Virus record (IMG/VR): IMGVR_UViG_3300020474_000004
Span: 16,921 to 80,920 of that record
Length of the DNA: 64,000 bases
DNA from: a virus
Direction: 5' to 3' (one strand)
Part shown: positions 1 to 64,000 of the stretch, in pieces
Layout: every line of letters begins with the position of its first letter
How positions within the stretch are numbered: position 1 is the first letter of the stretch
Made by a program: the position numbers and the translations under genes
The notes under the pieces: generated by a model
What the model saw: the letters and a program-made list of their open reading frames with translations, nothing else
Told to the model about the DNA's origin: nothing
Databases searched by the model: none

Positions 1-3000
1 GGTAACCTATCAGAAATTAGAATAGTTAATCCAGGATTTGATTTGGTTGGTACACCTATCGTATCAATTACCGGTGGAAACGGACAAAATGCTAAAGCTT
101 TAGCATCTACAAAATTAATTAAACATTCCCCAGAATTTTCTGCCAATATCCAGGTTTCATTAACAAATAATACAATAGGATTTTCCACATTCCACAAATT
201 CCGTGGCGGAGAAGAAGTCGTATACAAAACTAACTCACAAAAAGGTGTTGGTGGTTTATCAACCGATTTTAGATATTATGCATCGGTGGTTGATGGAAAC
301 ACAGTAAAATTGCATACTGACTTAGGAGATTCCTTAGCGGGTATTAACACTGTTGTTTTAACAACTACAGGTATTGGAAAGCATTCTCTTGAATGTGTGG
401 AAAAAAAATCTATAGTTAGCGCAATCAATATAGTAGATAGAGGAACTGGATATGAAAATAAAAAAAGATCTGTTACTTCTGCAGGAATTAGTACATCATC
501 CGATATTATAACCATAAAAGATCACGATTATAAATCGGGAGAAATTATAAAATATCTTGGTTCAACAAAAAATCCAATCGCTGGTATATCAACAACTAAT
601 GAATATTATGTAACTGTTGTTGATAAGGATAATTTTAAGTTATCAAATGCTACATCATCCACACAGGAAAAGAATTTTTTCTATAAAACAAAACAATATG
701 TAGATATAACCTCGCAAGGATCTGGATTTCATTCTTTTAATTATCCATCAATTAATGTAACTGTAAGTGGATTAATTGGAATATCATCCATCGGAAATGA
801 AACCTTTGGCGTTAAAGTAGATCCAATCTTCAGAGGAGAGGTATCTTCAGTTCATCTTCAAGATGGAGGATCTCAATATGGTGCAAGTGATATAATAAAT
901 TTTATTAAAAATCCAAGAATTACTGTAGAGAGTGGAAAAAATGCTCAAGTATTGCCAGTCATCACTGATGGAAAAATAAGTGAAGTGATAGTTTTGAATC
1001 CAGGAAGTGGATATGTGTCGAGTATAGATCTCACTATATTTGGATCAGGAATTGGATGCGTATTAACTCCAATTTTAGAAAATGGAAGACTTATTGAAGT
1101 CAAAGTAATAGAATCTGGAGCAGGATATATCTCCGGAGAAACTGAAATAGTTGTTTCGAATACTGAAGCAGAATATGAATTTTCGGGAACTGTAAACAGA
1201 TGGATGATAAATTCATTTGAAAAATTATACCAAAATAACTTCTTGTTGAAGGATGATATTATTTTAGAAAATTCTTCAAGTGACAAGTATGGTCTACAGG
1301 CATACTACATGTATGCACCCAGAAAATTGAGAGAAATGTTGTATTCTGTCAATGAGGGTGGAGAGGTTCTTTATGGAAAACCAGATCTTAAATTAGTTGA
1401 TTCGCAAGAAACTATATTCCAAGATCATTCTCCAATCATAGGTTGGGCATATGATGGAAGCCCAATATACGGACCTTATGGATACTCCTCAAATAGCGGT
1501 GGAGTGGTCACCATTATGAAGTCTGGATATAAACTTAATCAAAATAGACTTGATGGACCACCAACTTCCGTATATCCATTAGGATTTTTTGTGGAGGATT
1601 ATACTCATTACACATACGAGGATGATAGTTATCTTGATGAAAATAATGGAAGATTTTGTGTAACTCCAGAATATCCAAATGGGACTTATGCATATTTTGC
1701 CACAATAGACGAAAATTCTGTCCAATCGGATAATTTATCCGAATTTAAAAATTATAGATTGCCTAAGTTTCCATATTTAATTGGCGACAAGTATAATTCA
1801 GAACCCATAGAATTTAATTTTAAAAAATCATCAAATCAGGAAGATTATGATATTGAAAATAATGGTTGGTGTAGAAATACATTTCCATATAACTTGAGAG
1901 ATGAAAAAGTAAAATATCCATATATCCATTTTCCAAAAACATCAGACGAATCTGCAGTTGTTTCTTCATCCAGTTTAGGTAATATACAAAAGATTAATAT
2001 TAAAACCGCAGGTGATTTTTATAAAGTAGGAGACACTTTAAATTTTGATAATAGATCCACAACCGGAATTGGGGCTGCTGCTAGAGTTTCCTTACTAAAA
2101 GGAAAATCTGTAGAGTCAATCGTTACTGATACAGTAAAACTCACTAACGCTGAGTTAATACCCTCCGATATAAAAAATCAATACTTTATAGAAAAAGATA
2201 CACCACATTCTTTTAATAATCTCGACTTTATTAACATTACTGGTGTATCGACAATATCAACAAATATCGAAGGATCTTATCAAATCGGAGTTTCAAGTGA
2301 AACTTTCAAACTCGTGGGGATTGGAACCACAAATAATATTGCAGTAGGTTCAACATCTGTGACTGGTTTAGTTACATTTTTCTCAGTGTCTGGTAGTTTA
2401 TCCGCTACAAAAATTGTACCTAATGATATTTTAGGAATTGGAACTGAAAGGGTTAAAGTTTTAAATATTGACACAGTAAATTCGAGATTTAGAGTATTAC
2501 GAGAGATTGATGGACCAGTTGGACTTAGCCATACAGTCGGATCGATACTATCAGAAGATTCCAGAAGATTTTCAATAAATGTTGGTTTAAACACTACGTA
2601 TGAATTTAGAAAAAATATTGAAATTTATTTTAATCCAGCAGAAAATGTTGGGTTGGGTACTACGGTTGTTGGGATAGGATCAGTCCTAACATTTTCTAAT
2701 TATGGATTAAATTCTTTGGGTCTAAACACCACTGGATCAAGAAATATATCAGTGCAACTTGGATCAATTTACATTAAAAACCATAACTTCCAAACAGGAG
2801 ATATTTTAACTTACTCCTCTAATGGTGGGAATGGAATTGTCTGTAATGAACAGTCTACAGTTGGAATAGCAACCACTTTGTCCGATGGTCAAAAATTATT
2901 TGTTGCAAAAATTACAAATGATTTAATAGGAATCGCAACTCAAAAAGTTGGTCTTGGTACAACGGGAGAATTCGTTGGGCTTGGAAATACTGCTAAGATA

Positions 3001-6000
3001 CTTTTCTTTGTGGGGGTTGGAAGTGGTAGCAACCATAGTTTTAAAACAAATTATGAAAACTTAACTGTTGAATCTTCAAGGCATAATGTCACGGTCACCA
3101 CGGACCAAGACCACTTATTACATGAAGGTCATAATGTATTCATAGATGTAAATCCTCAAACAACATTAAATTACAAAATTAAATTTAATGATTTAAATCG
3201 AAGAGTTCTTGTAGGCATTAAAACTTTTTCTAATGTCGGAGTTAATACGAACAATAATACTATTACCATACAAAATCACAATTATGAAAGTGGAGATAAG
3301 GTAGTATATTCATCGGCAGATCCTTGCGAAGGATTAGAAAATAATAAAATTTATTACATTGTGAAAATTGATGCAGATAAGTTTAATTTATCAAATACTC
3401 TTTATGGTTCAACATTATCTAATCCTAATATAGTAGGAATTGCTAGCACTAGTCTTACTTTTGGAGAAATAGGATTAGTCAATCCGATAATTTCTGCCTA
3501 TAGAGATTCTACTTTAGAATTTGATATTTCTGATACTTCTTTGGCATATGAAAAAGAATCTACATTATATTCCGCATTTAAACTTAATTTTTATATTGAT
3601 AAAAATTATACAAAATTATGGGAGTCTGATTTATCTTCGTCAGTATTTAATGTAACTAGAGAAAACAAGTCCGGATTATCTACTACATCGAAAGTTTCGG
3701 TATCTATTGGAAAAACAACACCATCTATTCTGTATTATAGATTAGATCCTGTTACTAATAATAACCTTCCAAAAATAAAATCTGAAGTAATGGTTGATGA
3801 TGAAATTATTGGAAGTGGTAGTATTGAGGTAAGAGATAGTGTTTATAGTGGACTTAGAAAAGTATCCACTGCTGGAACCAATTTCTTTAATTTCTCTATA
3901 AACGAAATCCCAGAAAATAATTCTTATGTGTCCACTTCATCTTCAATAACGTATACTACAGACTGTATTCATACAAATGGACCAATATCTACGGTAGAAA
4001 TAGTAAACCCAGGAAGAAATTATGATTCATTACCAGATATTGCTTCCATAAATTCTAATAACGGATCAAGAGCTGAACTTTTATGTCTTAGCGAAAATAT
4101 TGGAAAAATTGAAAATGTTTCTATAAAAGATATTGGATATGATTATCCAAGTGATAAAACACTAAAACCAAGTGCAATTCTTCCTCAAATTATTAAAGTT
4201 GACTCCTCTGCAATAATTAACACTATTTCCGTATCTTCAAATGCAAAGGGTTATACTTCGGCACCAAAACTAGTAACATTTGATGGAAAAACTAATAAGA
4301 TAGTATCTGACTTGGATTTAAAGTATTCTATTAAGGATAATGAAGTAATCATTTTACAGAATACAAGAGGAATGAATAATTCTACTCCTACAATTATTCC
4401 GGTTGAAAATAATAATGGAGTCGGTATTAATAATGTTGAATTTGACGATTCATCTAAGGAAGTGACCATAAGATTATCATCTGGATTCTCATCATTGAAT
4501 GACTTCCCATTTGAAGTTGGTGGTAAAGTTTTTGTTGAAAATGTAAGTGTAGGAATAAATTCAACTGCGAAAGGATTTAATTCAAAGAACTATGGATATA
4601 AGTTATTCACTTTAACTTCAGTTACTCCAAATATTGGAGGTATCGGAACTGTTTCATATAATCTTTCTGAGGATTTAAATGATGGTGAAATTCCAGGAAA
4701 GGCGGATCTCATCAGATCTTCTGGAATTATTACTCCTGAGAAATATTTTCCAACTTTTGTTATTGATTTAGCAACAAAGGACTTTATTCCTGGCGAAAAA
4801 ATTGTTTCATCTACTAAAACAGGAACAGTTCAAAGTTGGGATAGTACCACTAAAACCCTGAGAATTCTATCTCAAGATACCTTTAAAGTTGGTGAAAAAA
4901 TAAGAGGATTAACCTCAGACTCATTAGCAACAAACTCTGAGGTAAAATCATATGAAACTTATTTTAATGTCGATACAAAAACAGATATATTTGAAGGTAA
5001 TCAGACTATTTCTGGATATTTAAATAACAATCTTCAGAGAGTTCAGGATAATCACTATTATCAAAATTTCTCATATTCAATTAAATCTAGGATTCCACTA
5101 GCAGAATGGGATGATATTGTTTCAAGCACCAATCATTCTATAGGATTTAAAAAGTTTGGGGATCTTCAAATTGAATCTAGGAATGATGAACAACCAGCTA
5201 ATATTGGATTGACAACAGCACTTACCGATATGACAATTGATTATGGAATATCGGAGTATATTGATACAAATTGCGTTTTTGATTTTGATTTGGGAAGAGA
5301 GAATAATATTAATTTTGATGAAACCACTATTTTGTCAGATGAAATTGTACTTAAGAGTAAAGTTCTTTCCGATTTTAGTGAGTCCGTTGGAAATAGAGTT
5401 GTATCAATAGATGATGTGAGTCCTCAATTTAATAATACACCAAGAGCGACTGCTTTTGTTGCTTTAGACTCCTTTAATTTAAGTGATTTTAGAAGTAAAA
5501 AGTATTTTATTTATCTTAAAGACACTAGATTTGTAAAGGAAAGGCAATTTGAGATTGTAAGTCTTATTCATGATAGTGCTTCAAATGGATATCTAAATCA
5601 GTATGCAAAGACAGACTCTGTAAGAGATTTGGGTTCTTTTGATTTTGCAATCTCTGGATCTGTAGGTGAATTTAGATTTTTCCCAATAAATTCAAGAGTA
5701 AATGATTACGATGTATGTGCATTATCTTTCAACTTGGATGACAATCTACTGGGAATTGGAACTACATCTATTGGCGAATCTATCATACAAAGTAATAGTG
5801 TTTCAGTTCCATCCACACCAACAAACATTGTAAGCATTGGAAATACATATCACTCACTTAAGGTTTTAGTAACCATAGCACCTGATGTTGAGAATGTATC
5901 ATTTGGATCTACTGCTACATTTAACTCAAGAGAATTTGAATATCAAGAATTGAATATTTGTCATGATGGAACTGATGTTTCATTAATAGAGTTTGGTAAA

Positions 6001-9000
6001 CTAACAACATCTATTGGTGAAGTATCTGCTGCCGGATTTGGAACTTATAACGCATATCTTGATGGTAGTGATCTTAAAGTAGATTTCCATCCAGAGGTTG
6101 GTATTGGAACGACTTCGGTAGTTAATACCATTGTTGTTGGACTCTCCACTGCCTCTTCTGGAATATCAACTGTAGACATGAAGCACGCTAGATTAGAGTC
6201 TAGAATAACTCAAATCTCTTCTTCTGGATCTCCAACTGAAAATGTTGTTGGTCAGTATCCAAGTCACATTTCACAAGAAGTTGATAGGTATGATTCATCA
6301 TATTGTTTGATTCAACTTCATGATACCACTAATGATAGATATGAGTTCTTAGAGCATATAGTAGTTGATGATCATGTTGAAGGAGTATTAATTAATCAAA
6401 CTTTTGATACTGAATTTGCAAATGTGAGGACACACAGTGGTCTCGGAACTTTTGGAAGTAAAATAGTTACGGATGGAGTTGGTATTGCAGCAACAACACA
6501 AATTCTCTTCACTCCAGAACCTAACATTAATGTAAATGTCCACGTTTATATGAATGCACTTAGAGTTGAGGATGACACCAAAGACTTTATTAACTTTAAC
6601 AACGGAACATATTCTACATCATTTACGAAGTATACGGGCACTGATAGAGATGTAATAAGATCTTTCCCAATTAAGCACGTATTTAGTCCCATTTTTGAAA
6701 AAGTATTTGATGGAAGTGATTCCACTATAGTTAAAACAGTTGGAGATACCATCACTATTCCCGATCATTTCTTTGTCACTGGTGAAAGGGTTAGATACAA
6801 TTCAGCTGGATTATCAACAACAGATAAAATTGGTATTGCTCAGACTACCTTCCCCGAAATTGGTATTACAACATCATTCATCCCAGATAGTGGATTATTC
6901 ATTGTTAAGGTTGACGACGAAACAATTCAATTATCAAGAAGTGCAGAGGATGCACTTAAAGCTGTTCCCAAGGTTCTTGAGTTTACTTCAGTGGGGATTG
7001 GTGCTTCACATAAATTTATTGCTACCAATCAGAATCCAAAAGTTCTAATAGCACTCGACAATATTATTCAATCTCCTATTGTATCAACTGGTGATACAAC
7101 AATTTTACTGCAGAGTGTTGTGACTACGGATGACCTTATAAAATTAAGTAGTGTTGAAAATTTAACCGGTGGCGACTTATTGAAAATTGATAGCGAAATA
7201 GTAAAAATTGAAGGACTTGGAATAGGTGCTACTAACACCATAAGAGTTCGTAGATCTTGGTTAGGTACACCTCTATCTGGATTCTCTACTGGTGCTTTGG
7301 TTACTAAAATTATTGGTAACTATAATATTGTTGACAATACACTTAATTTTGCAGACGCTCCTTTTGGTAATGCAATAACTGCAGGTGATGCACAGAGTAG
7401 TTTCCAGGGAAGAGTATTCACTAGAAGTGGAGTTCCTCAAAGTTCAAATGAACCATATTATAAAAATGTTGTTATTGACGATATATCAAAACAGTTTGAT
7501 GGTGTCAAAAATAACTTTACTATCAAATCTCAAAATGCAAATATCTCAGGCATTGCTAATGAGGGAATACTTGCACTTGTTAACGACATATTCCAAACAG
7601 TTGGTAATGAAAATAATTATGAACTTATAGAGTCCTCAGGCATTACTACAGTTTCTTTTGTTGGAACTGCAAGAGATTTGACGAGAGATGTGGGAATATC
7701 AACTCTACCTAGAGGTGGTATGATTCTTTCTGTTGGATCTACCACAGGATTTGGATATCAACCTCTCATAGGTGCTGGTGGAACTGCAGTGGTTTCTGGT
7801 CTCGGAACAATTTCTTCTGTTTCTATTGGAAATAGTGGTTCTGGTTATAGAGTTGGTGTTCAGACAGTGAATGTAAGTGTTGGTACTTCTTCTTTAGGAA
7901 GTGGAAATTTTGTTTCTATAGGAACTGCTGTTGTCAATAATAATGGAAACATTGTCAGTATTGCCATTACAAATCCAGGAGTAGGATATACTCAAACAAA
8001 TCCACCATTTGTTGTTATTGACGATCCACTTTCATACTCAGGAATAGCTTTAACTTATAGTTCTGTCTCAACAGGAATTGGAAGTGGTATTGGTGCTGTT
8101 GCTGATATTGTTGTTGGTCAAGGATCCAGTGTTATTAGCTTTAATTTAAAAAATACTGGATATGGATATCAAGAGGGTGAAATATTAACAGTTCCTACTA
8201 GTGGTCTTTCCGGAGTTCTTACTACATCTCAGTTTAGTGGTGATGAATTCCAAATCTCGATTGATAAAGTACATTATGATGAATTTACAGGATGGTCGGT
8301 TGGTGTACTTGATAATTTTGATGATATAAGTGAGTATCCTGATGGCAAGAGATTGGATTTCCCACTTATTAAGTCTGGAAATCTTGTTTCTATCAATAAG
8401 AAGAAAGGATCAAAAATTGATCTTAATCAAGTTTTGATTGTATTCATTAATAATATTCTACAAGTTCCCGGAGACTCTTATAGATTCCCTGGTGGTTCTA
8501 GAATTATATTCAGCGAACCACCAAGAGTTGGTGATGATATTAAAATTATTTTCTACAAGGGAAGTGGAGATGATCTGGATGTTATTGATAGAGAAGTAGT
8601 TGAATCATTGAAGATAGGAGATGAAGTAACTTTAAATTATGATCCAGGACAAAATCAAAGTATACTACTTCAACAAAATGCAAGAACAGTTAACACAACA
8701 GTTTCTATTGATGCTGTTAAAACTAATCCATATTTTGGTCCTGGTTTAACTGATAAACAGGAATTAGAGAGACCAATCACATGGTGTAGACAAACTGAGG
8801 ATAAACTGATAAACGGTCAGGAGATCACAAAAGATAGAGAACTTTATGAATCAATAATTAGTCCGGTTGCTAATATTATCAGTCCGGTTGGAATTACAAC
8901 TGAAATAATATATGTTGATAGATTGAGACCACTATTTGATAGTTTTATAGAGAATCCTGATATTAACATTCGTGCAGGTATTCAGAAGAAAGTCACTATC

Positions 9001-9885
9001 ATTCCGACGCACGTTACAGTTGGAGCTTCTGCCACCGCAGTTGTTTCTGCTGCTGGAACTATTAGTTCCATTATTGTAAATAATGGGGGGGTTGGTTATT
9101 CAACAACTCCTGGTGTAAGTATAGCAAGCACTATTGGTGTAGGAATAGGAACAACCAATACAGCACTCGCTGTCACAACAATAAGTGTTGGTGGAACCGT
9201 ATCTCAAATATCTGTTACTAATGGTGGTATTGGATATACCAGTTCTCCATCAGTAATTATTGGTGAACCTACATATTCAACAGAGGAAAATGGCGTTACT
9301 AATTATATTGGAGACTCTGGTATTGTTGTTGGATTCGGTACTCAATTTATTGGTGCTGGAACCACACAAATGATCTTTGATCTACATATCCCATATAATT
9401 CAAAACTAAGAGATACGAATATTGTTGGAACTGCTATAACTCTTAGTGGATTATCGGTTGGAGATTATTTTACTATCACGGATTCAAATATAGGTTCTGC
9501 AAGCACAAGCATAACATCTTTGTCTAATGACAATTCTACAATTGTTGGAATTAGTAGAGAGCATCTTGATGGTGTTTATGTTGCAAATTCTGTTCAGTAT
9601 GTGAGTAAAAGTGTTGCTGGAGTTTCGACTCAAGTAGCAAGAATTATTGTTAATACTACAAGTCATCCTACAGGAGCAGGAATAACCGTAGGTGTTACAA
9701 CAGCACCATTCATCGGTAATTTCTCTTGGGGTAAAGTTACTCTCACTGGAAGAAGTAAAAACCTGGCATATCCAGCACAAACCATGTCGGGGATAGGAAC
9801 TGATAATAATACTGGTATATCAACTTCTACAAAACTTGTTAGAACTAGATACATCAGATTTAAAAATTCTTCTAACTATACTTAA
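1..9885 (+). CDS. Giant virion structural protein with YHYH-type domain (5' partial)
   Basis: The reading frame is open from base 1, so the gene begins upstream; the TTG at 43 is not a convincing start because in-frame codons before it already encode the NPGF-type repeat seen later. At least 3294 residues. Around 1430-1720 there is a YHYH-like domain (GWAYDGSPIYGPYGY, later NGRFCVTPEYPNGTYAYF). The rest is low-complexity beta-rich repeat: many copies of a V-N-x-G-x-GY-x-x-x-P motif (about 960-1160, 3990-4270, 7770-8230, 9010-9270) and of a module starting H-x-[YF]-x-x-G-[ED] (about 510-690, 3260-3420, 6750-6960). It lies directly before gp8, where T4 has gene 7, so a baseplate/tail-fibre role is inferred; I see no convincing sequence match to T4 gp7. 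Strongly AT-rich. Confidence 0.8.
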   Translation, partial: GNLSEIRIVNPGFDLVGTPIVSITGGNGQNAKALASTKLIKHSPEFSANIQVSLTNNTIGFSTFHKFRGGEEVVYKTNSQKGVGGLSTDFRYYASVVDGNTVKLHTDLGDSLAGINTVVLTTTGIGKHSLECVEKKSIVSAINIVDRGTGYENKKRSVTSAGISTSSDIITIKDHDYKSGEIIKYLGSTKNPIAGISTTNEYYVTVVDKDNFKLSNATSSTQEKNFFYKTKQYVDITSQGSGFHSFNYPSINVTVSGLIGISSIGNETFGVKVDPIFRGEVSSVHLQDGGSQYGASDIINFIKNPRITVESGKNAQVLPVITDGKISEVIVLNPGSGYVSSIDLTIFGSGIGCVLTPILENGRLIEVKVIESGAGYISGETEIVVSNTEAEYEFSGTVNRWMINSFEKLYQNNFLLKDDIILENSSSDKYGLQAYYMYAPRKLREMLYSVNEGGEVLYGKPDLKLVDSQETIFQDHSPIIGWAYDGSPIYGPYGYSSNSGGVVTIMKSGYKLNQNRLDGPPTSVYPLGFFVEDYTHYTYEDDSYLDENNGRFCVTPEYPNGTYAYFATIDENSVQSDNLSEFKNYRLPKFPYLIGDKYNSEPIEFNFKKSSNQEDYDIENNGWCRNTFPYNLRDEKVKYPYIHFPKTSDESAVVSSSSLGNIQKINIKTAGDFYKVGDTLNFDNRSTTGIGAAARVSLLKGKSVESIVTDTVKLTNAELIPSDIKNQYFIEKDTPHSFNNLDFINITGVSTISTNIEGSYQIGVSSETFKLVGIGTTNNIAVGSTSVTGLVTFFSVSGSLSATKIVPNDILGIGTERVKVLNIDTVNSRFRVLREIDGPVGLSHTVGSILSEDSRRFSINVGLNTTYEFRKNIEIYFNPAENVGLGTTVVGIGSVLTFSNYGLNSLGLNTTGSRNISVQLGSIYIKNHNFQTGDILTYSSNGGNGIVCNEQSTVGIATTLSDGQKLFVAKITNDLIGIATQKVGLGTTGEFVGLGNTAKILFFVGVGSGSNHSFKTNYENLTVESSRHNVTVTTDQDHLLHEGHNVFIDVNPQTTLNYKIKFNDLNRRVLVGIKTFSNVGVNTNNNTITIQNHNYESGDKVVYSSADPCEGLENNKIYYIVKIDADKFNLSNTLYGSTLSNPNIVGIASTSLTFGEIGLVNPIISAYRDSTLEFDISDTSLAYEKESTLYSAFKLNFYIDKNYTKLWESDLSSSVFNVTRENKSGLSTTSKVSVSIGKTTPSILYYRLDPVTNNNLPKIKSEVMVDDEIIGSGSIEVRDSVYSGLRKVSTAGTNFFNFSINEIPENNSYVSTSSSITYTTDCIHTNGPISTVEIVNPGRNYDSLPDIASINSNNGSRAELLCLSENIGKIENVSIKDIGYDYPSDKTLKPSAILPQIIKVDSSAIINTISVSSNAKGYTSAPKLVTFDGKTNKIVSDLDLKYSIKDNEVIILQNTRGMNNSTPTIIPVENNNGVGINNVEFDDSSKEVTIRLSSGFSSLNDFPFEVGGKVFVENVSVGINSTAKGFNSKNYGYKLFTLTSVTPNIGGIGTVSYNLSEDLNDGEIPGKADLIRSSGIITPEKYFPTFVIDLATKDFIPGEKIVSSTKTGTVQSWDSTTKTLRILSQDTFKVGEKIRGLTSDSLATNSEVKSYETYFNVDTKTDIFEGNQTISGYLNNNLQRVQDNHYYQNFSYSIKSRIPLAEWDDIVSSTNHSIGFKKFGDLQIESRNDEQPANIGLTTALTDMTIDYGISEYIDTNCVFDFDLGRENNINFDETTILSDEIVLKSKVLSDFSESVGNRVVSIDDVSPQFNNTPRATAFVALDSFNLSDFRSKKYFIYLKDTRFVKERQFEIVSLIHDSASNGYLNQYAKTDSVRDLGSFDFAISGSVGEFRFFPINSRVNDYDVCALSFNLDDNLLGIGTTSIGESIIQSNSVSVPSTPTNIVSIGNTYHSLKVLVTIAPDVENVSFGSTATFNSREFEYQELNICHDGTDVSLIEFGKLTTSIGEVSAAGFGTYNAYLDGSDLKVDFHPEVGIGTTSVVNTIVVGLSTASSGISTVDMKHARLESRITQISSSGSPTENVVGQYPSHISQEVDRYDSSYCLIQLHDTTNDRYEFLEHIVVDDHVEGVLINQTFDTEFANVRTHSGLGTFGSKIVTDGVGIAATTQILFTPEPNINVNVHVYMNALRVEDDTKDFINFNNGTYSTSFTKYTGTDRDVIRSFPIKHVFSPIFEKVFDGSDSTIVKTVGDTITIPDHFFVTGERVRYNSAGLSTTDKIGIAQTTFPEIGITTSFIPDSGLFIVKVDDETIQLSRSAEDALKAVPKVLEFTSVGIGASHKFIATNQNPKVLIALDNIIQSPIVSTGDTTILLQSVVTTDDLIKLSSVENLTGGDLLKIDSEIVKIEGLGIGATNTIRVRRSWLGTPLSGFSTGALVTKIIGNYNIVDNTLNFADAPFGNAITAGDAQSSFQGRVFTRSGVPQSSNEPYYKNVVIDDISKQFDGVKNNFTIKSQNANISGIANEGILALVNDIFQTVGNENNYELIESSGITTVSFVGTARDLTRDVGISTLPRGGMILSVGSTTGFGYQPLIGAGGTAVVSGLGTISSVSIGNSGSGYRVGVQTVNVSVGTSSLGSGNFVSIGTAVVNNNGNIVSIAITNPGVGYTQTNPPFVVIDDPLSYSGIALTYSSVSTGIGSGIGAVADIVVGQGSSVISFNLKNTGYGYQEGEILTVPTSGLSGVLTTSQFSGDEFQISIDKVHYDEFTGWSVGVLDNFDDISEYPDGKRLDFPLIKSGNLVSINKKKGSKIDLNQVLIVFINNILQVPGDSYRFPGGSRIIFSEPPRVGDDIKIIFYKGSGDDLDVIDREVVESLKIGDEVTLNYDPGQNQSILLQQNARTVNTTVSIDAVKTNPYFGPGLTDKQELERPITWCRQTEDKLINGQEITKDRELYESIISPVANIISPVGITTEIIYVDRLRPLFDSFIENPDINIRAGIQKKVTIIPTHVTVGASATAVVSAAGTISSIIVNNGGVGYSTTPGVSIASTIGVGIGTTNTALAVTTISVGGTVSQISVTNGGIGYTSSPSVIIGEPTYSTEENGVTNYIGDSGIVVGFGTQFIGAGTTQMIFDLHIPYNSKLRDTNIVGTAITLSGLSVGDYFTITDSNIGSASTSITSLSNDNSTIVGISREHLDGVYVANSVQYVSKSVAGVSTQVARIIVNTTSHPTGAGITVGVTTAPFIGNFSWGKVTLTGRSKNLAYPAQTMSGIGTDNNTGISTSTKLVRTRYIRFKNSSNYT

Positions 9886-9891
9886 TAAATA
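9884..9891 (+). promoter_or_regulatory. T4-type late promoter octamer before gp8
   Basis: AATAAATA overlaps the stop codon of the upstream giant gene and lies 18 bases before the gp8 ATG. It matches the T4 late consensus TATAAATA at seven of eight bases. Confidence 0.65.
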
Positions 9892-9909
9892 AAGAAAAAG
9901 TCTATAAAA

Positions 9910-11460
9910 ATGGCTGCAATCATAACTGATCAAATTAGAATATTAAACGCAAAGAATTTTGTTGCGGGAATTGCTAATGCTAACAATTCCTACTATTCCT
10001 TCGTCGGATTACCAAATCCACTTGATTATTCTTCAACTTGGAATCAAAATCCTCCATCACCAAAGGATAATTTTGATCAGGAGAATGATTATTGGGATAG
10101 TATGATTGCTATGAAGAGAATCAATACTACTGATGTAAGACAAGTAGTTCCAAAGAGAGTTTGGTCTTCTGGAAGTTCTTATGACATGTATAGGCATGAT
10201 TATAGTAGATCAAACACTGCTCCTATTTCTGGTTCGACCAATTTATATTCATCTACTTTTTATGTCATTAATAGTGATTTTAGAGTATACCTATGTCTCC
10301 AGAATGGGTCAAACCCCGAAACTCCAAATGGTAGACCTTCTTTAGATGAACCAACTTTTATTGATTTAGAACCAAGATCTGCAGGAACAAGTGGAGATGG
10401 TTATATTTGGAAATACTTGTATACAATTAAACCAGCAGATATTATAAAATTTGATTCAACAGAATTTATGCCAGTTCCAACTAATTGGGAAACTGACAAT
10501 GATGTTTCACTAGTTAGAGACAACGCTGTAGATGGATCAATAAAAATTATTACTGTCAAAAATCGTGGAGTTGGATTAGGAACTGCTAATGTAACTTATA
10601 GTAATGTTCCAATTGAGGGTGATGGATCTGGAGCAGAATGCTCTATTACAATTGACGGAGATTCTAGAGTCGAATCTGTTGCTATGTCATCTCAGGGTTC
10701 TGGTTATACTTTTGGAACAGTAAACTTTTCTGCAGCAGGAATTCCAGAAGGAACTACGAGACCTCAATTTGATGTGATTATTACTCCACAAGGAGGTCAT
10801 GGAGCAGATATCTATAGAGAACTAGGTGCATATAATATTTTAATGTATTCTAGGATTGAAAGTGATAATGAAAATCCCGATTTTATCACTGGAAATCAAT
10901 TTGCAAGAATTGGTATTGTTCAGAACCCACAGTCTGCAGGTGGATCGCTTTTATCTTTAGATAAAGCAAGTGCTGTTAGTGCTTTAAAACTTACTGGAAT
11001 TGGATATAGTGAAGCAATCTTTGATGTTGATTCAGAGGTGACTCAATTAGTTGGGACTGGAAAAACATCTGTGGGTAAAGTTATAAATTATGATCAAAAC
11101 ACTGGTGTCTTGAAACTATGGCAAAATAGAAATAATCATGGATTTGATGTAAATGGAAATAGAGAAACAAGTTCTGATTATGGATTTGAATTAAATGAAT
11201 TTACGGGTAGTCCAGAATCTGGAGGTAACGTTTCCATTGTTCCTACCGTAGGACTTCAGTTATCAATTGACCAAGCATTTAATGATAACAAAACCACGAT
11301 AAATAATCGTACGTATTATCTTGGGATGAATTTCAGTAGTGGTGTTGCTGCTCCAGAGGTGAAGCAACATTCTGGTAACATCATTTATGTAGATAATAGA
11401 CCCGCCATTACGCGCTCGTCGAATCAAAAGGAAGACATAAAAGTTATTTTGCAGTTCTAA
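9910..11460 (+). CDS. 8: Baseplate wedge protein gp8
   Basis: Homologue of T4 gp8, a structural subunit of the baseplate wedge. Recognised by the GDGYIWKYLYTIKP segment (T4 has GDGYVWEYLFEIPP), by PKRVW (T4 PRRDW) and by the C-terminus IIYVDNRPAI ending in a short hydrophobic strand (T4 MIYMENRPPI). At 516 residues it is much longer than T4 gp8 (334). The extra length is centred on about residues 210-290, where two GxGY repeats like those of the upstream giant protein are inserted, with further added sequence at 340-450. The ATG lies just behind a late promoter octamer. It is followed after six bases by the next structural gene. Confidence 0.92.
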   Translation: MAAIITDQIRILNAKNFVAGIANANNSYYSFVGLPNPLDYSSTWNQNPPSPKDNFDQENDYWDSMIAMKRINTTDVRQVVPKRVWSSGSSYDMYRHDYSRSNTAPISGSTNLYSSTFYVINSDFRVYLCLQNGSNPETPNGRPSLDEPTFIDLEPRSAGTSGDGYIWKYLYTIKPADIIKFDSTEFMPVPTNWETDNDVSLVRDNAVDGSIKIITVKNRGVGLGTANVTYSNVPIEGDGSGAECSITIDGDSRVESVAMSSQGSGYTFGTVNFSAAGIPEGTTRPQFDVIITPQGGHGADIYRELGAYNILMYSRIESDNENPDFITGNQFARIGIVQNPQSAGGSLLSLDKASAVSALKLTGIGYSEAIFDVDSEVTQLVGTGKTSVGKVINYDQNTGVLKLWQNRNNHGFDVNGNRETSSDYGFELNEFTGSPESGGNVSIVPTVGLQLSIDQAFNDNKTTINNRTYYLGMNFSSGVAAPEVKQHSGNIIYVDNRPAITRSSNQKEDIKVILQF

Positions 11461-11466
11461 AGAATT

Positions 11467-14400
11467 ATGCCACAGCAAACGAATCTAAATGTAGCGCCAT
11501 ATTTTGACGATTTTGATCCGACGAACGAGTATCAAAAAGTATTATTTAAGCCTGGATATCCTGTTCAGGCTAGAGAATTAACTACATTACAATCTATACT
11601 ACAGAACCAAGTTGAAAAGTTTGGTCAACACTTCTTTAAAGAAGGTGCCAAGGTCATTCCTGGAAATACTGGATATTCTCAGCTATATTATGCAGTGCAG
11701 TTATCTAGCACATTCCAAGGAGTTCCTGTTGAAGCGTATGCAAGTCAATTGATTGGATCTACAATCACAGGACAAACCTCTGGGGTAACCGCAACGGTTG
11801 ATAATGTATTATTTTCTGCTGACTCTGAAAGAGGAAATTTAACTCTTTATGTTGCATATGTAGGATCTTCCACAGCAGATAATACAACACAAACTTTCTT
11901 TGATGGTGAGGAACTATCTTCCAATCAGATAATATCTTCTGGACTTTTTGGAAACTCGACTATTGAACCTGGCACTCCATTTGCAACCACTATAATTAAT
12001 GGTGCTGCTGCAACGGGTTCCGTCTTTCAGATTGACTCTGGAGTATATTTTATTCGTGGTCATTTTATCAGTGTCAATAAAGAATCTTTAATATTAGATC
12101 AATATAGCAATACTCCTAGTTACAGAGTGGGACTTTTTGTTAATGAAGAGATTGTTAATTCAAATGCAGATGAATCTTTAAATGATAATTCTCAAGGATT
12201 TAATAATTATGGAGCACCAGGTGCTGACAGATTACGAATGTCTGTTGGATTATTCAAAAAATCTCTTACCGATACAAATGATGATAATTTTATAGAATTA
12301 GCAACTATTGAAAATGGAAATTTAAAAACATCTCAGACTAGAAGGGGTAGTGCTGCTAGAGGGAATGGTGGTGTATTTTATGATGATCTTACGGATGTTC
12401 TAGCAAGAAGAACTTATGATGAAAGTGGTCACTATATTGTTAAACCTTTTAATGTTTCTATTGTTAACTCACTTAACAATAATAGAGGAAATCAAGGAGT
12501 ATTTCAAGCGGGACAGTTTACTTATAGTGGTGGAACACCCTCAAATGATTTAGCACTTTGTAGAATATCTCCAGGTAAAGCATATGTGCGAGGATATGAA
12601 ATAGAAACTATCGCACCAACTTTTATTGATGTCCCCAAACCCAGAACAACTAAGACAGTTGAAGATCAGTTTATAGAATACAATACTGGTCCAACTTTAA
12701 AGTTGAATAGTGTTTTTAGAACTCCAACAGTTGGTGTCGGAAACACCTTCGTAGTCAGTCTTAGAAGTGATAGAGTTGGATCTGATCCACAAGTCGCATC
12801 AGGGAAAGAAGTAGGATTAGCTAGAGTATTTGATTTTAGATTAGAGTCTGGTTCTTATGATGCTTCACTACCAGATACAAATGAGTGGGGAATATCCTTA
12901 TTTGATGTTCAATCGTTCACAGAAATTGCAGTTAATCAAAATGTGACATTATCAGTTCCAGCATATGTTGAGGGGGATAGTAGTGGTGCGACAGCATTTC
13001 TAAGAAGTTCTGTTAATGTCGGAACAGCACTAACAGTCTATGATAAAAAAGGCGAATTTATAAAAGATGAAAAACTTATTTTTAGAAGTGGAATTTCTAA
13101 TGATAAAATTACTGAGAGTAGAGTCGCTATAGCAATCACTTCACAAAGTTTATCTGACGCTAAATCTTTATTTGGAGATTTTGGTGTTGGCGCATCTGCC
13201 TCCGGAGATAATAGAGTTGGTATCAATACTTTTAGTGCCAATGTTGTTCAGTCATCTCTATCAAGCGTAGGGATTGTTACGGTAACTGCTACAAGTGGTG
13301 GTGCAAGCACAGTTAGAGGTACTAGCCCTACGATTCCTAGTATATTTAAAGAAGGTAATATCGTCAGATTTACTCAAACTAGCAGCGCCAGTGATGATAA
13401 AGTTTTAGCAAAGGTTTCTGGAGTCGGAACTGATAGCATCACGATCAGTCAGGGTATTAGTGTGCCTGGAGTATGTGATAGATTAGATTTAAGTGCTGTT
13501 ACAACAGTTAATGATCTTGAACTCGTAACAACTAATCTTGATACATCTTCTGATAATACATTATACACCAGGTTTCCGAAAGAACACATTGCTACTGTCG
13601 ATCTAACCGATGCGACTCTCACAATCAGAAAAACTTTCACCGTTAGTATTACTAACGGACAGTTGTCAGCAGTGAGTATAACTGACACGACTTTACCTGA
13701 GGGAGAGATATATTTACCATTCACAAGTGCTAGATATTCATTGATAAGATCCAACGGAGTAACCGAACCTCTAACAAGAGATAAGATTGCATTTGCTTCT
13801 GATGGAAAAGTTATTAGAATACGTAATTTAGGAGCAAATGATACTGGTGCAAAACTAATTGTTACAGTATCTAAATCTAAAGTAAAATCTAAGAAAAAAT
13901 TAGTCAATGCTGCAAAAAGTTTAGTTGTAGATAAATCAACTAATCCAGCATCCGGAATTGGATCAACGACTATAAATGATGGATTGGATTATGGAAATTA
14001 TGCCTTCGGAATTAGAGTTCAGGATAAGTTAATCTCGTTAAATACTCCAGATATAATTGAAATCCATGGAGTTTATGAGTGCTCTGATCCTACTTTAGGT
14101 GATGCTTCTTTTGGAGCACCACAAATGTCACTCACTCAGATGAATGGCGTATCTGGAACAACTGCCGATGTAACACTTGGAGAACTTTTTGTTGGGCAGA
14201 GCAGCGGTGCATCTGCAGTATATGGAGAATTTGTTAACAATTCCACAATTAGATATCTTGTAAAAAATAATTTTGGATTTGTAGAAGGAGAAACTGTTAT
14301 CTTCCAAGAAACTGGAGTACAAGGTGTGGTCAGTAATTTAACTACAACATCTTTTGATCTAACCACCAACTATACCTTTAATGCTGGACAGAAAGACACC

Positions 14401-17400
14401 TTTTTTGACTTTGGAGCATTAAGAAGAAAGGATGGGTTTGATTCTCCAACTAATAAGATTAAGATTTATTTTAAGAGTGCATCGTTTGATTCGACGGATG
14501 ATGGAGATATTGTAACAGTAGAATCTTATAATGATTTCAATTACTCTACAGAAGTTAAGGGTATAAAAGGAGTTTTGAATACAGATCTAATAGATCTTAG
14601 ACCAAGAGTCAGTGATCATTCTGTATTAGAAAACTCTAGATCTCCACTAGAGTTTTTGGGTAGAAGTTTTAGTTCTGTTGGAAGTTCGGTTCCAAATATT
14701 TTAGCATCCAATGAAAATATTTTCTTAGATTATTCTTATTTTCAATCTAGAATAGATAGACTTTTCTTACATAAAGATGGAAAATTCCAATTCAAATTTG
14801 GAACTCCATCCGATGACCCATCAAGATCTAGACCAGAACCAGTTGATAATGCAATAGAGATTGCAGAAATAATATATCCACCATATCTCCATAATGTAGA
14901 GCAGGCATCTATTAAATTCCTGAAATACAAGAGATTCCAAATGAAGGATATTAAGAAACTTGAGGATAGAATCAAGAATCTTGAATATTACACTCAACTT
15001 TCTTTACTTGAGACTAACACAGCAAATATGCTTGTGTTGGATGAAAATGGAACTAATAGGTTTAAGTCAGGTTTCTTCGTTGATAACTTTACTTCTTTTA
15101 AGTCGCAAGAAACTGGAGTAGAGAAGAAAAATTCTATAGATCAAGTTCATAAGCATTTAAGACCAAAACATTTTACAACTTCAGTTGATCTTCAAACTGG
15201 ACCAGTTATAAATGTTGATGAAAATGAAGATAAGAGAACATCTCCAATTGAAGGAATTAATGTAAGAAAGCAAAATGATATTATTAGTCTGGAGCACTCT
15301 GAAGAGGTATATATTGAACAGAGTTTTGCAACAAGAACTGAAAGTGTTACACCTTTCTTAATTAGTTTCTGGCAGGGAACTATTACACTCACTCCATCTT
15401 CAGATACTTGGATTGATCAAACCAGAATATCTGCTAAGACTATTGACACCATGGGCAACTATGCAATGGCATTGGCTGCTGCAGAAGAACAATTTGGTAT
15501 TGATCCACAAACAGGATTCTCCGGAGAAGTATGGAATTCTTGGGAAAATGATTGGTCTGGAACATATACTTATGAGATTGAGTCCGTTCAAAGAAATGAG
15601 TACTCAGAGGTAACTTTTGGACGTGGTGGATGGATTAATGGGGATCCAGCTTCATCTCCAGCACAATGGGTTAGACAGTCCTCTAATCAGGTTATTGAAG
15701 ATGATAAGCAACATACTATAGAATCTGGAGATAAAACTAGAACAGGTATTCAACATTATATTGTCGAAGAATTTGAAAATGTAAGTGTTGGTGACAAGGT
15801 TGTTAGCACTGAGGTAGTAAAGTCTGTTCGTTCTAGAAACATTGAGTTCTACGCTACTAACTTAAAACCAAGCACTAGAATTTATGCATTCTTTGATGGT
15901 AGAGATGTCACTAATTTCTGCGTTCCTAAACTGCTTGAAATTAGAATGACATCGGGAACTTTTGAAGTTGGCGAAAGAGTTGTAGGTACAACTTCTTCAA
16001 CAACCACTGCAGATTCTGAACGCTCTATAAGATTTAGAGTAGCACAATCTAATCATAGAAGAGGTGATTATAACGCACCAGATGAAATATACTCTGATAA
16101 TCCATATGTACCTGGCGGATTAATACCTGCTAACTATTCCTCAACTTCTACGACACTGAACGTAGATACATATTCACTTTCAAATCAACCACAAGGTGAG
16201 TATTATGGATATGTAGTTACTGGCATGACTTTGAAGGGAGTCAGAAGTGGCGCTACTGCAGAGGTTGTAAACGTAAGATTGATATCTGATAATTCCTCAG
16301 CACTTGGTGGAAGTTTTTATATTCCCCAATCTAGCAATAGGGATAATCCTACCTTTGAAACTGGATCAAATGTATTTACTTTAACAAATAATTCAGATAA
16401 TGATCAGAATACTGCTACTACAGTGGCAGAGGAAGCATATGCTACTTCTGGACTTCTAGAGACTCTACAGGACCAAATACTTTCAATTAGAAATGCTAGA
16501 GTAGAATCTAAGAAAATCTTCCAAAGTGAAGTAATAAACAGAACTATTGGAACAGAAATAGTTTCATCTAGAAATCTTGGTGCTGCAGATGTCAGCGAGG
16601 AAATTGTTGGGTACTATGATCCATTAGCCCAATCATTTGAGGTAAAAGATGCTACTGGAGTATTTGTTACTAAGTGTGATGTCTTCTTTAGAACTAAAGA
16701 CGATGCAAATACCCCTATAAGATTCCAAATCAGAACCATGAAGGATGGTTTCCCCACTGCGAAATATTTTGATCTCTCTGAAGTAATTCTATATCCAGAA
16801 GATGTAATTACTTCAACAGATGGATCTATTGCTACGACATTTGAATTTGCTGCTCCTGTTTATCTTGAAGGTGGAAATGAGTATGCAATCTGCTTGATTT
16901 CAAATTCAACAAAATATAGTGTTTATATTTCTAGAGTTGGTGAAAATGATATTCTTTCTGATACATTTATTTCCAATCAACCAACACTCGGATCATTATT
17001 TAAATCTCAAAATGCATCAACATGGGAAGCAAGTCAGTGGGAAGACTTAAAGTTTACCATGTATAGAGCAGAGTTTGTAGAATCTGGATCTATTGACCTT
17101 TACAGTCCAGAGTTATCTGGTGGTAATAAGCAAGTCGCTACCTTAATGAATAATTCGCTTAATGTAATTTCTAATCAAATTCGTGTTGGTCTGGGAACTA
17201 CAGTTGCAGATAATCGTTATAACCTTGGTAATACATTCTTCCAGGCAGGAAGTGATGCTACAGGCGATTTAGTTGGTGTTGCAGCAAGTGCGACAGGATC
17301 CCTATCTATAACAAATCCTGGTATTGGATATACTCCAGTATCTGGATCCTTTACTTTCTCAGATGTAAATCTTGTCACAGTTACAGGTGATGGTTCTGGT

Positions 17401-19110
17401 GCAACTGCTGAGGTAAGCGTAGCAAATGGTGTTGCGGTAGCAGCAACTATTACCGGTAATGGAGGAAATGGATATCAAGTCGGTGATGTTGTTTCTATTA
17501 GTGCAATTGGTGAGGCTAGTATTGGAAGAAATGCTAGATTTACTTTAACATCGATTGGACATACTTCACAATTACTTCTTGATAATGTACAGGGAGAATT
17601 TATTACAGGTGCAGCAGGAACCATCAGTTTCTTTGATGCTGATGGAGTGGCAAGAGTGCTTAATAATGGAACATTTAATGGAACTGCTTTTGGTGGTGAT
17701 GTTACAATACCTTCTACGGGAATAACAAGTGTAAGCGATGGTTTACATATTAAAGTGAACCATAAAAATCATGGAATGTATTTTGCAGATAACTTTGTTA
17801 GAATAACTGGAGTCTTACCAGATATTAAACCAGTTAAGTTGACTGCACCTTATAGCGTATCATCTACAGACCCAATACAAGTATCAGATGGATCAATCTT
17901 TAGTTCATTCGAAAATGTAGGTATAGGAACGACTAATACTGGATTGTTATTAATTGGAGATGAAGTTATTGAATACACCAGCACTACCAGTTCATCAGTT
18001 GGTGGAAATATTACTAGAGGTATTAATAATACTTTAGTCAAATCATATCCTATTGATACACCAGTCTATAAGTATGAACTTGGCGGAGTTAATTTGTCCA
18101 GAATCAATAAAACCCATGATTTACAAGATGTTTCTATCTCCGATCCAATTACCTTAGATTCTTATCATATCAAGTTAGATATGAGTCAAAAATATGGATC
18201 TTTAGGTATAAACAATAATGCGGATAGATCAACTGGACAATCATTCCCCAAACTGTCTATTGGTGGAAGTAAATCTACAGGCGGAGAAACAATTACTGCT
18301 ACACAGAATATACCATTTGAGATGATTAAACCATCTATTCATAATATTTCGGTTGAAGGAACTTCTATTTCTGGTCAAGTAAGAACGACTACATCACAAA
18401 GTATTAGTGGCACTGAAATACCATATGTTAATAGTGGATTTGAAGATGTAACTCTTAATGCTAATAATTATCTTGATTCTCCTAGAGCGATATATTCCAA
18501 AGTTAATGAAGATAGAAAACTTGACTTTATTGAGGGAAATAAGTCTCTTCAAATGAGATTATTCCTTAATACAACCAACACAAAACTCTCCCCACAAATT
18601 GAACTTCAGAGATGTAATGTTATAACAACATCAAATAGAGTAAACAGTGTGATTTCTAATTATGCAACTGATTCTAGAGTAAATGGTATTGAAACTGATC
18701 CAACTGCATGTCAGTATATTTCAAAAGAAATTGTTATTGAAAATCCAGCAACATCTCTTAAGGTAATGCTAGATGCTCATGTAAATGCAACTTCGGATAT
18801 CAGAGTATTCTATGCTATAAGTGGTGACTCTGGATCTGAACCCATATTCACACCTTTCCCAGGATACTTAAATATTAATTCCAGAGGATTAGTGATTGAT
18901 GAAAAAGATAATGATGGAAGATCAAACAAACTTGTTACTCATTCTAATAAAGATGGATTTGGATACACAGACTGCCATTTCAAAGAATATGTTTTTGAAG
19001 TGGATCGACTTCCTTCATTCAGATCATATAGGATTAAAATCGTCATGACATCAACAAGTCAAGTGTTTGTACCTAGAATGAGAGACTTGAGAGTATTAGC
19101 ATTAGCATAA
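11467..19110 (+). CDS. Giant baseplate/tail-fibre structural protein (DUF4815-like N-terminus)
   Basis: 2547 residues. The N-terminal ~330 residues (YFDDFDPTNEYQKVLFKPGY, then QARELTTLQSILQ) look like the phage structural domain I know as DUF4815. A central helical patch at about residues 1160-1200 (RFQMKDIKKLEDRIKNLEYY) may trimerise. Residues ~1720-1880 form a beta domain beginning YDPLAQSFEV. GxGY repeats occur at ~1940-2020, a start-RG-type module at ~2125-2210, and a conserved-looking C-terminal beta domain covers the last 220 residues. It sits between gp8 and the neck genes, where T4 has genes 9, 10, 11, 12 and wac, so it may replace several of them; that is inference from position. Part of the virion, most likely baseplate-associated. 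Confidence 0.8.
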   Translation: MPQQTNLNVAPYFDDFDPTNEYQKVLFKPGYPVQARELTTLQSILQNQVEKFGQHFFKEGAKVIPGNTGYSQLYYAVQLSSTFQGVPVEAYASQLIGSTITGQTSGVTATVDNVLFSADSERGNLTLYVAYVGSSTADNTTQTFFDGEELSSNQIISSGLFGNSTIEPGTPFATTIINGAAATGSVFQIDSGVYFIRGHFISVNKESLILDQYSNTPSYRVGLFVNEEIVNSNADESLNDNSQGFNNYGAPGADRLRMSVGLFKKSLTDTNDDNFIELATIENGNLKTSQTRRGSAARGNGGVFYDDLTDVLARRTYDESGHYIVKPFNVSIVNSLNNNRGNQGVFQAGQFTYSGGTPSNDLALCRISPGKAYVRGYEIETIAPTFIDVPKPRTTKTVEDQFIEYNTGPTLKLNSVFRTPTVGVGNTFVVSLRSDRVGSDPQVASGKEVGLARVFDFRLESGSYDASLPDTNEWGISLFDVQSFTEIAVNQNVTLSVPAYVEGDSSGATAFLRSSVNVGTALTVYDKKGEFIKDEKLIFRSGISNDKITESRVAIAITSQSLSDAKSLFGDFGVGASASGDNRVGINTFSANVVQSSLSSVGIVTVTATSGGASTVRGTSPTIPSIFKEGNIVRFTQTSSASDDKVLAKVSGVGTDSITISQGISVPGVCDRLDLSAVTTVNDLELVTTNLDTSSDNTLYTRFPKEHIATVDLTDATLTIRKTFTVSITNGQLSAVSITDTTLPEGEIYLPFTSARYSLIRSNGVTEPLTRDKIAFASDGKVIRIRNLGANDTGAKLIVTVSKSKVKSKKKLVNAAKSLVVDKSTNPASGIGSTTINDGLDYGNYAFGIRVQDKLISLNTPDIIEIHGVYECSDPTLGDASFGAPQMSLTQMNGVSGTTADVTLGELFVGQSSGASAVYGEFVNNSTIRYLVKNNFGFVEGETVIFQETGVQGVVSNLTTTSFDLTTNYTFNAGQKDTFFDFGALRRKDGFDSPTNKIKIYFKSASFDSTDDGDIVTVESYNDFNYSTEVKGIKGVLNTDLIDLRPRVSDHSVLENSRSPLEFLGRSFSSVGSSVPNILASNENIFLDYSYFQSRIDRLFLHKDGKFQFKFGTPSDDPSRSRPEPVDNAIEIAEIIYPPYLHNVEQASIKFLKYKRFQMKDIKKLEDRIKNLEYYTQLSLLETNTANMLVLDENGTNRFKSGFFVDNFTSFKSQETGVEKKNSIDQVHKHLRPKHFTTSVDLQTGPVINVDENEDKRTSPIEGINVRKQNDIISLEHSEEVYIEQSFATRTESVTPFLISFWQGTITLTPSSDTWIDQTRISAKTIDTMGNYAMALAAAEEQFGIDPQTGFSGEVWNSWENDWSGTYTYEIESVQRNEYSEVTFGRGGWINGDPASSPAQWVRQSSNQVIEDDKQHTIESGDKTRTGIQHYIVEEFENVSVGDKVVSTEVVKSVRSRNIEFYATNLKPSTRIYAFFDGRDVTNFCVPKLLEIRMTSGTFEVGERVVGTTSSTTTADSERSIRFRVAQSNHRRGDYNAPDEIYSDNPYVPGGLIPANYSSTSTTLNVDTYSLSNQPQGEYYGYVVTGMTLKGVRSGATAEVVNVRLISDNSSALGGSFYIPQSSNRDNPTFETGSNVFTLTNNSDNDQNTATTVAEEAYATSGLLETLQDQILSIRNARVESKKIFQSEVINRTIGTEIVSSRNLGAADVSEEIVGYYDPLAQSFEVKDATGVFVTKCDVFFRTKDDANTPIRFQIRTMKDGFPTAKYFDLSEVILYPEDVITSTDGSIATTFEFAAPVYLEGGNEYAICLISNSTKYSVYISRVGENDILSDTFISNQPTLGSLFKSQNASTWEASQWEDLKFTMYRAEFVESGSIDLYSPELSGGNKQVATLMNNSLNVISNQIRVGLGTTVADNRYNLGNTFFQAGSDATGDLVGVAASATGSLSITNPGIGYTPVSGSFTFSDVNLVTVTGDGSGATAEVSVANGVAVAATITGNGGNGYQVGDVVSISAIGEASIGRNARFTLTSIGHTSQLLLDNVQGEFITGAAGTISFFDADGVARVLNNGTFNGTAFGGDVTIPSTGITSVSDGLHIKVNHKNHGMYFADNFVRITGVLPDIKPVKLTAPYSVSSTDPIQVSDGSIFSSFENVGIGTTNTGLLLIGDEVIEYTSTTSSSVGGNITRGINNTLVKSYPIDTPVYKYELGGVNLSRINKTHDLQDVSISDPITLDSYHIKLDMSQKYGSLGINNNADRSTGQSFPKLSIGGSKSTGGETITATQNIPFEMIKPSIHNISVEGTSISGQVRTTTSQSISGTEIPYVNSGFEDVTLNANNYLDSPRAIYSKVNEDRKLDFIEGNKSLQMRLFLNTTNTKLSPQIELQRCNVITTSNRVNSVISNYATDSRVNGIETDPTACQYISKEIVIENPATSLKVMLDAHVNATSDIRVFYAISGDSGSEPIFTPFPGYLNINSRGLVIDEKDNDGRSNKLVTHSNKDGFGYTDCHFKEYVFEVDRLPSFRSYRIKIVMTSTSQVFVPRMRDLRVLALA

Positions 19111-19111
19111 C

Positions 19112-19339
19112 ATGGGTACTTACACAGTCAAAGGTCACAAGGATCTCGCAAGAGATCCCAATACTAATAATATTGTCAATGTCAACAATGTGGAGTATGA
19201 TCAATACATAGCAACCAGAGAATCAAAGAGCAAAAAGAATGAAAAAATACAGAATATAGAGGATGAGGTTGCTAGTATGAAGAACGACATTAATGACATC
19301 AAGTCTTTACTAAAGGAGTTAGTCAATGGATCCAAATGA
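19112..19339 (+). CDS. Small coiled-coil protein of unknown function
   Basis: 75 residues, starting one base after the stop of the giant structural gene. The C-terminal half (about residues 32-72) is a charged heptad-like helix (KNEKIQNIEDEVASMKNDI) that should form a coiled coil; the N-terminal part is polar. I do not recognise a family. Its position at the end of the baseplate block and the immediate overlap of 14 bases with the next small ORF suggest co-translation with structural genes, but no function can be given. Confidence 0.7.
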   Translation: MGTYTVKGHKDLARDPNTNNIVNVNNVEYDQYIATRESKSKKNEKIQNIEDEVASMKNDINDIKSLLKELVNGSK

Positions 19340-19508
19340 AATTCAATTGAATAATCTTTCAAAAAGTTTTGCATATCAAAAAATAGCATCTGATATTGAC
19401 GAATGCAATGATCGCGATATGCTTAAAGATATTGCAAAATCTTTCTGCAAACTTTACTATAAGCAGCAAGAAACTATGCAGACTATTGGATTATCTTACG
19501 GCGACTAA
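19326..19508 (+). CDS. Small helical protein of unknown function
   Basis: 60 residues, overlapping the previous ORF by 14 bases. Predicted as two amphipathic helices (about residues 8-24 and 29-54) with one Cys in each and a KLYYKQQETM segment near the end. The size and two-helix plan resemble NblA-type phycobilisome-degradation adaptors, but the spacing of the conserved positions does not align cleanly, so this is only a weak alternative. It lies directly before the gp13 neck gene. Confidence 0.65.
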   Translation: MDPNEIQLNNLSKSFAYQKIASDIDECNDRDMLKDIAKSFCKLYYKQQETMQTIGLSYGD

Positions 19509-19511
19509 ATA
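19504..19511 (+). promoter_or_regulatory. Variant late-promoter-like octamer before gp13
   Basis: ACTAAATA overlaps the stop codon of the preceding ORF and differs from the late octamer at the second base (C for A). Similar variants stand before gp15 (21832-21839) and before the fibre gene at 24239 (24202-24209). Activity is unproven. Confidence 0.3.
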
Positions 19512-19533
19512 CACTTAGGAAACTTGTGAATAA

Positions 19534-20376
19534 ATGGCAAAACCAGCAAGTAGATCAGAATTAATAGATTACTGTAAGAGGCAACTGGGAGCTCCTGTAT
19601 TGGAGATCAACGTTGCCGATGAGCAGCTTGATGACTTGGTTGATGATGCCTTACAGGTATTCCAAGAACGTGATTATGATGGAACGACAAATACATACTT
19701 GAAGTATAAGATCACTCAAGATGATATTGATAGGGGAAGAGGTAGAGGTGGATCCAATCCAATTGGAATTGTAACAACAACAGCTACCTCAACGGTTGGT
19801 GTTTCTACTACATTTTCATTTGAAGAAAATAGTAATTATCTTCAAGTTCCTCCTGAAGTATTGGGAGTTACAAAGATATTCCATTTTAGTGGTGCTAATA
19901 CCACAGCAAATAATATGTTTAGTATTAAATATCAATTATTCTTAAATGATATTTACTACTTCGGATCGACTGAAATACTCACCTATGCAATGACAAAAAG
20001 ATATCTTGAAGATATTGATTTTGCTTTGACTACACAAAAACAGATTAGATTTAATATTAGACAAGATAGACTTTATTTGGATATAGACTGGGCTAGTGTT
20101 GATGTAGATGATTATCTTGTAATCGATTGCTATAGACTCATTGACCCTAATGATTTTCCGAGAGTATATAATGATGCTTTTTTAAAGCGTTATTTGACTG
20201 CACTTATTAAAAGGCAATGGGGTCAAAATTTAATTAAGTTTCAAGGAGTCAAACTACCAGGTGGAGTTGAGTTAAATGGTAGACAAATATATGATGACGC
20301 AGAAAGAGAATTGGATAAGATTAAAGAGGTAATGTCGAATACCTATGAACTACCACCTCTTGACATGATAGGATAA
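19534..20376 (+). CDS. 13: Neck protein gp13
   Basis: Homologue of T4 gp13, which with gp14 forms the neck that closes the filled head and joins it to the tail. The N-terminal signature matches the family: a helix with QLGAPVLEINVADEQLDDL followed by a second helix ending QERDYDG (T4: RLGAPIINVELTPDQIYD ... EYHFDG). 280 residues against 309 in T4. A Thr/Ser-rich insert near residues 70-105 is low complexity. The gene ends in taATG, sharing one base with gp14, so the two neck proteins are probably translationally coupled. Confidence 0.88.
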   Translation: MAKPASRSELIDYCKRQLGAPVLEINVADEQLDDLVDDALQVFQERDYDGTTNTYLKYKITQDDIDRGRGRGGSNPIGIVTTTATSTVGVSTTFSFEENSNYLQVPPEVLGVTKIFHFSGANTTANNMFSIKYQLFLNDIYYFGSTEILTYAMTKRYLEDIDFALTTQKQIRFNIRQDRLYLDIDWASVDVDDYLVIDCYRLIDPNDFPRVYNDAFLKRYLTALIKRQWGQNLIKFQGVKLPGGVELNGRQIYDDAERELDKIKEVMSNTYELPPLDMIG

Positions 20377-21836
20377 TGGTACTTAATCCTTTTTTCTTAC
20401 AAGGTTCTCATGGAGAACAAAGTCTTGTACAAGATATCATAAATGAGCAACTTAAAATATATGGGGTAGAAGTACATTATATGCCCCGCAAATATCTTAC
20501 GGAGTCTAGTGTAATAAGAGAGGTAATTCAATCTTCTTTCGATCAAGCATATCCTATAGAAGCATACGTTAATAATTTTGACGGATATGGAGATAATACT
20601 ACAATATTATCTAAATTTGGAATTCAACAAACTCAGGAAATAAGTTTAATAATTTCTAAGGAAAGATTTGAAACATATATTTCAACATTGATGAGTCTTG
20701 AAGAAAATATGAAGTTAACTACAAGACCAAAAGAGGGTGATCTAATTTACTTTCCACTTGGTGATAGGTTATTCGAAATAAAATTTGTAGAACACGAAAA
20801 ACCATTCTATCAACTGAGAAAAAATTATGTTTATGAACTAACTTGCGAGTTGTTCAGATATGAAGATGAGGTTATTGATACTGGTAATGATGAAATAGAT
20901 GATGTATTAATTGGTGGAGAATCTGATGGTTTGACTGATGATAATATTTCTACAATTATTGGACCGACTCAGACACTTACTATGATTGGAGTTGGAGTTA
21001 CAGCAACTGCTATTGCTGGAAATCCTCAGAATGGTGGAGTTAGAAGTTTTGCTATATCAAATAGAGGAGCTGGATATCTTTCCATCCCATCTGTCACACT
21101 CTCCAATGTTCCTTCTGGTGGAATAATTGGAATAGGGTCAGTGACCAAAATGATTGGTGGAATTAATTTTTGCAATCTTAATGCAAATCCAGGAGCACAA
21201 TCAGTTCAACAATTAGATGTTGTAAATCCAGGTCGTGGATATGTTGAACCACCTAAGGTCAAATTTAAAAAGACTAGTGGAAGAACAGGAACTGGAGCAG
21301 CTGCTACTTCAATCATTGGAGATGGTGTTGTTGGAATTATAACTGTTACAGATGGTGGTGGGGGATATACTGTTCCACCAGAAATTACTTTTAGTAATGA
21401 AAACTTCTTAAGTGGAGTGACTACTGTATCAGCTGCCGCAACAGCAATAGTTAGTGCTGCGGGCACTATTACTGAAATAAGATTTATGGAAGCAGGTGCT
21501 GGATATAGTGCGGCACCAACAATAACCATTGGAAATCCTCATATTGGATCAACTGGAGAGTTTATATTTAATGAAACTATCACTGGTTCTACTAGTGGAA
21601 CAACAGCAAGAGTACGTATCTGGACAAATTCAACCAATGTTCTTGAAGTAGGAAATGTTGATGGTACATTTATTGTGGGAGAAACTATAGTTGGATCGGT
21701 ATCAAGTGCATCTCATATTCTAAGAGTTATCGACAAAGAACCAGATAATGATCCATATGCTGATAATTTTGATATAGAAACGGAAGCAGATAAGATAATT
21801 GACTTCTCCGAACGTAATCCCTTTGGAATTCCCTAA
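20376..21836 (+). CDS. 14: Neck protein gp14 with repetitive C-terminal extension
   Basis: Homologue of T4 gp14, partner of gp13 in the neck. The first ~165 residues (NPFFLQGSHGEQSLVQDI, later RKYLTESSVIREV, then FEIKFVEHEKPFYQL) form the family core, and position after gp13 supports the call. T4 gp14 has 256 residues; this protein has 486. Residues ~205-390 are four to five copies of the beta repeat [VI]-x-x-x-G-x-GY-x-x-x-P-x-[VI]-x-[FI], the same repeat found in the baseplate giants and in gp8, followed by a short ETITGSTSGTTARV-type module. The repeats probably decorate the neck, like fibres; that is inference. Confidence 0.85.
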   Translation: MVLNPFFLQGSHGEQSLVQDIINEQLKIYGVEVHYMPRKYLTESSVIREVIQSSFDQAYPIEAYVNNFDGYGDNTTILSKFGIQQTQEISLIISKERFETYISTLMSLEENMKLTTRPKEGDLIYFPLGDRLFEIKFVEHEKPFYQLRKNYVYELTCELFRYEDEVIDTGNDEIDDVLIGGESDGLTDDNISTIIGPTQTLTMIGVGVTATAIAGNPQNGGVRSFAISNRGAGYLSIPSVTLSNVPSGGIIGIGSVTKMIGGINFCNLNANPGAQSVQQLDVVNPGRGYVEPPKVKFKKTSGRTGTGAAATSIIGDGVVGIITVTDGGGGYTVPPEITFSNENFLSGVTTVSAAATAIVSAAGTITEIRFMEAGAGYSAAPTITIGNPHIGSTGEFIFNETITGSTSGTTARVRIWTNSTNVLEVGNVDGTFIVGETIVGSVSSASHILRVIDKEPDNDPYADNFDIETEADKIIDFSERNPFGIP

Positions 21837-21839
21837 ATA

Positions 21840-21863
21840 AAAATATCTTCTTCAAGATATTTT
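21840..21863 (+). other. Perfect hairpin between gp14 and gp15
   Basis: A perfect 10-bp inverted repeat, AAAATATCTT and AAGATATTTT, around a CTTC loop. It fills the gap between the two genes. AT-rich stem and no clean U-tract, so an RNA-processing or attenuating structure is as likely as a terminator. Confidence 0.55.
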
Positions 21864-21874
21864 AGGTTTTAGCA

Positions 21875-22876
21875 ATGTTTGAATATTTTTACAACGAAAT
21901 TTTGAGGAGAACGATTATTTCGTTTGGTACTCTATTCAATTCTATCGAGATTAGACAAACAAATACAAGTGATAGCGTTGTAAATGTTGTCAGAGTTCCA
22001 TTAGCATATGGACCAACACAGAAATTCTTAGCGAGATTAGAACAGTCACCAGATTTAAATAAATCTACTTCTTTATCGTTACCTAGAATGTCGTTCGAGT
22101 TTACAGGACTGACATATGATCCGGGCAGAAAAGTAACAACCACCCAAACTTTTTTAGCAAAAGATAAAGATACTGGAACTGAAGTAAAGAAGGCATATAT
22201 GCCAGTTCCTTATAATATGCAATTTGAATTGAGCATTATGACTAAACTAAATGATGATGCACTTCAAATAGTTGAACAGATTCTTCCATATTTTCAACCA
22301 GCATATAATCTCACAATCGAACTAGTAGAAACTATAAAAGAAAAAAGAGATGTTCCAATCGTTTTAGAGAACATCACAATGCAAGATGACTATGAGGGAG
22401 ATTTTTCCTCCAGAAGAGTTTTACTTTATACTCTAAGATTTACTGCTAAGACTTACCTTTTTGGTCCTGTTTCTTCTGCATCCAAAGATATTATCAAAAA
22501 GTCTACTATCAATTATCGTACTGGAGTCGATACTACAAATACACAAAGAGAGATATCATACTCTGCAATCCCAAGAGCAACTAAAAATTATGTCGGTGAT
22601 GCAGCAACTACACTTACTGCTGATATTGATAAGACAACCAAAATTATCGAAGTTGCAAATGCAAGTGGTTTATCTGCCAACACATATATTGATATTGATG
22701 AGGAGCAAATCTTTATCAAGTCAATCACCGGCAATAAACTGACGGTCAGAAGAGGAGATGACAAGACAACAATTGCAGATCATCTTAATGGAGCATCAGT
22801 ATTTGTGATAGATTCCGCCGATAATGCTCAGATAGAAGTTGGCGATGATTTTGGATTCAGTGGAAGTTATTTCTGA
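21875..22876 (+). CDS. 15: Tail sheath stabiliser / tail completion protein gp15
   Basis: Homologue of T4 gp15, the terminator ring at the head-proximal end of the tail. Clear matches to T4: start MFEYFYNEILRR (T4 MFGYFYNSSFRR), and QIVEQILPYFQPAYN in the middle (T4 QIVEQILPYFQPHFN), then SRRVLLYTLRFTAKTYLFGPV. 333 residues against 272. The T4-like core ends near residue 215; the last ~90 residues are a different module with IDEEQIFIKSI and LTVRRG motifs that also occurs in the baseplate giants. The ATG follows the hairpin in the gp14-gp15 gap. Confidence 0.93.
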   Translation: MFEYFYNEILRRTIISFGTLFNSIEIRQTNTSDSVVNVVRVPLAYGPTQKFLARLEQSPDLNKSTSLSLPRMSFEFTGLTYDPGRKVTTTQTFLAKDKDTGTEVKKAYMPVPYNMQFELSIMTKLNDDALQIVEQILPYFQPAYNLTIELVETIKEKRDVPIVLENITMQDDYEGDFSSRRVLLYTLRFTAKTYLFGPVSSASKDIIKKSTINYRTGVDTTNTQREISYSAIPRATKNYVGDAATTLTADIDKTTKIIEVANASGLSANTYIDIDEEQIFIKSITGNKLTVRRGDDKTTIADHLNGASVFVIDSADNAQIEVGDDFGFSGSYF

Positions 22877-22877
22877 T

Positions 22878-23294
22878 ATGAAAAATAAATTTGATAGTTT
22901 AAATGACGAGTTCAATGTCGATGATGACATTGTTCAGACTGAAGTTGTTAAAAGTAAAATAGAAAATATTAAAAAAACTTCTGATGACATTAAAAAAGAT
23001 TATGATTACACACGAGGAAATCTGTATAGTATTATAGAGAAAGGTCAAGAGGCGATAAATGGTATACTTGAAATTGCTCAAGAAAGTGAGATGCCTAGAG
23101 CGTATGAGGTTGCTGGCCAGTTAATCAAAAATGTTGCTGATGCCACAGATAAATTAATGGAACTGCAGAAAAAATTAAAGGATGTTGAGGAAGAGTCTCA
23201 GAAAGGACCATCAACAGTAAATAATGCACTCTTTGTAGGATCTACTGCAGACTTAGCAAAGATGTTAAAAGGAATGAATGATTCAGATAAATAA
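22878..23294 (+). CDS. 16: Small terminase subunit gp16
   Basis: Homologue of T4 gp16, the small terminase that regulates gp17 and recognises DNA for packaging. The YDYTRGNLYSIIEKG helix, the SEMPRAYEVAGQLI helix (T4 DSPRHMEVFATLMGQM), a long central coiled coil and the C-terminal ALFVGSTADLAKML (T4 ATVFMGSPTELMDEI) fit the family. I chose the ATG at 22878, giving 138 residues, because a GGAAG lies 11 bases upstream; an in-frame ATG at 22839 would add 13 residues inside gp15. Unlike in T4, the large subunit gene is not adjacent but 17.7 kb downstream. Confidence 0.88.
   Translation: MKNKFDSLNDEFNVDDDIVQTEVVKSKIENIKKTSDDIKKDYDYTRGNLYSIIEKGQEAINGILEIAQESEMPRAYEVAGQLIKNVADATDKLMELQKKLKDVEEESQKGPSTVNNALFVGSTADLAKMLKGMNDSDK
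23286..23293 (+). promoter_or_regulatory. T4-type late promoter octamer at gp16 stop
   Basis: GATAAATA runs into the gp16 stop codon and lies 14 bases before the ATG of the next gene. Confidence 0.55.
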
Positions 23295-23307
23295 CTAGAA
23301 ACGGAAG

Positions 23308-23643
23308 ATGTCAAATCCAGTACTTAATATAGTAATATCTCAAGGTTTTGATTTTGAAGAAACCTTCCAGTCAACTGAGGCTAATGGAACTACCAGTAAC
23401 TTGGCAGGATTTACTGCTTCCTCTGTGCTGAAAAAACACTCTGGTGCTTCTTCGTCTACACCATTTTCAGTTACTATTACTGGTAATACTGGAACTGTTG
23501 CAATTGCAATGACAAGTGGAAAGACAGTAGATTTGACTCCAGGAAGATATGTATATGACGTAAGATTAGTTTCATCAGCAGGAAAAGTATCAAGACTAGT
23601 TGAAGGAATGGCGTTAGTTACTCCTGGTATCACTACTTCATAA
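23308..23643 (+). CDS. Small beta-rich virion protein
   Basis: 111 residues with an all-beta pattern: an N-terminal strand NIVISQGFDFEETF, a Ser/Thr-rich middle and a C-terminal YDVRLVSSAGKVSRLVEG then V-T-P-G. This plan resembles the N-terminal domains of phage baseplate/receptor-binding proteins (BppU-like), which carry the same G-K-V-x-R-L-x-x-G turn; the resemblance is from memory and not tested. It opens the adhesion island between gp16 and gp17 and has its own late octamer. Likely a small tail or fibre-base component. Confidence 0.7.
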   Translation: MSNPVLNIVISQGFDFEETFQSTEANGTTSNLAGFTASSVLKKHSGASSSTPFSVTITGNTGTVAIAMTSGKTVDLTPGRYVYDVRLVSSAGKVSRLVEGMALVTPGITTS

Positions 23644-23646
23644 ATA
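23639..23646 (+). promoter_or_regulatory. T4-type late promoter octamer
   Basis: CATAAATA contains the stop codon of the preceding gene and lies 17 bases before the ATG at 23664. Confidence 0.6.
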
Positions 23647-23663
23647 AAAATAAAATCCGTTCC

Positions 23664-23963
23664 ATGGCTAGAATAGTAACTAAAAAGACCACAAGAACGA
23701 GATCAGTTCAGTCAGTAAAACCAGTGTCTAATCTGGAAGAATTGTCTGATGTAAATATCACTGGCGCACCGGATGCGTCGGTAGATGGGCATTTACTGAG
23801 TTTTGACTCAGCATCTAATAGTTTTGTTTTGATATCTCCCGATGAATACTTATCTAATACTGTAGCAGATGGAGATATTCCAGATCCATTTGTTACCCAG
23901 TTAGAAGGCGAACTTAACTTGGGAGACTTGCAGATTGAAAATCTTGATGGTGGTGCGTTCTAA
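23664..23963 (+). CDS. Small virion/fibre-linker protein with DGGxF C-terminus
   Basis: 99 residues. The N-terminus is basic (KKTTRTRS), then a segment LEELSDVNITG ... DGHLLSFD that resembles the repeat used in phage fibre proteins to attach or space domains. It ends NLDGGAF. The next ORF ends IDGGEF and the fibre at 27603 ends IDAGAF, so the C-terminus looks like a shared interaction tag. Function unknown; context says tail fibre or its adaptor. Its stop overlaps the start of the next ORF (taATG). Confidence 0.7.
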   Translation: MARIVTKKTTRTRSVQSVKPVSNLEELSDVNITGAPDASVDGHLLSFDSASNSFVLISPDEYLSNTVADGDIPDPFVTQLEGELNLGDLQIENLDGGAF

Positions 23964-24202
23964 TGTCAGTTCGTAGACTTCAAGATTTTGACAATACTAA
24001 TTTTGGGTCATTAGATTCTGGTAAAGATAAAGATGTTGTTTTCTTTAATACGACAACTGGAAATTTTGAATTAAGAAAAATTGGACAAACTTTAACAGCA
24101 TCTACATCTACTGGTACTCCTTCAGCATTAGTCGATCAAATCGAGAGTGAACTCGATATTAGTAAGATTGATTTTAGAGGAATAGACGGAGGAGAATTTT
24201 GA
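23963..24202 (+). CDS. Small virion/fibre-linker protein with DGGxF C-terminus
   Basis: 79 residues, start overlapping the previous stop by one base. Middle segment FGSLDSGKDKDVVFFNTTTGNF resembles the domain of the preceding ORF (a G-x-L-x-x-x-D/S pattern then a short strand pair), and the C-terminus IDFRGIDGGEF matches its C-terminal tag, so the two may be diverged duplicates. No known family recognised. Probably a structural partner of the fibre genes downstream. Confidence 0.68.
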   Translation: MSVRRLQDFDNTNFGSLDSGKDKDVVFFNTTTGNFELRKIGQTLTASTSTGTPSALVDQIESELDISKIDFRGIDGGEF

Positions 24203-24209
24203 CTAAATA
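24202..24209 (+). promoter_or_regulatory. Variant late-promoter-like octamer
   Basis: ACTAAATA directly follows the stop of the 79-residue ORF and precedes the fibre gene at 24239 by 29 bases. One base off the late octamer. Confidence 0.3.
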
Positions 24210-24238
24210 ATACTAACGATATATTGTAAATACACGAG

Positions 24239-27200
24239 ATGCCCGCACCTGTAATTCAGTTTAAACGTGGTATTCTTGCCAATCTACCCGCACTGAGGGC
24301 AGGTGAACCAGGTTTTACCACAGATACTAGCGATTTATATGTTGGTATTGACTCTACCACAAGTAATAATCAATTTGTAGGATCAGGAAGATTTTGGTCC
24401 ACTGGATCTGCTACTGTAGGTAGTGGAGTCAAACTTGTCGAAGGCACTAATAATGGAACTAGTGCAATAACAATCAAGGCACCAAATAGTCTTGGTTCTG
24501 ATGTTACATTCACCTTTCCGGGATCTGATGGAACTAACGGTCAGGTTCTATCAACGAATGGTTCTGGGACATTATCTTTTATTGATTCTGCCGCAACGCT
24601 AAACATTGTAGGTGATTCAGGATCTGATGCTGTTGCACTTCTTTCAGATAACCTGACCTTTAGTGGAACTTCAAACGAAGTTGTTACTGCAGTCACGAAT
24701 AATACGATAACCATAAGTCTGCCTGATGACGTAACAATCGGTCAAGATTTAACTGTTACTAGAGATTTATCAGTTAATAGAAATGTCGCTATTACTGGAA
24801 ACACAGTATTAAGTAGCACTGGTTCTATTCAGATTCCAAAAGGAACAACTGCTCAGAGATTAAGCGGTGTTCTTGGTCAAATCAGATATAACACAACCTT
24901 ATCACAGTTTGAGGGATATGGTGCTGGTAACGCATGGGGATCTCTTGGTGGCGTAAAAGACGTAGATGGGGATACATTTATCAGAGCAGAATCTGCTGCT
25001 GGACAGGATGAAGATTCGCTTGAGTTCTTAACGGGAAGCAGCGTTAGAGTTTCGATTGACTCTGTTGGTAACGTTGGTGTTGGAACTACCGGTGGTCCCA
25101 GTGCAGATTCTACAAACGATACAGTGCTTAATGTTGGTATCGTTACTGCAAACAACTATTATGGAACTGGTGGAGATCTCAAGTTGGGATCTGCTGGTGA
25201 CGGAAGTTTAACTACATCTGGAGCACTTAATACGTTTACAACGGCATCAACTATTGTTAATAGTATTGATGATCTGAATGAAGTAGCATTCAATATCATT
25301 AAGAATACTGCTGTAACAGATGTTGGATTTACAGCAGACTCTACTTCAGGTGCTGCAACACTTACAGTTACTTTAACTATCACCTCTTCTGGCAACGCAA
25401 ACCAGTTTATTATCAACTGGGGTGACGGAAGTGCATTAGAAACAACCACAGACTCTACACCAACACACAACTATACTGATTCTGGTGGTGGTACTTATAA
25501 TGTAACAGTCATAGCAAGGAACTCTTCTGGTGTAGGTGCAGGTCACTCCCAATCTTTGACAAAGAGTAATTTTATTACAGTATTCACTCCTGCTCCTGTA
25601 ATGGGATTCAGTTTGTTCAGGGCATCCTCTGGCGGATCAGCACTGAGTGGAAATGACCTCTATGTCATCGATAATGGCGGTGGTCCTAGTAACTATCATA
25701 CTCTGCATCTTGACAACACTACACAAAATGCAACGGGTGTTGGTGCAACATTCACAATCAACTGGGGAGATGGATCTTCTGTACAAACTGTAACCACTGA
25801 TAATGCTGCTGGTGGCGCAGGTGGATCTGCTGGAAGACTTTCTCACCAGTGGGCAGATGGTACAAGCAGTGGCACTAGCACAGATAACGTCACTCTTACT
25901 ATTACTAACCATACAACAACTGATCCATCTGAGATTCCAAAGGCCACATCGACAGCGATCAAGGTTTACCAAGATGATGTTGCTGCTCCTGCTAATCTTG
26001 GAACTAAGACACTTTCGAACGTTTCCAGTCAAGGAACTTCGCCAAGACTCGCATCTGGATTTTCTGCTAACGGGGTAAGTGGACTCAACGCTGGTGATTC
26101 TGTCACAAGAGTCTCTAGTGGAACAGCAACTGCTGGTCCTATAACAACCTTTGCTTATGATGGAAATAACGGAACACTCTCTGCTAATGTAACTGGATCC
26201 ACTGATGGTAGCAGGGGACTTACTTCTGGTGATGACACTGGAAACTATACAAGTCTTCAGATCACCGATGAAAGTGATTATCAACTCTTAGATTCTTCTG
26301 GTTCAACAACATCTTTCGCAAACAGCATTTACTATCCCGGACTTTACAAAGGATTTAAGGCAAGAGTTTCTAAATCTGTTGCTTCTCTATCGACCGGTGC
26401 AAACAGTATGCAACTGGTTCATAGCACTCAGGGTTCAACAAACGTTGTCAAGTTTGTAAAGGACAACCTAACTGCAAGTCCAAGCATCTCTGCAACAGGA
26501 AGTCTTGCTCAGGGAACCGCAGGAACATTTAGATATATCTCTGGTATTCCTTACTACAACTCTGGTTCTCCTACTTTAACTCTCTCTGGAGTTACTATTT
26601 CTAATTTAGTTGGTCAGTGTCATACTAACCAGTCAAATATTGTTGAGGTAGATGATGGAAGCAACCAAGAGGGAACATCATCAAACGCAATTACTAACAC
26701 AGATTATACATATGCCCAGATTGATGGGTCTACAACCATGTTAAGTAGTGGTGTGCCACTCGCCAATACGGGAACTTCCTCTGCATATGCAATTGGTAAT
26801 CTCACAGTTCCAATTACTTCTTCAAGTGTCAGAACTATTAGTAGAGTCAAGGCTCGTGCTCGTAATGTAAATGGTGTTGGTTCTTACGGGTCTGACATTA
26901 CTACAAACGTTCAGGTTCATACAGCATCACAAAGCGGAATTAGTGAGATCGCGATTGCAGTTTCTGATTCTCTGGGTGATGGATTTGATGATGATGGAGT
27001 AAGAATCTATGACTTTAAGGATGCTGCTGCCGATAATCCATCATTTAACGGAAGCACAAACTTCTATACAAATCAACCATATACTGAGTCATTAGCTTCT
27101 GGAACTGTTGGCGTGAAAGAAGCAATCCTCAGACTTGGAGTTATCAAGTTTGACCAGACAGATTTCTCTTCTGGATATCTCCCTGCAGGTCCAGATAGAA

Positions 27201-27589
27201 GTTCTGCTCCTGCGAAACAATATTTCACGTTTGCCTTCCGACGAACACCGCTTGCTAACTTCAATATAAATATTACATCAAGTGGGATAACAGGTCTCTG
27301 GATAGCAGCACCTGGAACTCAGATAGATAGTACTAGTGGTATCAATGGTTGGTTAAAGGCGGATACTCAATACGCTGGATCCGGAATTCCTGGAAGCGGC
27401 ACAGGTGGTAATGGTAGTGATGGATGTGCTTCAACTGGTTCTGATAGAATTCAAGCAGATACTGCATTAAGTGGAAGTTATACAATGACTCTTGGATCAG
27501 AAAACCTCAGTAATGCTACTGGTAATGTTGTTTTGATAAGAATTGCATTAGATTCTGGTCAATCCGTAACAGCTCTTTCCGTATCCTAA
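24239..27589 (+). CDS. Tail-fibre-like protein with PKD-like domains
   Basis: 1116 residues. The N-terminus (IQFKRGILANLPALRAGEPG then FTTDTSDLYVG) is the module found at the start of many phage fibres and in Mtd-type tropism proteins, probably for attachment. A repeat region with RDLSVNRNVAITGN-type beta turns follows. Two PKD-like Ig domains are visible by their N-W-G-D-G-S cores at about residues 400 and 507. The C-terminal third is Ser/Gly-rich with no recognised enzyme motif. Role: probably host-surface binding. Virion location is inferred from family and neighbours. No late octamer exact match upstream, only the ACTAAATA variant. Confidence 0.78.
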   Translation: MPAPVIQFKRGILANLPALRAGEPGFTTDTSDLYVGIDSTTSNNQFVGSGRFWSTGSATVGSGVKLVEGTNNGTSAITIKAPNSLGSDVTFTFPGSDGTNGQVLSTNGSGTLSFIDSAATLNIVGDSGSDAVALLSDNLTFSGTSNEVVTAVTNNTITISLPDDVTIGQDLTVTRDLSVNRNVAITGNTVLSSTGSIQIPKGTTAQRLSGVLGQIRYNTTLSQFEGYGAGNAWGSLGGVKDVDGDTFIRAESAAGQDEDSLEFLTGSSVRVSIDSVGNVGVGTTGGPSADSTNDTVLNVGIVTANNYYGTGGDLKLGSAGDGSLTTSGALNTFTTASTIVNSIDDLNEVAFNIIKNTAVTDVGFTADSTSGAATLTVTLTITSSGNANQFIINWGDGSALETTTDSTPTHNYTDSGGGTYNVTVIARNSSGVGAGHSQSLTKSNFITVFTPAPVMGFSLFRASSGGSALSGNDLYVIDNGGGPSNYHTLHLDNTTQNATGVGATFTINWGDGSSVQTVTTDNAAGGAGGSAGRLSHQWADGTSSGTSTDNVTLTITNHTTTDPSEIPKATSTAIKVYQDDVAAPANLGTKTLSNVSSQGTSPRLASGFSANGVSGLNAGDSVTRVSSGTATAGPITTFAYDGNNGTLSANVTGSTDGSRGLTSGDDTGNYTSLQITDESDYQLLDSSGSTTSFANSIYYPGLYKGFKARVSKSVASLSTGANSMQLVHSTQGSTNVVKFVKDNLTASPSISATGSLAQGTAGTFRYISGIPYYNSGSPTLTLSGVTISNLVGQCHTNQSNIVEVDDGSNQEGTSSNAITNTDYTYAQIDGSTTMLSSGVPLANTGTSSAYAIGNLTVPITSSSVRTISRVKARARNVNGVGSYGSDITTNVQVHTASQSGISEIAIAVSDSLGDGFDDDGVRIYDFKDAAADNPSFNGSTNFYTNQPYTESLASGTVGVKEAILRLGVIKFDQTDFSSGYLPAGPDRSSAPAKQYFTFAFRRTPLANFNINITSSGITGLWIAAPGTQIDSTSGINGWLKADTQYAGSGIPGSGTGGNGSDGCASTGSDRIQADTALSGSYTMTLGSENLSNATGNVVLIRIALDSGQSVTALSVS

Positions 27590-27602
27590 GGTTATTAAGT
27601 AA

Positions 27603-30600
27603 ATGGCAATTTCAGAAGCACAAAAGGTTGACTTTCTTTGGAAGAAACTTGGTTACGGAGTTTCCAAGACCGATACTAATGCCAACAAGAAGGCAACTAA
27701 TGAATCAATAGCAAGTCCTCTACTTCTAAGAGGAAATAATGTATGGTCTCAGGCAGACCTAATCCCTGGCACAATGCCAGCATCTTCTGCTGGTGTAGTT
27801 ACTGTATATCCAACGACTGCACCAGATGAAACTACAGCAGATGCATCGGCATCATCTAATAGAACTTGGAAAACTGGATTAACTGATTGGATACCACCAG
27901 AGATTGGATCAACTTATCTTGTAAAGGTATATGTTCATACTGCTGGCGATGCTGCTAATGCTGCTGGTAGTGGAACTCAGGTATTTGGTGCTGGTTCTGG
28001 TAACAATGACGAATGGTTCTTTGACTATCAATCGGGCACTTTACACTTTATTGGAACAAATCTTCCAAACGGTGTAAATTTTTCTGGAAAGAGTGTTTAC
28101 GTAAGTGGTGCAAGATATACCGGTATTAAAGGTGTATCTGTTCCTGGATCTACCGCGACATTTAGTGATGTTAATGCAACTGGTATTGGTACATTCCAAT
28201 CTGGTGGTAGATTAGATGACGTTCAGATTGGTAGAACTGCAGCTAATGAGATTGATACAACGGCAGGAAATCTTATCTTAGATTCTGCTGGTGGAACAGT
28301 TCAGATTACTGACAATGCATCTGTTACCGGTAATACAACACTTAGTGGAACACTAGATGTAGATGGGCAGACTGATTTAGATGTATTAAACGTTGCTGAG
28401 ACCGCCACATTTAGTGCTGCAATCGACGCAAATGGGTCTTTGGATGTCGATGGTCATACAGAACTTGATGACGTTAATATCGCTGGTATAGCAACCGCTA
28501 CGGCAGTTCATTTAGGTGCTGAGGGATCGGCACTTCGTCTTACCACTAATACAATTTCTGGTCCTGCGACTATTACGATTGACCCTGCTGGTGTCGGAGA
28601 TAACACAGGAACACTCGTTGTTGCTGGTAATCTCCAAGTTGACGGAACACAAACTACCATCAACTCAACGACAGTCAATATAGACGATAAAAACATTCAG
28701 GTTGCCACTGGTGCTGCTAATGACGCAGCTGCTGATGGTGCTGGTATTACGGTTGATTCTGGTGAGGGAGACAAGACGTTCCAGTTTGAAGCAACCGGTG
28801 ATAACTGGGGTGCATCAGAGAATTTAAATCTTGCCTCTGGTAAAGCATATAAGATTAATAACACAAGCGTTCTTAACGCTACAACTCTTGGTGGAGCAGT
28901 TGTAAACTCTTCACTTACAAGTGTTGGAACTCTTACTGGTCTTACGGTTTCAGGTAATGCATCTGTTGAGGGTAATGTAGATCTTGGTAACGCTACCTCG
29001 GATACAATCACTGCAACTGGTAGATTTGACAGTGATTTAGTTCCATCTTCAGATGATGCAAGAGACTTAGGAACTTCTGCATTAAAGTGGAAAGATATTT
29101 ACATTGATGGTGTTGCATATGTTGATGATATTCACGCTGCAGATTGTGATATTAATGGTGGTAGCATCGATGGTGCTGCGATTGGTGCTAACTCTGCCTC
29201 GACTGGTGCTTTTACAAGTGTCACTGCAAGTGGTAATGCTACGGTAACAGGCAATATAGATGTAGATGGACATACAAATCTCGATAACGTAAGTATTGCA
29301 GGTCTCACAACTCATGCTGCTGGAGTAACATTCTCTGGTGCAATTGATGCTAACTCTACTGCTACATTTGCTACAGCAGTTATAGAAGATCTCACCAACA
29401 ATCGTGTAGTTATTGCTGGTTCTGGTGGAGAACTCGAAGATAGTGCAAATCTTACCTTTGATGGGTCAACTCTTAATGTTGTCGGACTTGCAGATCTTGA
29501 TAATGTAAATGTATCGAGTGCTGCAACTGTATCAACACTAATTGATGTTCAGGGTTATATAAAGGGATATAAGTTCCTCTCTGCTCCTTACGGAAGCACA
29601 ACAACAATTACTGTTACTGTTGCGAGTAAAGATGCAACTCACAGATACCAAGGAACTGGTAGTGGATCTGGATATTTACTAGACGGAGTTCAATCTCCAA
29701 TTCTCACGTTAACTCCAGGTAGAACTTACAGATTCGATACATCACATACAAGTAACGGTGGTCACCCATTCCTCTTCTATATGGAAGCGGATAAGACTAC
29801 TCAGTATACTACAAACGTTACCACAAACGGCACAGCAGGTAATGCTGGAGCATACACGCAGATTGTAGTCGGAGATGAAACTCCATCGGTTCTCCACTAT
29901 CAGTGCTCTGCTCATGGTTACATGGGTAACGCTGTTGTTACCAACTCTAATGCAATTAACTCAAACTATGCCGCAACTCTTCGCGGTGGATTGAGTGTTA
30001 CTGGAACAACAACGCTTGGAACTCTCGCATTCTCTGCTGGTGGTTCTTCGGTAACTGGTGTTCTTGATGAAGATAATTTTGCAAGCAACAGCAATACTAA
30101 ACTCGCGACTCAACAATCAATCAAGGCATATGTTGATTCTCAAATCACTGGATCTGATTTAGATTTCCAAGGCGATAGTGGTGGCGCACTTTCTATCGAT
30201 CTTGATAGTGAAACTCTGACGATTGCTGGAACAGCAAATGAGATTGTAACATCTGGATCTGGAAATACATTGACTATTAGTCTTCCAACCACAGTTACCA
30301 ATGATAATTTCCAAACCACTGCTGCTGGTAGAGTTACTACTGGTCTTATTGCGTCCGAAAACAATACAGATGGATTAACATTAGCAACTGGTGGTGGCAA
30401 AAAGTGGTTAAAAGGAACTGCTAATGCACAAGTTGAACTTTTTCATAATAATAATAAAAAATTTGAAACTACTTCATCCGGTGTTATCGTTACTGGCATT
30501 TCATCTGCAACAAGTTTAAGATTAGGCACTAGCACATTAGTAAGTGGTGTTCTTGATGAGGACAACTTGGCAAGTGACAGTGCCACTTCGCTTGCAACTC

Positions 30601-31598
30601 AACAGTCTATCAAGGCATATGTTGATGGTCAAATAACTGGTGGTACTGCACAAGCTGCTAGTGTTGCTGTTCAATCAACAAGCACCAACTCGATTCACTA
30701 TTTGACATTTGTCGATTCAAACAACGGCAGTGCAACTCAGGAATCACTTCTCACTGATGGTGGTATTCAATACAATCCTAGTTCCAATCTTTTAAATGCA
30801 ACTGGTACAGTTGCTGCTGGAACTTTAAGTCTTGGATCGGGAACTGCTACTGCGATTCTTGATGAAGATAATATGTCGTCAAATAGTGCAACAGCACTTG
30901 CGACACAACAATCAATCAAGGCATATGTTGATGCTGAGGTTGGTGCAGTTGATACCACAACATCAACCGCAGCAGATTCTGGAACAGGGTCATTCGCAAC
31001 TTCTCAAACTCTGACCATTTCTGGTACGGCAAATGAAGTTGAAACTTCTGTATCTAATCAAACCTTTACGATTGGACTTCCTAATACAGTTAATGTAACA
31101 ACTGCGATTGATGTTCCAACGATTGAAGCAACTAACCTCAAAGCAAGAGATGGCACAGCAGCAATCACAATCGCAAATAGCACTGGTGCTGTTGAAACTG
31201 CCGCTAATCTGACTGTTCAGGGTAATCTGATTGTTAATGGATCTACCACACAGGTTGATTCTCAAGCAGTCACTATTGAAGACCAACTCATTGAACTGGG
31301 TATGGTTAATGGTGCTGCTCCTACATCTGATCTCAACAGAGATGTCGGTGTTATATTCAACTGGCACGATGGTAGTAACGCATTTAAGGCAGGTGTTTAC
31401 TTTGATGATAGCACCGGTCGTATTGTTGCAGCAAAGAAAGTTTCTGAGTCTGGTGGAGTTCTCACCAATAATGAAGGATCAGGATTTGAGGCAGCAGAAT
31501 ACTATATCAGCGGATGCACTGGAACTCAAAGAATCTTTGGTTGCAATAGTGGAGAAATCATCCTGGAGAACACAACAATCGATGCTGGAGCGTTCTGA
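27603..31598 (+). CDS. Tail-fibre-like protein with embedded cupredoxin-like domain
   Basis: 1331 residues. After an N-terminal domain (~190 residues) come beta-helix-like repeats (GNTTLSGTLDVDGQTDLD type). Residues ~660-785 form a cupredoxin-like domain: GGHPFLFY with His721, then YQCSAHGYMG with Cys768, His771 and Met774, the four ligand types and the C-x2-H-x2-M spacing of amicyanin-like type 1 copper sites. Three copies of a DEDN-x5-S-x-T/S-x-LATQQSIKAYVD repeat follow (about 30060, 30550, 30856). The C-terminal ~150 residues begin QVDSQAVTIEDQLIELG, and the protein ends IDAGAF. Likely a virion fibre; copper binding is unproven. Confidence 0.78.
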   Translation: MAISEAQKVDFLWKKLGYGVSKTDTNANKKATNESIASPLLLRGNNVWSQADLIPGTMPASSAGVVTVYPTTAPDETTADASASSNRTWKTGLTDWIPPEIGSTYLVKVYVHTAGDAANAAGSGTQVFGAGSGNNDEWFFDYQSGTLHFIGTNLPNGVNFSGKSVYVSGARYTGIKGVSVPGSTATFSDVNATGIGTFQSGGRLDDVQIGRTAANEIDTTAGNLILDSAGGTVQITDNASVTGNTTLSGTLDVDGQTDLDVLNVAETATFSAAIDANGSLDVDGHTELDDVNIAGIATATAVHLGAEGSALRLTTNTISGPATITIDPAGVGDNTGTLVVAGNLQVDGTQTTINSTTVNIDDKNIQVATGAANDAAADGAGITVDSGEGDKTFQFEATGDNWGASENLNLASGKAYKINNTSVLNATTLGGAVVNSSLTSVGTLTGLTVSGNASVEGNVDLGNATSDTITATGRFDSDLVPSSDDARDLGTSALKWKDIYIDGVAYVDDIHAADCDINGGSIDGAAIGANSASTGAFTSVTASGNATVTGNIDVDGHTNLDNVSIAGLTTHAAGVTFSGAIDANSTATFATAVIEDLTNNRVVIAGSGGELEDSANLTFDGSTLNVVGLADLDNVNVSSAATVSTLIDVQGYIKGYKFLSAPYGSTTTITVTVASKDATHRYQGTGSGSGYLLDGVQSPILTLTPGRTYRFDTSHTSNGGHPFLFYMEADKTTQYTTNVTTNGTAGNAGAYTQIVVGDETPSVLHYQCSAHGYMGNAVVTNSNAINSNYAATLRGGLSVTGTTTLGTLAFSAGGSSVTGVLDEDNFASNSNTKLATQQSIKAYVDSQITGSDLDFQGDSGGALSIDLDSETLTIAGTANEIVTSGSGNTLTISLPTTVTNDNFQTTAAGRVTTGLIASENNTDGLTLATGGGKKWLKGTANAQVELFHNNNKKFETTSSGVIVTGISSATSLRLGTSTLVSGVLDEDNLASDSATSLATQQSIKAYVDGQITGGTAQAASVAVQSTSTNSIHYLTFVDSNNGSATQESLLTDGGIQYNPSSNLLNATGTVAAGTLSLGSGTATAILDEDNMSSNSATALATQQSIKAYVDAEVGAVDTTTSTAADSGTGSFATSQTLTISGTANEVETSVSNQTFTIGLPNTVNVTTAIDVPTIEATNLKARDGTAAITIANSTGAVETAANLTVQGNLIVNGSTTQVDSQAVTIEDQLIELGMVNGAAPTSDLNRDVGVIFNWHDGSNAFKAGVYFDDSTGRIVAAKKVSESGGVLTNNEGSGFEAAEYYISGCTGTQRIFGCNSGEIILENTTIDAGAF
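30064..30945 (+). repeat. Three DEDN...QQSIKAYVD coding repeats
   Basis: Three copies of a ~85-base coding repeat, starting near 30064, 30553 and 30859, encode D-E-D-N-x-x-S-x-S-x-T/A-x-LATQQSIKAYVD. A fourth, diverged copy (VVDEDNMSS...) lies near 33775-33855 in the next giant fibre gene. Confidence 0.7.
30282..30409 (+). repeat. Copy 1 of 128-base repeat shared by two fibre genes
   Basis: Matches 38729-38856 at 118 of 128 bases by my count, without gaps. Encodes TTVTNDNFQTTAAGRV and the following GLIAS to GGGKKW segment. Confidence 0.85.
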
Positions 31599-31604
31599 TA
31601 AATA
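31597..31604 (+). promoter_or_regulatory. T4-type late promoter octamer
   Basis: GATAAATA overlaps the TGA stop of the fibre gene and lies 21 bases before the ATG at 31626. Confidence 0.6.
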
Positions 31605-31625
31605 GGGGAAGAATGACTTCCTCAT

Positions 31626-31949
31626 ATGGATGAACAAGATTATAAAAATTTGATTGCGATTTATCAACAAAAAGCGCAAGATTTCTTCAATCAAACGGTT
31701 GCTGCTGAAACCAGAGAGATGAAGTATAAGCAGCAAGCAGAAGTCTATGCTAATAGAATTACTGAACTTCAGAAGCAGTTAGGTTCTGCAAGTGAGGCAG
31801 TAAATTCTAGTAACGAATCTGCTCGTTCTTTGAAAGAGCAACTTTCGCAAGTAACAAGAGAACTTGAAGAAGAAAGAAATAAACCAGCACCTACTCCCAC
31901 AAGGTCACGAAAGGCAAAATCAAAGGATTTAGTCGCCGAAGAGTTCTAA
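31626..31949 (+). CDS. Coiled-coil protein with basic Pro-rich tail
   Basis: 107 residues. Residues ~5-85 are almost entirely helical and heptad-like (KQQAEVYANRITELQKQLG, later SLKEQLSQVTRELEEE), followed by a Pro/Thr-rich basic stretch (PAPTPTRSRKAKSK) and an acidic end. No family recognised. Placed between two giant fibre genes and behind its own late octamer, it could be a fibre chaperone, connector or virion-internal protein; the sequence does not decide between these. Confidence 0.72.
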   Translation: MDEQDYKNLIAIYQQKAQDFFNQTVAAETREMKYKQQAEVYANRITELQKQLGSASEAVNSSNESARSLKEQLSQVTRELEEERNKPAPTPTRSRKAKSKDLVAEEF

Positions 31950-31955
31950 TAAATA
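31948..31955 (+). promoter_or_regulatory. T4-type late promoter octamer
   Basis: AATAAATA overlaps the TAA stop of the coiled-coil gene; the giant fibre gene starts 53 bases further on. Confidence 0.6.
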
Positions 31956-31963
31956 TCTAAAGC

Positions 31964-31979
31964 ACCAGTATATACTGGT
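31964..31979. repeat. Perfect 16-base palindrome in fibre leader
   Basis: ACCAGTATATACTGGT is self-complementary with no loop. It lies eight bases after the late octamer, so it would be at or just behind the 5' end of the transcript. Could be a protein-binding site or a small RNA hairpin. Confidence 0.5.
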
Positions 31980-32008
31980 CATAGAATGACTACATAGACG
32001 CATAAAAA

Positions 32009-35000
32009 ATGGCAGATCCAAAGATTAAGTTTAAGAGGTCGGCTGTAGCCGGTAAAATTCCTACCGCCGCACAAGTTCCATTAGGAGAACTTGCTTTAAA
32101 CACTAACGATGGTCTTCTATATACGTCAAAAGATGTTGGTGCTGGAGCAACAGTCATCGCCGTTAACCCATTTAGGGTAGGCACAGGGACAGATAGTTAT
32201 AACGCATTTTTTACTGCTGGTAATGTTGGTATAGGTTCTACATTACCAACGGCAAAACTTGATGTATCCGGTCAAGTAAATATAACAAATTCAGAATCAC
32301 AAGGTTCTGCTACTACTGGCGCAGTTGAGTTTGATGGGAATGATTCTCTCAGGGTGGTGCATGACTCAGGGTTCAACTTAGGATCAAATAATTTCACTGT
32401 AGAAGCATGGTTTAAATATACTGGAACAATAAGTAATTATCATAGTATCTTCGCATTTTCAGGTGGCAACATCAATATTAGGCTTAGATTATTAAGTGGT
32501 AATGTAAGACTTGATTATAGAATTGCTGCTCTTGGTGCTACTTTATCAGGATCTGATGCTACTGTTGCGCTTTCATCTGGAACATGGTATCACGTTGCCC
32601 TTGTAAGGAATGGTAATAATTTAAATCTTTACTTGGATGGCGTTTCTAAACTTAGTTCAACAACATTTACTCAATCCTTTTCTGATCAAAATGGCGAAGG
32701 ATTTAGTATAGGATCCCATGCAAACGCAACGCCAGGACATTTCTTCCCAGGTGATATTTCTAACGTTCGTCTTGTAAATGGAACTGCTGTATATACTTCG
32801 GCATTTACAGTGCCCACAACACAACTTTCAAATATAACAAATACGAAAGTTCTCTGCTGCCAATCAACAAGTTCAGTCACAGCAGAAGCAACTGGCAAAA
32901 CAATTAATACTACTGGAGACCCATCAGTTGCATCCAGTAATCCAGGATTAACATATACAGCGACTATTAGTGCTCCAAGTCATTTAAATGTATCTGGAAT
33001 AACAACTACATCTGTATTAAAAGTAGGAACTGGTATAACTGCTTCTGGTGGTATTGTAACTGCTACAACTTTCAGTGGTTCTGGTGCATCTCTTACCAAT
33101 CTTCCTGCTGCAAACATAACAGGAACTTTACCAGCAATAAGTGGTGCTAACTTAACGAACTTAAATGCGTCGAATCTTGCTTCAGGCACTGTTCCTGATG
33201 GTAGATTCCCTGCCACACTTCCTGCTGCTAGTGGCGCTAATTTAACAAACTTACCAGCAGCAAATGTAACTGGTACACTTCCTGCAATTAGTGGTGCTAA
33301 CTTAACGAACTTAAATGCTTCTAATCTTGCTTCAGGCACCGTTCCCACAGCAAGAATTCCTACACTCAATCAGGATACAACAGGAACTGCTGCTGGATTA
33401 ACTGGTACTCCAAATATAACAGTTGGAACTGTCACAGGAGCATCTTTAGATATTTCCGGTAACGTTGATATTGATGGAACCTTAGAAGCAGATGCCATTA
33501 CTGTTGATGGTACAACATTAGCAGAAACTATTTCAGATACTGTAGGTGCAATGGTTTCTAGTAATACCGAATCTGGTATTACTGTTACATATCAAGATAG
33601 TGATAATACTCTTGATTTTAGTGTAGCATCACAAACTGATGAAAACTTTACGACTGCTGATCATTCCAAATTAGATGGTATTGAAGCAAGTGCTGATGTA
33701 ACTGACGCAACTAATGTGGCAGCAGCTGGTGCTGTTATGGAGTCAGATTCTACTACTGCAAGTATGAGTTTTGTTGTAGATGAAGATAATATGTCTTCTA
33801 ATTCTGCTACAAAAGTACCAACTCAACAGTCTGTTAAAGCATACGTTGATTCTCAGGTAACGGCACAAGATTTAGATCTTACAACTGATAGTGGGACTAT
33901 CGCTATTGATCTCGATAGTGAAACTCTTACCATTCAAGGTACAACAAACGAAATTGAGACAAGTGCAACTGGTAATACTGTCACTGTCGGTCTTCCCAAT
34001 AATGTAACCGTAGGAAATAATCTTACAGTTGGAAATGACTTGGTTGTAACCGGATCATTAACATATGAAGATGTAACTAATATTGATTCCGTAGGATTAT
34101 CAACATTTAGAGCAGGAGTTAATATCACTGGAACAGCGACCGCAACATTATTTTCCGGTTCTGGTGCATCACTCACCAATCTTCCTGCTGCTAATCTTAC
34201 AGGAACTCTACCTGCTATTAGTGGTGCAAACTTAACGAACTTAGATGCTACCGATCTTGCCTCTGGAACTATCCCAGATGCACGATTCCCAGCAGCACTT
34301 CCTGCGATTGATGGATCTGCACTTACAGGTATCACAGCATCAGGAACTGGTGCTATTGGTGGTCTAACCATTAAGAATCAAAGTGGTGCTGTTGTTGGTA
34401 CTGCAGGTAGTGTTTCTACGATTGACTTTGATGGATCTGCAGGAGTTACTGTTTCTGCTACAACTGGTGCTGCCGGTATTGCTACCGTGCTCATCTCTGC
34501 AGATCTTGTAACAGATACATCTCCACAACTTGGTGGCAATTTAGATCTCAACGGCAATAATATCACTGGATCTGGTAATATTCCTGCTGCTAATGTAACT
34601 GGCACACTTCCTGCGATTAGTATTGGTGGTGACTTATCTATCGTCGATAAGATAGTTCACACTGGAGATACCAATACATCTATTGGATTCCCTTCTGATG
34701 ATAAAATACAACTTGCCACAAATGGATCTCCAAAAATGACACTCGACAACGTAGGTCGCGTGTTGATTGGAACTACAGGTGCTCCATCTGGCACTGATGC
34801 TCAATATAGTAAATTAGTAATTAGAGGAAATACTTCATCGGCCACAGCAGTTGCTTATTTGTCATTAGGAAACGGGAAAACAACATCAGATACAGGAACA
34901 AACGAAAACTTAGGAATACTTACTTTTAATGATAATGATAACGACGCAGGTGAATACGCACGTATTATAGGTGCATCAGATGGTTCGAATGGAACTGACG

Positions 35001-38000
35001 ATTATCCAGGAAAACTGATATTTTCTACAACTGCTGATGGTGGTTCAAGTCCAACAGAAAGACTTCGTATCAACAGCTCGGGTCAGGTGCTGATTGGTGC
35101 CACAAGCGGCGGCGGTTTATTTTCGGTTCATCAGGCTACTAGTTCGACCTCTAATTACATAAACATTACCAATGACGCCACTGGTTCTTCTTCGTGGGCG
35201 AATGGAATGCTCTTGGGTAACAATGCGTCTGGCGATGCATTGGTCTGGCAAAATGAAAACCTAAATTTAATTTTTGGAACCAACAATAACGAGCGGATGC
35301 GTATAACCGCTACTGGAAGAATGGGATTGGGAACCCAAAATCCAACATCAACATTACATGTTAGTGGTACTGTAACTGCTACAACTTTCAGTGGTTCCGG
35401 TGCATCACTCACCAATATTCCTGCTGCTAATCTTACAGGAACACTCCCAGCGATTAGTGGTGCTAATCTCACTAATCTTGATGCTTCAGACCTCGCTTCA
35501 GGCACAGTTCCTGATGGTAGATTCCCTGCCACACTTCCTGCAGCTAGTGGCGCTAATTTAACAAATTTACCAGCTGCAAACATAACAGGAACTTTACCGG
35601 CAATCAGCGGTGCAAACTTAACGAACTTAAATGGTTCGAATATTTCTTCGGGAACAGTTGCTGCCGCGAGGGTTGGTGCTCTTCCCGCAAGTAAAATCAC
35701 TACAGGCACATTTGATGCTGCTAGAATTCCTACTCTTAATCAGGATACAACAGGAACTGCTGCTGGGTTAACGGGAACTCCAAATATAACTGTTGGAACT
35801 GTAACAGCAGCATCTTTAGATATTTCTGGAAACGTTGATGTTGATGGGACACTAGAAGCAGATGCTATCACTATTGATGGAGCAACTCTCGCAGAAACTA
35901 TTTCCGACACTGTAGGAGCAATGGTTTCCAGTAATACCGAAACTGGCATTACTGTTGCATATCAAGATAGTGATAATACTCTTGATTTTTCCATTGGAAC
36001 ATTAAATCAAGATACAACAGGAACTGCTGCACTTGCAGAGGGTCTGACTGGTTCACCTACTATTGGCGTCAGCACAATTACAACTACTGGTAGTGTAGGA
36101 ATAGGTTCCACACTACCAACAGGTAAACTTGACGTTTTAGGTCAAGTAAACATCAAATCTACATCGACCACAACAACATCCGGAATAGCAACATCATATA
36201 CTGGATCTGTTTATCTTGATGGCAATAGTGATTATCTAACAGTTCCTGGTCCTGGAACATTAGCAGCAAGTTCTAACTGGACTTTAGAATGCTATTTCTA
36301 TTGCACTGGTACTTCTAGTGGAACTTATAGAATTGTTGGTGCCAATGAAAGTGTAAATGGATCTCAATATTCTTTTATTAGGATCAGGAATGGTCAGTAT
36401 CAGTTTTTTACTGATAATGCATATAGTAGTACAGTTGGAACTGCTACTTTTAATGCATGGCACCATATTGCATTTACAAAAACTGGAACAACTCTGCGTG
36501 GTTTTGTTGATGGGGTCAAAATTTATGAGGCAACAGACAATAATTCAGATAGTATTACAACATTTGTTGTTGGATGGGGTTATGGAAGTGAATATTTCCC
36601 AGGATATATTTCAAATGTAAGATTTGTAAATGGCACTTCTCTTTACAAAGAGAACTTCACTCCCCAGACAGCAGAACTTACCAAAATTTATAATACTACT
36701 CACCTTTTAGCACAGTCTTCAAGTTCAGCAACTGCAGAAGCGACTGGCAAAACTGTGACTGCTGTTGGCACTGCTGCAGCATCAACAACAAATCCAAGTC
36801 TTGTAAAAGGATTTGATTTGTCTGGTTCTGTTGAACTTGATGGAACTGGTGATTATCTTAGTGTAACTCATTCTGATTTAGCATTAGGTACGGGAGACTT
36901 TACACTTGAATTTTGGACGTACATACACACTCAAAACGCTGGATATGATGCAGTATTTGAAAGTCGATCATCTACTAGCGCAACTGATGGATTTACTATT
37001 GGAAGATTTGGAACTTCTGGTCATGTTAATAAGTTTTCAATGTTTTTCGGTGGAAATTATAGATCAGAAGCAGATACAACAGTTGCAAACAATACATGGT
37101 CTCATGTAGCACTTGTTAGATTTAATGGTACAACTACATTATACTTAAATGGTATAGCAGGGTCCACAACTTATAGTGACTCAAATAATTATAGCAACAC
37201 TTCTGTAAAGATTGGTGTTAATGCAAGTAACTCTAACGATTTTGATGGAAATATCTCCAACTTACGTTTAGTTAAAGGAACCGCACTTTATACATCTAAC
37301 TTCTCCCCAACATTTACTGAACTTACAAATTTACCAAATACAAAACTTCTTGCGTTTCAATCATCAAGTTCTGCAACAGCTGAAGCAACTGGTAAAACTA
37401 TTACTGCTGTTGGTAATGCTGCTGCATCAACAACAAGTCCCGGATTAATCTCACCAAATAGTCTCACTGGTTCTGTTGATTTTGATGGAACAGGTGATTA
37501 CTTAACAGTCGCCGATAGTTCTTTAAATCCAGGAACAGGTGATTTTGCTGTAGAGGCATTTGTTAAATTTGCAAGCAATTCTGGAACTAGAAGAGCAGTG
37601 GTTATGGACACCACTGCATATGGTTCCAATAGTTTAAGTATTCAACAATATAATAATGGATTTGAATTTTATTGTGGTGGTCAAAATCACTATACAAGTG
37701 GTTTTGACATGACAATATGGCATCACGCGCTGATCACAAGAAAGAGTAATACAATAAGATATATTGTCGATGGTAAAATAATAGGAACAGATACTAGTTC
37801 TAACAACATTTATGGTGAACCTACAAATACATTAACTATTGGTGGATATAATAGTGTTTCCAATAGTGAGTATATGGGGGGTTATATTAGTAATGTAAGA
37901 TTAGTTGTAGGTTCTGTTCCATCTGAGTATGAAACGACATCTACATCTGTTGGAACACAAGTATTTACTCCTACAAGAGAAGAATTAACTAATGTTACTG

Positions 38001-39244
38001 ATACCAAGTTTCTTGGATTGCAGTCAGCAAGTTCTGCAACAGCATATGCTGTTTCTCCTGCATCAATCTCTGCTTATGGAGATGCATCAGCATCATCGAC
38101 ATCTCCTGGTTTGGTCAAAGCATATACTAATGCTAGTGGACAAACAACGACCACAACAACAACCTCAGGTAATTTATTAGTAAGTGGCATTACAACTGCT
38201 ACGAATAGAATTGATATTAAGAGTGATGATTCTACACCAGGACGTATTGATTTCTATTGCGAATCCAGTAATGCTCATTATACCCAACTTAGATCTGCTG
38301 CTCATGCAAGTTATTCTGGTATAGCAACAGTAACTTTACCAACCTCAACGGGAACTTTACTTCTTACTGATGGTTCCGGTGCATCACTTACCAATCTTCC
38401 CGCTGCTAATTTAACAGGAACTTTACCAGCAATTAGTGGTGCTAATCTGACTAATCTGGATGCGTCAGACCTTGCCTCAGGTACAGTTCCAGATGCACGA
38501 TTCCCTGCTACATTACCTGCTGCTAGTGGTGCTAATTTAACAAACTTACCAGCAGCAAATATAACTGGGACTTTACCCGCAATTAGTGGTGCCAATCTTA
38601 CAGGAATAGATATTGGCATTGCTGGTGACAGTGGAACTGGTACGGTTAATACCTCACAATCATTAACTATCGCTGGAACATCAAGTGAGATTGTAACTTC
38701 AGCATCTGGACAGACTATTACTCTTAGCCTTCCAACCACAGTTACCAATGATAATTTTGAAACCACTGCTGCTGGTAGAGTTACCACCGGTCTTATTGCA
38801 TCTCAAAATAATACGGATGGATTAACATTAGCAACTGGAGGTGGCAAAAAGTGGTTGGTTGGACGTGCTAATGCAGAAGTAGAACTTTATTATAATAACA
38901 ATTTAAAATTTGAAACCACTAACGATGGTGCAGTTGTAACTGGTATTGTAACTGCCACATCTTTTTCTGGTTCTGGCGCTAATCTTACAAATGTAAACGC
39001 TACTGTTGCTGGTATTAGTACAACAGGAACAAGCACATTTAATCATGTATCTGTCACTGGTGTTGCGACAGTATCAACTGCATTCTATCTTCCACAGTAT
39101 ACAACTACTGCAAGAGACGCAGGTACATTTAATGAAGGTGCAATGATTTACAATACAACATTGAAGAAAATGGAATTCTATGATGGTACTAACTGGGTCA
39201 CTCTACCTGGCGTTACTCTTGGACTTGGTATGGGGGTATTTTAA
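32009..39244 (+). CDS. Giant tail-fibre-like protein with four LamG/ConA-like lectin domains
   Basis: 2411 residues. N-terminus (IKFKRSAVAGKIPTAAQVPL then GELALNTNDGLLYTSKD) is the fibre attachment module also seen in the gene at 24239. Four ConA-like/LamG domains are visible at about residues 105-325, 1398-1602, 1606-1810 and 1819-2034, each with an F/L-D-G-x-x-D-Y/S-L start, a W-x-H-x-A-L/F-x-R/K core and an ISNVRLV-type end. Between them run many copies of a GASLTNLPAANLTGTLPAIS repeat. A GNV-x-IGS-TLP-type segment occurs before domains 1 and 2. The C-terminus (MIYNTTLKKMEFYDGTNWVT) is typical of fibre tips. Likely binds host surface glycans; ligand unknown. Confidence 0.8.
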   Translation: MADPKIKFKRSAVAGKIPTAAQVPLGELALNTNDGLLYTSKDVGAGATVIAVNPFRVGTGTDSYNAFFTAGNVGIGSTLPTAKLDVSGQVNITNSESQGSATTGAVEFDGNDSLRVVHDSGFNLGSNNFTVEAWFKYTGTISNYHSIFAFSGGNINIRLRLLSGNVRLDYRIAALGATLSGSDATVALSSGTWYHVALVRNGNNLNLYLDGVSKLSSTTFTQSFSDQNGEGFSIGSHANATPGHFFPGDISNVRLVNGTAVYTSAFTVPTTQLSNITNTKVLCCQSTSSVTAEATGKTINTTGDPSVASSNPGLTYTATISAPSHLNVSGITTTSVLKVGTGITASGGIVTATTFSGSGASLTNLPAANITGTLPAISGANLTNLNASNLASGTVPDGRFPATLPAASGANLTNLPAANVTGTLPAISGANLTNLNASNLASGTVPTARIPTLNQDTTGTAAGLTGTPNITVGTVTGASLDISGNVDIDGTLEADAITVDGTTLAETISDTVGAMVSSNTESGITVTYQDSDNTLDFSVASQTDENFTTADHSKLDGIEASADVTDATNVAAAGAVMESDSTTASMSFVVDEDNMSSNSATKVPTQQSVKAYVDSQVTAQDLDLTTDSGTIAIDLDSETLTIQGTTNEIETSATGNTVTVGLPNNVTVGNNLTVGNDLVVTGSLTYEDVTNIDSVGLSTFRAGVNITGTATATLFSGSGASLTNLPAANLTGTLPAISGANLTNLDATDLASGTIPDARFPAALPAIDGSALTGITASGTGAIGGLTIKNQSGAVVGTAGSVSTIDFDGSAGVTVSATTGAAGIATVLISADLVTDTSPQLGGNLDLNGNNITGSGNIPAANVTGTLPAISIGGDLSIVDKIVHTGDTNTSIGFPSDDKIQLATNGSPKMTLDNVGRVLIGTTGAPSGTDAQYSKLVIRGNTSSATAVAYLSLGNGKTTSDTGTNENLGILTFNDNDNDAGEYARIIGASDGSNGTDDYPGKLIFSTTADGGSSPTERLRINSSGQVLIGATSGGGLFSVHQATSSTSNYINITNDATGSSSWANGMLLGNNASGDALVWQNENLNLIFGTNNNERMRITATGRMGLGTQNPTSTLHVSGTVTATTFSGSGASLTNIPAANLTGTLPAISGANLTNLDASDLASGTVPDGRFPATLPAASGANLTNLPAANITGTLPAISGANLTNLNGSNISSGTVAAARVGALPASKITTGTFDAARIPTLNQDTTGTAAGLTGTPNITVGTVTAASLDISGNVDVDGTLEADAITIDGATLAETISDTVGAMVSSNTETGITVAYQDSDNTLDFSIGTLNQDTTGTAALAEGLTGSPTIGVSTITTTGSVGIGSTLPTGKLDVLGQVNIKSTSTTTTSGIATSYTGSVYLDGNSDYLTVPGPGTLAASSNWTLECYFYCTGTSSGTYRIVGANESVNGSQYSFIRIRNGQYQFFTDNAYSSTVGTATFNAWHHIAFTKTGTTLRGFVDGVKIYEATDNNSDSITTFVVGWGYGSEYFPGYISNVRFVNGTSLYKENFTPQTAELTKIYNTTHLLAQSSSSATAEATGKTVTAVGTAAASTTNPSLVKGFDLSGSVELDGTGDYLSVTHSDLALGTGDFTLEFWTYIHTQNAGYDAVFESRSSTSATDGFTIGRFGTSGHVNKFSMFFGGNYRSEADTTVANNTWSHVALVRFNGTTTLYLNGIAGSTTYSDSNNYSNTSVKIGVNASNSNDFDGNISNLRLVKGTALYTSNFSPTFTELTNLPNTKLLAFQSSSSATAEATGKTITAVGNAAASTTSPGLISPNSLTGSVDFDGTGDYLTVADSSLNPGTGDFAVEAFVKFASNSGTRRAVVMDTTAYGSNSLSIQQYNNGFEFYCGGQNHYTSGFDMTIWHHALITRKSNTIRYIVDGKIIGTDTSSNNIYGEPTNTLTIGGYNSVSNSEYMGGYISNVRLVVGSVPSEYETTSTSVGTQVFTPTREELTNVTDTKFLGLQSASSATAYAVSPASISAYGDASASSTSPGLVKAYTNASGQTTTTTTTSGNLLVSGITTATNRIDIKSDDSTPGRIDFYCESSNAHYTQLRSAAHASYSGIATVTLPTSTGTLLLTDGSGASLTNLPAANLTGTLPAISGANLTNLDASDLASGTVPDARFPATLPAASGANLTNLPAANITGTLPAISGANLTGIDIGIAGDSGTGTVNTSQSLTIAGTSSEIVTSASGQTITLSLPTTVTNDNFETTAAGRVTTGLIASQNNTDGLTLATGGGKKWLVGRANAEVELYYNNNLKFETTNDGAVVTGIVTATSFSGSGANLTNVNATVAGISTTGTSTFNHVSVTGVATVSTAFYLPQYTTTARDAGTFNEGAMIYNTTLKKMEFYDGTNWVTLPGVTLGLGMGVF
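33080..33360 (+). repeat. Fibre SGANLTNLPAAN-type coding repeat block
   Basis: Tandem coding repeats of GASLTNLPAANITGTLPAIS / SGANLTNLNASNLASGTVP type. Similar blocks lie at about 34150-34320, 35390-35640 and 38370-38610 in the same gene, with long stretches nearly identical at DNA level. Confidence 0.75.
35390..35640 (+). repeat. Fibre SGANLTNLPAAN-type coding repeat block
   Basis: Third block of the repeat described at 33080-33360; the segment encoding DLASGTVPDGRFPATLPAAS is shared with the first block almost unchanged. Confidence 0.7.
36200..38110 (+). repeat. Three tandem LamG-like domain repeats
   Basis: Three consecutive ~205-residue units begin near 36200, 36826 and 37464, each with GSV-x-[LF]-DG-x-x-DYL at the start. 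Units 2-4 share the linker S-S-A-T-A-[EY]-A; a single related unit lies at 32320-32980. Confidence 0.75.
38729..38856 (+). repeat. Copy 2 of 128-base repeat shared by two fibre genes
   Basis: Counterpart of 30282-30409, with ten mismatches and no gaps by my count. Confidence 0.85.
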
Positions 39245-39246
39245 AT

Positions 39247-39254
39247 CATAAATA
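39247..39254 (+). promoter_or_regulatory. T4-type late promoter octamer
   Basis: CATAAATA lies two bases after the fibre stop codon and 21 bases before the ATG at 39276. Confidence 0.6.
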
Positions 39255-39275
39255 ATTGATATTAACTGTGTTTTG

Positions 39276-40964
39276 ATGGCTAAGAACGGTCGTTGTCCAG
39301 CAGGGCAGTATTACTGTTACACTGATGAAAAGTGTAAACCAATTCCAGCAGGATTCAAGGTAGTTGGTCGTGCTGGAATGCTCCGTAAGGAGAATGGTCA
39401 TTCTGTAGATGATGAAGGCGAAACAAAGAATGGTAATGGAAACGGTAATGGTAATGGCGGTGGTAACGGTGGAGGATCCGTAAGTGAAGCTAACAAAAGT
39501 GGCGATAATTCTTTGCGTGACTGGTTTGGCAAGAGTCGCTCTAGTGATGGCAAGCCTGGCTGGGTTCAGTTGGGTGGCAAGTACGCAGGAAAACCCTGTG
39601 CCAGACAACCAGGACAAACCACAAAACCAAAGTGTGGTTCAAGCAAAATGAAGCGTAACCTCAGTAAAAGCGAGGAAGATGCTGCATTTAGACGTAAGAA
39701 TGCGAAAGATCCAAATCCAGATAGAAAAGGGAAGGCAATCAACGTGAAAACAGAAGAATTTACAACTCTACCATTACAGATTGAAATCCCAACAGAGATA
39801 AGAGATTTTAATCTTGGACTCATGTTCAGAGAAAGTCTGGATACAAATAGTGGAATGTTATTCATCTTTGATGAAGTAGCACAACAATCATTCCACATGA
39901 GAGAGACAAAGATTCCTCTGGATATCGCATTTATCAGAGAAGATGGAATCATCGAAAGTATCAAGCAGTTAGAACCAAATGATGAAACTGCTGTAGAATC
40001 TGATGGAGATATTCTTTGTGCATTAGAAGTAAATCGTGGATGGTTTGCGGAGAATAATGTAGAAGTTGGCGACGAAATTGATATTACAGAGGGTGAGAAG
40101 GATGCTTGTTATCATAAGGTCAAGTCTCGTTATTCGGTATGGCCCTCTGCATACGCTTCAGGAGCATTAGTTAAGTGTCGCAAAGTTGGTGCGAAGAACT
40201 GGGGCAATAAAACTAAGAAGGAGGGATATGATTATTCAAACTGGAGATCTGAGTTTAAACCAACAGAGTATGAAACAATTGATCTGATTACTCCCGATCC
40301 ATTAGAACCAACTGAGGGTATTGGAAGTAAGATGCTTGGTGAGAAGTGCTGGCCTGGTTATAAGAAAAAGGGTATGAAGACGATGTTTGGAAAGAGATAT
40401 CCAAACTGTGTCAAAGCAAATGAGGAGACAGACTGTTCTCATACTAAAAAAGGAAAGGATTGCCCAGTTCATGGTGCAGATGCTTGTCCTGATGATGTGG
40501 AAGAAGCAGTTCAGATCCCAAGAAAGACAGGCAACATTGTCGAAGTATTCTTGACCTGGCGGGGCAAGATGTTGATGATTAAGATGTTCTTCCCATCTGT
40601 GAAGAAACCAAGTCGTTCTGAAGTTCAGGATCAACTTGATAAGGTATATCCAGGTTCTAAGGTAAGTTCTTACAGGGTTTCTGACATCAAACCAGGAGAA
40701 CAGTTTCTACAGACAGAAGGTGCTGCTTGGACAAAAAAAGAAGGTAAGAATAAAAGTGGAGGTCTGAATGAAAAGGGTAGAAAGTCGTATGAACGCGAAA
40801 ACCCAGGAAGCGATCTTAAAGCACCTTCAAAAAAAGTTGGGAACCCTCGTAGAAAAAGTTTTTGTGCGAGAATGAGAGGTATGAAGAAAAAATTAACCTC
40901 TGCTAAAACTGCTAGAGATCCAGATAGCAGAATCAATAAGTCATTAAGAGCTTGGAATTGCTGA
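39276..40964 (+). CDS. Basic Cys-rich multidomain protein with central DUF192 domain
   Basis: 562 residues from the ATG at 39276; an upstream in-frame TTG would add one residue. N-terminal Cys module (CPAGQYYCYTDEKC), then a Gly-Asn linker (residues ~51-67), then a SLRDWFGKS ... KPGWVQLGGKYAGKPCARQPG segment like the phage/algal-virus family DUF5872. Residues ~164-270 are a DUF192 domain (GLMFRESLDTNSGMLFIFDE, later IPLDIAFI and ALEVNRGWF). A further Cys/His cluster follows (DCSHTKKGKDCPVHGADAC). The C-terminal ~90 residues are very basic and resemble the phage family DUF6321 (GGLNEKGRKSYERENPGSDL). Molecular function unknown. It lies eight bases before the terminase gene, so a virion or DNA-associated role is possible. 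Confidence 0.75.
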   Translation: MAKNGRCPAGQYYCYTDEKCKPIPAGFKVVGRAGMLRKENGHSVDDEGETKNGNGNGNGNGGGNGGGSVSEANKSGDNSLRDWFGKSRSSDGKPGWVQLGGKYAGKPCARQPGQTTKPKCGSSKMKRNLSKSEEDAAFRRKNAKDPNPDRKGKAINVKTEEFTTLPLQIEIPTEIRDFNLGLMFRESLDTNSGMLFIFDEVAQQSFHMRETKIPLDIAFIREDGIIESIKQLEPNDETAVESDGDILCALEVNRGWFAENNVEVGDEIDITEGEKDACYHKVKSRYSVWPSAYASGALVKCRKVGAKNWGNKTKKEGYDYSNWRSEFKPTEYETIDLITPDPLEPTEGIGSKMLGEKCWPGYKKKGMKTMFGKRYPNCVKANEETDCSHTKKGKDCPVHGADACPDDVEEAVQIPRKTGNIVEVFLTWRGKMLMIKMFFPSVKKPSRSEVQDQLDKVYPGSKVSSYRVSDIKPGEQFLQTEGAAWTKKEGKNKSGGLNEKGRKSYERENPGSDLKAPSKKVGNPRRKSFCARMRGMKKKLTSAKTARDPDSRINKSLRAWNC

Positions 40965-40971
40965 TCGGTTT

Positions 40972-42618
40972 ATGTCTGATAATGTATATCTTGGTAATCC
41001 TAATCTAAAAAAAGCAAATACTCCTATTGAGTTTACTCAAGAACAAATTCTTGAGTTTATGAAATGTAAGGAGGATCCCGTTTACTTTGCAAATAATTAT
41101 ATCAAGATTGTTTCTCTTGATGAAGGATTAACTCAGTTTCATCCATATGATTTTCAAGAAAAACTAATTAATAACTTTCATAATAATAGATTTAATATCT
41201 GCAAGATGCCACGACAGACTGGTAAATCAACCACTGTGGTATCTTATCTTCTTCATTATGCTATCTTTAATGATAGTGTCAATATTGGTATTCTAGCAAA
41301 CAAGGCAGCAACAGCAAGAGAACTACTTAATAGACTACAGACTGCTTACGAGAACCTCCCTAAGTGGATGCAGCAGGGTGTTCTTGTGTGGAATAGAGGA
41401 TCTCTAGAACTTGATAACGGTTCTAAAATCTTAGCAGCATCGACCTCTGCTAGTGCTGTTCGAGGTATGTCTTTTAATATTCTATTCTTGGACGAATTTG
41501 CGTTCGTTCCAAATCATGTGGCAGATTCATTCTTTGCGTCTGTTTATCCTACGATTACTTCTGGTAAAAAAACAAAAGTAATTATTGTATCTACTCCACA
41601 CGGTATGAATCACTTCTATCGAATGTGGCATGATGCAGAAAGGAGCAAAAACGAATATGTTCCAACAGATGTTCACTGGTCCGAAGTTCCAGGTAGAGAT
41701 TCTATATGGAAAGATCAGACAATTTCTAACACATCAGAACAACAATTCAAAGTTGAGTTTGAATGCGAGTTTCTAGGATCCGTTGATACTCTGATTGCTC
41801 CAAGCAAGTTGAAGTCTATGGTATATGACAACCCACAGACTCGAAATGCTGGACTTGATGTATATGCTTCAGTTGAAAAGGGGCATGATTATGTAATGAC
41901 TGTTGACGTAGCAAGAGGAGTTGGTGAAGATTACTCTGCATTCATAGTTGTTGATATCACACAGTTCCCTCACAGATTAGTTGCCAAATATAGAAACAAC
42001 GAAATCAAACCAATGTTGTTTCCCAATATCATCTATGAAGTAGCAAAGAACTATAATAGTGCATTCATTTTATGTGAAGTAAATGATATTGGTGATCAGG
42101 TAGCAAGTATCATACAGTATGACTTGGAATATCAGAATCTATTGATGTGTTCTATGAGAGGTAGAGCTGGTCAGATTGTTGGACAGGGATTCTCTGGTAA
42201 GAAAACACAACTTGGCGTTAAGATGTCTAAGACTGTTAAAAAAGTTGGGGCACTTAATCTTAAAACTCTGATTGAAGAAAATAAACTTATATTCTGTGAT
42301 TATGAAATTATTTCCGAGTTGACTACATTCATATCAAAGAAAAACTCATTTGAAGCAGAGGAAGGTTGTAATGATGACCTTGCTATGTGTTTGGTTATCT
42401 ATGCTTGGTTGGTCCAGATGGATTACTTTAAGGAACTCACAGATCAAGATGTAAGAAAGAGACTTTATGAAGATCAAAAAGATCAGATAGAACAAGACAT
42501 GGCACCTTTTGGATTTATGAATGATGGACTAGATGATACTAGTTTTGTTGATAATGAGGGTGATAGATGGTTTACTGATGAGTATGGTGATATGGGTCAT
42601 ATGTGGGAGTATAGGTAA
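40972..42618 (+). CDS. 17: Large terminase subunit gp17
   Basis: Homologue of T4 gp17, the ATP-driven DNA packaging motor and headful nuclease. The ATPase domain has Walker A RQTGKST (81-87), Walker B ILFLDE (170-175) and the coupling motif VIIVSTPHGM (203-212). The RNase H-like nuclease domain shows the three acidic positions: VDVARG with Asp312, EVNDIGDQ with Glu369, and GCNDDLA with Asp468/469. 548 residues against 610 in T4; the shortening is mostly N-terminal. The gene ends in taATG, overlapping the next small ORF. It works with gp16 and the gp20 portal. Confidence 0.97.
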   Translation: MSDNVYLGNPNLKKANTPIEFTQEQILEFMKCKEDPVYFANNYIKIVSLDEGLTQFHPYDFQEKLINNFHNNRFNICKMPRQTGKSTTVVSYLLHYAIFNDSVNIGILANKAATARELLNRLQTAYENLPKWMQQGVLVWNRGSLELDNGSKILAASTSASAVRGMSFNILFLDEFAFVPNHVADSFFASVYPTITSGKKTKVIIVSTPHGMNHFYRMWHDAERSKNEYVPTDVHWSEVPGRDSIWKDQTISNTSEQQFKVEFECEFLGSVDTLIAPSKLKSMVYDNPQTRNAGLDVYASVEKGHDYVMTVDVARGVGEDYSAFIVVDITQFPHRLVAKYRNNEIKPMLFPNIIYEVAKNYNSAFILCEVNDIGDQVASIIQYDLEYQNLLMCSMRGRAGQIVGQGFSGKKTQLGVKMSKTVKKVGALNLKTLIEENKLIFCDYEIISELTTFISKKNSFEAEEGCNDDLAMCLVIYAWLVQMDYFKELTDQDVRKRLYEDQKDQIEQDMAPFGFMNDGLDDTSFVDNEGDRWFTDEYGDMGHMWEYR

Positions 42619-42839
42619 TGGATTTAGATGGGCAGATTAAGTTAGGACATCTACTACTTCAAGATAGAACTTGTAAAAAATGCGGTGAAACAAAAAACTT
42701 AGTTGATTGTTTTTATAGGACAAGAAAGGATAGAGGAGCAGTAGCATCATCATATTCTTATGAGTGTAAAGAATGCACTATCAAAAGAATCATGAAGGGT
42801 AAAAAATCAAACAATACATGGGAATATCCTGATTGGTAA
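42618..42839 (+). CDS. Small zinc-ribbon-like protein
   Basis: 73 residues with C-x2-C (CKKCGETKN) and C-x2-C (ECKECTIKR) about 33 residues apart, the pattern of a small treble-clef or zinc-ribbon fold often linked to nucleic-acid binding. Coupled to gp17 by a one-base overlap, suggesting a role near packaging or late transcription, but function is unknown. Followed by a 78-base gap with a late promoter. Confidence 0.75.
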   Translation: MDLDGQIKLGHLLLQDRTCKKCGETKNLVDCFYRTRKDRGAVASSYSYECKECTIKRIMKGKKSNNTWEYPDW

Positions 42840-42875
42840 TTCACGTCATGTTTCCCCTGTGAAAAGTAACCTTTT

Positions 42876-42883
42876 GATAAATA
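42876..42883 (+). promoter_or_regulatory. T4-type late promoter octamer before gp18
   Basis: GATAAATA 34 bases before the tail sheath ATG, in a true intergenic gap; a GGAGA ribosome-binding site follows at 42906-42910. Confidence 0.75.
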
Positions 42884-42917
42884 TTTTCAGATAAACTGAG
42901 ATCACGGAGAAACAAAC

Positions 42918-45146
42918 ATGGCGACTCCTCAATTATCTCCTGGAGTACTGGTAAGGGAGGTTGACCTAACAGTAGGAAGAGCTGATAATGTTTTAGATAA
43001 CATTGGTGGCATTGCGGCACCATTTGAAATTGGACCTGTAGAAGAGGTAACTAATATCCCTACAGAGCAAAGACTTCTGTCTGTATTCGGAGAACCAAAG
43101 GAAGCAGATAGTCACTATGAGTATTGGATGAGTGCATCGTCCTACCTCTCATATGGTGGTGTTCTTAAGGTAGTAAGAGCAGACGATGACGATCTGAAGA
43201 ACTCGAATGCAGGTGTAGGAATTGCAAATACAACTACACTGAAAATCAAGAACTACGACGACTACGGTAACAACTACGAGTCAGCAACTGACTTCTACTA
43301 TGCTGCTAAGAATCCAGGTTCTTGGGCAGATGGACTGAAGGTTTGCTACATCGACGACCTTGCAGACCAGACACTTGGAGTTTCGACAAACAGCGCAGGT
43401 GCAAACCTTGGACTTGCTGGTTTAGGTGCTACAGTTGGAATGGGTGTTACTGCAGCAATTTCTGGAGTTCTTCCAAATGCATCGACTGGTGGCACATCCT
43501 CTTTCACTGGATATCTGAAAGCAATTGTCACCGGAGTAAGCACAGCAACATCTGGAACCGCAAGTTCTATTGATGTAAAGATTGTTTCGAGAGTAGACTC
43601 CGCAGGAACAGAAACAAGAATTGATTATGCAGAGGGAGATGGATTCTCATCCTTCGATACTGCTGATACATTATTCTTCACATCTAATGCAGGAAATGTA
43701 ACTACAGGACAAGCAGTAGCAACCGCAGTTGACTGGTATGATCAGCAGACTTTAGGTCTTACAAATTCCACAGTATACTGGAAGACTCTTGCTCCAAAAC
43801 CAGGAACAAGTGTTTATGCTGATGAAAGACAAGGACATGGCGATGAACTTCACATCGCTGTTGTTGATGACAATGGAGATTTAACCGGAGTCAAAGGTAA
43901 TATCCTTGAGAAGCACACTGGTCTTTCCAAAGCAACAGATGCTGTATCTGCTGTTAATGCTCCACAAAAGATTTACTATAAAGATTATATTAGAGATTTA
44001 TCTACCAACCTTTACGCTGGTAAAAATCCTCTCGCTGCTATTGATGCTCATCATGGAACTGCCCCAACGGCAACTGGATTTACTGCCTATACTGGAGTAA
44101 AATCAGCATCCTTTACCGCAGAAGGTGGCGCTGCAAACCAAGGTGGAGTTGCACAAGATAAGCAATTCCTTTCTATCGGTAATAAGACTTATACCTTCGC
44201 AGGTGGTAATGATTACCAGAGCACTGGTGGAGATGGTTACAAGGCAGACCTTGGAAAACTTATTTCCGCATACGGACTCTTTAGTAATAAGGATGAAACC
44301 GAAGTTGACTTCTTAATCATGGGACCTGGTTGTGATACTGAAGCACAATCTCAAGCAAAAGCAAATTATCTTATCTCTCTCGCAGGAGCAAGAAAAGATT
44401 GTATGGCAGTTGTTGGTCCTCATAGAGCAAACGTTGTCAACATCACAAACACTGAGACTCAGACAACCAATCTGATTAACTATTTCAGCCCATTACAATC
44501 CTCTTCCTACGCGGTATTTGATTCCGGTTATAAGTATACCTTTGATCGTTTCAATAACAAGTTCCGTTATATTCCATGCAACCCAGATGTTGCTGGAATG
44601 ATGGCAAGAACTGCTCTCAACTCCTATCCATGGTTCTCACCAGCAGGTCAGCAGAGAGGTGTTATTAATAACGCTGTTAAACTTGCTTACAACCCATCTA
44701 AGACTCAAAGAGATCGTCTCTATCCTAAGAGAATCAACTCCTTCATCACTTCGCCTGGTGCTGGAACATTCCTCTTCGGTGATAAGACTGCACTTGCTTA
44801 TCAGTCTGCTTTCGACAGAATCAACGTTCGCCGCTTGTTCCTCACAATTGAGCAATCACTTGAGAGAGCAGCACAAGCACAACTCTTCGAACTCAACGAC
44901 GAGTTAACGAGAGCAAACTTTAGAAACATTGTTGAACCATACCTCCGTGATGTTCAAGCAAAGAGAGGACTGATTGACTTCCTCGTTATCTGTGATGAGT
45001 CGAATAACACACCAGATGTTATTGATAATAATGAATTTAGAGCAGACATCTTCCTGAAGCCTGCCAAGTCGATTAACTTCATTACACTTACTTTCGTCGC
45101 CACACGTACTGGAGCAAGTTTCCAGGAAGTCGCTGGTAGAGTTTGA
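42918..45146 (+). CDS. 18: Contractile tail sheath protein gp18
   Basis: Homologue of T4 gp18, the subunit of the contractile tail sheath. N-terminus LSPGVLVREVDLT and the C-terminal domain (RYIPCNPDVAGMMART, then KSINFITLTFVATRTGASF, T4 INFITLNFVATATGADF) identify it. 742 residues against 659 in T4; the extra part lies in the middle (about residues 170-420), the surface-exposed protruding region in T4. G+C is higher than in the fibre genes, as expected for a highly expressed virion protein. It has its own late octamer and a good ribosome-binding site. Confidence 0.95.
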   Translation: MATPQLSPGVLVREVDLTVGRADNVLDNIGGIAAPFEIGPVEEVTNIPTEQRLLSVFGEPKEADSHYEYWMSASSYLSYGGVLKVVRADDDDLKNSNAGVGIANTTTLKIKNYDDYGNNYESATDFYYAAKNPGSWADGLKVCYIDDLADQTLGVSTNSAGANLGLAGLGATVGMGVTAAISGVLPNASTGGTSSFTGYLKAIVTGVSTATSGTASSIDVKIVSRVDSAGTETRIDYAEGDGFSSFDTADTLFFTSNAGNVTTGQAVATAVDWYDQQTLGLTNSTVYWKTLAPKPGTSVYADERQGHGDELHIAVVDDNGDLTGVKGNILEKHTGLSKATDAVSAVNAPQKIYYKDYIRDLSTNLYAGKNPLAAIDAHHGTAPTATGFTAYTGVKSASFTAEGGAANQGGVAQDKQFLSIGNKTYTFAGGNDYQSTGGDGYKADLGKLISAYGLFSNKDETEVDFLIMGPGCDTEAQSQAKANYLISLAGARKDCMAVVGPHRANVVNITNTETQTTNLINYFSPLQSSSYAVFDSGYKYTFDRFNNKFRYIPCNPDVAGMMARTALNSYPWFSPAGQQRGVINNAVKLAYNPSKTQRDRLYPKRINSFITSPGAGTFLFGDKTALAYQSAFDRINVRRLFLTIEQSLERAAQAQLFELNDELTRANFRNIVEPYLRDVQAKRGLIDFLVICDESNNTPDVIDNNEFRADIFLKPAKSINFITLTFVATRTGASFQEVAGRV

Positions 45147-45179
45147 TCATAATCATAAAATAACGGAGGATTTCTAAAA

Positions 45180-45851
45180 ATGTCAAACTTACGCACGCTC
45201 ACCTCTTTTAAATCCGCACTTTTGGGTGGGGGAGCAAGACCAAATTTATTCGAAGTTTCAATTCCAACATTCCCAGCAGCAGCATTACAATCTATTCCAA
45301 ATCAAGAGTGGAATGCTGCTGCTCAAACGGATCTAAACTTCATGTGTAAGGCTGCCCAGTTGCCTGCATCTAATATTGCTTCTATCGATATTCCTTTTAG
45401 AGGTCGTACTCTGAAGGTTGCTGGTGATAGAACCATCGAAAACTGGACAATCACAATCCTTAATGATGAAGGATTCACTTTGAGAACTAAATTTGAAATT
45501 TGGATGAATGGTATTGCTAAATTGGATGACAATACTGGTGCTACAAGTCCAGCTGCTTATATGGCAGAAGCATACGTCTATCAGTTAGGTAGAGGATATG
45601 CTAAGAACAAGCATAGTACATCCAATGGAGGAGCAGGTGATGCTGCTGCTGAACCACCAGTAAAAGTTAAGCCTCTTAGATCTTATACTTTCCATTCCAT
45701 CTTCCCAGTAAACGTATCTGCGATTGATCTCTCTTACGATTCGAGTGATACAATTGAAGAGTTTACAGTTGAGTTTGCTGTTCAGAGTATTTCTGCTAAC
45801 GGAGCAACCGGTGAGACAGATCAGAACGGAGTAACAATCAACGGATTCTGA
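45180..45851 (+). CDS. 19: Tail tube protein gp19
   Basis: Homologue of T4 gp19, which polymerises into the inner tail tube. Placed directly after the sheath gene. It has the tube-family plan: ANLFEV-like opening (RPNLFEVSIPTFP), LPASNIASIDIPFRGRTLKV and WTITILNDEGFTLRTKFEIW. 223 residues against 163 in T4; insertions lie at about 45-60 and 130-160. A strong ribosome-binding site, GGAGG at 45165-45169, precedes the ATG. No exact late octamer is present (only CATAAAATA), so it may be read through from gp18. Confidence 0.93.
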   Translation: MSNLRTLTSFKSALLGGGARPNLFEVSIPTFPAAALQSIPNQEWNAAAQTDLNFMCKAAQLPASNIASIDIPFRGRTLKVAGDRTIENWTITILNDEGFTLRTKFEIWMNGIAKLDDNTGATSPAAYMAEAYVYQLGRGYAKNKHSTSNGGAGDAAAEPPVKVKPLRSYTFHSIFPVNVSAIDLSYDSSDTIEEFTVEFAVQSISANGATGETDQNGVTINGF

Positions 45852-45871
45852 TTGACTCTATTTTCTCTCCT

Positions 45872-45879
45872 AATAAATA
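45872..45879 (+). promoter_or_regulatory. T4-type late promoter octamer before gp20
   Basis: AATAAATA lies in the intergenic gap 26 bases before the portal ATG. Confidence 0.7.
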
Positions 45880-45905
45880 GTAGAGATACAGTTTAGAGTT
45901 TAATA

Positions 45906-47570
45906 ATGTCCAAATTATTTGGGTTCTCTATTGAGGATACTGAACCACTCTCACCATCAGTAGTCTCCCCCGTCCCTCAGTCAAATGAGGACGGGGTTGA
46001 CCACTATATGAGTAGTGGTTTTTTTGGTTCCTACGTAGATATTGAAGGCGTATATAAAACTGAATTTGATCTCATCAAGAGATATCGTGAGATGGCGCTT
46101 CATCCAGAGTGTGATAGTGCGATTGAAGATATTGTAAACGAGGCAATCGTTTCTGATAGTAACGATACTCCTGTTGAGATTGAACTCTCAAACCTTAATG
46201 CTAGCGATGGTATTAAGAAATCTATTAGACAAGAATTTAAGCACATCATAGATTTACTGGATTTTAATAAGAAAGCACATGAAATCTATAGGAATTGGTA
46301 CATTGATGGTAGACTTTATTATCATAAAATAATCGATCTAAAGAAACCTGAAGATGGTATTCAGGAACTTCGTTATATTGACGCAATGAAAATGCGTTAT
46401 GTAAGGAAGCAAAAGAAGAATGAAAAGAAAGAACTAAATCGTCTCAATCCATTGAAGCAAGATCCAATGGATTATGATTTCCCAGAATTGGAAGAGTTTT
46501 TTATCTATAATCCAAAAGCGGGAATGGGTGGCAACCCAATGCAATCAAGTGCGAGTCAAGGTATTAAAATGACTAAAGACTCAGTAGCTTATTGTACATC
46601 TGGTTTAGTAGATAGAAATAAAGGATCAACGCTTTCATATCTTCATAAAGCAATCAAGTCTCTCAATCAACTGAGAATGATTGAGGATAGTCTCGTCATT
46701 TATAGACTTTCAAGAGCACCAGAACGTCGTATTTTCTATATTGATGTTGGCAATCTTCCAAAAATTAAAGCAGAACAGTATCTGCGTGACGTTATGATGA
46801 GATATCGTAACAAGTTAGTATACGATGCGTCCACAGGAGAGATTCGTGATGACAAAAAGTACATGGCTATGCTTGAGGACTTCTGGTTGCCCAGACGTGA
46901 AGGAGGCAGAGGAACTGAAATTTCTACTCTTCCTGGCGGTCAAAACCTGGGAGAAATCACTGACATTGAGTATTTTAAGAAGAAACTTTACAGGTCCCTT
47001 AATGTTCCGCCGTCACGTATGGACGGAGAAGGTGGATTTAATCTGGGTAGATCATCTGAAATACTTAGGGATGAACTGAAATTCACAAAGTTCGTGGGTC
47101 GTTTAAGAAAGAGATTCTCTGCAATGTTTAATGACATGCTTAGAACTCAATTACTTCTTAAGAATGTTATCACTCCTGAAGATTGGGAATTAATGAGTGA
47201 GCATATTCAATATGATTTCCTATATGATAATCATTTCTCCGAATTAAAAGAAGCAGAATTAATGAATGAGAGATTATCTCTTGTTGAAACTGCTCAACCA
47301 TATGTGGGTAAATACTACTCACAGGACTATGTAAGGCGCAAGATATTGCGTCAAACTGATATGGAAATTCTTGAGCAAGATAAACTTATCGAAGCAGAAA
47401 TAAAGTCAGGTATTATTCCCGATCCAGCAACAATTGACCCTGCAACTGGTCAACCACTAGATGCAGGGCAAAATCCTGCTTCAATGGACCTTGGAGCACC
47501 GGTTATGGAACCTGAGATTGATGCTTCTTCTGCTGAACCAATTGAGATGCCCAAGGGTGGCGAGATATAA
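45906..47570 (+). CDS. 20: Portal vertex protein gp20
   Basis: Homologue of T4 gp20, the dodecameric portal through which DNA is packaged and to which the neck attaches; also the classic cyanomyovirus marker gene. The central core matches T4 closely: RAPERRIFYIDVGNLPKIKA, KLVYDASTGEIRDD, MLEDFWLPRREG, TEISTLPGGQNLGEITDIEY and the turn LNVPPSRM. 554 residues against 524. The N-terminal ~40 residues and the Pro/Ala-rich C-terminal 50 are unlike T4. Located in the canonical order between tube and core genes. Confidence 0.97.
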   Translation: MSKLFGFSIEDTEPLSPSVVSPVPQSNEDGVDHYMSSGFFGSYVDIEGVYKTEFDLIKRYREMALHPECDSAIEDIVNEAIVSDSNDTPVEIELSNLNASDGIKKSIRQEFKHIIDLLDFNKKAHEIYRNWYIDGRLYYHKIIDLKKPEDGIQELRYIDAMKMRYVRKQKKNEKKELNRLNPLKQDPMDYDFPELEEFFIYNPKAGMGGNPMQSSASQGIKMTKDSVAYCTSGLVDRNKGSTLSYLHKAIKSLNQLRMIEDSLVIYRLSRAPERRIFYIDVGNLPKIKAEQYLRDVMMRYRNKLVYDASTGEIRDDKKYMAMLEDFWLPRREGGRGTEISTLPGGQNLGEITDIEYFKKKLYRSLNVPPSRMDGEGGFNLGRSSEILRDELKFTKFVGRLRKRFSAMFNDMLRTQLLLKNVITPEDWELMSEHIQYDFLYDNHFSELKEAELMNERLSLVETAQPYVGKYYSQDYVRRKILRQTDMEILEQDKLIEAEIKSGIIPDPATIDPATGQPLDAGQNPASMDLGAPVMEPEIDASSAEPIEMPKGGEI

Positions 47571-47573
47571 ATA
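47566..47573 (+). promoter_or_regulatory. T4 late promoter octamer, exact consensus
   Basis: TATAAATA, identical to the T4 consensus, contains the gp20 stop codon and lies 16 bases before the ATG at 47590. Confidence 0.75.
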
Positions 47574-47589
47574 TAAGTAAATTTGTAAC

Positions 47590-47796
47590 ATGGGAAACAT
47601 GGATGAACTTTTAGACATGATGATTACTGATGGATCACCTTCGAAAATATCTGATACAATCAAAGACTTACTTTTTAGTAAAACTAGTGAGAGAGTCTCC
47701 TCCCATAGAGAAACGGCTGCTGCTTCTCTCTTTGGTGGCAATCAGGAACAGCCTGATACTGAGGCAGAAGTAGAAGTAGAAGCAGAAGAAGAATAA
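47590..47796 (+). CDS. 67: Prohead core protein, gp67-like
   Basis: 68 residues: a helical N-terminal half (DELLDMMITDGSPSKISDTI then KDLLFSKTSERV) and a very acidic C-terminal tail of Glu and Ala. T4 gp67 is a similarly small protein with an acidic tail in the same place, between portal and protease genes, and is part of the scaffold core. The call rests on position, size and composition, not on clear residue matches. The start may be this ATG or the in-frame ATG at 47599. Confidence 0.7.
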   Translation: MGNMDELLDMMITDGSPSKISDTIKDLLFSKTSERVSSHRETAAASLFGGNQEQPDTEAEVEVEAEEE

Positions 47797-47799
47797 ATA
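47792..47799 (+). promoter_or_regulatory. T4-type late promoter octamer
   Basis: AATAAATA contains the stop codon of the gp67-like gene and lies 23 bases before the ATG at 47823. Confidence 0.6.
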
Positions 47800-47822
47800 A
47801 AATATACAAGTAGATTATAAAA

Positions 47823-48086
47823 ATGTCACGCATTTTACCATTAGGAGAAAAAGCAGCACTAGCAGCAGGTAGCAGTAATGCAACCACTGTTGGTAATGCA
47901 ACCGTTGTGAGAATTGTTGCAACTGCGGGTGTAGTCGTTGTATTCAGAACAGACTCTAGTGATACAGTTATTGGGTCTTTCACTCAACTTAACAACAGTG
48001 TTGAGATAGTTGAGAAGAGTCCAAGCGACAAAATTTATGTCACCGGAGCTGCAGTTGAGGTAGCAAAAGTAGGATTCACCAATTAA
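47823..48086 (+). CDS. Small beta-rich protein in the head gene cluster
   Basis: 87 residues, predicted all beta: alternating Val/Ala/Thr strands (TVVRIVATAGVVVVFRTDSS) ending with KIYVTGAAVEVAKVGFTN. It occupies the place of T4 gene 68 but is not charged or helical like a core protein. The fold resembles small capsid decoration or virion accessory proteins, which is inference only. Starts behind its own late octamer, six bases before the protease gene. Confidence 0.7.
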   Translation: MSRILPLGEKAALAAGSSNATTVGNATVVRIVATAGVVVVFRTDSSDTVIGSFTQLNNSVEIVEKSPSDKIYVTGAAVEVAKVGFTN

Positions 48087-48091
48087 AAACA

Positions 48092-48745
48092 ATGAAACTT
48101 ATCAGAGAAGAGATCGAATCTGTCAAATTTCTTGTAGAGAAAACAAAGTCTGGCAAGAAATCCCTGTATATTGAGGGAGTATTCCTTCAGGGAAACATCA
48201 AGAACCGCAATGGTCGTATGTATCCTATGGATACTCTTCGTCGTGAAGTTTCTCGTTATAACGAATCCAATGTTCAGGCAGGTAGAGCACTTGGTGAACT
48301 TGGACATCCTGATGGTCCTACCGTGAATCTCGATAGAGTATCACATAAGATTGTCTCATTAAGAGAGAGTGGAGATAACTTTATTGGTAAGGCAAAAATC
48401 CTTGGAACACCGATGGGTAAGATTGCCGCAAATCTCGTAGAAGAAGGTGTCAAACTTGGCGTTTCTTCTCGTGGTATTGGATCGCTTAAAACAACAAAAG
48501 AGGGATGCAATATTGTTGGCGACGACTTCATGTTAGCAACTGCTGCTGATATTGTTGCTGATCCTTCTGCACCTGATGCATTTGTTGAGGGTATTATGGA
48601 AGGTAAAGAATGGGTCTGGGAAGGTGGTTTACTTCGCGAAAAGTATGCCCAGCAGACCAAAAATAAGATTAACACACTCGTCGGTCAGAGAGCGTTAGAG
48701 GAGCACAAACTCCAGTTATGGAGTGATTTCCTATCTAATCTTTAA
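48092..48745 (+). CDS. 21: Prohead core protease gp21
   Basis: Homologue of T4 gp21, the serine protease that cleaves the prohead scaffold and capsid proteins, with a herpesvirus-assemblin-like fold. Features: NRNGRMYPMDTL near residue 38, the GELGHPDG segment with His72 followed by RVSH with His85, and GVSSRGIG with Ser125/Ser126 as the likely nucleophile region. 217 residues against 212 in T4. Its substrates should include gp22, the gp67-like protein and gp23 downstream; gp23 shows a matching LTE cleavage site. Confidence 0.94.
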   Translation: MKLIREEIESVKFLVEKTKSGKKSLYIEGVFLQGNIKNRNGRMYPMDTLRREVSRYNESNVQAGRALGELGHPDGPTVNLDRVSHKIVSLRESGDNFIGKAKILGTPMGKIAANLVEEGVKLGVSSRGIGSLKTTKEGCNIVGDDFMLATAADIVADPSAPDAFVEGIMEGKEWVWEGGLLREKYAQQTKNKINTLVGQRALEEHKLQLWSDFLSNL

Positions 48746-48748
48746 TTT

Positions 48749-48760
48749 TATAAATAAATA
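48749..48760 (+). promoter_or_regulatory. Tandem late promoter octamers before gp22
   Basis: TATAAATA (48749-48756, exact consensus) overlaps a second copy, AATAAATA (48753-48760), four bases downstream. A GGAGAG ribosome-binding site follows just before the gp22 ATG. Confidence 0.75.
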
Positions 48761-48793
48761 TAGTTTTAATACCGGCAATAACGGAGAGTTCAA

Positions 48794-49939
48794 ATGTCTC
48801 GTGGAGATTTACAAGAAATGGAAGTAAAGACACAGCAATCCAAAACTGCTGTTAATTCTGGGGCTGCTGCTGCAGATCCTATGCCTAAAATGGCAGATCC
48901 TGGCACTCAACTGGCTAACGTTGAGGATCTCGGTGGTCCTACTCCCGAGAACTACAAATCCGATGATGATTCGGCAAAACTGAAAGAGCCAGGTGCTACC
49001 CTCAAGCAAGTCAAGGATATTATCACCAAAGGTGCTAAACCTGCTGACCCAATGCCTAAGGGTATGAAGGAAGAGGAAGAAGTAGCAGACGAAGAAGTAG
49101 TAGCAGAAGCAGAGGAAACCACTGATGAGGTAGTCGCTGAAGAAGAGACTACTGAAGACGAAGTTGTTTCTGAAGAAGAAGTAACTGAAGAAGAAGTCGT
49201 TGCTGAGTATGACATCGAAGAAGATGTCAATGCTCTCCTCGCAGGCGAAGAACTCTCCGAGGAATTCCAAGCAAAAGCACGCACCATCTTCGAAGCAGCA
49301 ATCAATTCTAAGGTTGCTCAAGTCAAAGAAGAACTGGAAACTAAGTTTGCAGAAAAGTTTGCAGAAGAAATTGTTTCTGCAAAAGAATCACTCGCTGAGC
49401 GTGTTGATTCTTACCTTGAGTATGTCGCTGACGAGTGGATGACTGAAAATCAACTCGCAGTCGAGCATGGACTCAAGACTGAAATGACCGAATCGTTCCT
49501 CTCCGGAATGAAGAGTCTTTTTGAAGAACATTATGTAACTATCCCTGAAGAGAAGTATGATGTAACTACCGCAATGGTAGCAAAATTAGATGAGATGGAA
49601 ACAAAACTCAACGAGCAAATCGAAAAGAATATCTCCCTCAATTCCAGACTCAATGAGTCGGTTGCTGAAGGAATCTTAGATCAAGTCTCTGATGGTCTTG
49701 CACAGACACAGAAAGAGAAGCTCGCCTCACTTTCCGAAAGTGTAGAGTTTGAAAGTGAAGCACAATATCGTGAAAAGTTAGAAACACTGAAGGAGTCATA
49801 CTTCTCTCAGAAGACCGTTTCTACTCCAGCTAAGACCGAGACCCTCTCTGAAGGTGTAGAGAGCAACCATCAATCCTATACTGGTTCGATGGAATCCTAC
49901 ATGAGAGCATTGGGTTCTACACTTAGCAAAAACTCCTGA
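48794..49939 (+). CDS. 22: Prohead scaffold core protein gp22
   Basis: Major internal scaffold of the prohead, degraded by gp21 after assembly. Identified by position between protease and capsid genes and by composition: residues ~95-150 are an extreme Glu/Val/Thr-rich acidic stretch, followed by long charged helices (about 165-350) typical of scaffolds. 381 residues against 269 in T4, mostly because of the acidic stretch and a Pro-rich N-terminal part. Sequence identity to T4 gp22 is not obvious, so the call leans on context. Confidence 0.85.
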   Translation: MSRGDLQEMEVKTQQSKTAVNSGAAAADPMPKMADPGTQLANVEDLGGPTPENYKSDDDSAKLKEPGATLKQVKDIITKGAKPADPMPKGMKEEEEVADEEVVAEAEETTDEVVAEEETTEDEVVSEEEVTEEEVVAEYDIEEDVNALLAGEELSEEFQAKARTIFEAAINSKVAQVKEELETKFAEKFAEEIVSAKESLAERVDSYLEYVADEWMTENQLAVEHGLKTEMTESFLSGMKSLFEEHYVTIPEEKYDVTTAMVAKLDEMETKLNEQIEKNISLNSRLNESVAEGILDQVSDGLAQTQKEKLASLSESVEFESEAQYREKLETLKESYFSQKTVSTPAKTETLSEGVESNHQSYTGSMESYMRALGSTLSKNS

Positions 49940-49987
49940 ATTTAAAATTAAATCAAACATAAACTAACCACACATAGGTAAACGCAA

Positions 49988-51397
49988 ATGTTCCATTCCG
50001 AACAGTTGCAGGAAAAGTGGGCACCTCTCCTCAACCATGAGGGTCTTGATAAAATCGAGAACTCCCATAAGAGAGCAGTAACCGCAGTCCTGCTGGAAAA
50101 CCAAGAAAAATTCCTCCGTGAGCAAAGTGCCTTCGAAAGCGGCACCACAATGCTTACTGAGCAACCTAACATGAACACCCAAACCGGCTCTGCTGCTGGT
50201 TTCTCTGGTGGTGCAACCGCATCAGGTCCTGTTGCCGGTTTCGATCCAGTTCTGATTTCCCTGATCAGACGCTCTATGCCTAACTTGGTCGCATATGACC
50301 TCGCAGGTGTTCAGCCAATGTCTGGTCCTACTGGACTCATCTTTGCGATGCGTTCACGTCGTGACAGTCAGTCTGGCACTGAAACCTTCTTCGATGAAGT
50401 AGATACCGCATTCTCCGGTCAGGACAAAGGTCTTGACCTCACCAACGGCATGACCAATGCTGCAGTTGGTATGGGTACTACCGGACACAACCCTGGCACT
50501 AACCCTGGTGCTCTGAATCCTTCCTCCAACGCCACACAGAAAGCATATTCTGTTGGTCAGGGTATGCGTACAGACGACGCAGAAGCACTTGACGGTACTG
50601 GAAGCAATGCTTTCAACCAGATGGCATTCTCGATCGAGAAAGTCACCGTTACTGCGAAGTCTAGAGCACTGAAGGCTGAGTACTCCTTAGAACTCGCACA
50701 AGACCTTAAGGCAATCCACGGTCTGAACGCTGAAGCGGAACTCGCAAACATTCTCTCCACTGAGATTCTTGCTGAGATCAACCGCGAAGTCATCAGAACC
50801 ATCTACAAGACTGCTGAGTCTGGTGCTCAAGTCAACACCGCAACCGCTGGTGAGTTCGACCTCGATGTCGATTCCAACGGACGCTGGAGTGTTGAGAAGT
50901 TCAAGGGTCTTCTGTTCCAAATCGAGCGTGATGCTAACGCAATCGCACAAAGAACTCGTAGAGGAAAGGGCAACATCATCATGTGTTCCGCAGACGTTGC
51001 TTCTGCACTGACCATGGCTGGTGTTCTCGATTACACCCCTGCACTCAACGCTAACCTTAACGTTGATGACACCGGTAACACCTTCGCTGGTGTTCTCCAA
51101 GGTAAGTATCGTGTATACATCGATCCTTATGCTGCAAACAGTGCTGCTAACCAGTACTACGTTGTTGGTTATAAGGGAACTTCTCCTTATGACGCTGGTC
51201 TGTTCTACTGCCCATATGTACCCCTCCAGATGGTACGTGCTGTCGGCGAGAACTCCTTCCAGCCCAAAATCGGATTTAAGACCCGCTACGGCATGGTTGC
51301 TAATCCATTCGCTGAGGGTCTTACCCAAGGCAGCGGCGCTCTCACAGTTAACGGAAACCGTTACTACAGAAGAGTCACTGTTAAGAACCTTATGTGA
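49988..51397 (+). CDS. 23: Major capsid protein gp23
   Basis: Homologue of T4 gp23, the HK97-fold protein forming the head. Matches: SLIRRSMPNLVAYDLAGVQP (T4 MVRRAIPNLIAFDICGVQP), KSRALKAEYSLELAQDLKAI, EINREVI, FAGVLQGKYRVYIDPYA and FKTRYGMVANPFAE. 469 residues against 521 in T4. An LTE at residues 56-58 fits the (L/I)-x-E consensus of gp21, predicting removal of a 58-residue propeptide. G+C is much higher than in the fibre genes, as expected for the most expressed gene. No exact late octamer upstream (only CATAAACTA). A strong terminator follows. Confidence 0.97.
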   Translation: MFHSEQLQEKWAPLLNHEGLDKIENSHKRAVTAVLLENQEKFLREQSAFESGTTMLTEQPNMNTQTGSAAGFSGGATASGPVAGFDPVLISLIRRSMPNLVAYDLAGVQPMSGPTGLIFAMRSRRDSQSGTETFFDEVDTAFSGQDKGLDLTNGMTNAAVGMGTTGHNPGTNPGALNPSSNATQKAYSVGQGMRTDDAEALDGTGSNAFNQMAFSIEKVTVTAKSRALKAEYSLELAQDLKAIHGLNAEAELANILSTEILAEINREVIRTIYKTAESGAQVNTATAGEFDLDVDSNGRWSVEKFKGLLFQIERDANAIAQRTRRGKGNIIMCSADVASALTMAGVLDYTPALNANLNVDDTGNTFAGVLQGKYRVYIDPYAANSAANQYYVVGYKGTSPYDAGLFYCPYVPLQMVRAVGENSFQPKIGFKTRYGMVANPFAEGLTQGSGALTVNGNRYYRRVTVKNLM

Positions 51398-51420
51398 TCC
51401 ATCGGATACACAAAGTTACA

Positions 51421-51447
51421 AGACCTCCTTCGGGGGGTCTTTTTTTA
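51421..51447 (+). terminator. Rho-independent terminator after gp23
   Basis: AGACCTCC and GGGGGTCT pair (one G-U) around a TTCG tetraloop, followed by a run of seven T. Textbook intrinsic terminator 24 bases behind the capsid gene stop. Confidence 0.93.
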
Positions 51448-51452
51448 TGCCT

Positions 51453-51460
51453 GATAAATA
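51453..51460 (+). promoter_or_regulatory. T4-type late promoter octamer
   Basis: GATAAATA lies directly behind the capsid terminator and 22 bases before the ATG at 51483, restarting transcription. Confidence 0.75.
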
Positions 51461-51482
51461 GTCAATATTGTCCTTTAAAAAA

Positions 51483-51671
51483 ATGGCGTATCACATTAAA
51501 AAACCCTCTGCACTAATTACAGAAATTACAGTTTATTATAAAGGAGATAGTCGTTGGACTGATAAGTTCGATGATAGAAAAACTTATGATGCTGATCCCT
51601 CTGCACTCCTCGTTAATGATGATGGAACTAATGGTGGATGGACTGGAGCAATTATTGTTGATGAAGGTTGA
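51483..51671 (+). CDS. Small protein of unknown function
   Basis: 62 residues from the ATG at 51483; an upstream in-frame TTG is less likely because it lies only eight bases from the late octamer. A single small domain with KKPSALITEITVYYKGD, then WTDKFDDRKTYDADPSA, and an Asp/Gly-rich end. No family recognised. It sits between the capsid gene and a tail gene and is read from its own late octamer, so probably a virion or assembly protein. Confidence 0.72.
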   Translation: MAYHIKKPSALITEITVYYKGDSRWTDKFDDRKTYDADPSALLVNDDGTNGGWTGAIIVDEG

Positions 51672-51676
51672 TAACA

Positions 51677-52252
51677 GTGGCTATTAGAAGAGAACCTGTA
51701 AAAAGAACAACAAGTCAAATTGAAAATAGAAATTATTTAAATCCTACTGGATTTAGATTTACTCTTCGCAGGTCTCCTCAAGCTGCATTCTTTTGTAATC
51801 AGGTTAATATCCCAAATATGACTTTGGGTGTGACTGTTCAACCAAACTATTTGAGACCTATTCCTGTTCCAGGAGATACAATAGAATTTGGTGATCTTCA
51901 ACTCAGATTCATGATTGATGAAGATCTTGGAAATTATATGGAGATCCAAAAGTGGATTCGTGGATTAGGATATCCAGAGAGTTTAGATCAATTTGAAAAT
52001 TTAGAAAGCGAGGCAGAAGTTTTCGGAAGATATATTAATGATGGTGACAATATCTACTCTGACGGAACTTTAAATATTCTTTCAAGTAATCTTGTTCCCA
52101 CACATCAAATCTTCTTCAAGGATTTATTTCCATATGATTTATCGACTTTGACCTTTGATGCTACCCAGACTGATCAAGAGTACTTTACAGCAGACGTGTC
52201 CTTCAAGTATACTATATACACGATATGTGATATGCAAGGAACTCCTTTATGA
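51677..52252 (+). CDS. 3: Tail completion/sheath stabiliser, gp3-like
   Basis: 191 residues from GTG at 51677, which has GAAGG nine bases upstream; a TTG at 51668 is possible. The core NPTGFRFTLRRSPQAAFFCN, then PGDTIEFGDLQLRFMIDEDL and NYMEIQKWIRGLGYP, is the tube-like domain shared by tail tube and tail-terminating proteins of contractile tails. In T4-like cyanophages the gene at this place, between gp23 and uvsY/uvsW, is called gp3, the protein capping the tail tube. The assignment to gp3 is from context and recall; other tube-like proteins such as gp54 cannot be excluded. Stop overlaps the uvsY start. Confidence 0.68.
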   Translation: MAIRREPVKRTTSQIENRNYLNPTGFRFTLRRSPQAAFFCNQVNIPNMTLGVTVQPNYLRPIPVPGDTIEFGDLQLRFMIDEDLGNYMEIQKWIRGLGYPESLDQFENLESEAEVFGRYINDGDNIYSDGTLNILSSNLVPTHQIFFKDLFPYDLSTLTFDATQTDQEYFTADVSFKYTIYTICDMQGTPL

Positions 52253-52683
52253 TCGATCTTGATAAACTTCAAGAAATGTGGGAAAAAGATTCCAAGATTG
52301 ATATGGACAATCTACATACAGAATCTACAAATATTCCTACTCTTCATGCGAAGTACTTTGAGTTATATAATACCATATTTCTAATGAGAAAGAAAGCGGA
52401 GCAGCAAAGAAAAAATATCCGTCATGAAAGATATGAATATTTTAGTGGTAAGGCAGACCCAGAGGTTTATATAGAAAAACCTTTTCCAAAAAAGATTCGT
52501 GATAAAGATACAATGCAAAAGTATCTTGATGCAGATGAGAAACTTTCTTCTGTCTGTTTAAAAATTGATTACTATGATACAATGCTCACATACATTGAGA
52601 GTATACTTAAGCAAGTAACCAACAGAACGTATCAAATCAAAAATGCGATTGAGTTCATGAGATTCAATGCGGGGTTAGGGTGA
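52249..52683 (+). CDS. uvsY: Recombination mediator UvsY
   Basis: Homologue of T4 UvsY, which loads UvsX recombinase onto single-stranded DNA covered by gp32. 144 residues against 137. Matches: LDKLQEMWEKDSKIDMDNLH (T4 LEDLQEELKKDVFIDSTKLQ), HERYEYFSGKADP (T4 KARLDYYSGRGDG), a mid-protein LDADEKLSSVCLKIDYYDTM and the C-terminal IKNAIEFMRFNAG (T4 IKHIQDMRAFEAG). Overlaps the preceding gene by four bases and the following by one, so it is coupled in an operon. Confidence 0.92.
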   Translation: MIDLDKLQEMWEKDSKIDMDNLHTESTNIPTLHAKYFELYNTIFLMRKKAEQQRKNIRHERYEYFSGKADPEVYIEKPFPKKIRDKDTMQKYLDADEKLSSVCLKIDYYDTMLTYIESILKQVTNRTYQIKNAIEFMRFNAGLG

Positions 52684-52877
52684 TGTATGACACAGATGAC
52701 GATGGTGAGTATTGGTCAATAGAATTAAACATTCAAGCAGTTCGTTTAATTCATAAAGGATTATCACAGGCTGTAGATAAGTGGTCTGGTGGTGCTCCTC
52801 AAGAGCAAGAAGATTTAATTTCTATGAGAGATAATTTTTATAAAATGATTTTAGAATATCAGTTCAATAATATGTGA
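52683..52877 (+). CDS. Small helical protein between uvsY and uvsW
   Basis: 64 residues from ATG 52683, which shares its A with the uvsY stop (tgATG); a GTG three bases earlier is also in frame. Acidic N-terminus (YDTDDDGEYW), then two amphipathic helices (IELNIQAVRLIHKGLSQAVD, then EDLISMRDNFYKMILEYQF). No family recognised. Operon position suggests a recombination or replication accessory role, not provable from sequence. Confidence 0.75.
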   Translation: MYDTDDDGEYWSIELNIQAVRLIHKGLSQAVDKWSGGAPQEQEDLISMRDNFYKMILEYQFNNM

Positions 52878-52883
52878 TAAATA
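52876..52883 (+). promoter_or_regulatory. T4-type late promoter octamer before uvsW
   Basis: GATAAATA overlaps the TGA stop of the preceding ORF, 21 bases before the uvsW start. T4 uvsW is also transcribed from a late promoter. Confidence 0.7.
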
Positions 52884-52885
52884 TT

Positions 52886-52905
52886 CATAGATGAATGGAT
52901 CTATG
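52886..52905 (+). other. Hairpin over the uvsW start
   Basis: CATAGAT and ATCTATG form a perfect 7-bp stem with a six-base loop ending on the first base of the GTG start codon. It could hide the start site in transcripts from upstream. Confidence 0.5.
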
Positions 52906-54380
52906 TGATTGATACAACAGCAAATCTTGTTATATCAAAATCAAACGAAGTATTTTTAAAAATCAATACTGAACCACATATTGAATATGAACTTAGAGAT
53001 CACTTTAAGTTCGAAGTTCCTAATGCAAAGTTTATGCCACAGTATCGTGGTAGAAACTGGAACGGAGAGATTCATCTATATGATATGAGGTCAAAACAGA
53101 TCTATGTTGGTCTGTTAGATAAGATTGTATCATTTTGTGAGAACTACGGTTACACTTACAAGTTCGAAGATAATAAGTTCTATGGTGCTCCATATGAGGA
53201 GAATCAACACATCTCTATGGAGGGTGTTAAAGATTACATGAACTCTATTTGTTCTCACTCTCCACGGAAATATCAAATTGAGGGAGTATACGGAGCTTTA
53301 AAGCACAATAGAAAGCTATTGATAAGCCCCACTGCTTCTGGCAAATCATTGATGATTTATTCTCTCGTAAGATATTACGTTGACCAAGGAGAAAAAATTC
53401 TTTTAGTTGTTCCCACGACATCTCTTGTAGAGCAGATGTACAAGGATTTTCTGGATTATGGTTGGAATGCTGACTCATATTGCCATCGTATCTATTCAGG
53501 AAAAGAAAAAAGTAATGATGCCCCAGTTACTATTACGACCTGGCAATCTGTATACAAACTTGATAGATCTTTCTTCGAAGACTATGGTTGTATTATAGGC
53601 GATGAAGCACATTTATTCAAGTCTAAGTCTTTGATACAAATCATGACTAAACTTCATCATGCAAAGTATAGATTTGGTTTCACGGGTACATTAGACGGCA
53701 CACAGACCCATAAGTGGGTATTAGAGGGGTTGTTTGGTCCATCATATAAAGTTACTCGAACTGATGAATTGATGAGGCAGGGACATTTATCTCAGTTAGA
53801 TATTCAGTGTCTGATACTCAAACACCATCCAAAAACATTTGAAACATATAATGATGAGATTGAGTATTTGATATCACATGAGCAAAGAAACAACTTTATA
53901 AAAAATCTAGCACTTGATCTTAAAGGGAATACACTTGTGCTTTTCCAAAGAGTCGAGAGCCATGGCGCTATACTCTATGAAAAGATAAATAAGAACAAGA
54001 GTGAAGACCACAAAGTATTTTTTGTACATGGTGGGGTGAATGCTGAAGAACGAGAATTGGTAAGGGAAATAACTGAGCGAGAAAACAATGCAGTTATCGT
54101 CGCATCTTATGGAACTTTTTCTACAGGTATCAATATTAAAAACCTCCATAATGTTATCTTTGCCTCTCCAAGTAAATCCAGAATCCGCAATCTTCAGAGT
54201 ATTGGACGAGTTCTTAGAAAAGGAAAAGGAAAGGTGAAGGCAACATTATATGATATCTCAGATGATTGTTCCACCAAGTCAAGACGAAACTACACATTAA
54301 ACCATTTTATAGAAAGAATCAAAATCTATAACGAAGAAAAGTTTAATTATGACATAATCACTATTCAATTAAAGGTATGA
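52905..54380 (+). CDS. uvsW: DNA/RNA helicase UvsW
   Basis: Homologue of T4 UvsW, an SF2 helicase that unwinds branched DNA and R-loops and helps switch from origin to recombination-dependent replication. N-terminal domain LRDHFKFEVPNAKFMPQYRG then RNWNGEIHLYD matches T4. Motif I SPTASGKS (near residue 145), motif II GDEAH (near 235), motif III FTGTLDG, and motif VI QSIGRVLRKGKGK are all present. 491 residues against 503 in T4. The start is GTG, inside a hairpin and after a late octamer. Stop overlaps the next ORF. Confidence 0.95.
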   Translation: MIDTTANLVISKSNEVFLKINTEPHIEYELRDHFKFEVPNAKFMPQYRGRNWNGEIHLYDMRSKQIYVGLLDKIVSFCENYGYTYKFEDNKFYGAPYEENQHISMEGVKDYMNSICSHSPRKYQIEGVYGALKHNRKLLISPTASGKSLMIYSLVRYYVDQGEKILLVVPTTSLVEQMYKDFLDYGWNADSYCHRIYSGKEKSNDAPVTITTWQSVYKLDRSFFEDYGCIIGDEAHLFKSKSLIQIMTKLHHAKYRFGFTGTLDGTQTHKWVLEGLFGPSYKVTRTDELMRQGHLSQLDIQCLILKHHPKTFETYNDEIEYLISHEQRNNFIKNLALDLKGNTLVLFQRVESHGAILYEKINKNKSEDHKVFFVHGGVNAEERELVREITERENNAVIVASYGTFSTGINIKNLHNVIFASPSKSRIRNLQSIGRVLRKGKGKVKATLYDISDDCSTKSRRNYTLNHFIERIKIYNEEKFNYDIITIQLKV

Positions 54381-54781
54381 TGGAAGACGACTTTTATGCA
54401 ACAATTAAGTTAAGATCAGGTGAGGAAATATTTTCAAAGGTTGCTGCCTCTGAAGAAGAAGATAGGACAATGTTAATATTATCCAATCCAATCACTATTA
54501 ATGAAATTAAATCCAGAGGTGGCACGGTAGGGTATAAATTAGAACCATGGTTAAAAACAACTAGTGATGATATGTTTATTATCAGACTAGAAGATGTTCT
54601 AACAATGTCCGAATCAGATGATATAGAAATGATTATGATGTATCAAGATTATATCCGTAGAGCAGATAAAAATAAAAATAATGAATCTGACTTAAGTCGC
54701 GATATGGGATATCTAGGGACAGTTAATGATACTAAAGAACTTTTAGAGAAGATATTTAAGAAAAGCTCTGAAGAGCTATAG
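54377..54781 (+). CDS. Acidic protein of unknown function with Sm-like N-terminus
   Basis: 134 residues, overlapping the uvsW stop; the next codon (54380) is also ATG and may be the true start. The N-terminal ~70 residues (YATIKLRSGEEIFSKV, then MLILSNPITI) are predicted as a small beta barrel with the strand-Gly-strand look of Sm/Lsm proteins; this is a resemblance only. The C-terminal half is a charged helical tail rich in Asp, Glu and Lys. A short 6-bp inverted repeat (AGCTCT/AGAGCT, 54764-54777) closes the gene. Function unknown. Confidence 0.72.
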   Translation: MMEDDFYATIKLRSGEEIFSKVAASEEEDRTMLILSNPITINEIKSRGGTVGYKLEPWLKTTSDDMFIIRLEDVLTMSESDDIEMIMMYQDYIRRADKNKNNESDLSRDMGYLGTVNDTKELLEKIFKKSSEEL

Positions 54782-54829
54782 TTTATCTAATCAACCCTGA
54801 CAGAGTTAGTCTATATGACTTTTGATACC

Positions 54830-54858
54830 TTGTCAAGCATTTAAGTTAATGGTATAAT
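54830..54858 (+). promoter_or_regulatory. Host sigma70-type promoter upstream of gp55
   Basis: TTGTCA (54830-54835), a 17-base spacer and TATAAT (54853-54858). Near-perfect bacterial promoter in the 101-base gap before gp55, giving a leader of about 18 bases. No late octamer is present in this gap. Confidence 0.85.
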
Positions 54859-54882
54859 CTATACATATTATGAGATAAACTT

Positions 54883-55377
54883 ATGATACAACCAGGCATG
54901 ACAAGAAGAAAAAGATCGGAACATTATGTAAATAATAAAGAGTTCCTTGCAGCATTAATTAAGTATCGTGAAGATAAAGAGATTGCACTAGCTAAGGGTC
55001 TTCCAAAACCAGTTATCCCTCGCTACATTGGTGATTGTTTTTTAAAGATCGCAAATCATTTATCATTCAAACCAAACTTTGTGAACTATATGTTCAAAGA
55101 GGATATGATCTCTGATGGCATTGAGAACTGCGTTCAGTACATACATAATTTTAACCCAGAGAAATCCCAGAATCCCTTTGCGTATTTCACTCAGATTATT
55201 CATTATGCTTTTCTGCGCCGTATTCAGCGAGAGAAAAGACAGTTAGATATTAAGAATAAAATTATTGAGAAGTCAGGGTATAGTGAAGTCTTCGACGACA
55301 ACAATACACTTGACGGATCGAACTACAGCGACTATAATCAGATCAAGGATAATGTCCACTCTAAACTCCGTGGTTGA
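54883..55377 (+). CDS. 55: Late-transcription sigma factor gp55
   Basis: Homologue of T4 gp55, the minimal sigma factor that directs host RNA polymerase to TATAAATA late promoters with gp33 and the gp45 clamp. Matches: HYVNNKEFLAALIKYRED (T4 NYVNNKELLQAIIDWKTE), EDMISDGIENCVQYIHNFNP (T4 [20 protein letters not shown]), NPFAYFTQIIHYAFLRRIQR and EKRQLDIK. 164 residues against 185; the C-terminal part is shorter. Driven by the sigma70-type promoter in front of it, consistent with expression before the late genes. Stop overlaps gp47. Confidence 0.95.
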   Translation: MIQPGMTRRKRSEHYVNNKEFLAALIKYREDKEIALAKGLPKPVIPRYIGDCFLKIANHLSFKPNFVNYMFKEDMISDGIENCVQYIHNFNPEKSQNPFAYFTQIIHYAFLRRIQREKRQLDIKNKIIEKSGYSEVFDDNNTLDGSNYSDYNQIKDNVHSKLRG

Positions 55378-56417
55378 TGAAGGTTGCAATCATTACAGAC
55401 CAACACTTTGGTGCTCGTAAGAACTCTAAGTTGTTTCATGATTATTTTCTAAAATTTTATAATGACATCTTCTTTCCATATCTGAAGGAGAATGGCATTA
55501 CTACAATCGTAGATATGGGAGATACTTTTGACAGTCGTAAAGGTATTGACTTTTCTTCGCTTGCCTGGGCAAAGAACAACTATTATGACCGTCTAAAGGA
55601 TATGGGGATACATATCCATACGATTGTAGGTAATCATACAGCATACTATAAAAATACAAATGAAGTGAATGCTGTAGATCTTCTTCTTCGAGAGTATGAG
55701 AATGTAACTGTATATTCGGAAGCAACAGAGGTTAAGTTGGGAAAACTTAAGACTTTGTTTATTCCTTGGATTAATCAAGAAAATGAAGAAAAGACTCTTA
55801 AATTTATTAAAAGTTCAACTTGCAAGTGTGCGATGGGGCACCTTGAGCTCAATGGATTTAGAGCTCATCGAGGCTGCGTCATGGACCATGGTCATGAGAG
55901 CGAATTATATAACAAGTACAAGCGGGTATTTTCGGGTCATTACCATACAAGATCTGATAATGGGAAAATCTTTTATCTAGGAAATCCTTATGAATTATTC
56001 TGGAATGATGTAGAGGATTCAAGAGGATTTACGATTTTTGACACAGAAACTTTAGAACACTTTCATGTGGACAATCCATATAGAATGTTCTACAATATTT
56101 ACTATAATGATACTCCACATCAACTCTTTGATGCGAGTGAGTATGGTAATAAAATTGTTAAAGTGATTGTTCGTGAGAAAACAAGCACTAAAGACTTTGA
56201 GAAGTTTATTGATAAACTTTATGAGGTTGGAGTTGCTGATCTCAAGATTGTAGAAAACTTTGCACTTCAAGAGGCAGAAGATTTTGAAGTCTCTGAATCA
56301 GAAGATACGATGTCCATACTAGATAGATATATTCAGGATGCTGATATTAATCTGGATAAATCAAAGATTCAGAACATTATGAGAAGCACTTACCAAGAAG
56401 CGTGTGAGATGATATAA
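55377..56417 (+). CDS. 47: Recombination nuclease subunit gp47
   Basis: Homologue of T4 gp47, the Mre11-like nuclease that pairs with gp46 to resect DNA ends for recombination-dependent replication. Calcineurin-like phosphoesterase motifs: DQHFGARKN (Asp8, His10), GDTFDSRKG (Asp49), VGNHTAYYKNTNEVNA, GHLELNGFRAHRG and SGHYHTRSDNG. 346 residues against 339. I start at ATG 55377, which shares a base with the gp55 stop; a TTG three bases earlier would add one residue. Unlike T4, a DUF3110 gene is inserted between gp47 and gp46. Confidence 0.96.
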   Translation: MKVAIITDQHFGARKNSKLFHDYFLKFYNDIFFPYLKENGITTIVDMGDTFDSRKGIDFSSLAWAKNNYYDRLKDMGIHIHTIVGNHTAYYKNTNEVNAVDLLLREYENVTVYSEATEVKLGKLKTLFIPWINQENEEKTLKFIKSSTCKCAMGHLELNGFRAHRGCVMDHGHESELYNKYKRVFSGHYHTRSDNGKIFYLGNPYELFWNDVEDSRGFTIFDTETLEHFHVDNPYRMFYNIYYNDTPHQLFDASEYGNKIVKVIVREKTSTKDFEKFIDKLYEVGVADLKIVENFALQEAEDFEVSESEDTMSILDRYIQDADINLDKSKIQNIMRSTYQEACEMI

Positions 56418-56689
56418 TGTATATACTAACAATCTACGGTAAAGAAAAGGAGGGTGCTTATTCAGTAGAAGCAGATGATGGAGAACAGATTCTCTACCTA
56501 TTTGAAGCAGAAGACGATGCATCTAGATTTGCTATGATGCTTGAAGAAGATGGTAGTCCAGATATGCATGTAATTGAAGTTGAAGATGAAGTGATGATAA
56601 AGACCTGTGAGATGCATGATTACAGGTATACAGTTATCACACCCAATGATGTTGTAATTCCTCCTACCCACAAGCATGATTTTATTTGA
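56417..56689 (+). CDS. DUF3110-family protein, cyanobacterial type
   Basis: 90 residues. The segment EGAYSVEADDGEQILYLFEA then EDDASRFAMMLEEDGSPDMH and IEVEDEVMIKTCE fits DUF3110, a small family known mainly from cyanobacteria and plastids, whose members carry the same E-x-x-D-A-x-R-[YF]-A-x-x-L-E core. Function is not established. It overlaps gp47 by one base and gp46 by 14, splitting the usual 47-46 pair, which suggests acquisition from a host followed by tight integration. The family link supports a cyanobacterial host. Confidence 0.75.
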   Translation: MYILTIYGKEKEGAYSVEADDGEQILYLFEAEDDASRFAMMLEEDGSPDMHVIEVEDEVMIKTCEMHDYRYTVITPNDVVIPPTHKHDFI

Positions 56690-58388
56690 AAATATTCGAT
56701 GGAAGAATTTTCTGAGCACGGGAAATCATTTCAGTGAGATTGACTTTTTAGCATACTCTACCAATTTGATTATTGGATCTAACGGTTCTGGTAAATCAAC
56801 TGTTCTTGATGCTCTGACGTTTTCGTTATTTGGAAAAGCATTTCGTAAGATCAACAAACCACAACTCATTAACTCTATCAATGAAAAGGATTGTGTTGTA
56901 GAGGTTGAGTTTAGTATTAGTGGAACTAAGTGGAAAATACAACGTGGTATTAAGCCAAACATCTTTAAGATTTGGAGAGATGATGACCTTCTAGATCAGT
57001 CTGCTGCTGTGTCCGACCAACAGAAATGGTTGGAGCAGAATGTTTTAAAGATGAACTATAAGTCATTCACACAGATTGTTGTTCTTGGCAGCAGCACATT
57101 TGTTCCCTTTATGCAGTTGACTAACTCTGCCCGTAGAGAAGTGATTGAAGACCTTCTTGATATTCGTATCTTCTCTAGTATGAATACTGTTATTAAGGAA
57201 AAGATTCGTTTACTGCGAGAGGATATTAAAGTTCTTGACTTGAAGAAAGAGTCGCTGAATGATAAAGTTCGTATGCAGCAAAACTTTATTGAAGAGTTGG
57301 ATGCAAGAGGAAAGCAGAATATTACGGATAAAGAAACAAAGATCAGTCAACTTCTTGTAGAAGAAAATGACTGGATGGGAGTTAATGAAGAGAAGAATGG
57401 AGAACTTCTAAGTCTTCAAAAGAAGATAGAACGGTATGATGGTGCAACTGCAAAACTGCGTCAATATGGTAACCTAAAAGGCAAAATCTCTCAGAAAGTA
57501 TCAAGCATTACTAAGGAACATAAATTTTTTAGCGATCATACGGTCTGCCCTACATGCAATCAAGACATAGAAGAGACCTTCAGAATAAATAGGATTAGTG
57601 ACGCTCAAAATAAAGCAAAGGAGTTGCAATCCGGGTATAAAGAACTGGAGGAGGCAATTAAAAAGGAGGAAGAGCGAGAGCGTCAATTCACTGCCCTATC
57701 GAAGGAGATTACAACACTAACGCATGGCATTTCTCAAAACAATGTTAAGATCGCTGGATGTCAGAGACAAATCAGGGATCTGGAATCGGAAATTCAAAGA
57801 ATTACCGACCAACTTGCAAACCGAAATACTGAGCATGAAAAGCTAGAAACCTTCAAGGACAACTTAAAAACTACATACGACGAACTCGCACAACGTAAGG
57901 ACACGATTAACTATTACGATTTTTCGTATAGTCTTCTTAAAGACGGTGGAGTCAAAGCAAAAATCATCAAGAAGTATCTACCACTGATAAATCAGCAAGT
58001 CAATAAGTATCTTCAACTTATGGACTTCTATATTAATTTCTCTCTAGATGAAGAGTTTAATGAAACCGTCCAGTCCCCTATTCACGAAGATTTTTCTTAC
58101 TCTTCTTTCAGCGAGGGAGAGAAGATGAGAATCGATCTGGCACTCTTGTTTACCTGGAGAGAGGTAGCAAGGATGAAGAACTCTGTTAACACAAATCTAT
58201 TGATTATGGATGAAGTGTTTGATAGTTCTTTGGATGGAGTCGGCACAGAAGATTTCCTTAAGATTATTAGATTTATCATTAAAGATGCTAATATCTTTGT
58301 AATATCGCATAAGGAATCATTACATGACAAATTTGAAAATGTCACAAGGTTTGATAAAGTAAAAGGATTTTCGCGTATAGTACAATGA
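56676..58388 (+). CDS. 46: Recombination ATPase subunit gp46
   Basis: Homologue of T4 gp46, the Rad50-like SMC ATPase partner of gp47. Walker A GSNGSGKST (34-42), the FTQIVVLGSSTFVPFM segment (T4 FKQIVVLGTAGYTPFM), long coiled-coil arms, zinc hook CPTC (291-294), ABC signature SSFSEGEK (476-483) and Walker B LLIMDEVFDSS (near 510). 570 residues against 560. The first 14 bases overlap the DUF3110 gene. Its stop overlaps the start of a short ORF, ATGA. Confidence 0.97.
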   Translation: MILFENIRWKNFLSTGNHFSEIDFLAYSTNLIIGSNGSGKSTVLDALTFSLFGKAFRKINKPQLINSINEKDCVVEVEFSISGTKWKIQRGIKPNIFKIWRDDDLLDQSAAVSDQQKWLEQNVLKMNYKSFTQIVVLGSSTFVPFMQLTNSARREVIEDLLDIRIFSSMNTVIKEKIRLLREDIKVLDLKKESLNDKVRMQQNFIEELDARGKQNITDKETKISQLLVEENDWMGVNEEKNGELLSLQKKIERYDGATAKLRQYGNLKGKISQKVSSITKEHKFFSDHTVCPTCNQDIEETFRINRISDAQNKAKELQSGYKELEEAIKKEEERERQFTALSKEITTLTHGISQNNVKIAGCQRQIRDLESEIQRITDQLANRNTEHEKLETFKDNLKTTYDELAQRKDTINYYDFSYSLLKDGGVKAKIIKKYLPLINQQVNKYLQLMDFYINFSLDEEFNETVQSPIHEDFSYSSFSEGEKMRIDLALLFTWREVARMKNSVNTNLLIMDEVFDSSLDGVGTEDFLKIIRFIIKDANIFVISHKESLHDKFENVTRFDKVKGFSRIVQ

Positions 58389-58561
58389 CAAAATTCGTTC
58401 GCAGACCAGTAGATCTTAGTCAAGACTTCAAAAAATCTGGAATGACTCTCATTACCGACCCTGCATCTGACAGGTATCTCAATGAATACTCCAAATTGGC
58501 AACATCACTCAAAGAAAGAACAAAAGCAGAAACTGAAACCTCAAGCACTACGTCAACGTAA
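58385..58561 (+). CDS. Short ORF coupled to gp46
   Basis: 58 residues, starting in an ATGA overlap with the gp46 stop. MTKFVRRPVDLSQDF, a short basic N-terminus, is followed by ITDPASDRYLNEYSKLATSL (helical) and a Thr/Ser-rich tail. No family recognised. The stop-start overlap and the charged, non-repetitive composition support translation. No function can be given. Confidence 0.65.
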   Translation: MTKFVRRPVDLSQDFKKSGMTLITDPASDRYLNEYSKLATSLKERTKAETETSSTTST

Positions 58562-58610
58562 AGAAGCGTTGAGATACCTGAAGTTAAAGTTAAATGTAAC
58601 AAGAACTACA

Positions 58611-58638
58611 TTAAGTTAGCATACGCTGACTATATAAT
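58611..58638 (+). promoter_or_regulatory. Possible sigma70-type promoter
   Basis: TATAAT at 58633-58638 with a weak TTAAGT 16 bases upstream, in the 142-base gap after the short ORF. The transcript would carry an SD-like GGAG and a two-codon ORF (ATG AAC TAG, 58657-58665) before the real gene at 58704. Confidence 0.45.
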
Positions 58639-58703
58639 ATAGAATTGGAGAACGGAATGAACTAGACCTCATTTGTTATTTGAACATTGTAATCGGAGGT
58701 ATT

Positions 58704-58886
58704 ATGCACAATCTCATTTCACATAATCAATTAGCGGGTTGGAAACAAAGCGTTGATCGTTTGACCAAGACATTAGATAGAGCGATGGATGAATCTGATC
58801 TATTAAACGACTATTATGACTGCTTAATTGAGTGTGATGATGATCAGTCCACATGCAAACGTATTTGTAGGAGCATTCTTTCATAA
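58704..58886 (+). CDS. Small Cys-containing helical protein
   Basis: 60 residues from ATG 58704, chosen because GGAGG lies four bases upstream; a TTG 24 bases earlier is in frame. Two helices: WKQSVDRLTKTLDRAMDESD and LNDYYDCLIECDDDQSTC, ending CKRICRSILS. Four Cys in the C-terminal third (DC, EC, TC, RIC) could bind metal or form disulfides. No family recognised. Followed by a GNRA-loop hairpin terminator. Confidence 0.72.
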   Translation: MHNLISHNQLAGWKQSVDRLTKTLDRAMDESDLLNDYYDCLIECDDDQSTCKRICRSILS

Positions 58887-58921
58887 CCAACTATAGACAC
58901 TTTAGAAACTGTCACTGAGGG

Positions 58922-58944
58922 CCCTCACCGAAAGGTGGGGGTTT
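58922..58944 (+). terminator. Hairpin terminator with GAAA loop
   Basis: CCCTCACC and GGTGGGGG pair (one G-U) around GAAA, followed by only TTTAG. A stable stem with a short U-tract; a terminator or mRNA-stabilising hairpin before the CobT-like gene. Confidence 0.65.
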
Positions 58945-58973
58945 AGTATTATAGGTACAACCGAGAGAAACCT

Positions 58974-61118
58974 ATGGCGGTCAACCACGAAATCAAATCC
59001 CAGCTCGCCAAACTCCTTGCCACTGAGGATCTGATCGTAGAGCACAAGCAGGTTGATACTGCTTGCTTCAACGTCCACACCCGTGTGCTGACGCTTCCGA
59101 TGTGGGAGAAGGCAAGCAACCATGTCTATGATATGCTGGTTGGACACGAAGTGGGTCATGCTCTGTATACCCCCGATGAGAACTGGTTAGAGAAAGTTGC
59201 TATCCCCCCTCAGTTTGTAAACGTGGTAGAGGACGCACGTATTGAAAAATTGATGAAGCGTCGTTATGCTGGCCTCGCAAAAACATTCTTTAAAGGTTAC
59301 CAAGAACTCAATGACGAAGACTTTTTCTCTATATTTGACGAGTGCGTTGCTGATTTTAATCTTGCTGATCGTGCAAATCTATACTTTAAGGTCGGCAATT
59401 TTGTAGATATTTCTTTCACCGATGATGAGCAAGTCATTATCGATAAGATCAATAATATTGAGACCTTCGACGAAGCACTGAAGGTTGCTGAGGAACTGTA
59501 TCTCTTCTGTAAGAAGGAGAAAGAAGAGGAAGAGATGCCTAACCTCACACCACCACCTGAGGTCCAGGAGGGTAACGCTCAGGGTTCTTCCATTCCTACA
59601 CAGCAGCAAGGTATATCAGAGGACTCTGGTGAGGGATCTGGATCATCCTCTGAGTCGCAAATGCCCTCTCAGAGCACAAGTGAGGCACCTGTGTCTGGTG
59701 CTGATGATCATGTTGATATTGAACCCGAAGTTAAAACTGCGGATTCTCTACAAGATAAACTTCAAGACCTGGTTGAATCTTCTGGTTGCGAGAATCTGTA
59801 TGTAGAAATCCCTAAGGTTGATCTGAAGCACATCATCGCATCGAATGTAGATATCCATCAGGAGATTGATCGTTGGTTTGATATGCAGGCCGAGAATGCT
59901 GAAGAGGGTAATAGTATCTTTGGTCCTGACATCTTCAAGGTTGCGGATGAAGCATATGCAAAGTTCAAGAGATCTGCCCAGAAGGAAGTAGGATATCTGG
60001 TCAAGGAGTTTGAGTGTAAGAAAGCAGCAGACTCCTATGCTCGTTCAACTACTTCTCGCACAGGTGTCCTTGATACTTCAAAACTTCACACGTATAAGTA
60101 TAACGAAGACCTCTTTAAGAAGGTTTCTGTGATTCCCGATGGCAAGAATCATGGACTCATCTTTATCCTTGATTGGAGTGGTTCTATGAGTCGTGTTCTA
60201 TTGGATACTTGTAAGCAACTCTTTAATCTGCTGTGGTTCTGCAAGAAAGTTTCTATTCCCTTTGAAGTTTATGCTTTCTCAAATGAGTGGAAGCGTGTGA
60301 TGCATGGGCAAGAGTATCCTTGTTCCTATGAGAAGAAAGAGAACCTGCTTGTAGTAAATGAGGAGTTCTCTCTAATGAATCTTCTTACCAGTAAAGTTAA
60401 TGGTAAGACTCTTGAGCATCAGATGATTAACATCTGGCGTATTGCTAAAGCATATGGTGACAACTATCGCAGTCACTATTCCACACCTACTCGTCTGGGA
60501 CTGTCTGGAACTCCACTGAATGAGTCTCTGGTTTGCTTACATCAGATTCTTCCTAAGTTTCAAGCAGAGAATAAACTGCAGAAAGTTCAATGTATTGTTC
60601 TTAGTGATGGTGAAGCAAATCACCTCCCTTATCACAAGATCGTCAAGCGTCACTGGGATACCGAGCCATATATGGGAAAGAATCAACTCAAAGGTGGTAT
60701 TTCATTCTTGCGTGATCGTAAGACCGGTAATACATACAAAATTCCTTACGGTTGGAATCAATTCACAGACCTTATGTTGACTAATCTTCGGGATAACTTC
60801 CCATCAGTGAACTTCATTGGCATTCGTGTCCTTGAGGGTCGTGATGCTAATCCCTTCATTCGACTTTATTGTGAGTTTGGTATGGATGAGTATGATAAGA
60901 TTCAGAATGATTGGAGAAAACTTCGTAGCTTTACTATTAAGAATTCCGGTTATCATGCATACTTTGGATTGTCTTCCACATCTCTTTCTCAAGAATCTGA
61001 GTTTAATGTTGATGATGGTGCATCAAAAGCAAAGATCAAATCTGCTTTTGTCAAGTCTTTGAAGACTAAAAAACTAAATAAAAAAGTTCTGGGTGAATTT
61101 ATTTCTCTGGTGGTATGA
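58974..61118 (+). CDS. cobT: CobT-like VWA protein with zincin-type HExxH motif
   Basis: 714 residues. The N-terminal domain carries GHEVGHALYTP (His58-Glu59-x-x-His62) and NVVEDARIEKL (Glu86, Glu91), the HExxH plus downstream Glu layout of zinc metallopeptidase-like domains also present in CobT-type proteins. A Ser/Gln/Glu-rich linker spans ~180-250. The C-terminal VWA domain starts near residue 395 with the MIDAS motif DWSGS (Asp400, Ser402, Ser404). CobT is the VWA subunit of aerobic cobaltochelatase and pairs with the AAA+ CobS, encoded two genes downstream. No CobN-type chelatase subunit is in the window, so cobalt insertion is not shown. ATG follows GAGAGA. Confidence 0.82.
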   Translation: MAVNHEIKSQLAKLLATEDLIVEHKQVDTACFNVHTRVLTLPMWEKASNHVYDMLVGHEVGHALYTPDENWLEKVAIPPQFVNVVEDARIEKLMKRRYAGLAKTFFKGYQELNDEDFFSIFDECVADFNLADRANLYFKVGNFVDISFTDDEQVIIDKINNIETFDEALKVAEELYLFCKKEKEEEEMPNLTPPPEVQEGNAQGSSIPTQQQGISEDSGEGSGSSSESQMPSQSTSEAPVSGADDHVDIEPEVKTADSLQDKLQDLVESSGCENLYVEIPKVDLKHIIASNVDIHQEIDRWFDMQAENAEEGNSIFGPDIFKVADEAYAKFKRSAQKEVGYLVKEFECKKAADSYARSTTSRTGVLDTSKLHTYKYNEDLFKKVSVIPDGKNHGLIFILDWSGSMSRVLLDTCKQLFNLLWFCKKVSIPFEVYAFSNEWKRVMHGQEYPCSYEKKENLLVVNEEFSLMNLLTSKVNGKTLEHQMINIWRIAKAYGDNYRSHYSTPTRLGLSGTPLNESLVCLHQILPKFQAENKLQKVQCIVLSDGEANHLPYHKIVKRHWDTEPYMGKNQLKGGISFLRDRKTGNTYKIPYGWNQFTDLMLTNLRDNFPSVNFIGIRVLEGRDANPFIRLYCEFGMDEYDKIQNDWRKLRSFTIKNSGYHAYFGLSSTSLSQESEFNVDDGASKAKIKSAFVKSLKTKKLNKKVLGEFISLVV

Positions 61119-61279
61119 GACTAAAACACATTGTTTTAGAAGACACTAAAGAAGTTTTGGTGGTATGCACTAGTGCTATCACCGCCATGGGCATAGGTGC
61201 CATAGTAAATCAATACTATCCTGGATACACTGCAAAGATAATCTCAGAGAGTTACTACAATCGAAAGACAGTTCAGTAA
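61115..61279 (+). CDS. Short ORF with possible membrane segment
   Basis: 54 residues, starting in an ATGA overlap with the CobT-like gene. A hydrophobic stretch (EVLVVCTSAITAMGIGAIVN, residues ~13-32) could span a membrane; the C-terminus is polar and basic. No family recognised. The gene ends ten bases before a strong terminator, so it closes the CobT-like transcription unit. Small size makes it uncertain, but the overlap and terminator position favour it. Confidence 0.6.
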   Translation: MRLKHIVLEDTKEVLVVCTSAITAMGIGAIVNQYYPGYTAKIISESYYNRKTVQ

Positions 61280-61288
61280 CTGTCCATT

Positions 61289-61311
61289 GGGGGGTTTCAG
61301 ACCCCCCTTTT
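61289..61311 (+). terminator. Rho-independent terminator
   Basis: GGGGGGT and ACCCCCC around a TTCAG loop, followed by TTTT. Separates the CobT-like unit from the CobS-like gene. Confidence 0.9.
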
Positions 61312-61320
61312 CAGTCTATA

Positions 61321-62433
61321 ATGACTACAGTTCAAACAAAGGCAATGGCATTGTCCCCCGAGTACATCCGCACCTCACTCCAAGAATTGTATGGCACCGA
61401 GTTCACTGCTCCCGATGTCCGTGCTTGGTGTGCGATGAATGGTTGTAACTATCAGACGGTTACCAAGAAACTGGAAGACTGCAAAGTTGGTCGTGGTAAG
61501 TGGAATCTAGAAGTAACAAAGAAAACTGTAGAAAAACTGGAAGTGACGTATAATGCTCCTGCTGCTGCACAAAACCTTATCCCTCAGAAAGATGATTCCT
61601 TCGTCCAGTTTGGTAATTTTACTGATATTAAAAAGATTATTAAGTCCGGTCTATTCTATCCGTCGTTCATTACAGGACTTTCGGGTAACGGCAAAACTTT
61701 CTCTGTCGAACAGGCGTGTGCCCAAATGGGTCGTGAACTTATTCGAGTAAACATTACGATTGAGACTGATGAAGATGATCTCATTGGTGGATTCCGCTTG
61801 CTCAATGGTGAGACCGTTTGGCACAATGGTCCGGTCATCGAAGCCTTGGAGCGCGGTGCGATTCTATTGCTTGACGAGATTGACCTGGCTTCCAACAAAA
61901 TTCTTTGCCTTCAATCAATCCTTGAAGGAAAAGGTGTCTTCCTGAAGAAGATTGGTAAGTGGGTTGCACCTAAAAATGGTTTCAATGTAATTGCAACTGC
62001 TAACACCAAGGGTAAGGGTTCTGATGACGGTCGTTTTATCGGCACTAACGTTCTTAATGAAGCATTTCTTGAGCGTTTTCCTGTAACCTTTGAGCAGGAA
62101 TATCCCACTGCCGCAGTGGAGCAGCGCATTCTGAATAAAATCTGTGATGATACTGAGTTCTGTAAGCGTCTTTCTGATTGGGCAGACATCATTCGCAAGA
62201 CCTTTTATGATGGTGGTATTGAAGAAGTTATTTCTACCCGTCGTCTGGTTCATATTGTCAAAGCATTCAATATCTTTGGCGACAAAGCAAAAGCGATTGA
62301 AGTTTGTGTAAATCGTTTCGATGATGAAACCAAGCAGGCATTCCTGGAATTGTATGATAAGGTTGATGTAGATTTCAAGATGCCTGGTGAAGAAACCCAA
62401 CTTTATGTCGTTGACTCTACACTAAAATTTTGA
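61321..62433 (+). CDS. cobS: CobS-like MoxR-type AAA+ ATPase
   Basis: 370 residues. Walker A GLSGNGKT (119-126), Walker B ILLLDEID (181-188), sensor-1 NVIATANTKGKG and an arginine-finger-like LNEAFLERF. The N-terminal ~85 residues are a separate domain (FTAPDVRAWCAMNGCNYQTV). Fits the CobS/MoxR AAA+ family; CobS hydrolyses ATP for the cobaltochelatase complex with CobT. cobS is a gene widely reported in T4-like cyanophages. Here it stands ten bases after a strong terminator with no clear promoter; a TATAAT overlaps the start (61317-61322) but lacks a -35. Whether it serves cobalamin synthesis or another remodelling task is open. Confidence 0.85.
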   Translation: MTTVQTKAMALSPEYIRTSLQELYGTEFTAPDVRAWCAMNGCNYQTVTKKLEDCKVGRGKWNLEVTKKTVEKLEVTYNAPAAAQNLIPQKDDSFVQFGNFTDIKKIIKSGLFYPSFITGLSGNGKTFSVEQACAQMGRELIRVNITIETDEDDLIGGFRLLNGETVWHNGPVIEALERGAILLLDEIDLASNKILCLQSILEGKGVFLKKIGKWVAPKNGFNVIATANTKGKGSDDGRFIGTNVLNEAFLERFPVTFEQEYPTAAVEQRILNKICDDTEFCKRLSDWADIIRKTFYDGGIEEVISTRRLVHIVKAFNIFGDKAKAIEVCVNRFDDETKQAFLELYDKVDVDFKMPGEETQLYVVDSTLKF

Positions 62434-62439
62434 TACAAT

Positions 62440-62928
62440 ATGATTAATGCGTGGTCCCTTTTATTTGATGAACTGAACATGTTTAAACAAGATTATAGTG
62501 AAGAGGATAATATTGATCTTTCCTCTTTCGTTGTTGGAGGTTCGGGGACAGATACTCTGTCCCTTGATAGTGAATCCTTGACATTTAACGTCAGCGTTCC
62601 TAAACTGCCTGATACTCCCAAGAACGAAAATGGTTTTTGGAAGTATCATGAGGATGTAATCCTCAAAGAGATTCGTGAGTATCTTGGTGGAACCTATCGT
62701 TCACACTATGCTTCTCCCGAATCACAAACTCAGACACTTGATCTGATTGAAGGTATTGGTGATGCAGAACCTTTCTGTCGATCTAATGCTATCAAGTACC
62801 TTTCGCGATTTGGTAAGAAAGGTGGAAAGTCTAAACAAGACATTCTGAAGGCAATTCATTATTGCATCCTTCTCTATCATTTCGCTGGCCTCTGTAATGA
62901 AACTTCGACCCCTTATGAAACTTTCTGA
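62440..62928 (+). CDS. DUF3310-containing protein
   Basis: 162 residues. The C-terminal half is a DUF3310 domain: YRSHYASPESQTQTLDLIEG then EPFCRSNAIKYLSRFGKKGG and KQDILKAIHYCILL, matching the H-Y, D-L-I and N-A-I-K-Y-L-x-R core. The first ~75 residues are an acidic Ser-rich region without a recognised fold. DUF3310 proteins are common in phages and sometimes proposed to act on nucleotides; this is unproven. It starts six bases after cobS and its end overlaps gp45 by 14 bases. Confidence 0.8.
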   Translation: MINAWSLLFDELNMFKQDYSEEDNIDLSSFVVGGSGTDTLSLDSESLTFNVSVPKLPDTPKNENGFWKYHEDVILKEIREYLGGTYRSHYASPESQTQTLDLIEGIGDAEPFCRSNAIKYLSRFGKKGGKSKQDILKAIHYCILLYHFAGLCNETSTPYETF

Positions 62929-63580
62929 TAAAACTATTTCTGTCCTGAAGAACTTCTCTTCTATTAATCAGTCTATTCTTTTTAAGGAAGGTAGCAAACT
63001 TCGCACTATCAGTGTGATGAAAAACATTCTTGCAGAAGCAACAGTTACTGAAGAGTTCTCTCGTGACTTTGGAATCTATGATCTCAATCAGTTTCTAAAT
63101 GGATTGAGTCTGCACTCTAGTCCAGAACTTGATTTTGCGAATGATGGATACGTTGTTATTCGTGAAGGTCGTTCTCGATCCAAGTATTTCTTTGCTGATC
63201 CTAATGTCATTGTGACTCCTCCAGAGAAAGTAATTTCTCTCCCCACAGAGGATGTCTGCTTTGAACTTTCTACATTAGTTCTGGATAAACTCCTGAAAGC
63301 AGCAGCAGTATATCAACTGCCTGATATTTGTGCTGTTGGTGAGAATGGTGTTGTGAAACTCGTTGTTCGAGACCGTAAGAATGATACCTCTAATGCTCAC
63401 GAAGAAGTTGTAGGTGAAACTGACAAAGTGTTTTCCTTTAACTTTAAGGTTGAGAATATCAAGGTTCTTCCTGGAACTTATGATGTAGTTGTTTCACAAA
63501 AACTTCTATCACGATTCACCAGTAAAAATCATGATTTAACTTATTACATTGCGTTGGAACCTGATTCTACATTTGGATGA
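62915..63580 (+). CDS. 45: DNA sliding clamp gp45
   Basis: Homologue of T4 gp45, the trimeric processivity clamp, also the mobile activator of late transcription with gp55. 221 residues against 228. Matches: MKLSDKTISVLKNFSSIN (T4 MKLSKDTTALLKNFATIN), FGIYDLNQFLNGLSL (T4 VAIYDLNGFLGILSL), and LPGTYDVVVSQK plus YYIALEPDSTFG at the end (T4 YVVALEADSTHDF). I chose ATG 62915 because T4 starts at the same residue; an in-frame ATG at 62897 would add six residues. Clamp-loader genes are not in the window. Confidence 0.94.
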   Translation: MKLSDKTISVLKNFSSINQSILFKEGSKLRTISVMKNILAEATVTEEFSRDFGIYDLNQFLNGLSLHSSPELDFANDGYVVIREGRSRSKYFFADPNVIVTPPEKVISLPTEDVCFELSTLVLDKLLKAAAVYQLPDICAVGENGVVKLVVRDRKNDTSNAHEEVVGETDKVFSFNFKVENIKVLPGTYDVVVSQKLLSRFTSKNHDLTYYIALEPDSTFG

Positions 63581-63585
63581 GATGA

Positions 63586-63828
63586 GTGAAAACACTTTAT
63601 ATCCATGATCTTGGAAATGGTTGCTGTATAACACATGATGGTTATATTCAACTAGGATATATGTGCCATAGTTTGGAAAAGCATAAGGAGTTAAACCCAA
63701 CAATAAACTGGGTTGTGACTTACTGGTTGCCTGACGTATTCAAGGACAGATATCCAAGAGCCACAATGCAGTCGCATCAACGGATATCTGACGGTAAACT
63801 AGGTTGTGAGAAACTAAAAGACAAATGA
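63586..63828 (+). CDS. Small protein of unknown function
   Basis: 80 residues from GTG at 63586; an in-frame stop at 63583 leaves no earlier start. Contains NGCCITHDGYIQLGYMCHSL, an aromatic middle (INWVVTYWLPDVFKDRYP) and a polar end. Several Cys and His residues. No family recognised. It lies five bases behind gp45 and shares an ATGA overlap with the next gene, so it belongs to the replication operon. Confidence 0.65.
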   Translation: MKTLYIHDLGNGCCITHDGYIQLGYMCHSLEKHKELNPTINWVVTYWLPDVFKDRYPRATMQSHQRISDGKLGCEKLKDK

Positions 63829-64000
63829 ACATCTTTGTGACAGACCCCAATCCGGTGATTTGTGCTCAGGTTCTTCCTGACAAACACATCGTCAAGATGC
63901 CCTTAGAGTGCTGTCAGATGCTCTCTATCGTTGCCTCTGAGAAATGGGGGCATGGGTTCGGCAACCTCCCTAAGGCGGATGGAACGCCATACAAAACCAC
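63825..64000 (+). CDS. Unknown protein, 3' cut by window edge
   Basis: First 58 complete codons only: MNIFVTDPNPVICAQVLPDK, then HIVKMPLECCQMLSIVASEK, then a Gly/Pro-rich part. This opening (short strand, D-x-x-P, D-K-H-x-V-K-M-x-L-E) occurs in a phage protein family of unknown function in T4-like phages, from recall. ATG lies in an ATGA overlap with the preceding stop. Full length and function cannot be judged here. Confidence 0.7.
   Translation, partial: MNIFVTDPNPVICAQVLPDKHIVKMPLECCQMLSIVASEKWGHGFGNLPKADGTPYKT

Follow-up and report, generated by a model that had tools for sequence, protein, structure and literature searches.

A cupredoxin-like domain with a conserved type 1 copper ligand set suggests copper sites in the tail fibres and baseplates of marine phages

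Cupredoxins share a common ligand layout, in which one His stands just before a strand, Cys lies at the end of a strand, and His and Met follow in the next loop. Rusticyanin has the ligand set His plus Cys-His-Met, and the ligand loop of amicyanin has the spacing C-x2-H-x2-M. CuA and nitrosocyanin sites have ligand sets unlike H-C-H-M. The plastocyanin genes encoded by cyanophages are known as separate soluble electron carriers, not as fibre domains. As for metals in phage tails, iron is known in fibres from the HxH sites of T4 gp37, and Trojan-horse iron in the tails of marine phages has been put forward as a hypothesis (PMC11705849). We have found no published description of a cupredoxin or blue copper domain in a phage tail, fibre or virion in the open-access literature, bioRxiv excluded. 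Of the papers retrieved, one on a cyanophage, copper-binding and a structural protein (PMC8115048) deals with a viral nirK gene rather than the present domain, and the cryo-EM paper on podovirus P-SCSP1u mentions copper for grids only, with the distal fibres unresolved. What appears to be new here is a cupredoxin-like family and its phage-tail context, while metal in phage fibres, in the form of iron, is already known.

The domain lies in a tail-fibre gene of a virus (Table 1). The window, that is, the whole 64-kb stretch of DNA that was analysed, is a portion of an 80,920-base virus record. Its portal protein (45906-47570) is 83–85% identical to the portals of Synechococcus phages SynMITS9220M01, S-SM2 and Bellamy, and the genes around the fibre encode tail sheath, sheath stabilizer, head closure, terminase, scaffold and baseplate wedge proteins. 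Based on these two observations, the source virus is a T4-like cyanomyovirus. The fibre itself, which matches PHROG tail fibre families, has no match to a Pfam or NCBIfam family. The upstream fibre (24239-27589, 1116 aa) begins with a domain like Mtd_N, the N terminus of the major tropism determinant (Pfam E 7.8e-9), and also has a PKD-like domain slightly under the Pfam cut-off. At 20376-21836, a head-closure (Hc2-like) protein of 486 aa has a C-terminal extension that resembles baseplate and tail-fibre families, not neck proteins.

Table 1 Positions of the tail-fibre gene, the cupredoxin-like domain, its putative ligands and related features in the window.
Feature	Position	Strand	Remarks
Tail-fibre gene, carrier of the domain	27603..31598	+	1331 aa ORF; PHROG tail fiber protein phrog_30742, E 2.8e-53
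Cupredoxin-like domain, residues 665-782	29595..29948	+	~118 aa, all beta; boundaries by homology; AlphaFold2 pLDDT 97; best 50 Foldseek matches all cupredoxins
His680, outside the canonical site	29640..29642	+	Kept in 142/143 of the close fibre subfamily; varies in the broad alignment
His721, proposed first metal ligand	29763..29765	+	In GGHPFLFY, in the loop preceding strand FLFY; invariant in 66 diverse homologues
Cys768, proposed thiolate ligand	29904..29906	+	In QCSAHGYMG, at the end of strand VLHYQC; invariant in 66 diverse homologues
His771, putative ligand within the C-x2-H-x2-M loop	29913..29915	+	In QCSAHGYMG; invariant in 66 diverse homologues
Met774, proposed axial ligand	29922..29924	+	In QCSAHGYMG; invariant in 66 diverse homologues
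Site-less cupredoxin-like domain, weak candidate	3478..3741	+	In a gp7-like 3280-aa protein; 0/4 ligands; 12-19 bits only; not relied on

The initial annotation had pointed to H721, C768, H771 and M774 in the motifs GGHPFLFY and QCSAHGYMG, within a beta domain of ~120 residues, and had taken them for an amicyanin-like copper site. All four residues are indeed at these places in the 1331-aa ORF, and homology gives a domain of 118 residues, all beta. The pattern C-x2-H-x2-M has a single occurrence among the plus-strand ORFs of the window. AlphaFold2 modelled residues 651-791 with a pLDDT of 88.4 and a pTM of 0.82, and these values are 97.1 and 0.90 for residues 665-782 with a broader alignment. 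In the predicted secondary structure, H721 stands two residues ahead of strand FLFY, C768 closes strand VLHYQC, and the loop after it holds H771 and M774. The reading had been staked on the four ligands clustering in a predicted structure; the fold predicted is that of a cupredoxin, and as judged by secondary structure the ligands take cupredoxin places.

We have compared both models with the PDB by Foldseek, and the best 50 matches listed are cupredoxin-fold copper proteins without exception. Rusticyanin (PDB 1rcy, 1e30) is at the top in both searches (E 1.6e-4 and 9.4e-4), and multicopper oxidases, laccases, copper nitrite reductase, pseudoazurins and a purple cupredoxin are also among them. 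TM-scores to known cupredoxins are modest (0.44–0.55, rmsd ~6 Å). Rusticyanin shares the cupredoxin sandwich with the phage domain, but the identity is 10–14%, its N-terminal part and ligand loop are longer, and it is a free periplasmic electron carrier. As to the amicyanin-like label, the loop spacing stands, but the nearest folds are those of rusticyanin, laccase, nitrite reductase and pseudoazurin, while amicyanin itself is outside the best 50; a pseudoazurin into which an amicyanin loop has been engineered ranks 30th for the 665-782 model. In addition, the residue following His721 is Pro, where amicyanin and the plastocyanins have Asn, and the phage domain, unlike amicyanin, is not a partner of methylamine dehydrogenase.

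At the sequence level, a profile search of the PDB gave copper nitrite reductase (E 0.0014), multicopper oxidase (E 0.0022) and pseudoazurin (E 0.024). When aligned by hhalign with 28 cyanobacterial plastocyanins, the family profile reached E 7e-5 as a single comparison, with a probability of 35%, and the four ligands aligned with the plastocyanin ligands; another alignment gave E 0.0095. The profile-profile score is 21–26, versus 10–15 for reversed or column-shuffled controls. Masking the ligand columns reduces the alignment to a short segment within the domain's first half, so part of the sequence signal comes from the ligands themselves. The fold search should be much less dependent on them than this plastocyanin comparison. 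The phage domain also differs from plastocyanin in its loop, which is two residues shorter, and it falls outside PF00127: neither the window domain nor the virus record matches this Copper-bind family at the curated cut-off. Other Pfam cupredoxin families are sub-threshold for the window domain. Likewise, the domain has no match at the curated cut-off to PF25489 (At5g54830-like domain), which has weak matches to five A1 members and Syn9 gp9. Searches of the PDB and Pfam with the single sequence of the window domain gave nothing usable, and the top PDB match among them, RNA polymerase II chain 1qyp, is a chance hit (E 0.78).

Conservation bears directly on the four positions. Among 66 diverse homologues with 32–93% identity to the window domain, the only invariant columns are H721, P761, C768, H771 and M774, and the probability that four named positions all lie by chance within a set of five invariant columns in a domain of 118 is ~6.5e-7 if columns are treated as independent. 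The four are also without variation among 85 matches in the first set of homologues. We have further searched with a ligand-blind HMM, in which the four ligand columns were masked from the profile, and obtained 302 unique domains. All four ligands are present in 295 of them, comprising 294 with H, C, H and M in register and one loop-insertion variant (L148) with C-x4-H-x2-M. Three more are truncated where their contigs stop. The remaining four are complete but have each lost three or all four ligands jointly, namely those in P-HM2 gp7, S-MbCM6 gp7, P-SSM7 GC399 and PSS2. In the first three of these proteins, the site-less copy adjoins an intact one. For the 193 domains found via ligand-free peptides (189 HCHM, the loop-insertion variant, and three at contig ends), ligand loss among complete domains is 0/190. 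This "all four or almost none" pattern in the sequences is the prediction of a putative metal centre. Homologues that freely lose Cys768 or His721, which had been named as the finding to look for against the site, are seen neither in the 66-homologue alignment nor among the 302 domains.

The synonymous codons at ligand sites are mixed (CAT 169 and CAC 141; TGT 167 and TGC 141; CAT 194 and CAC 114), so the conservation of the ligands is at the protein level. Strong purifying selection acts on the four-ligand set. Other accounts of the pattern have been considered and rejected. A chance motif is ruled out by the conservation, and a site kept in close relatives only is ruled out by testing down to ~30% identity. 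The count is not inflated by a motif-biased search, given the ligand-blind HMM and the domains found through ligand-free peptides. A disulphide role is ruled out by the presence of one Cys only in the domain, and a CuA or red-copper (nitrosocyanin) site by the different ligand set. Overall, the domain has the sequence and predicted fold expected of a cupredoxin with the type 1 ligand set, and the earlier assignment of such a set to a cupredoxin-like domain is borne out by the predicted fold, the ligand positions and the conservation.

It had been supposed that similar domains may occur in other marine phage fibres. They are found in the fibres of cyanomyoviruses, pelagiphages and Methylophilales phages, and the supposition understated their spread, which extends to gp9 and the baseplate. 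By tblastn, the domain is in 39 isolate records, all marine, from phages of Synechococcus, Prochlorococcus, Pelagibacter and Methylophilales and from single-cell marine viruses. One scan of IMG/VR gave 552 relatives and two others gave >590, and through iterated profile searches and two further seeds the family reaches down to ~25–30% identity. In ~330 cyanophage records the module forms a C-terminal domain of gp9, which connects the tail fibres to the baseplate wedge. The window domain alone matches PHROG 677 (the gp9 family) over the last ~94 family positions (E 5.6e-9). In Syn9 gp9 (L381, 565-1785), the T4 gp9/10 N-terminal Pfam domain covers residues 3-138 and the cupredoxin module covers ~309-403; the gp9 records L381, L382 and L383 all end in the module, and homology to T4 gp9 is confined to the N-terminal part. 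We have found no solved structure that contains the domain: Syn9 gp9 resembles T4 gp9/gp10 at the N terminus only, and the P-SCSP2 protein described below matches nothing.

Other carriers are gp7 and GC399-type baseplate proteins. Among podoviruses, the module is in fibres of Pelagibacter phages (Baldr, HTVC028P) and in a protein of the Prochlorococcus podovirus P-SCSP2. In the siphovirus PSS2 it is a stand-alone gene of 112 aa behind the tape measure gene (L389 986-1309; record 63255-63593), with 3/4 ligands lost. Along the domain and on both sides of it, a sister fibre (L003) shares >95% identity with the window fibre; farther on, it has a second copy where the window has a different segment, so the module moves as a cassette. 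The near-identical sister fibres L003, L004 and L006 have this second domain at locus 4904-5290, where a cassette exchange is seen. Cellular relatives are secreted Bacteroidota proteins, notably a 152-aa protein of Marinifilum with a signal-peptide- and lipobox-like start, which hhalign relates to the phage profile with a probability of 98%. The only Pfam family above cut-off for this relative is PF25489 (E 7e-7). In Marinifilum flexuosum (L168, 5878-6336), this putative lipoprotein consists of the single domain, and its neighbours are a very large iron-sulphur oxidoreductase-like gene and a dihydroorotate-dehydrogenase-like gene (names assigned by eye).

Because the four ligands have been kept in hundreds of fibre and baseplate relatives, these results suggest that fibres and baseplates of ocean phages carry copper sites, and this reading is well supported by sequence and predicted fold. 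We consider it very probable that the domain binds a metal, and probable that the metal is copper. The explanation as a whole, which we hold to be moderately likely, is that a modular, metal-rigidified cupredoxin decorates the tails of marine phages. Residues 665-782 would be a cupredoxin module with the complete type-1-copper ligand set and an amicyanin-length loop, inserted like a cassette into the shaft of a cyanomyovirus fibre that is presumably a trimer. Folding of the fibre would take place in the host cytoplasm, where the thiol would be reduced and the site would be either vacant or filled by another metal, and upon release the site would capture copper with high affinity. The metal would then link His721 to the Cys-His-Met loop and give a rigid, protease-resistant beta-sandwich. 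Such a rigid module would decorate the fibres and, in related phages, would be built as a domain into gp9, the fibre connector, and into other baseplate proteins. It would resemble T4 gp37 and other HxH phage fibres in having metal ions built into the tail fibre, but T4 gp37 is a trimeric fibre that holds octahedral iron by HxH motifs, whereas the phage domain is globular with a predicted mononuclear H-C-H-M site per subunit.

The best surviving alternative is that zinc or another metal forms a purely structural centre in a cupredoxin-derived fold, with copper uninvolved. Free copper is scarce in the cytoplasm, the place of synthesis of phage proteins; azurin produced in E. coli picks up zinc, and ligand conservation is equally expected for any essential metal. 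In the copper-poor cytoplasm, zinc loading or an empty site could occur during synthesis. However, Met774 is the most conserved column (61/61 in the non-redundant family set), thioether ligands typify copper sites rather than zinc sites, and the nearest folds in the Foldseek search are all copper proteins. Copper is favoured over zinc by the methionine, which is invariant, and by the fold, which is that of copper proteins. We regard the zinc alternative as unlikely.

Decidedly unlikely, in our judgement, is a role in host recognition, in which the fibre would offer an outer-membrane receptor either copper itself or a surface that depends on copper, as a copper analogue of the iron Trojan horse. 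The published iron sites of T4 fibres and the marine Trojan-horse proposal mentioned above are precedents for it, and among the isolate records matched the domain is confined to marine phages. Nevertheless, the module is also in gp9 and in gp7/GC399-type baseplate proteins, which are not receptor-binding tips, it is conserved across phages with very different hosts, and its position along fibres is varied, with 41 of the 267 domains in complete ORFs ending ≤25 aa from the C terminus.

A true blue-copper centre on the virion that transfers electrons, does other redox chemistry or removes reactive oxygen is more improbable still. The complete H-C-H-M set is that of electron-transfer cupredoxins and is shared by the secreted Bacteroidota lipoprotein relative, but tail fibres have no known redox partner or path for electrons, and the module is reused in unrelated structural proteins. 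That the residues are conserved for folding only, in a metal-free domain, is scarcely credible: nothing direct favours it beyond the point that invariance alone names no metal, while the four residues are kept or lost as a set, are seemingly not needed for folding since site-less copies exist, and, as a lone Cys, two His and a Met invariant to ~30% identity, are hard to explain without a metal.

Returning to the metal-rigidified module, a main role that is structural or adhesive rather than redox is favoured by its presence in gp9, other baseplate proteins and fibres, at all positions along fibres, though we put the chances of such a role at about even. A further speculation is that marine T4-like phages and some podoviruses bear dozens of blue-copper centres per virion in the fibres and the fibre-baseplate joint, that occupancy or redox state controls deployment or attachment, and that seawater copper thereby modulates infection; this too we consider decidedly unlikely.

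Should copper be bound, a large fraction of the phages most abundant in the ocean would bear mononuclear copper sites in the infection apparatus, including the domain of gp9, which in T4 attaches the long tail fibres, and copper would join iron as a metal built into phage tails. A domain that is now labelled just tail fibre or hypothetical protein (PHROG 30742, 677, 693) would gain a name that states its function, and annotators would be warned against calling such matches copper-enzyme auxiliary genes. The effect on dissolved copper should be negligible: by a rough estimate, ~1e10 virions in each litre, at a few dozen sites apiece, would hold <1 pM, versus copper at roughly nM.

Two minor observations may be added. 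The giant viruses LCPAC/LCMAC have "beta-sandwich proteins" (BFVD A0A481Z6J5, A0A481YY19 and others) of similar predicted fold, with a TM-score of ~0.6–0.7. His680 lies in an H-R-Y motif, which is shared with the Marinifilum protein and not with the wider family, and it may mark a second site or have a structural role.
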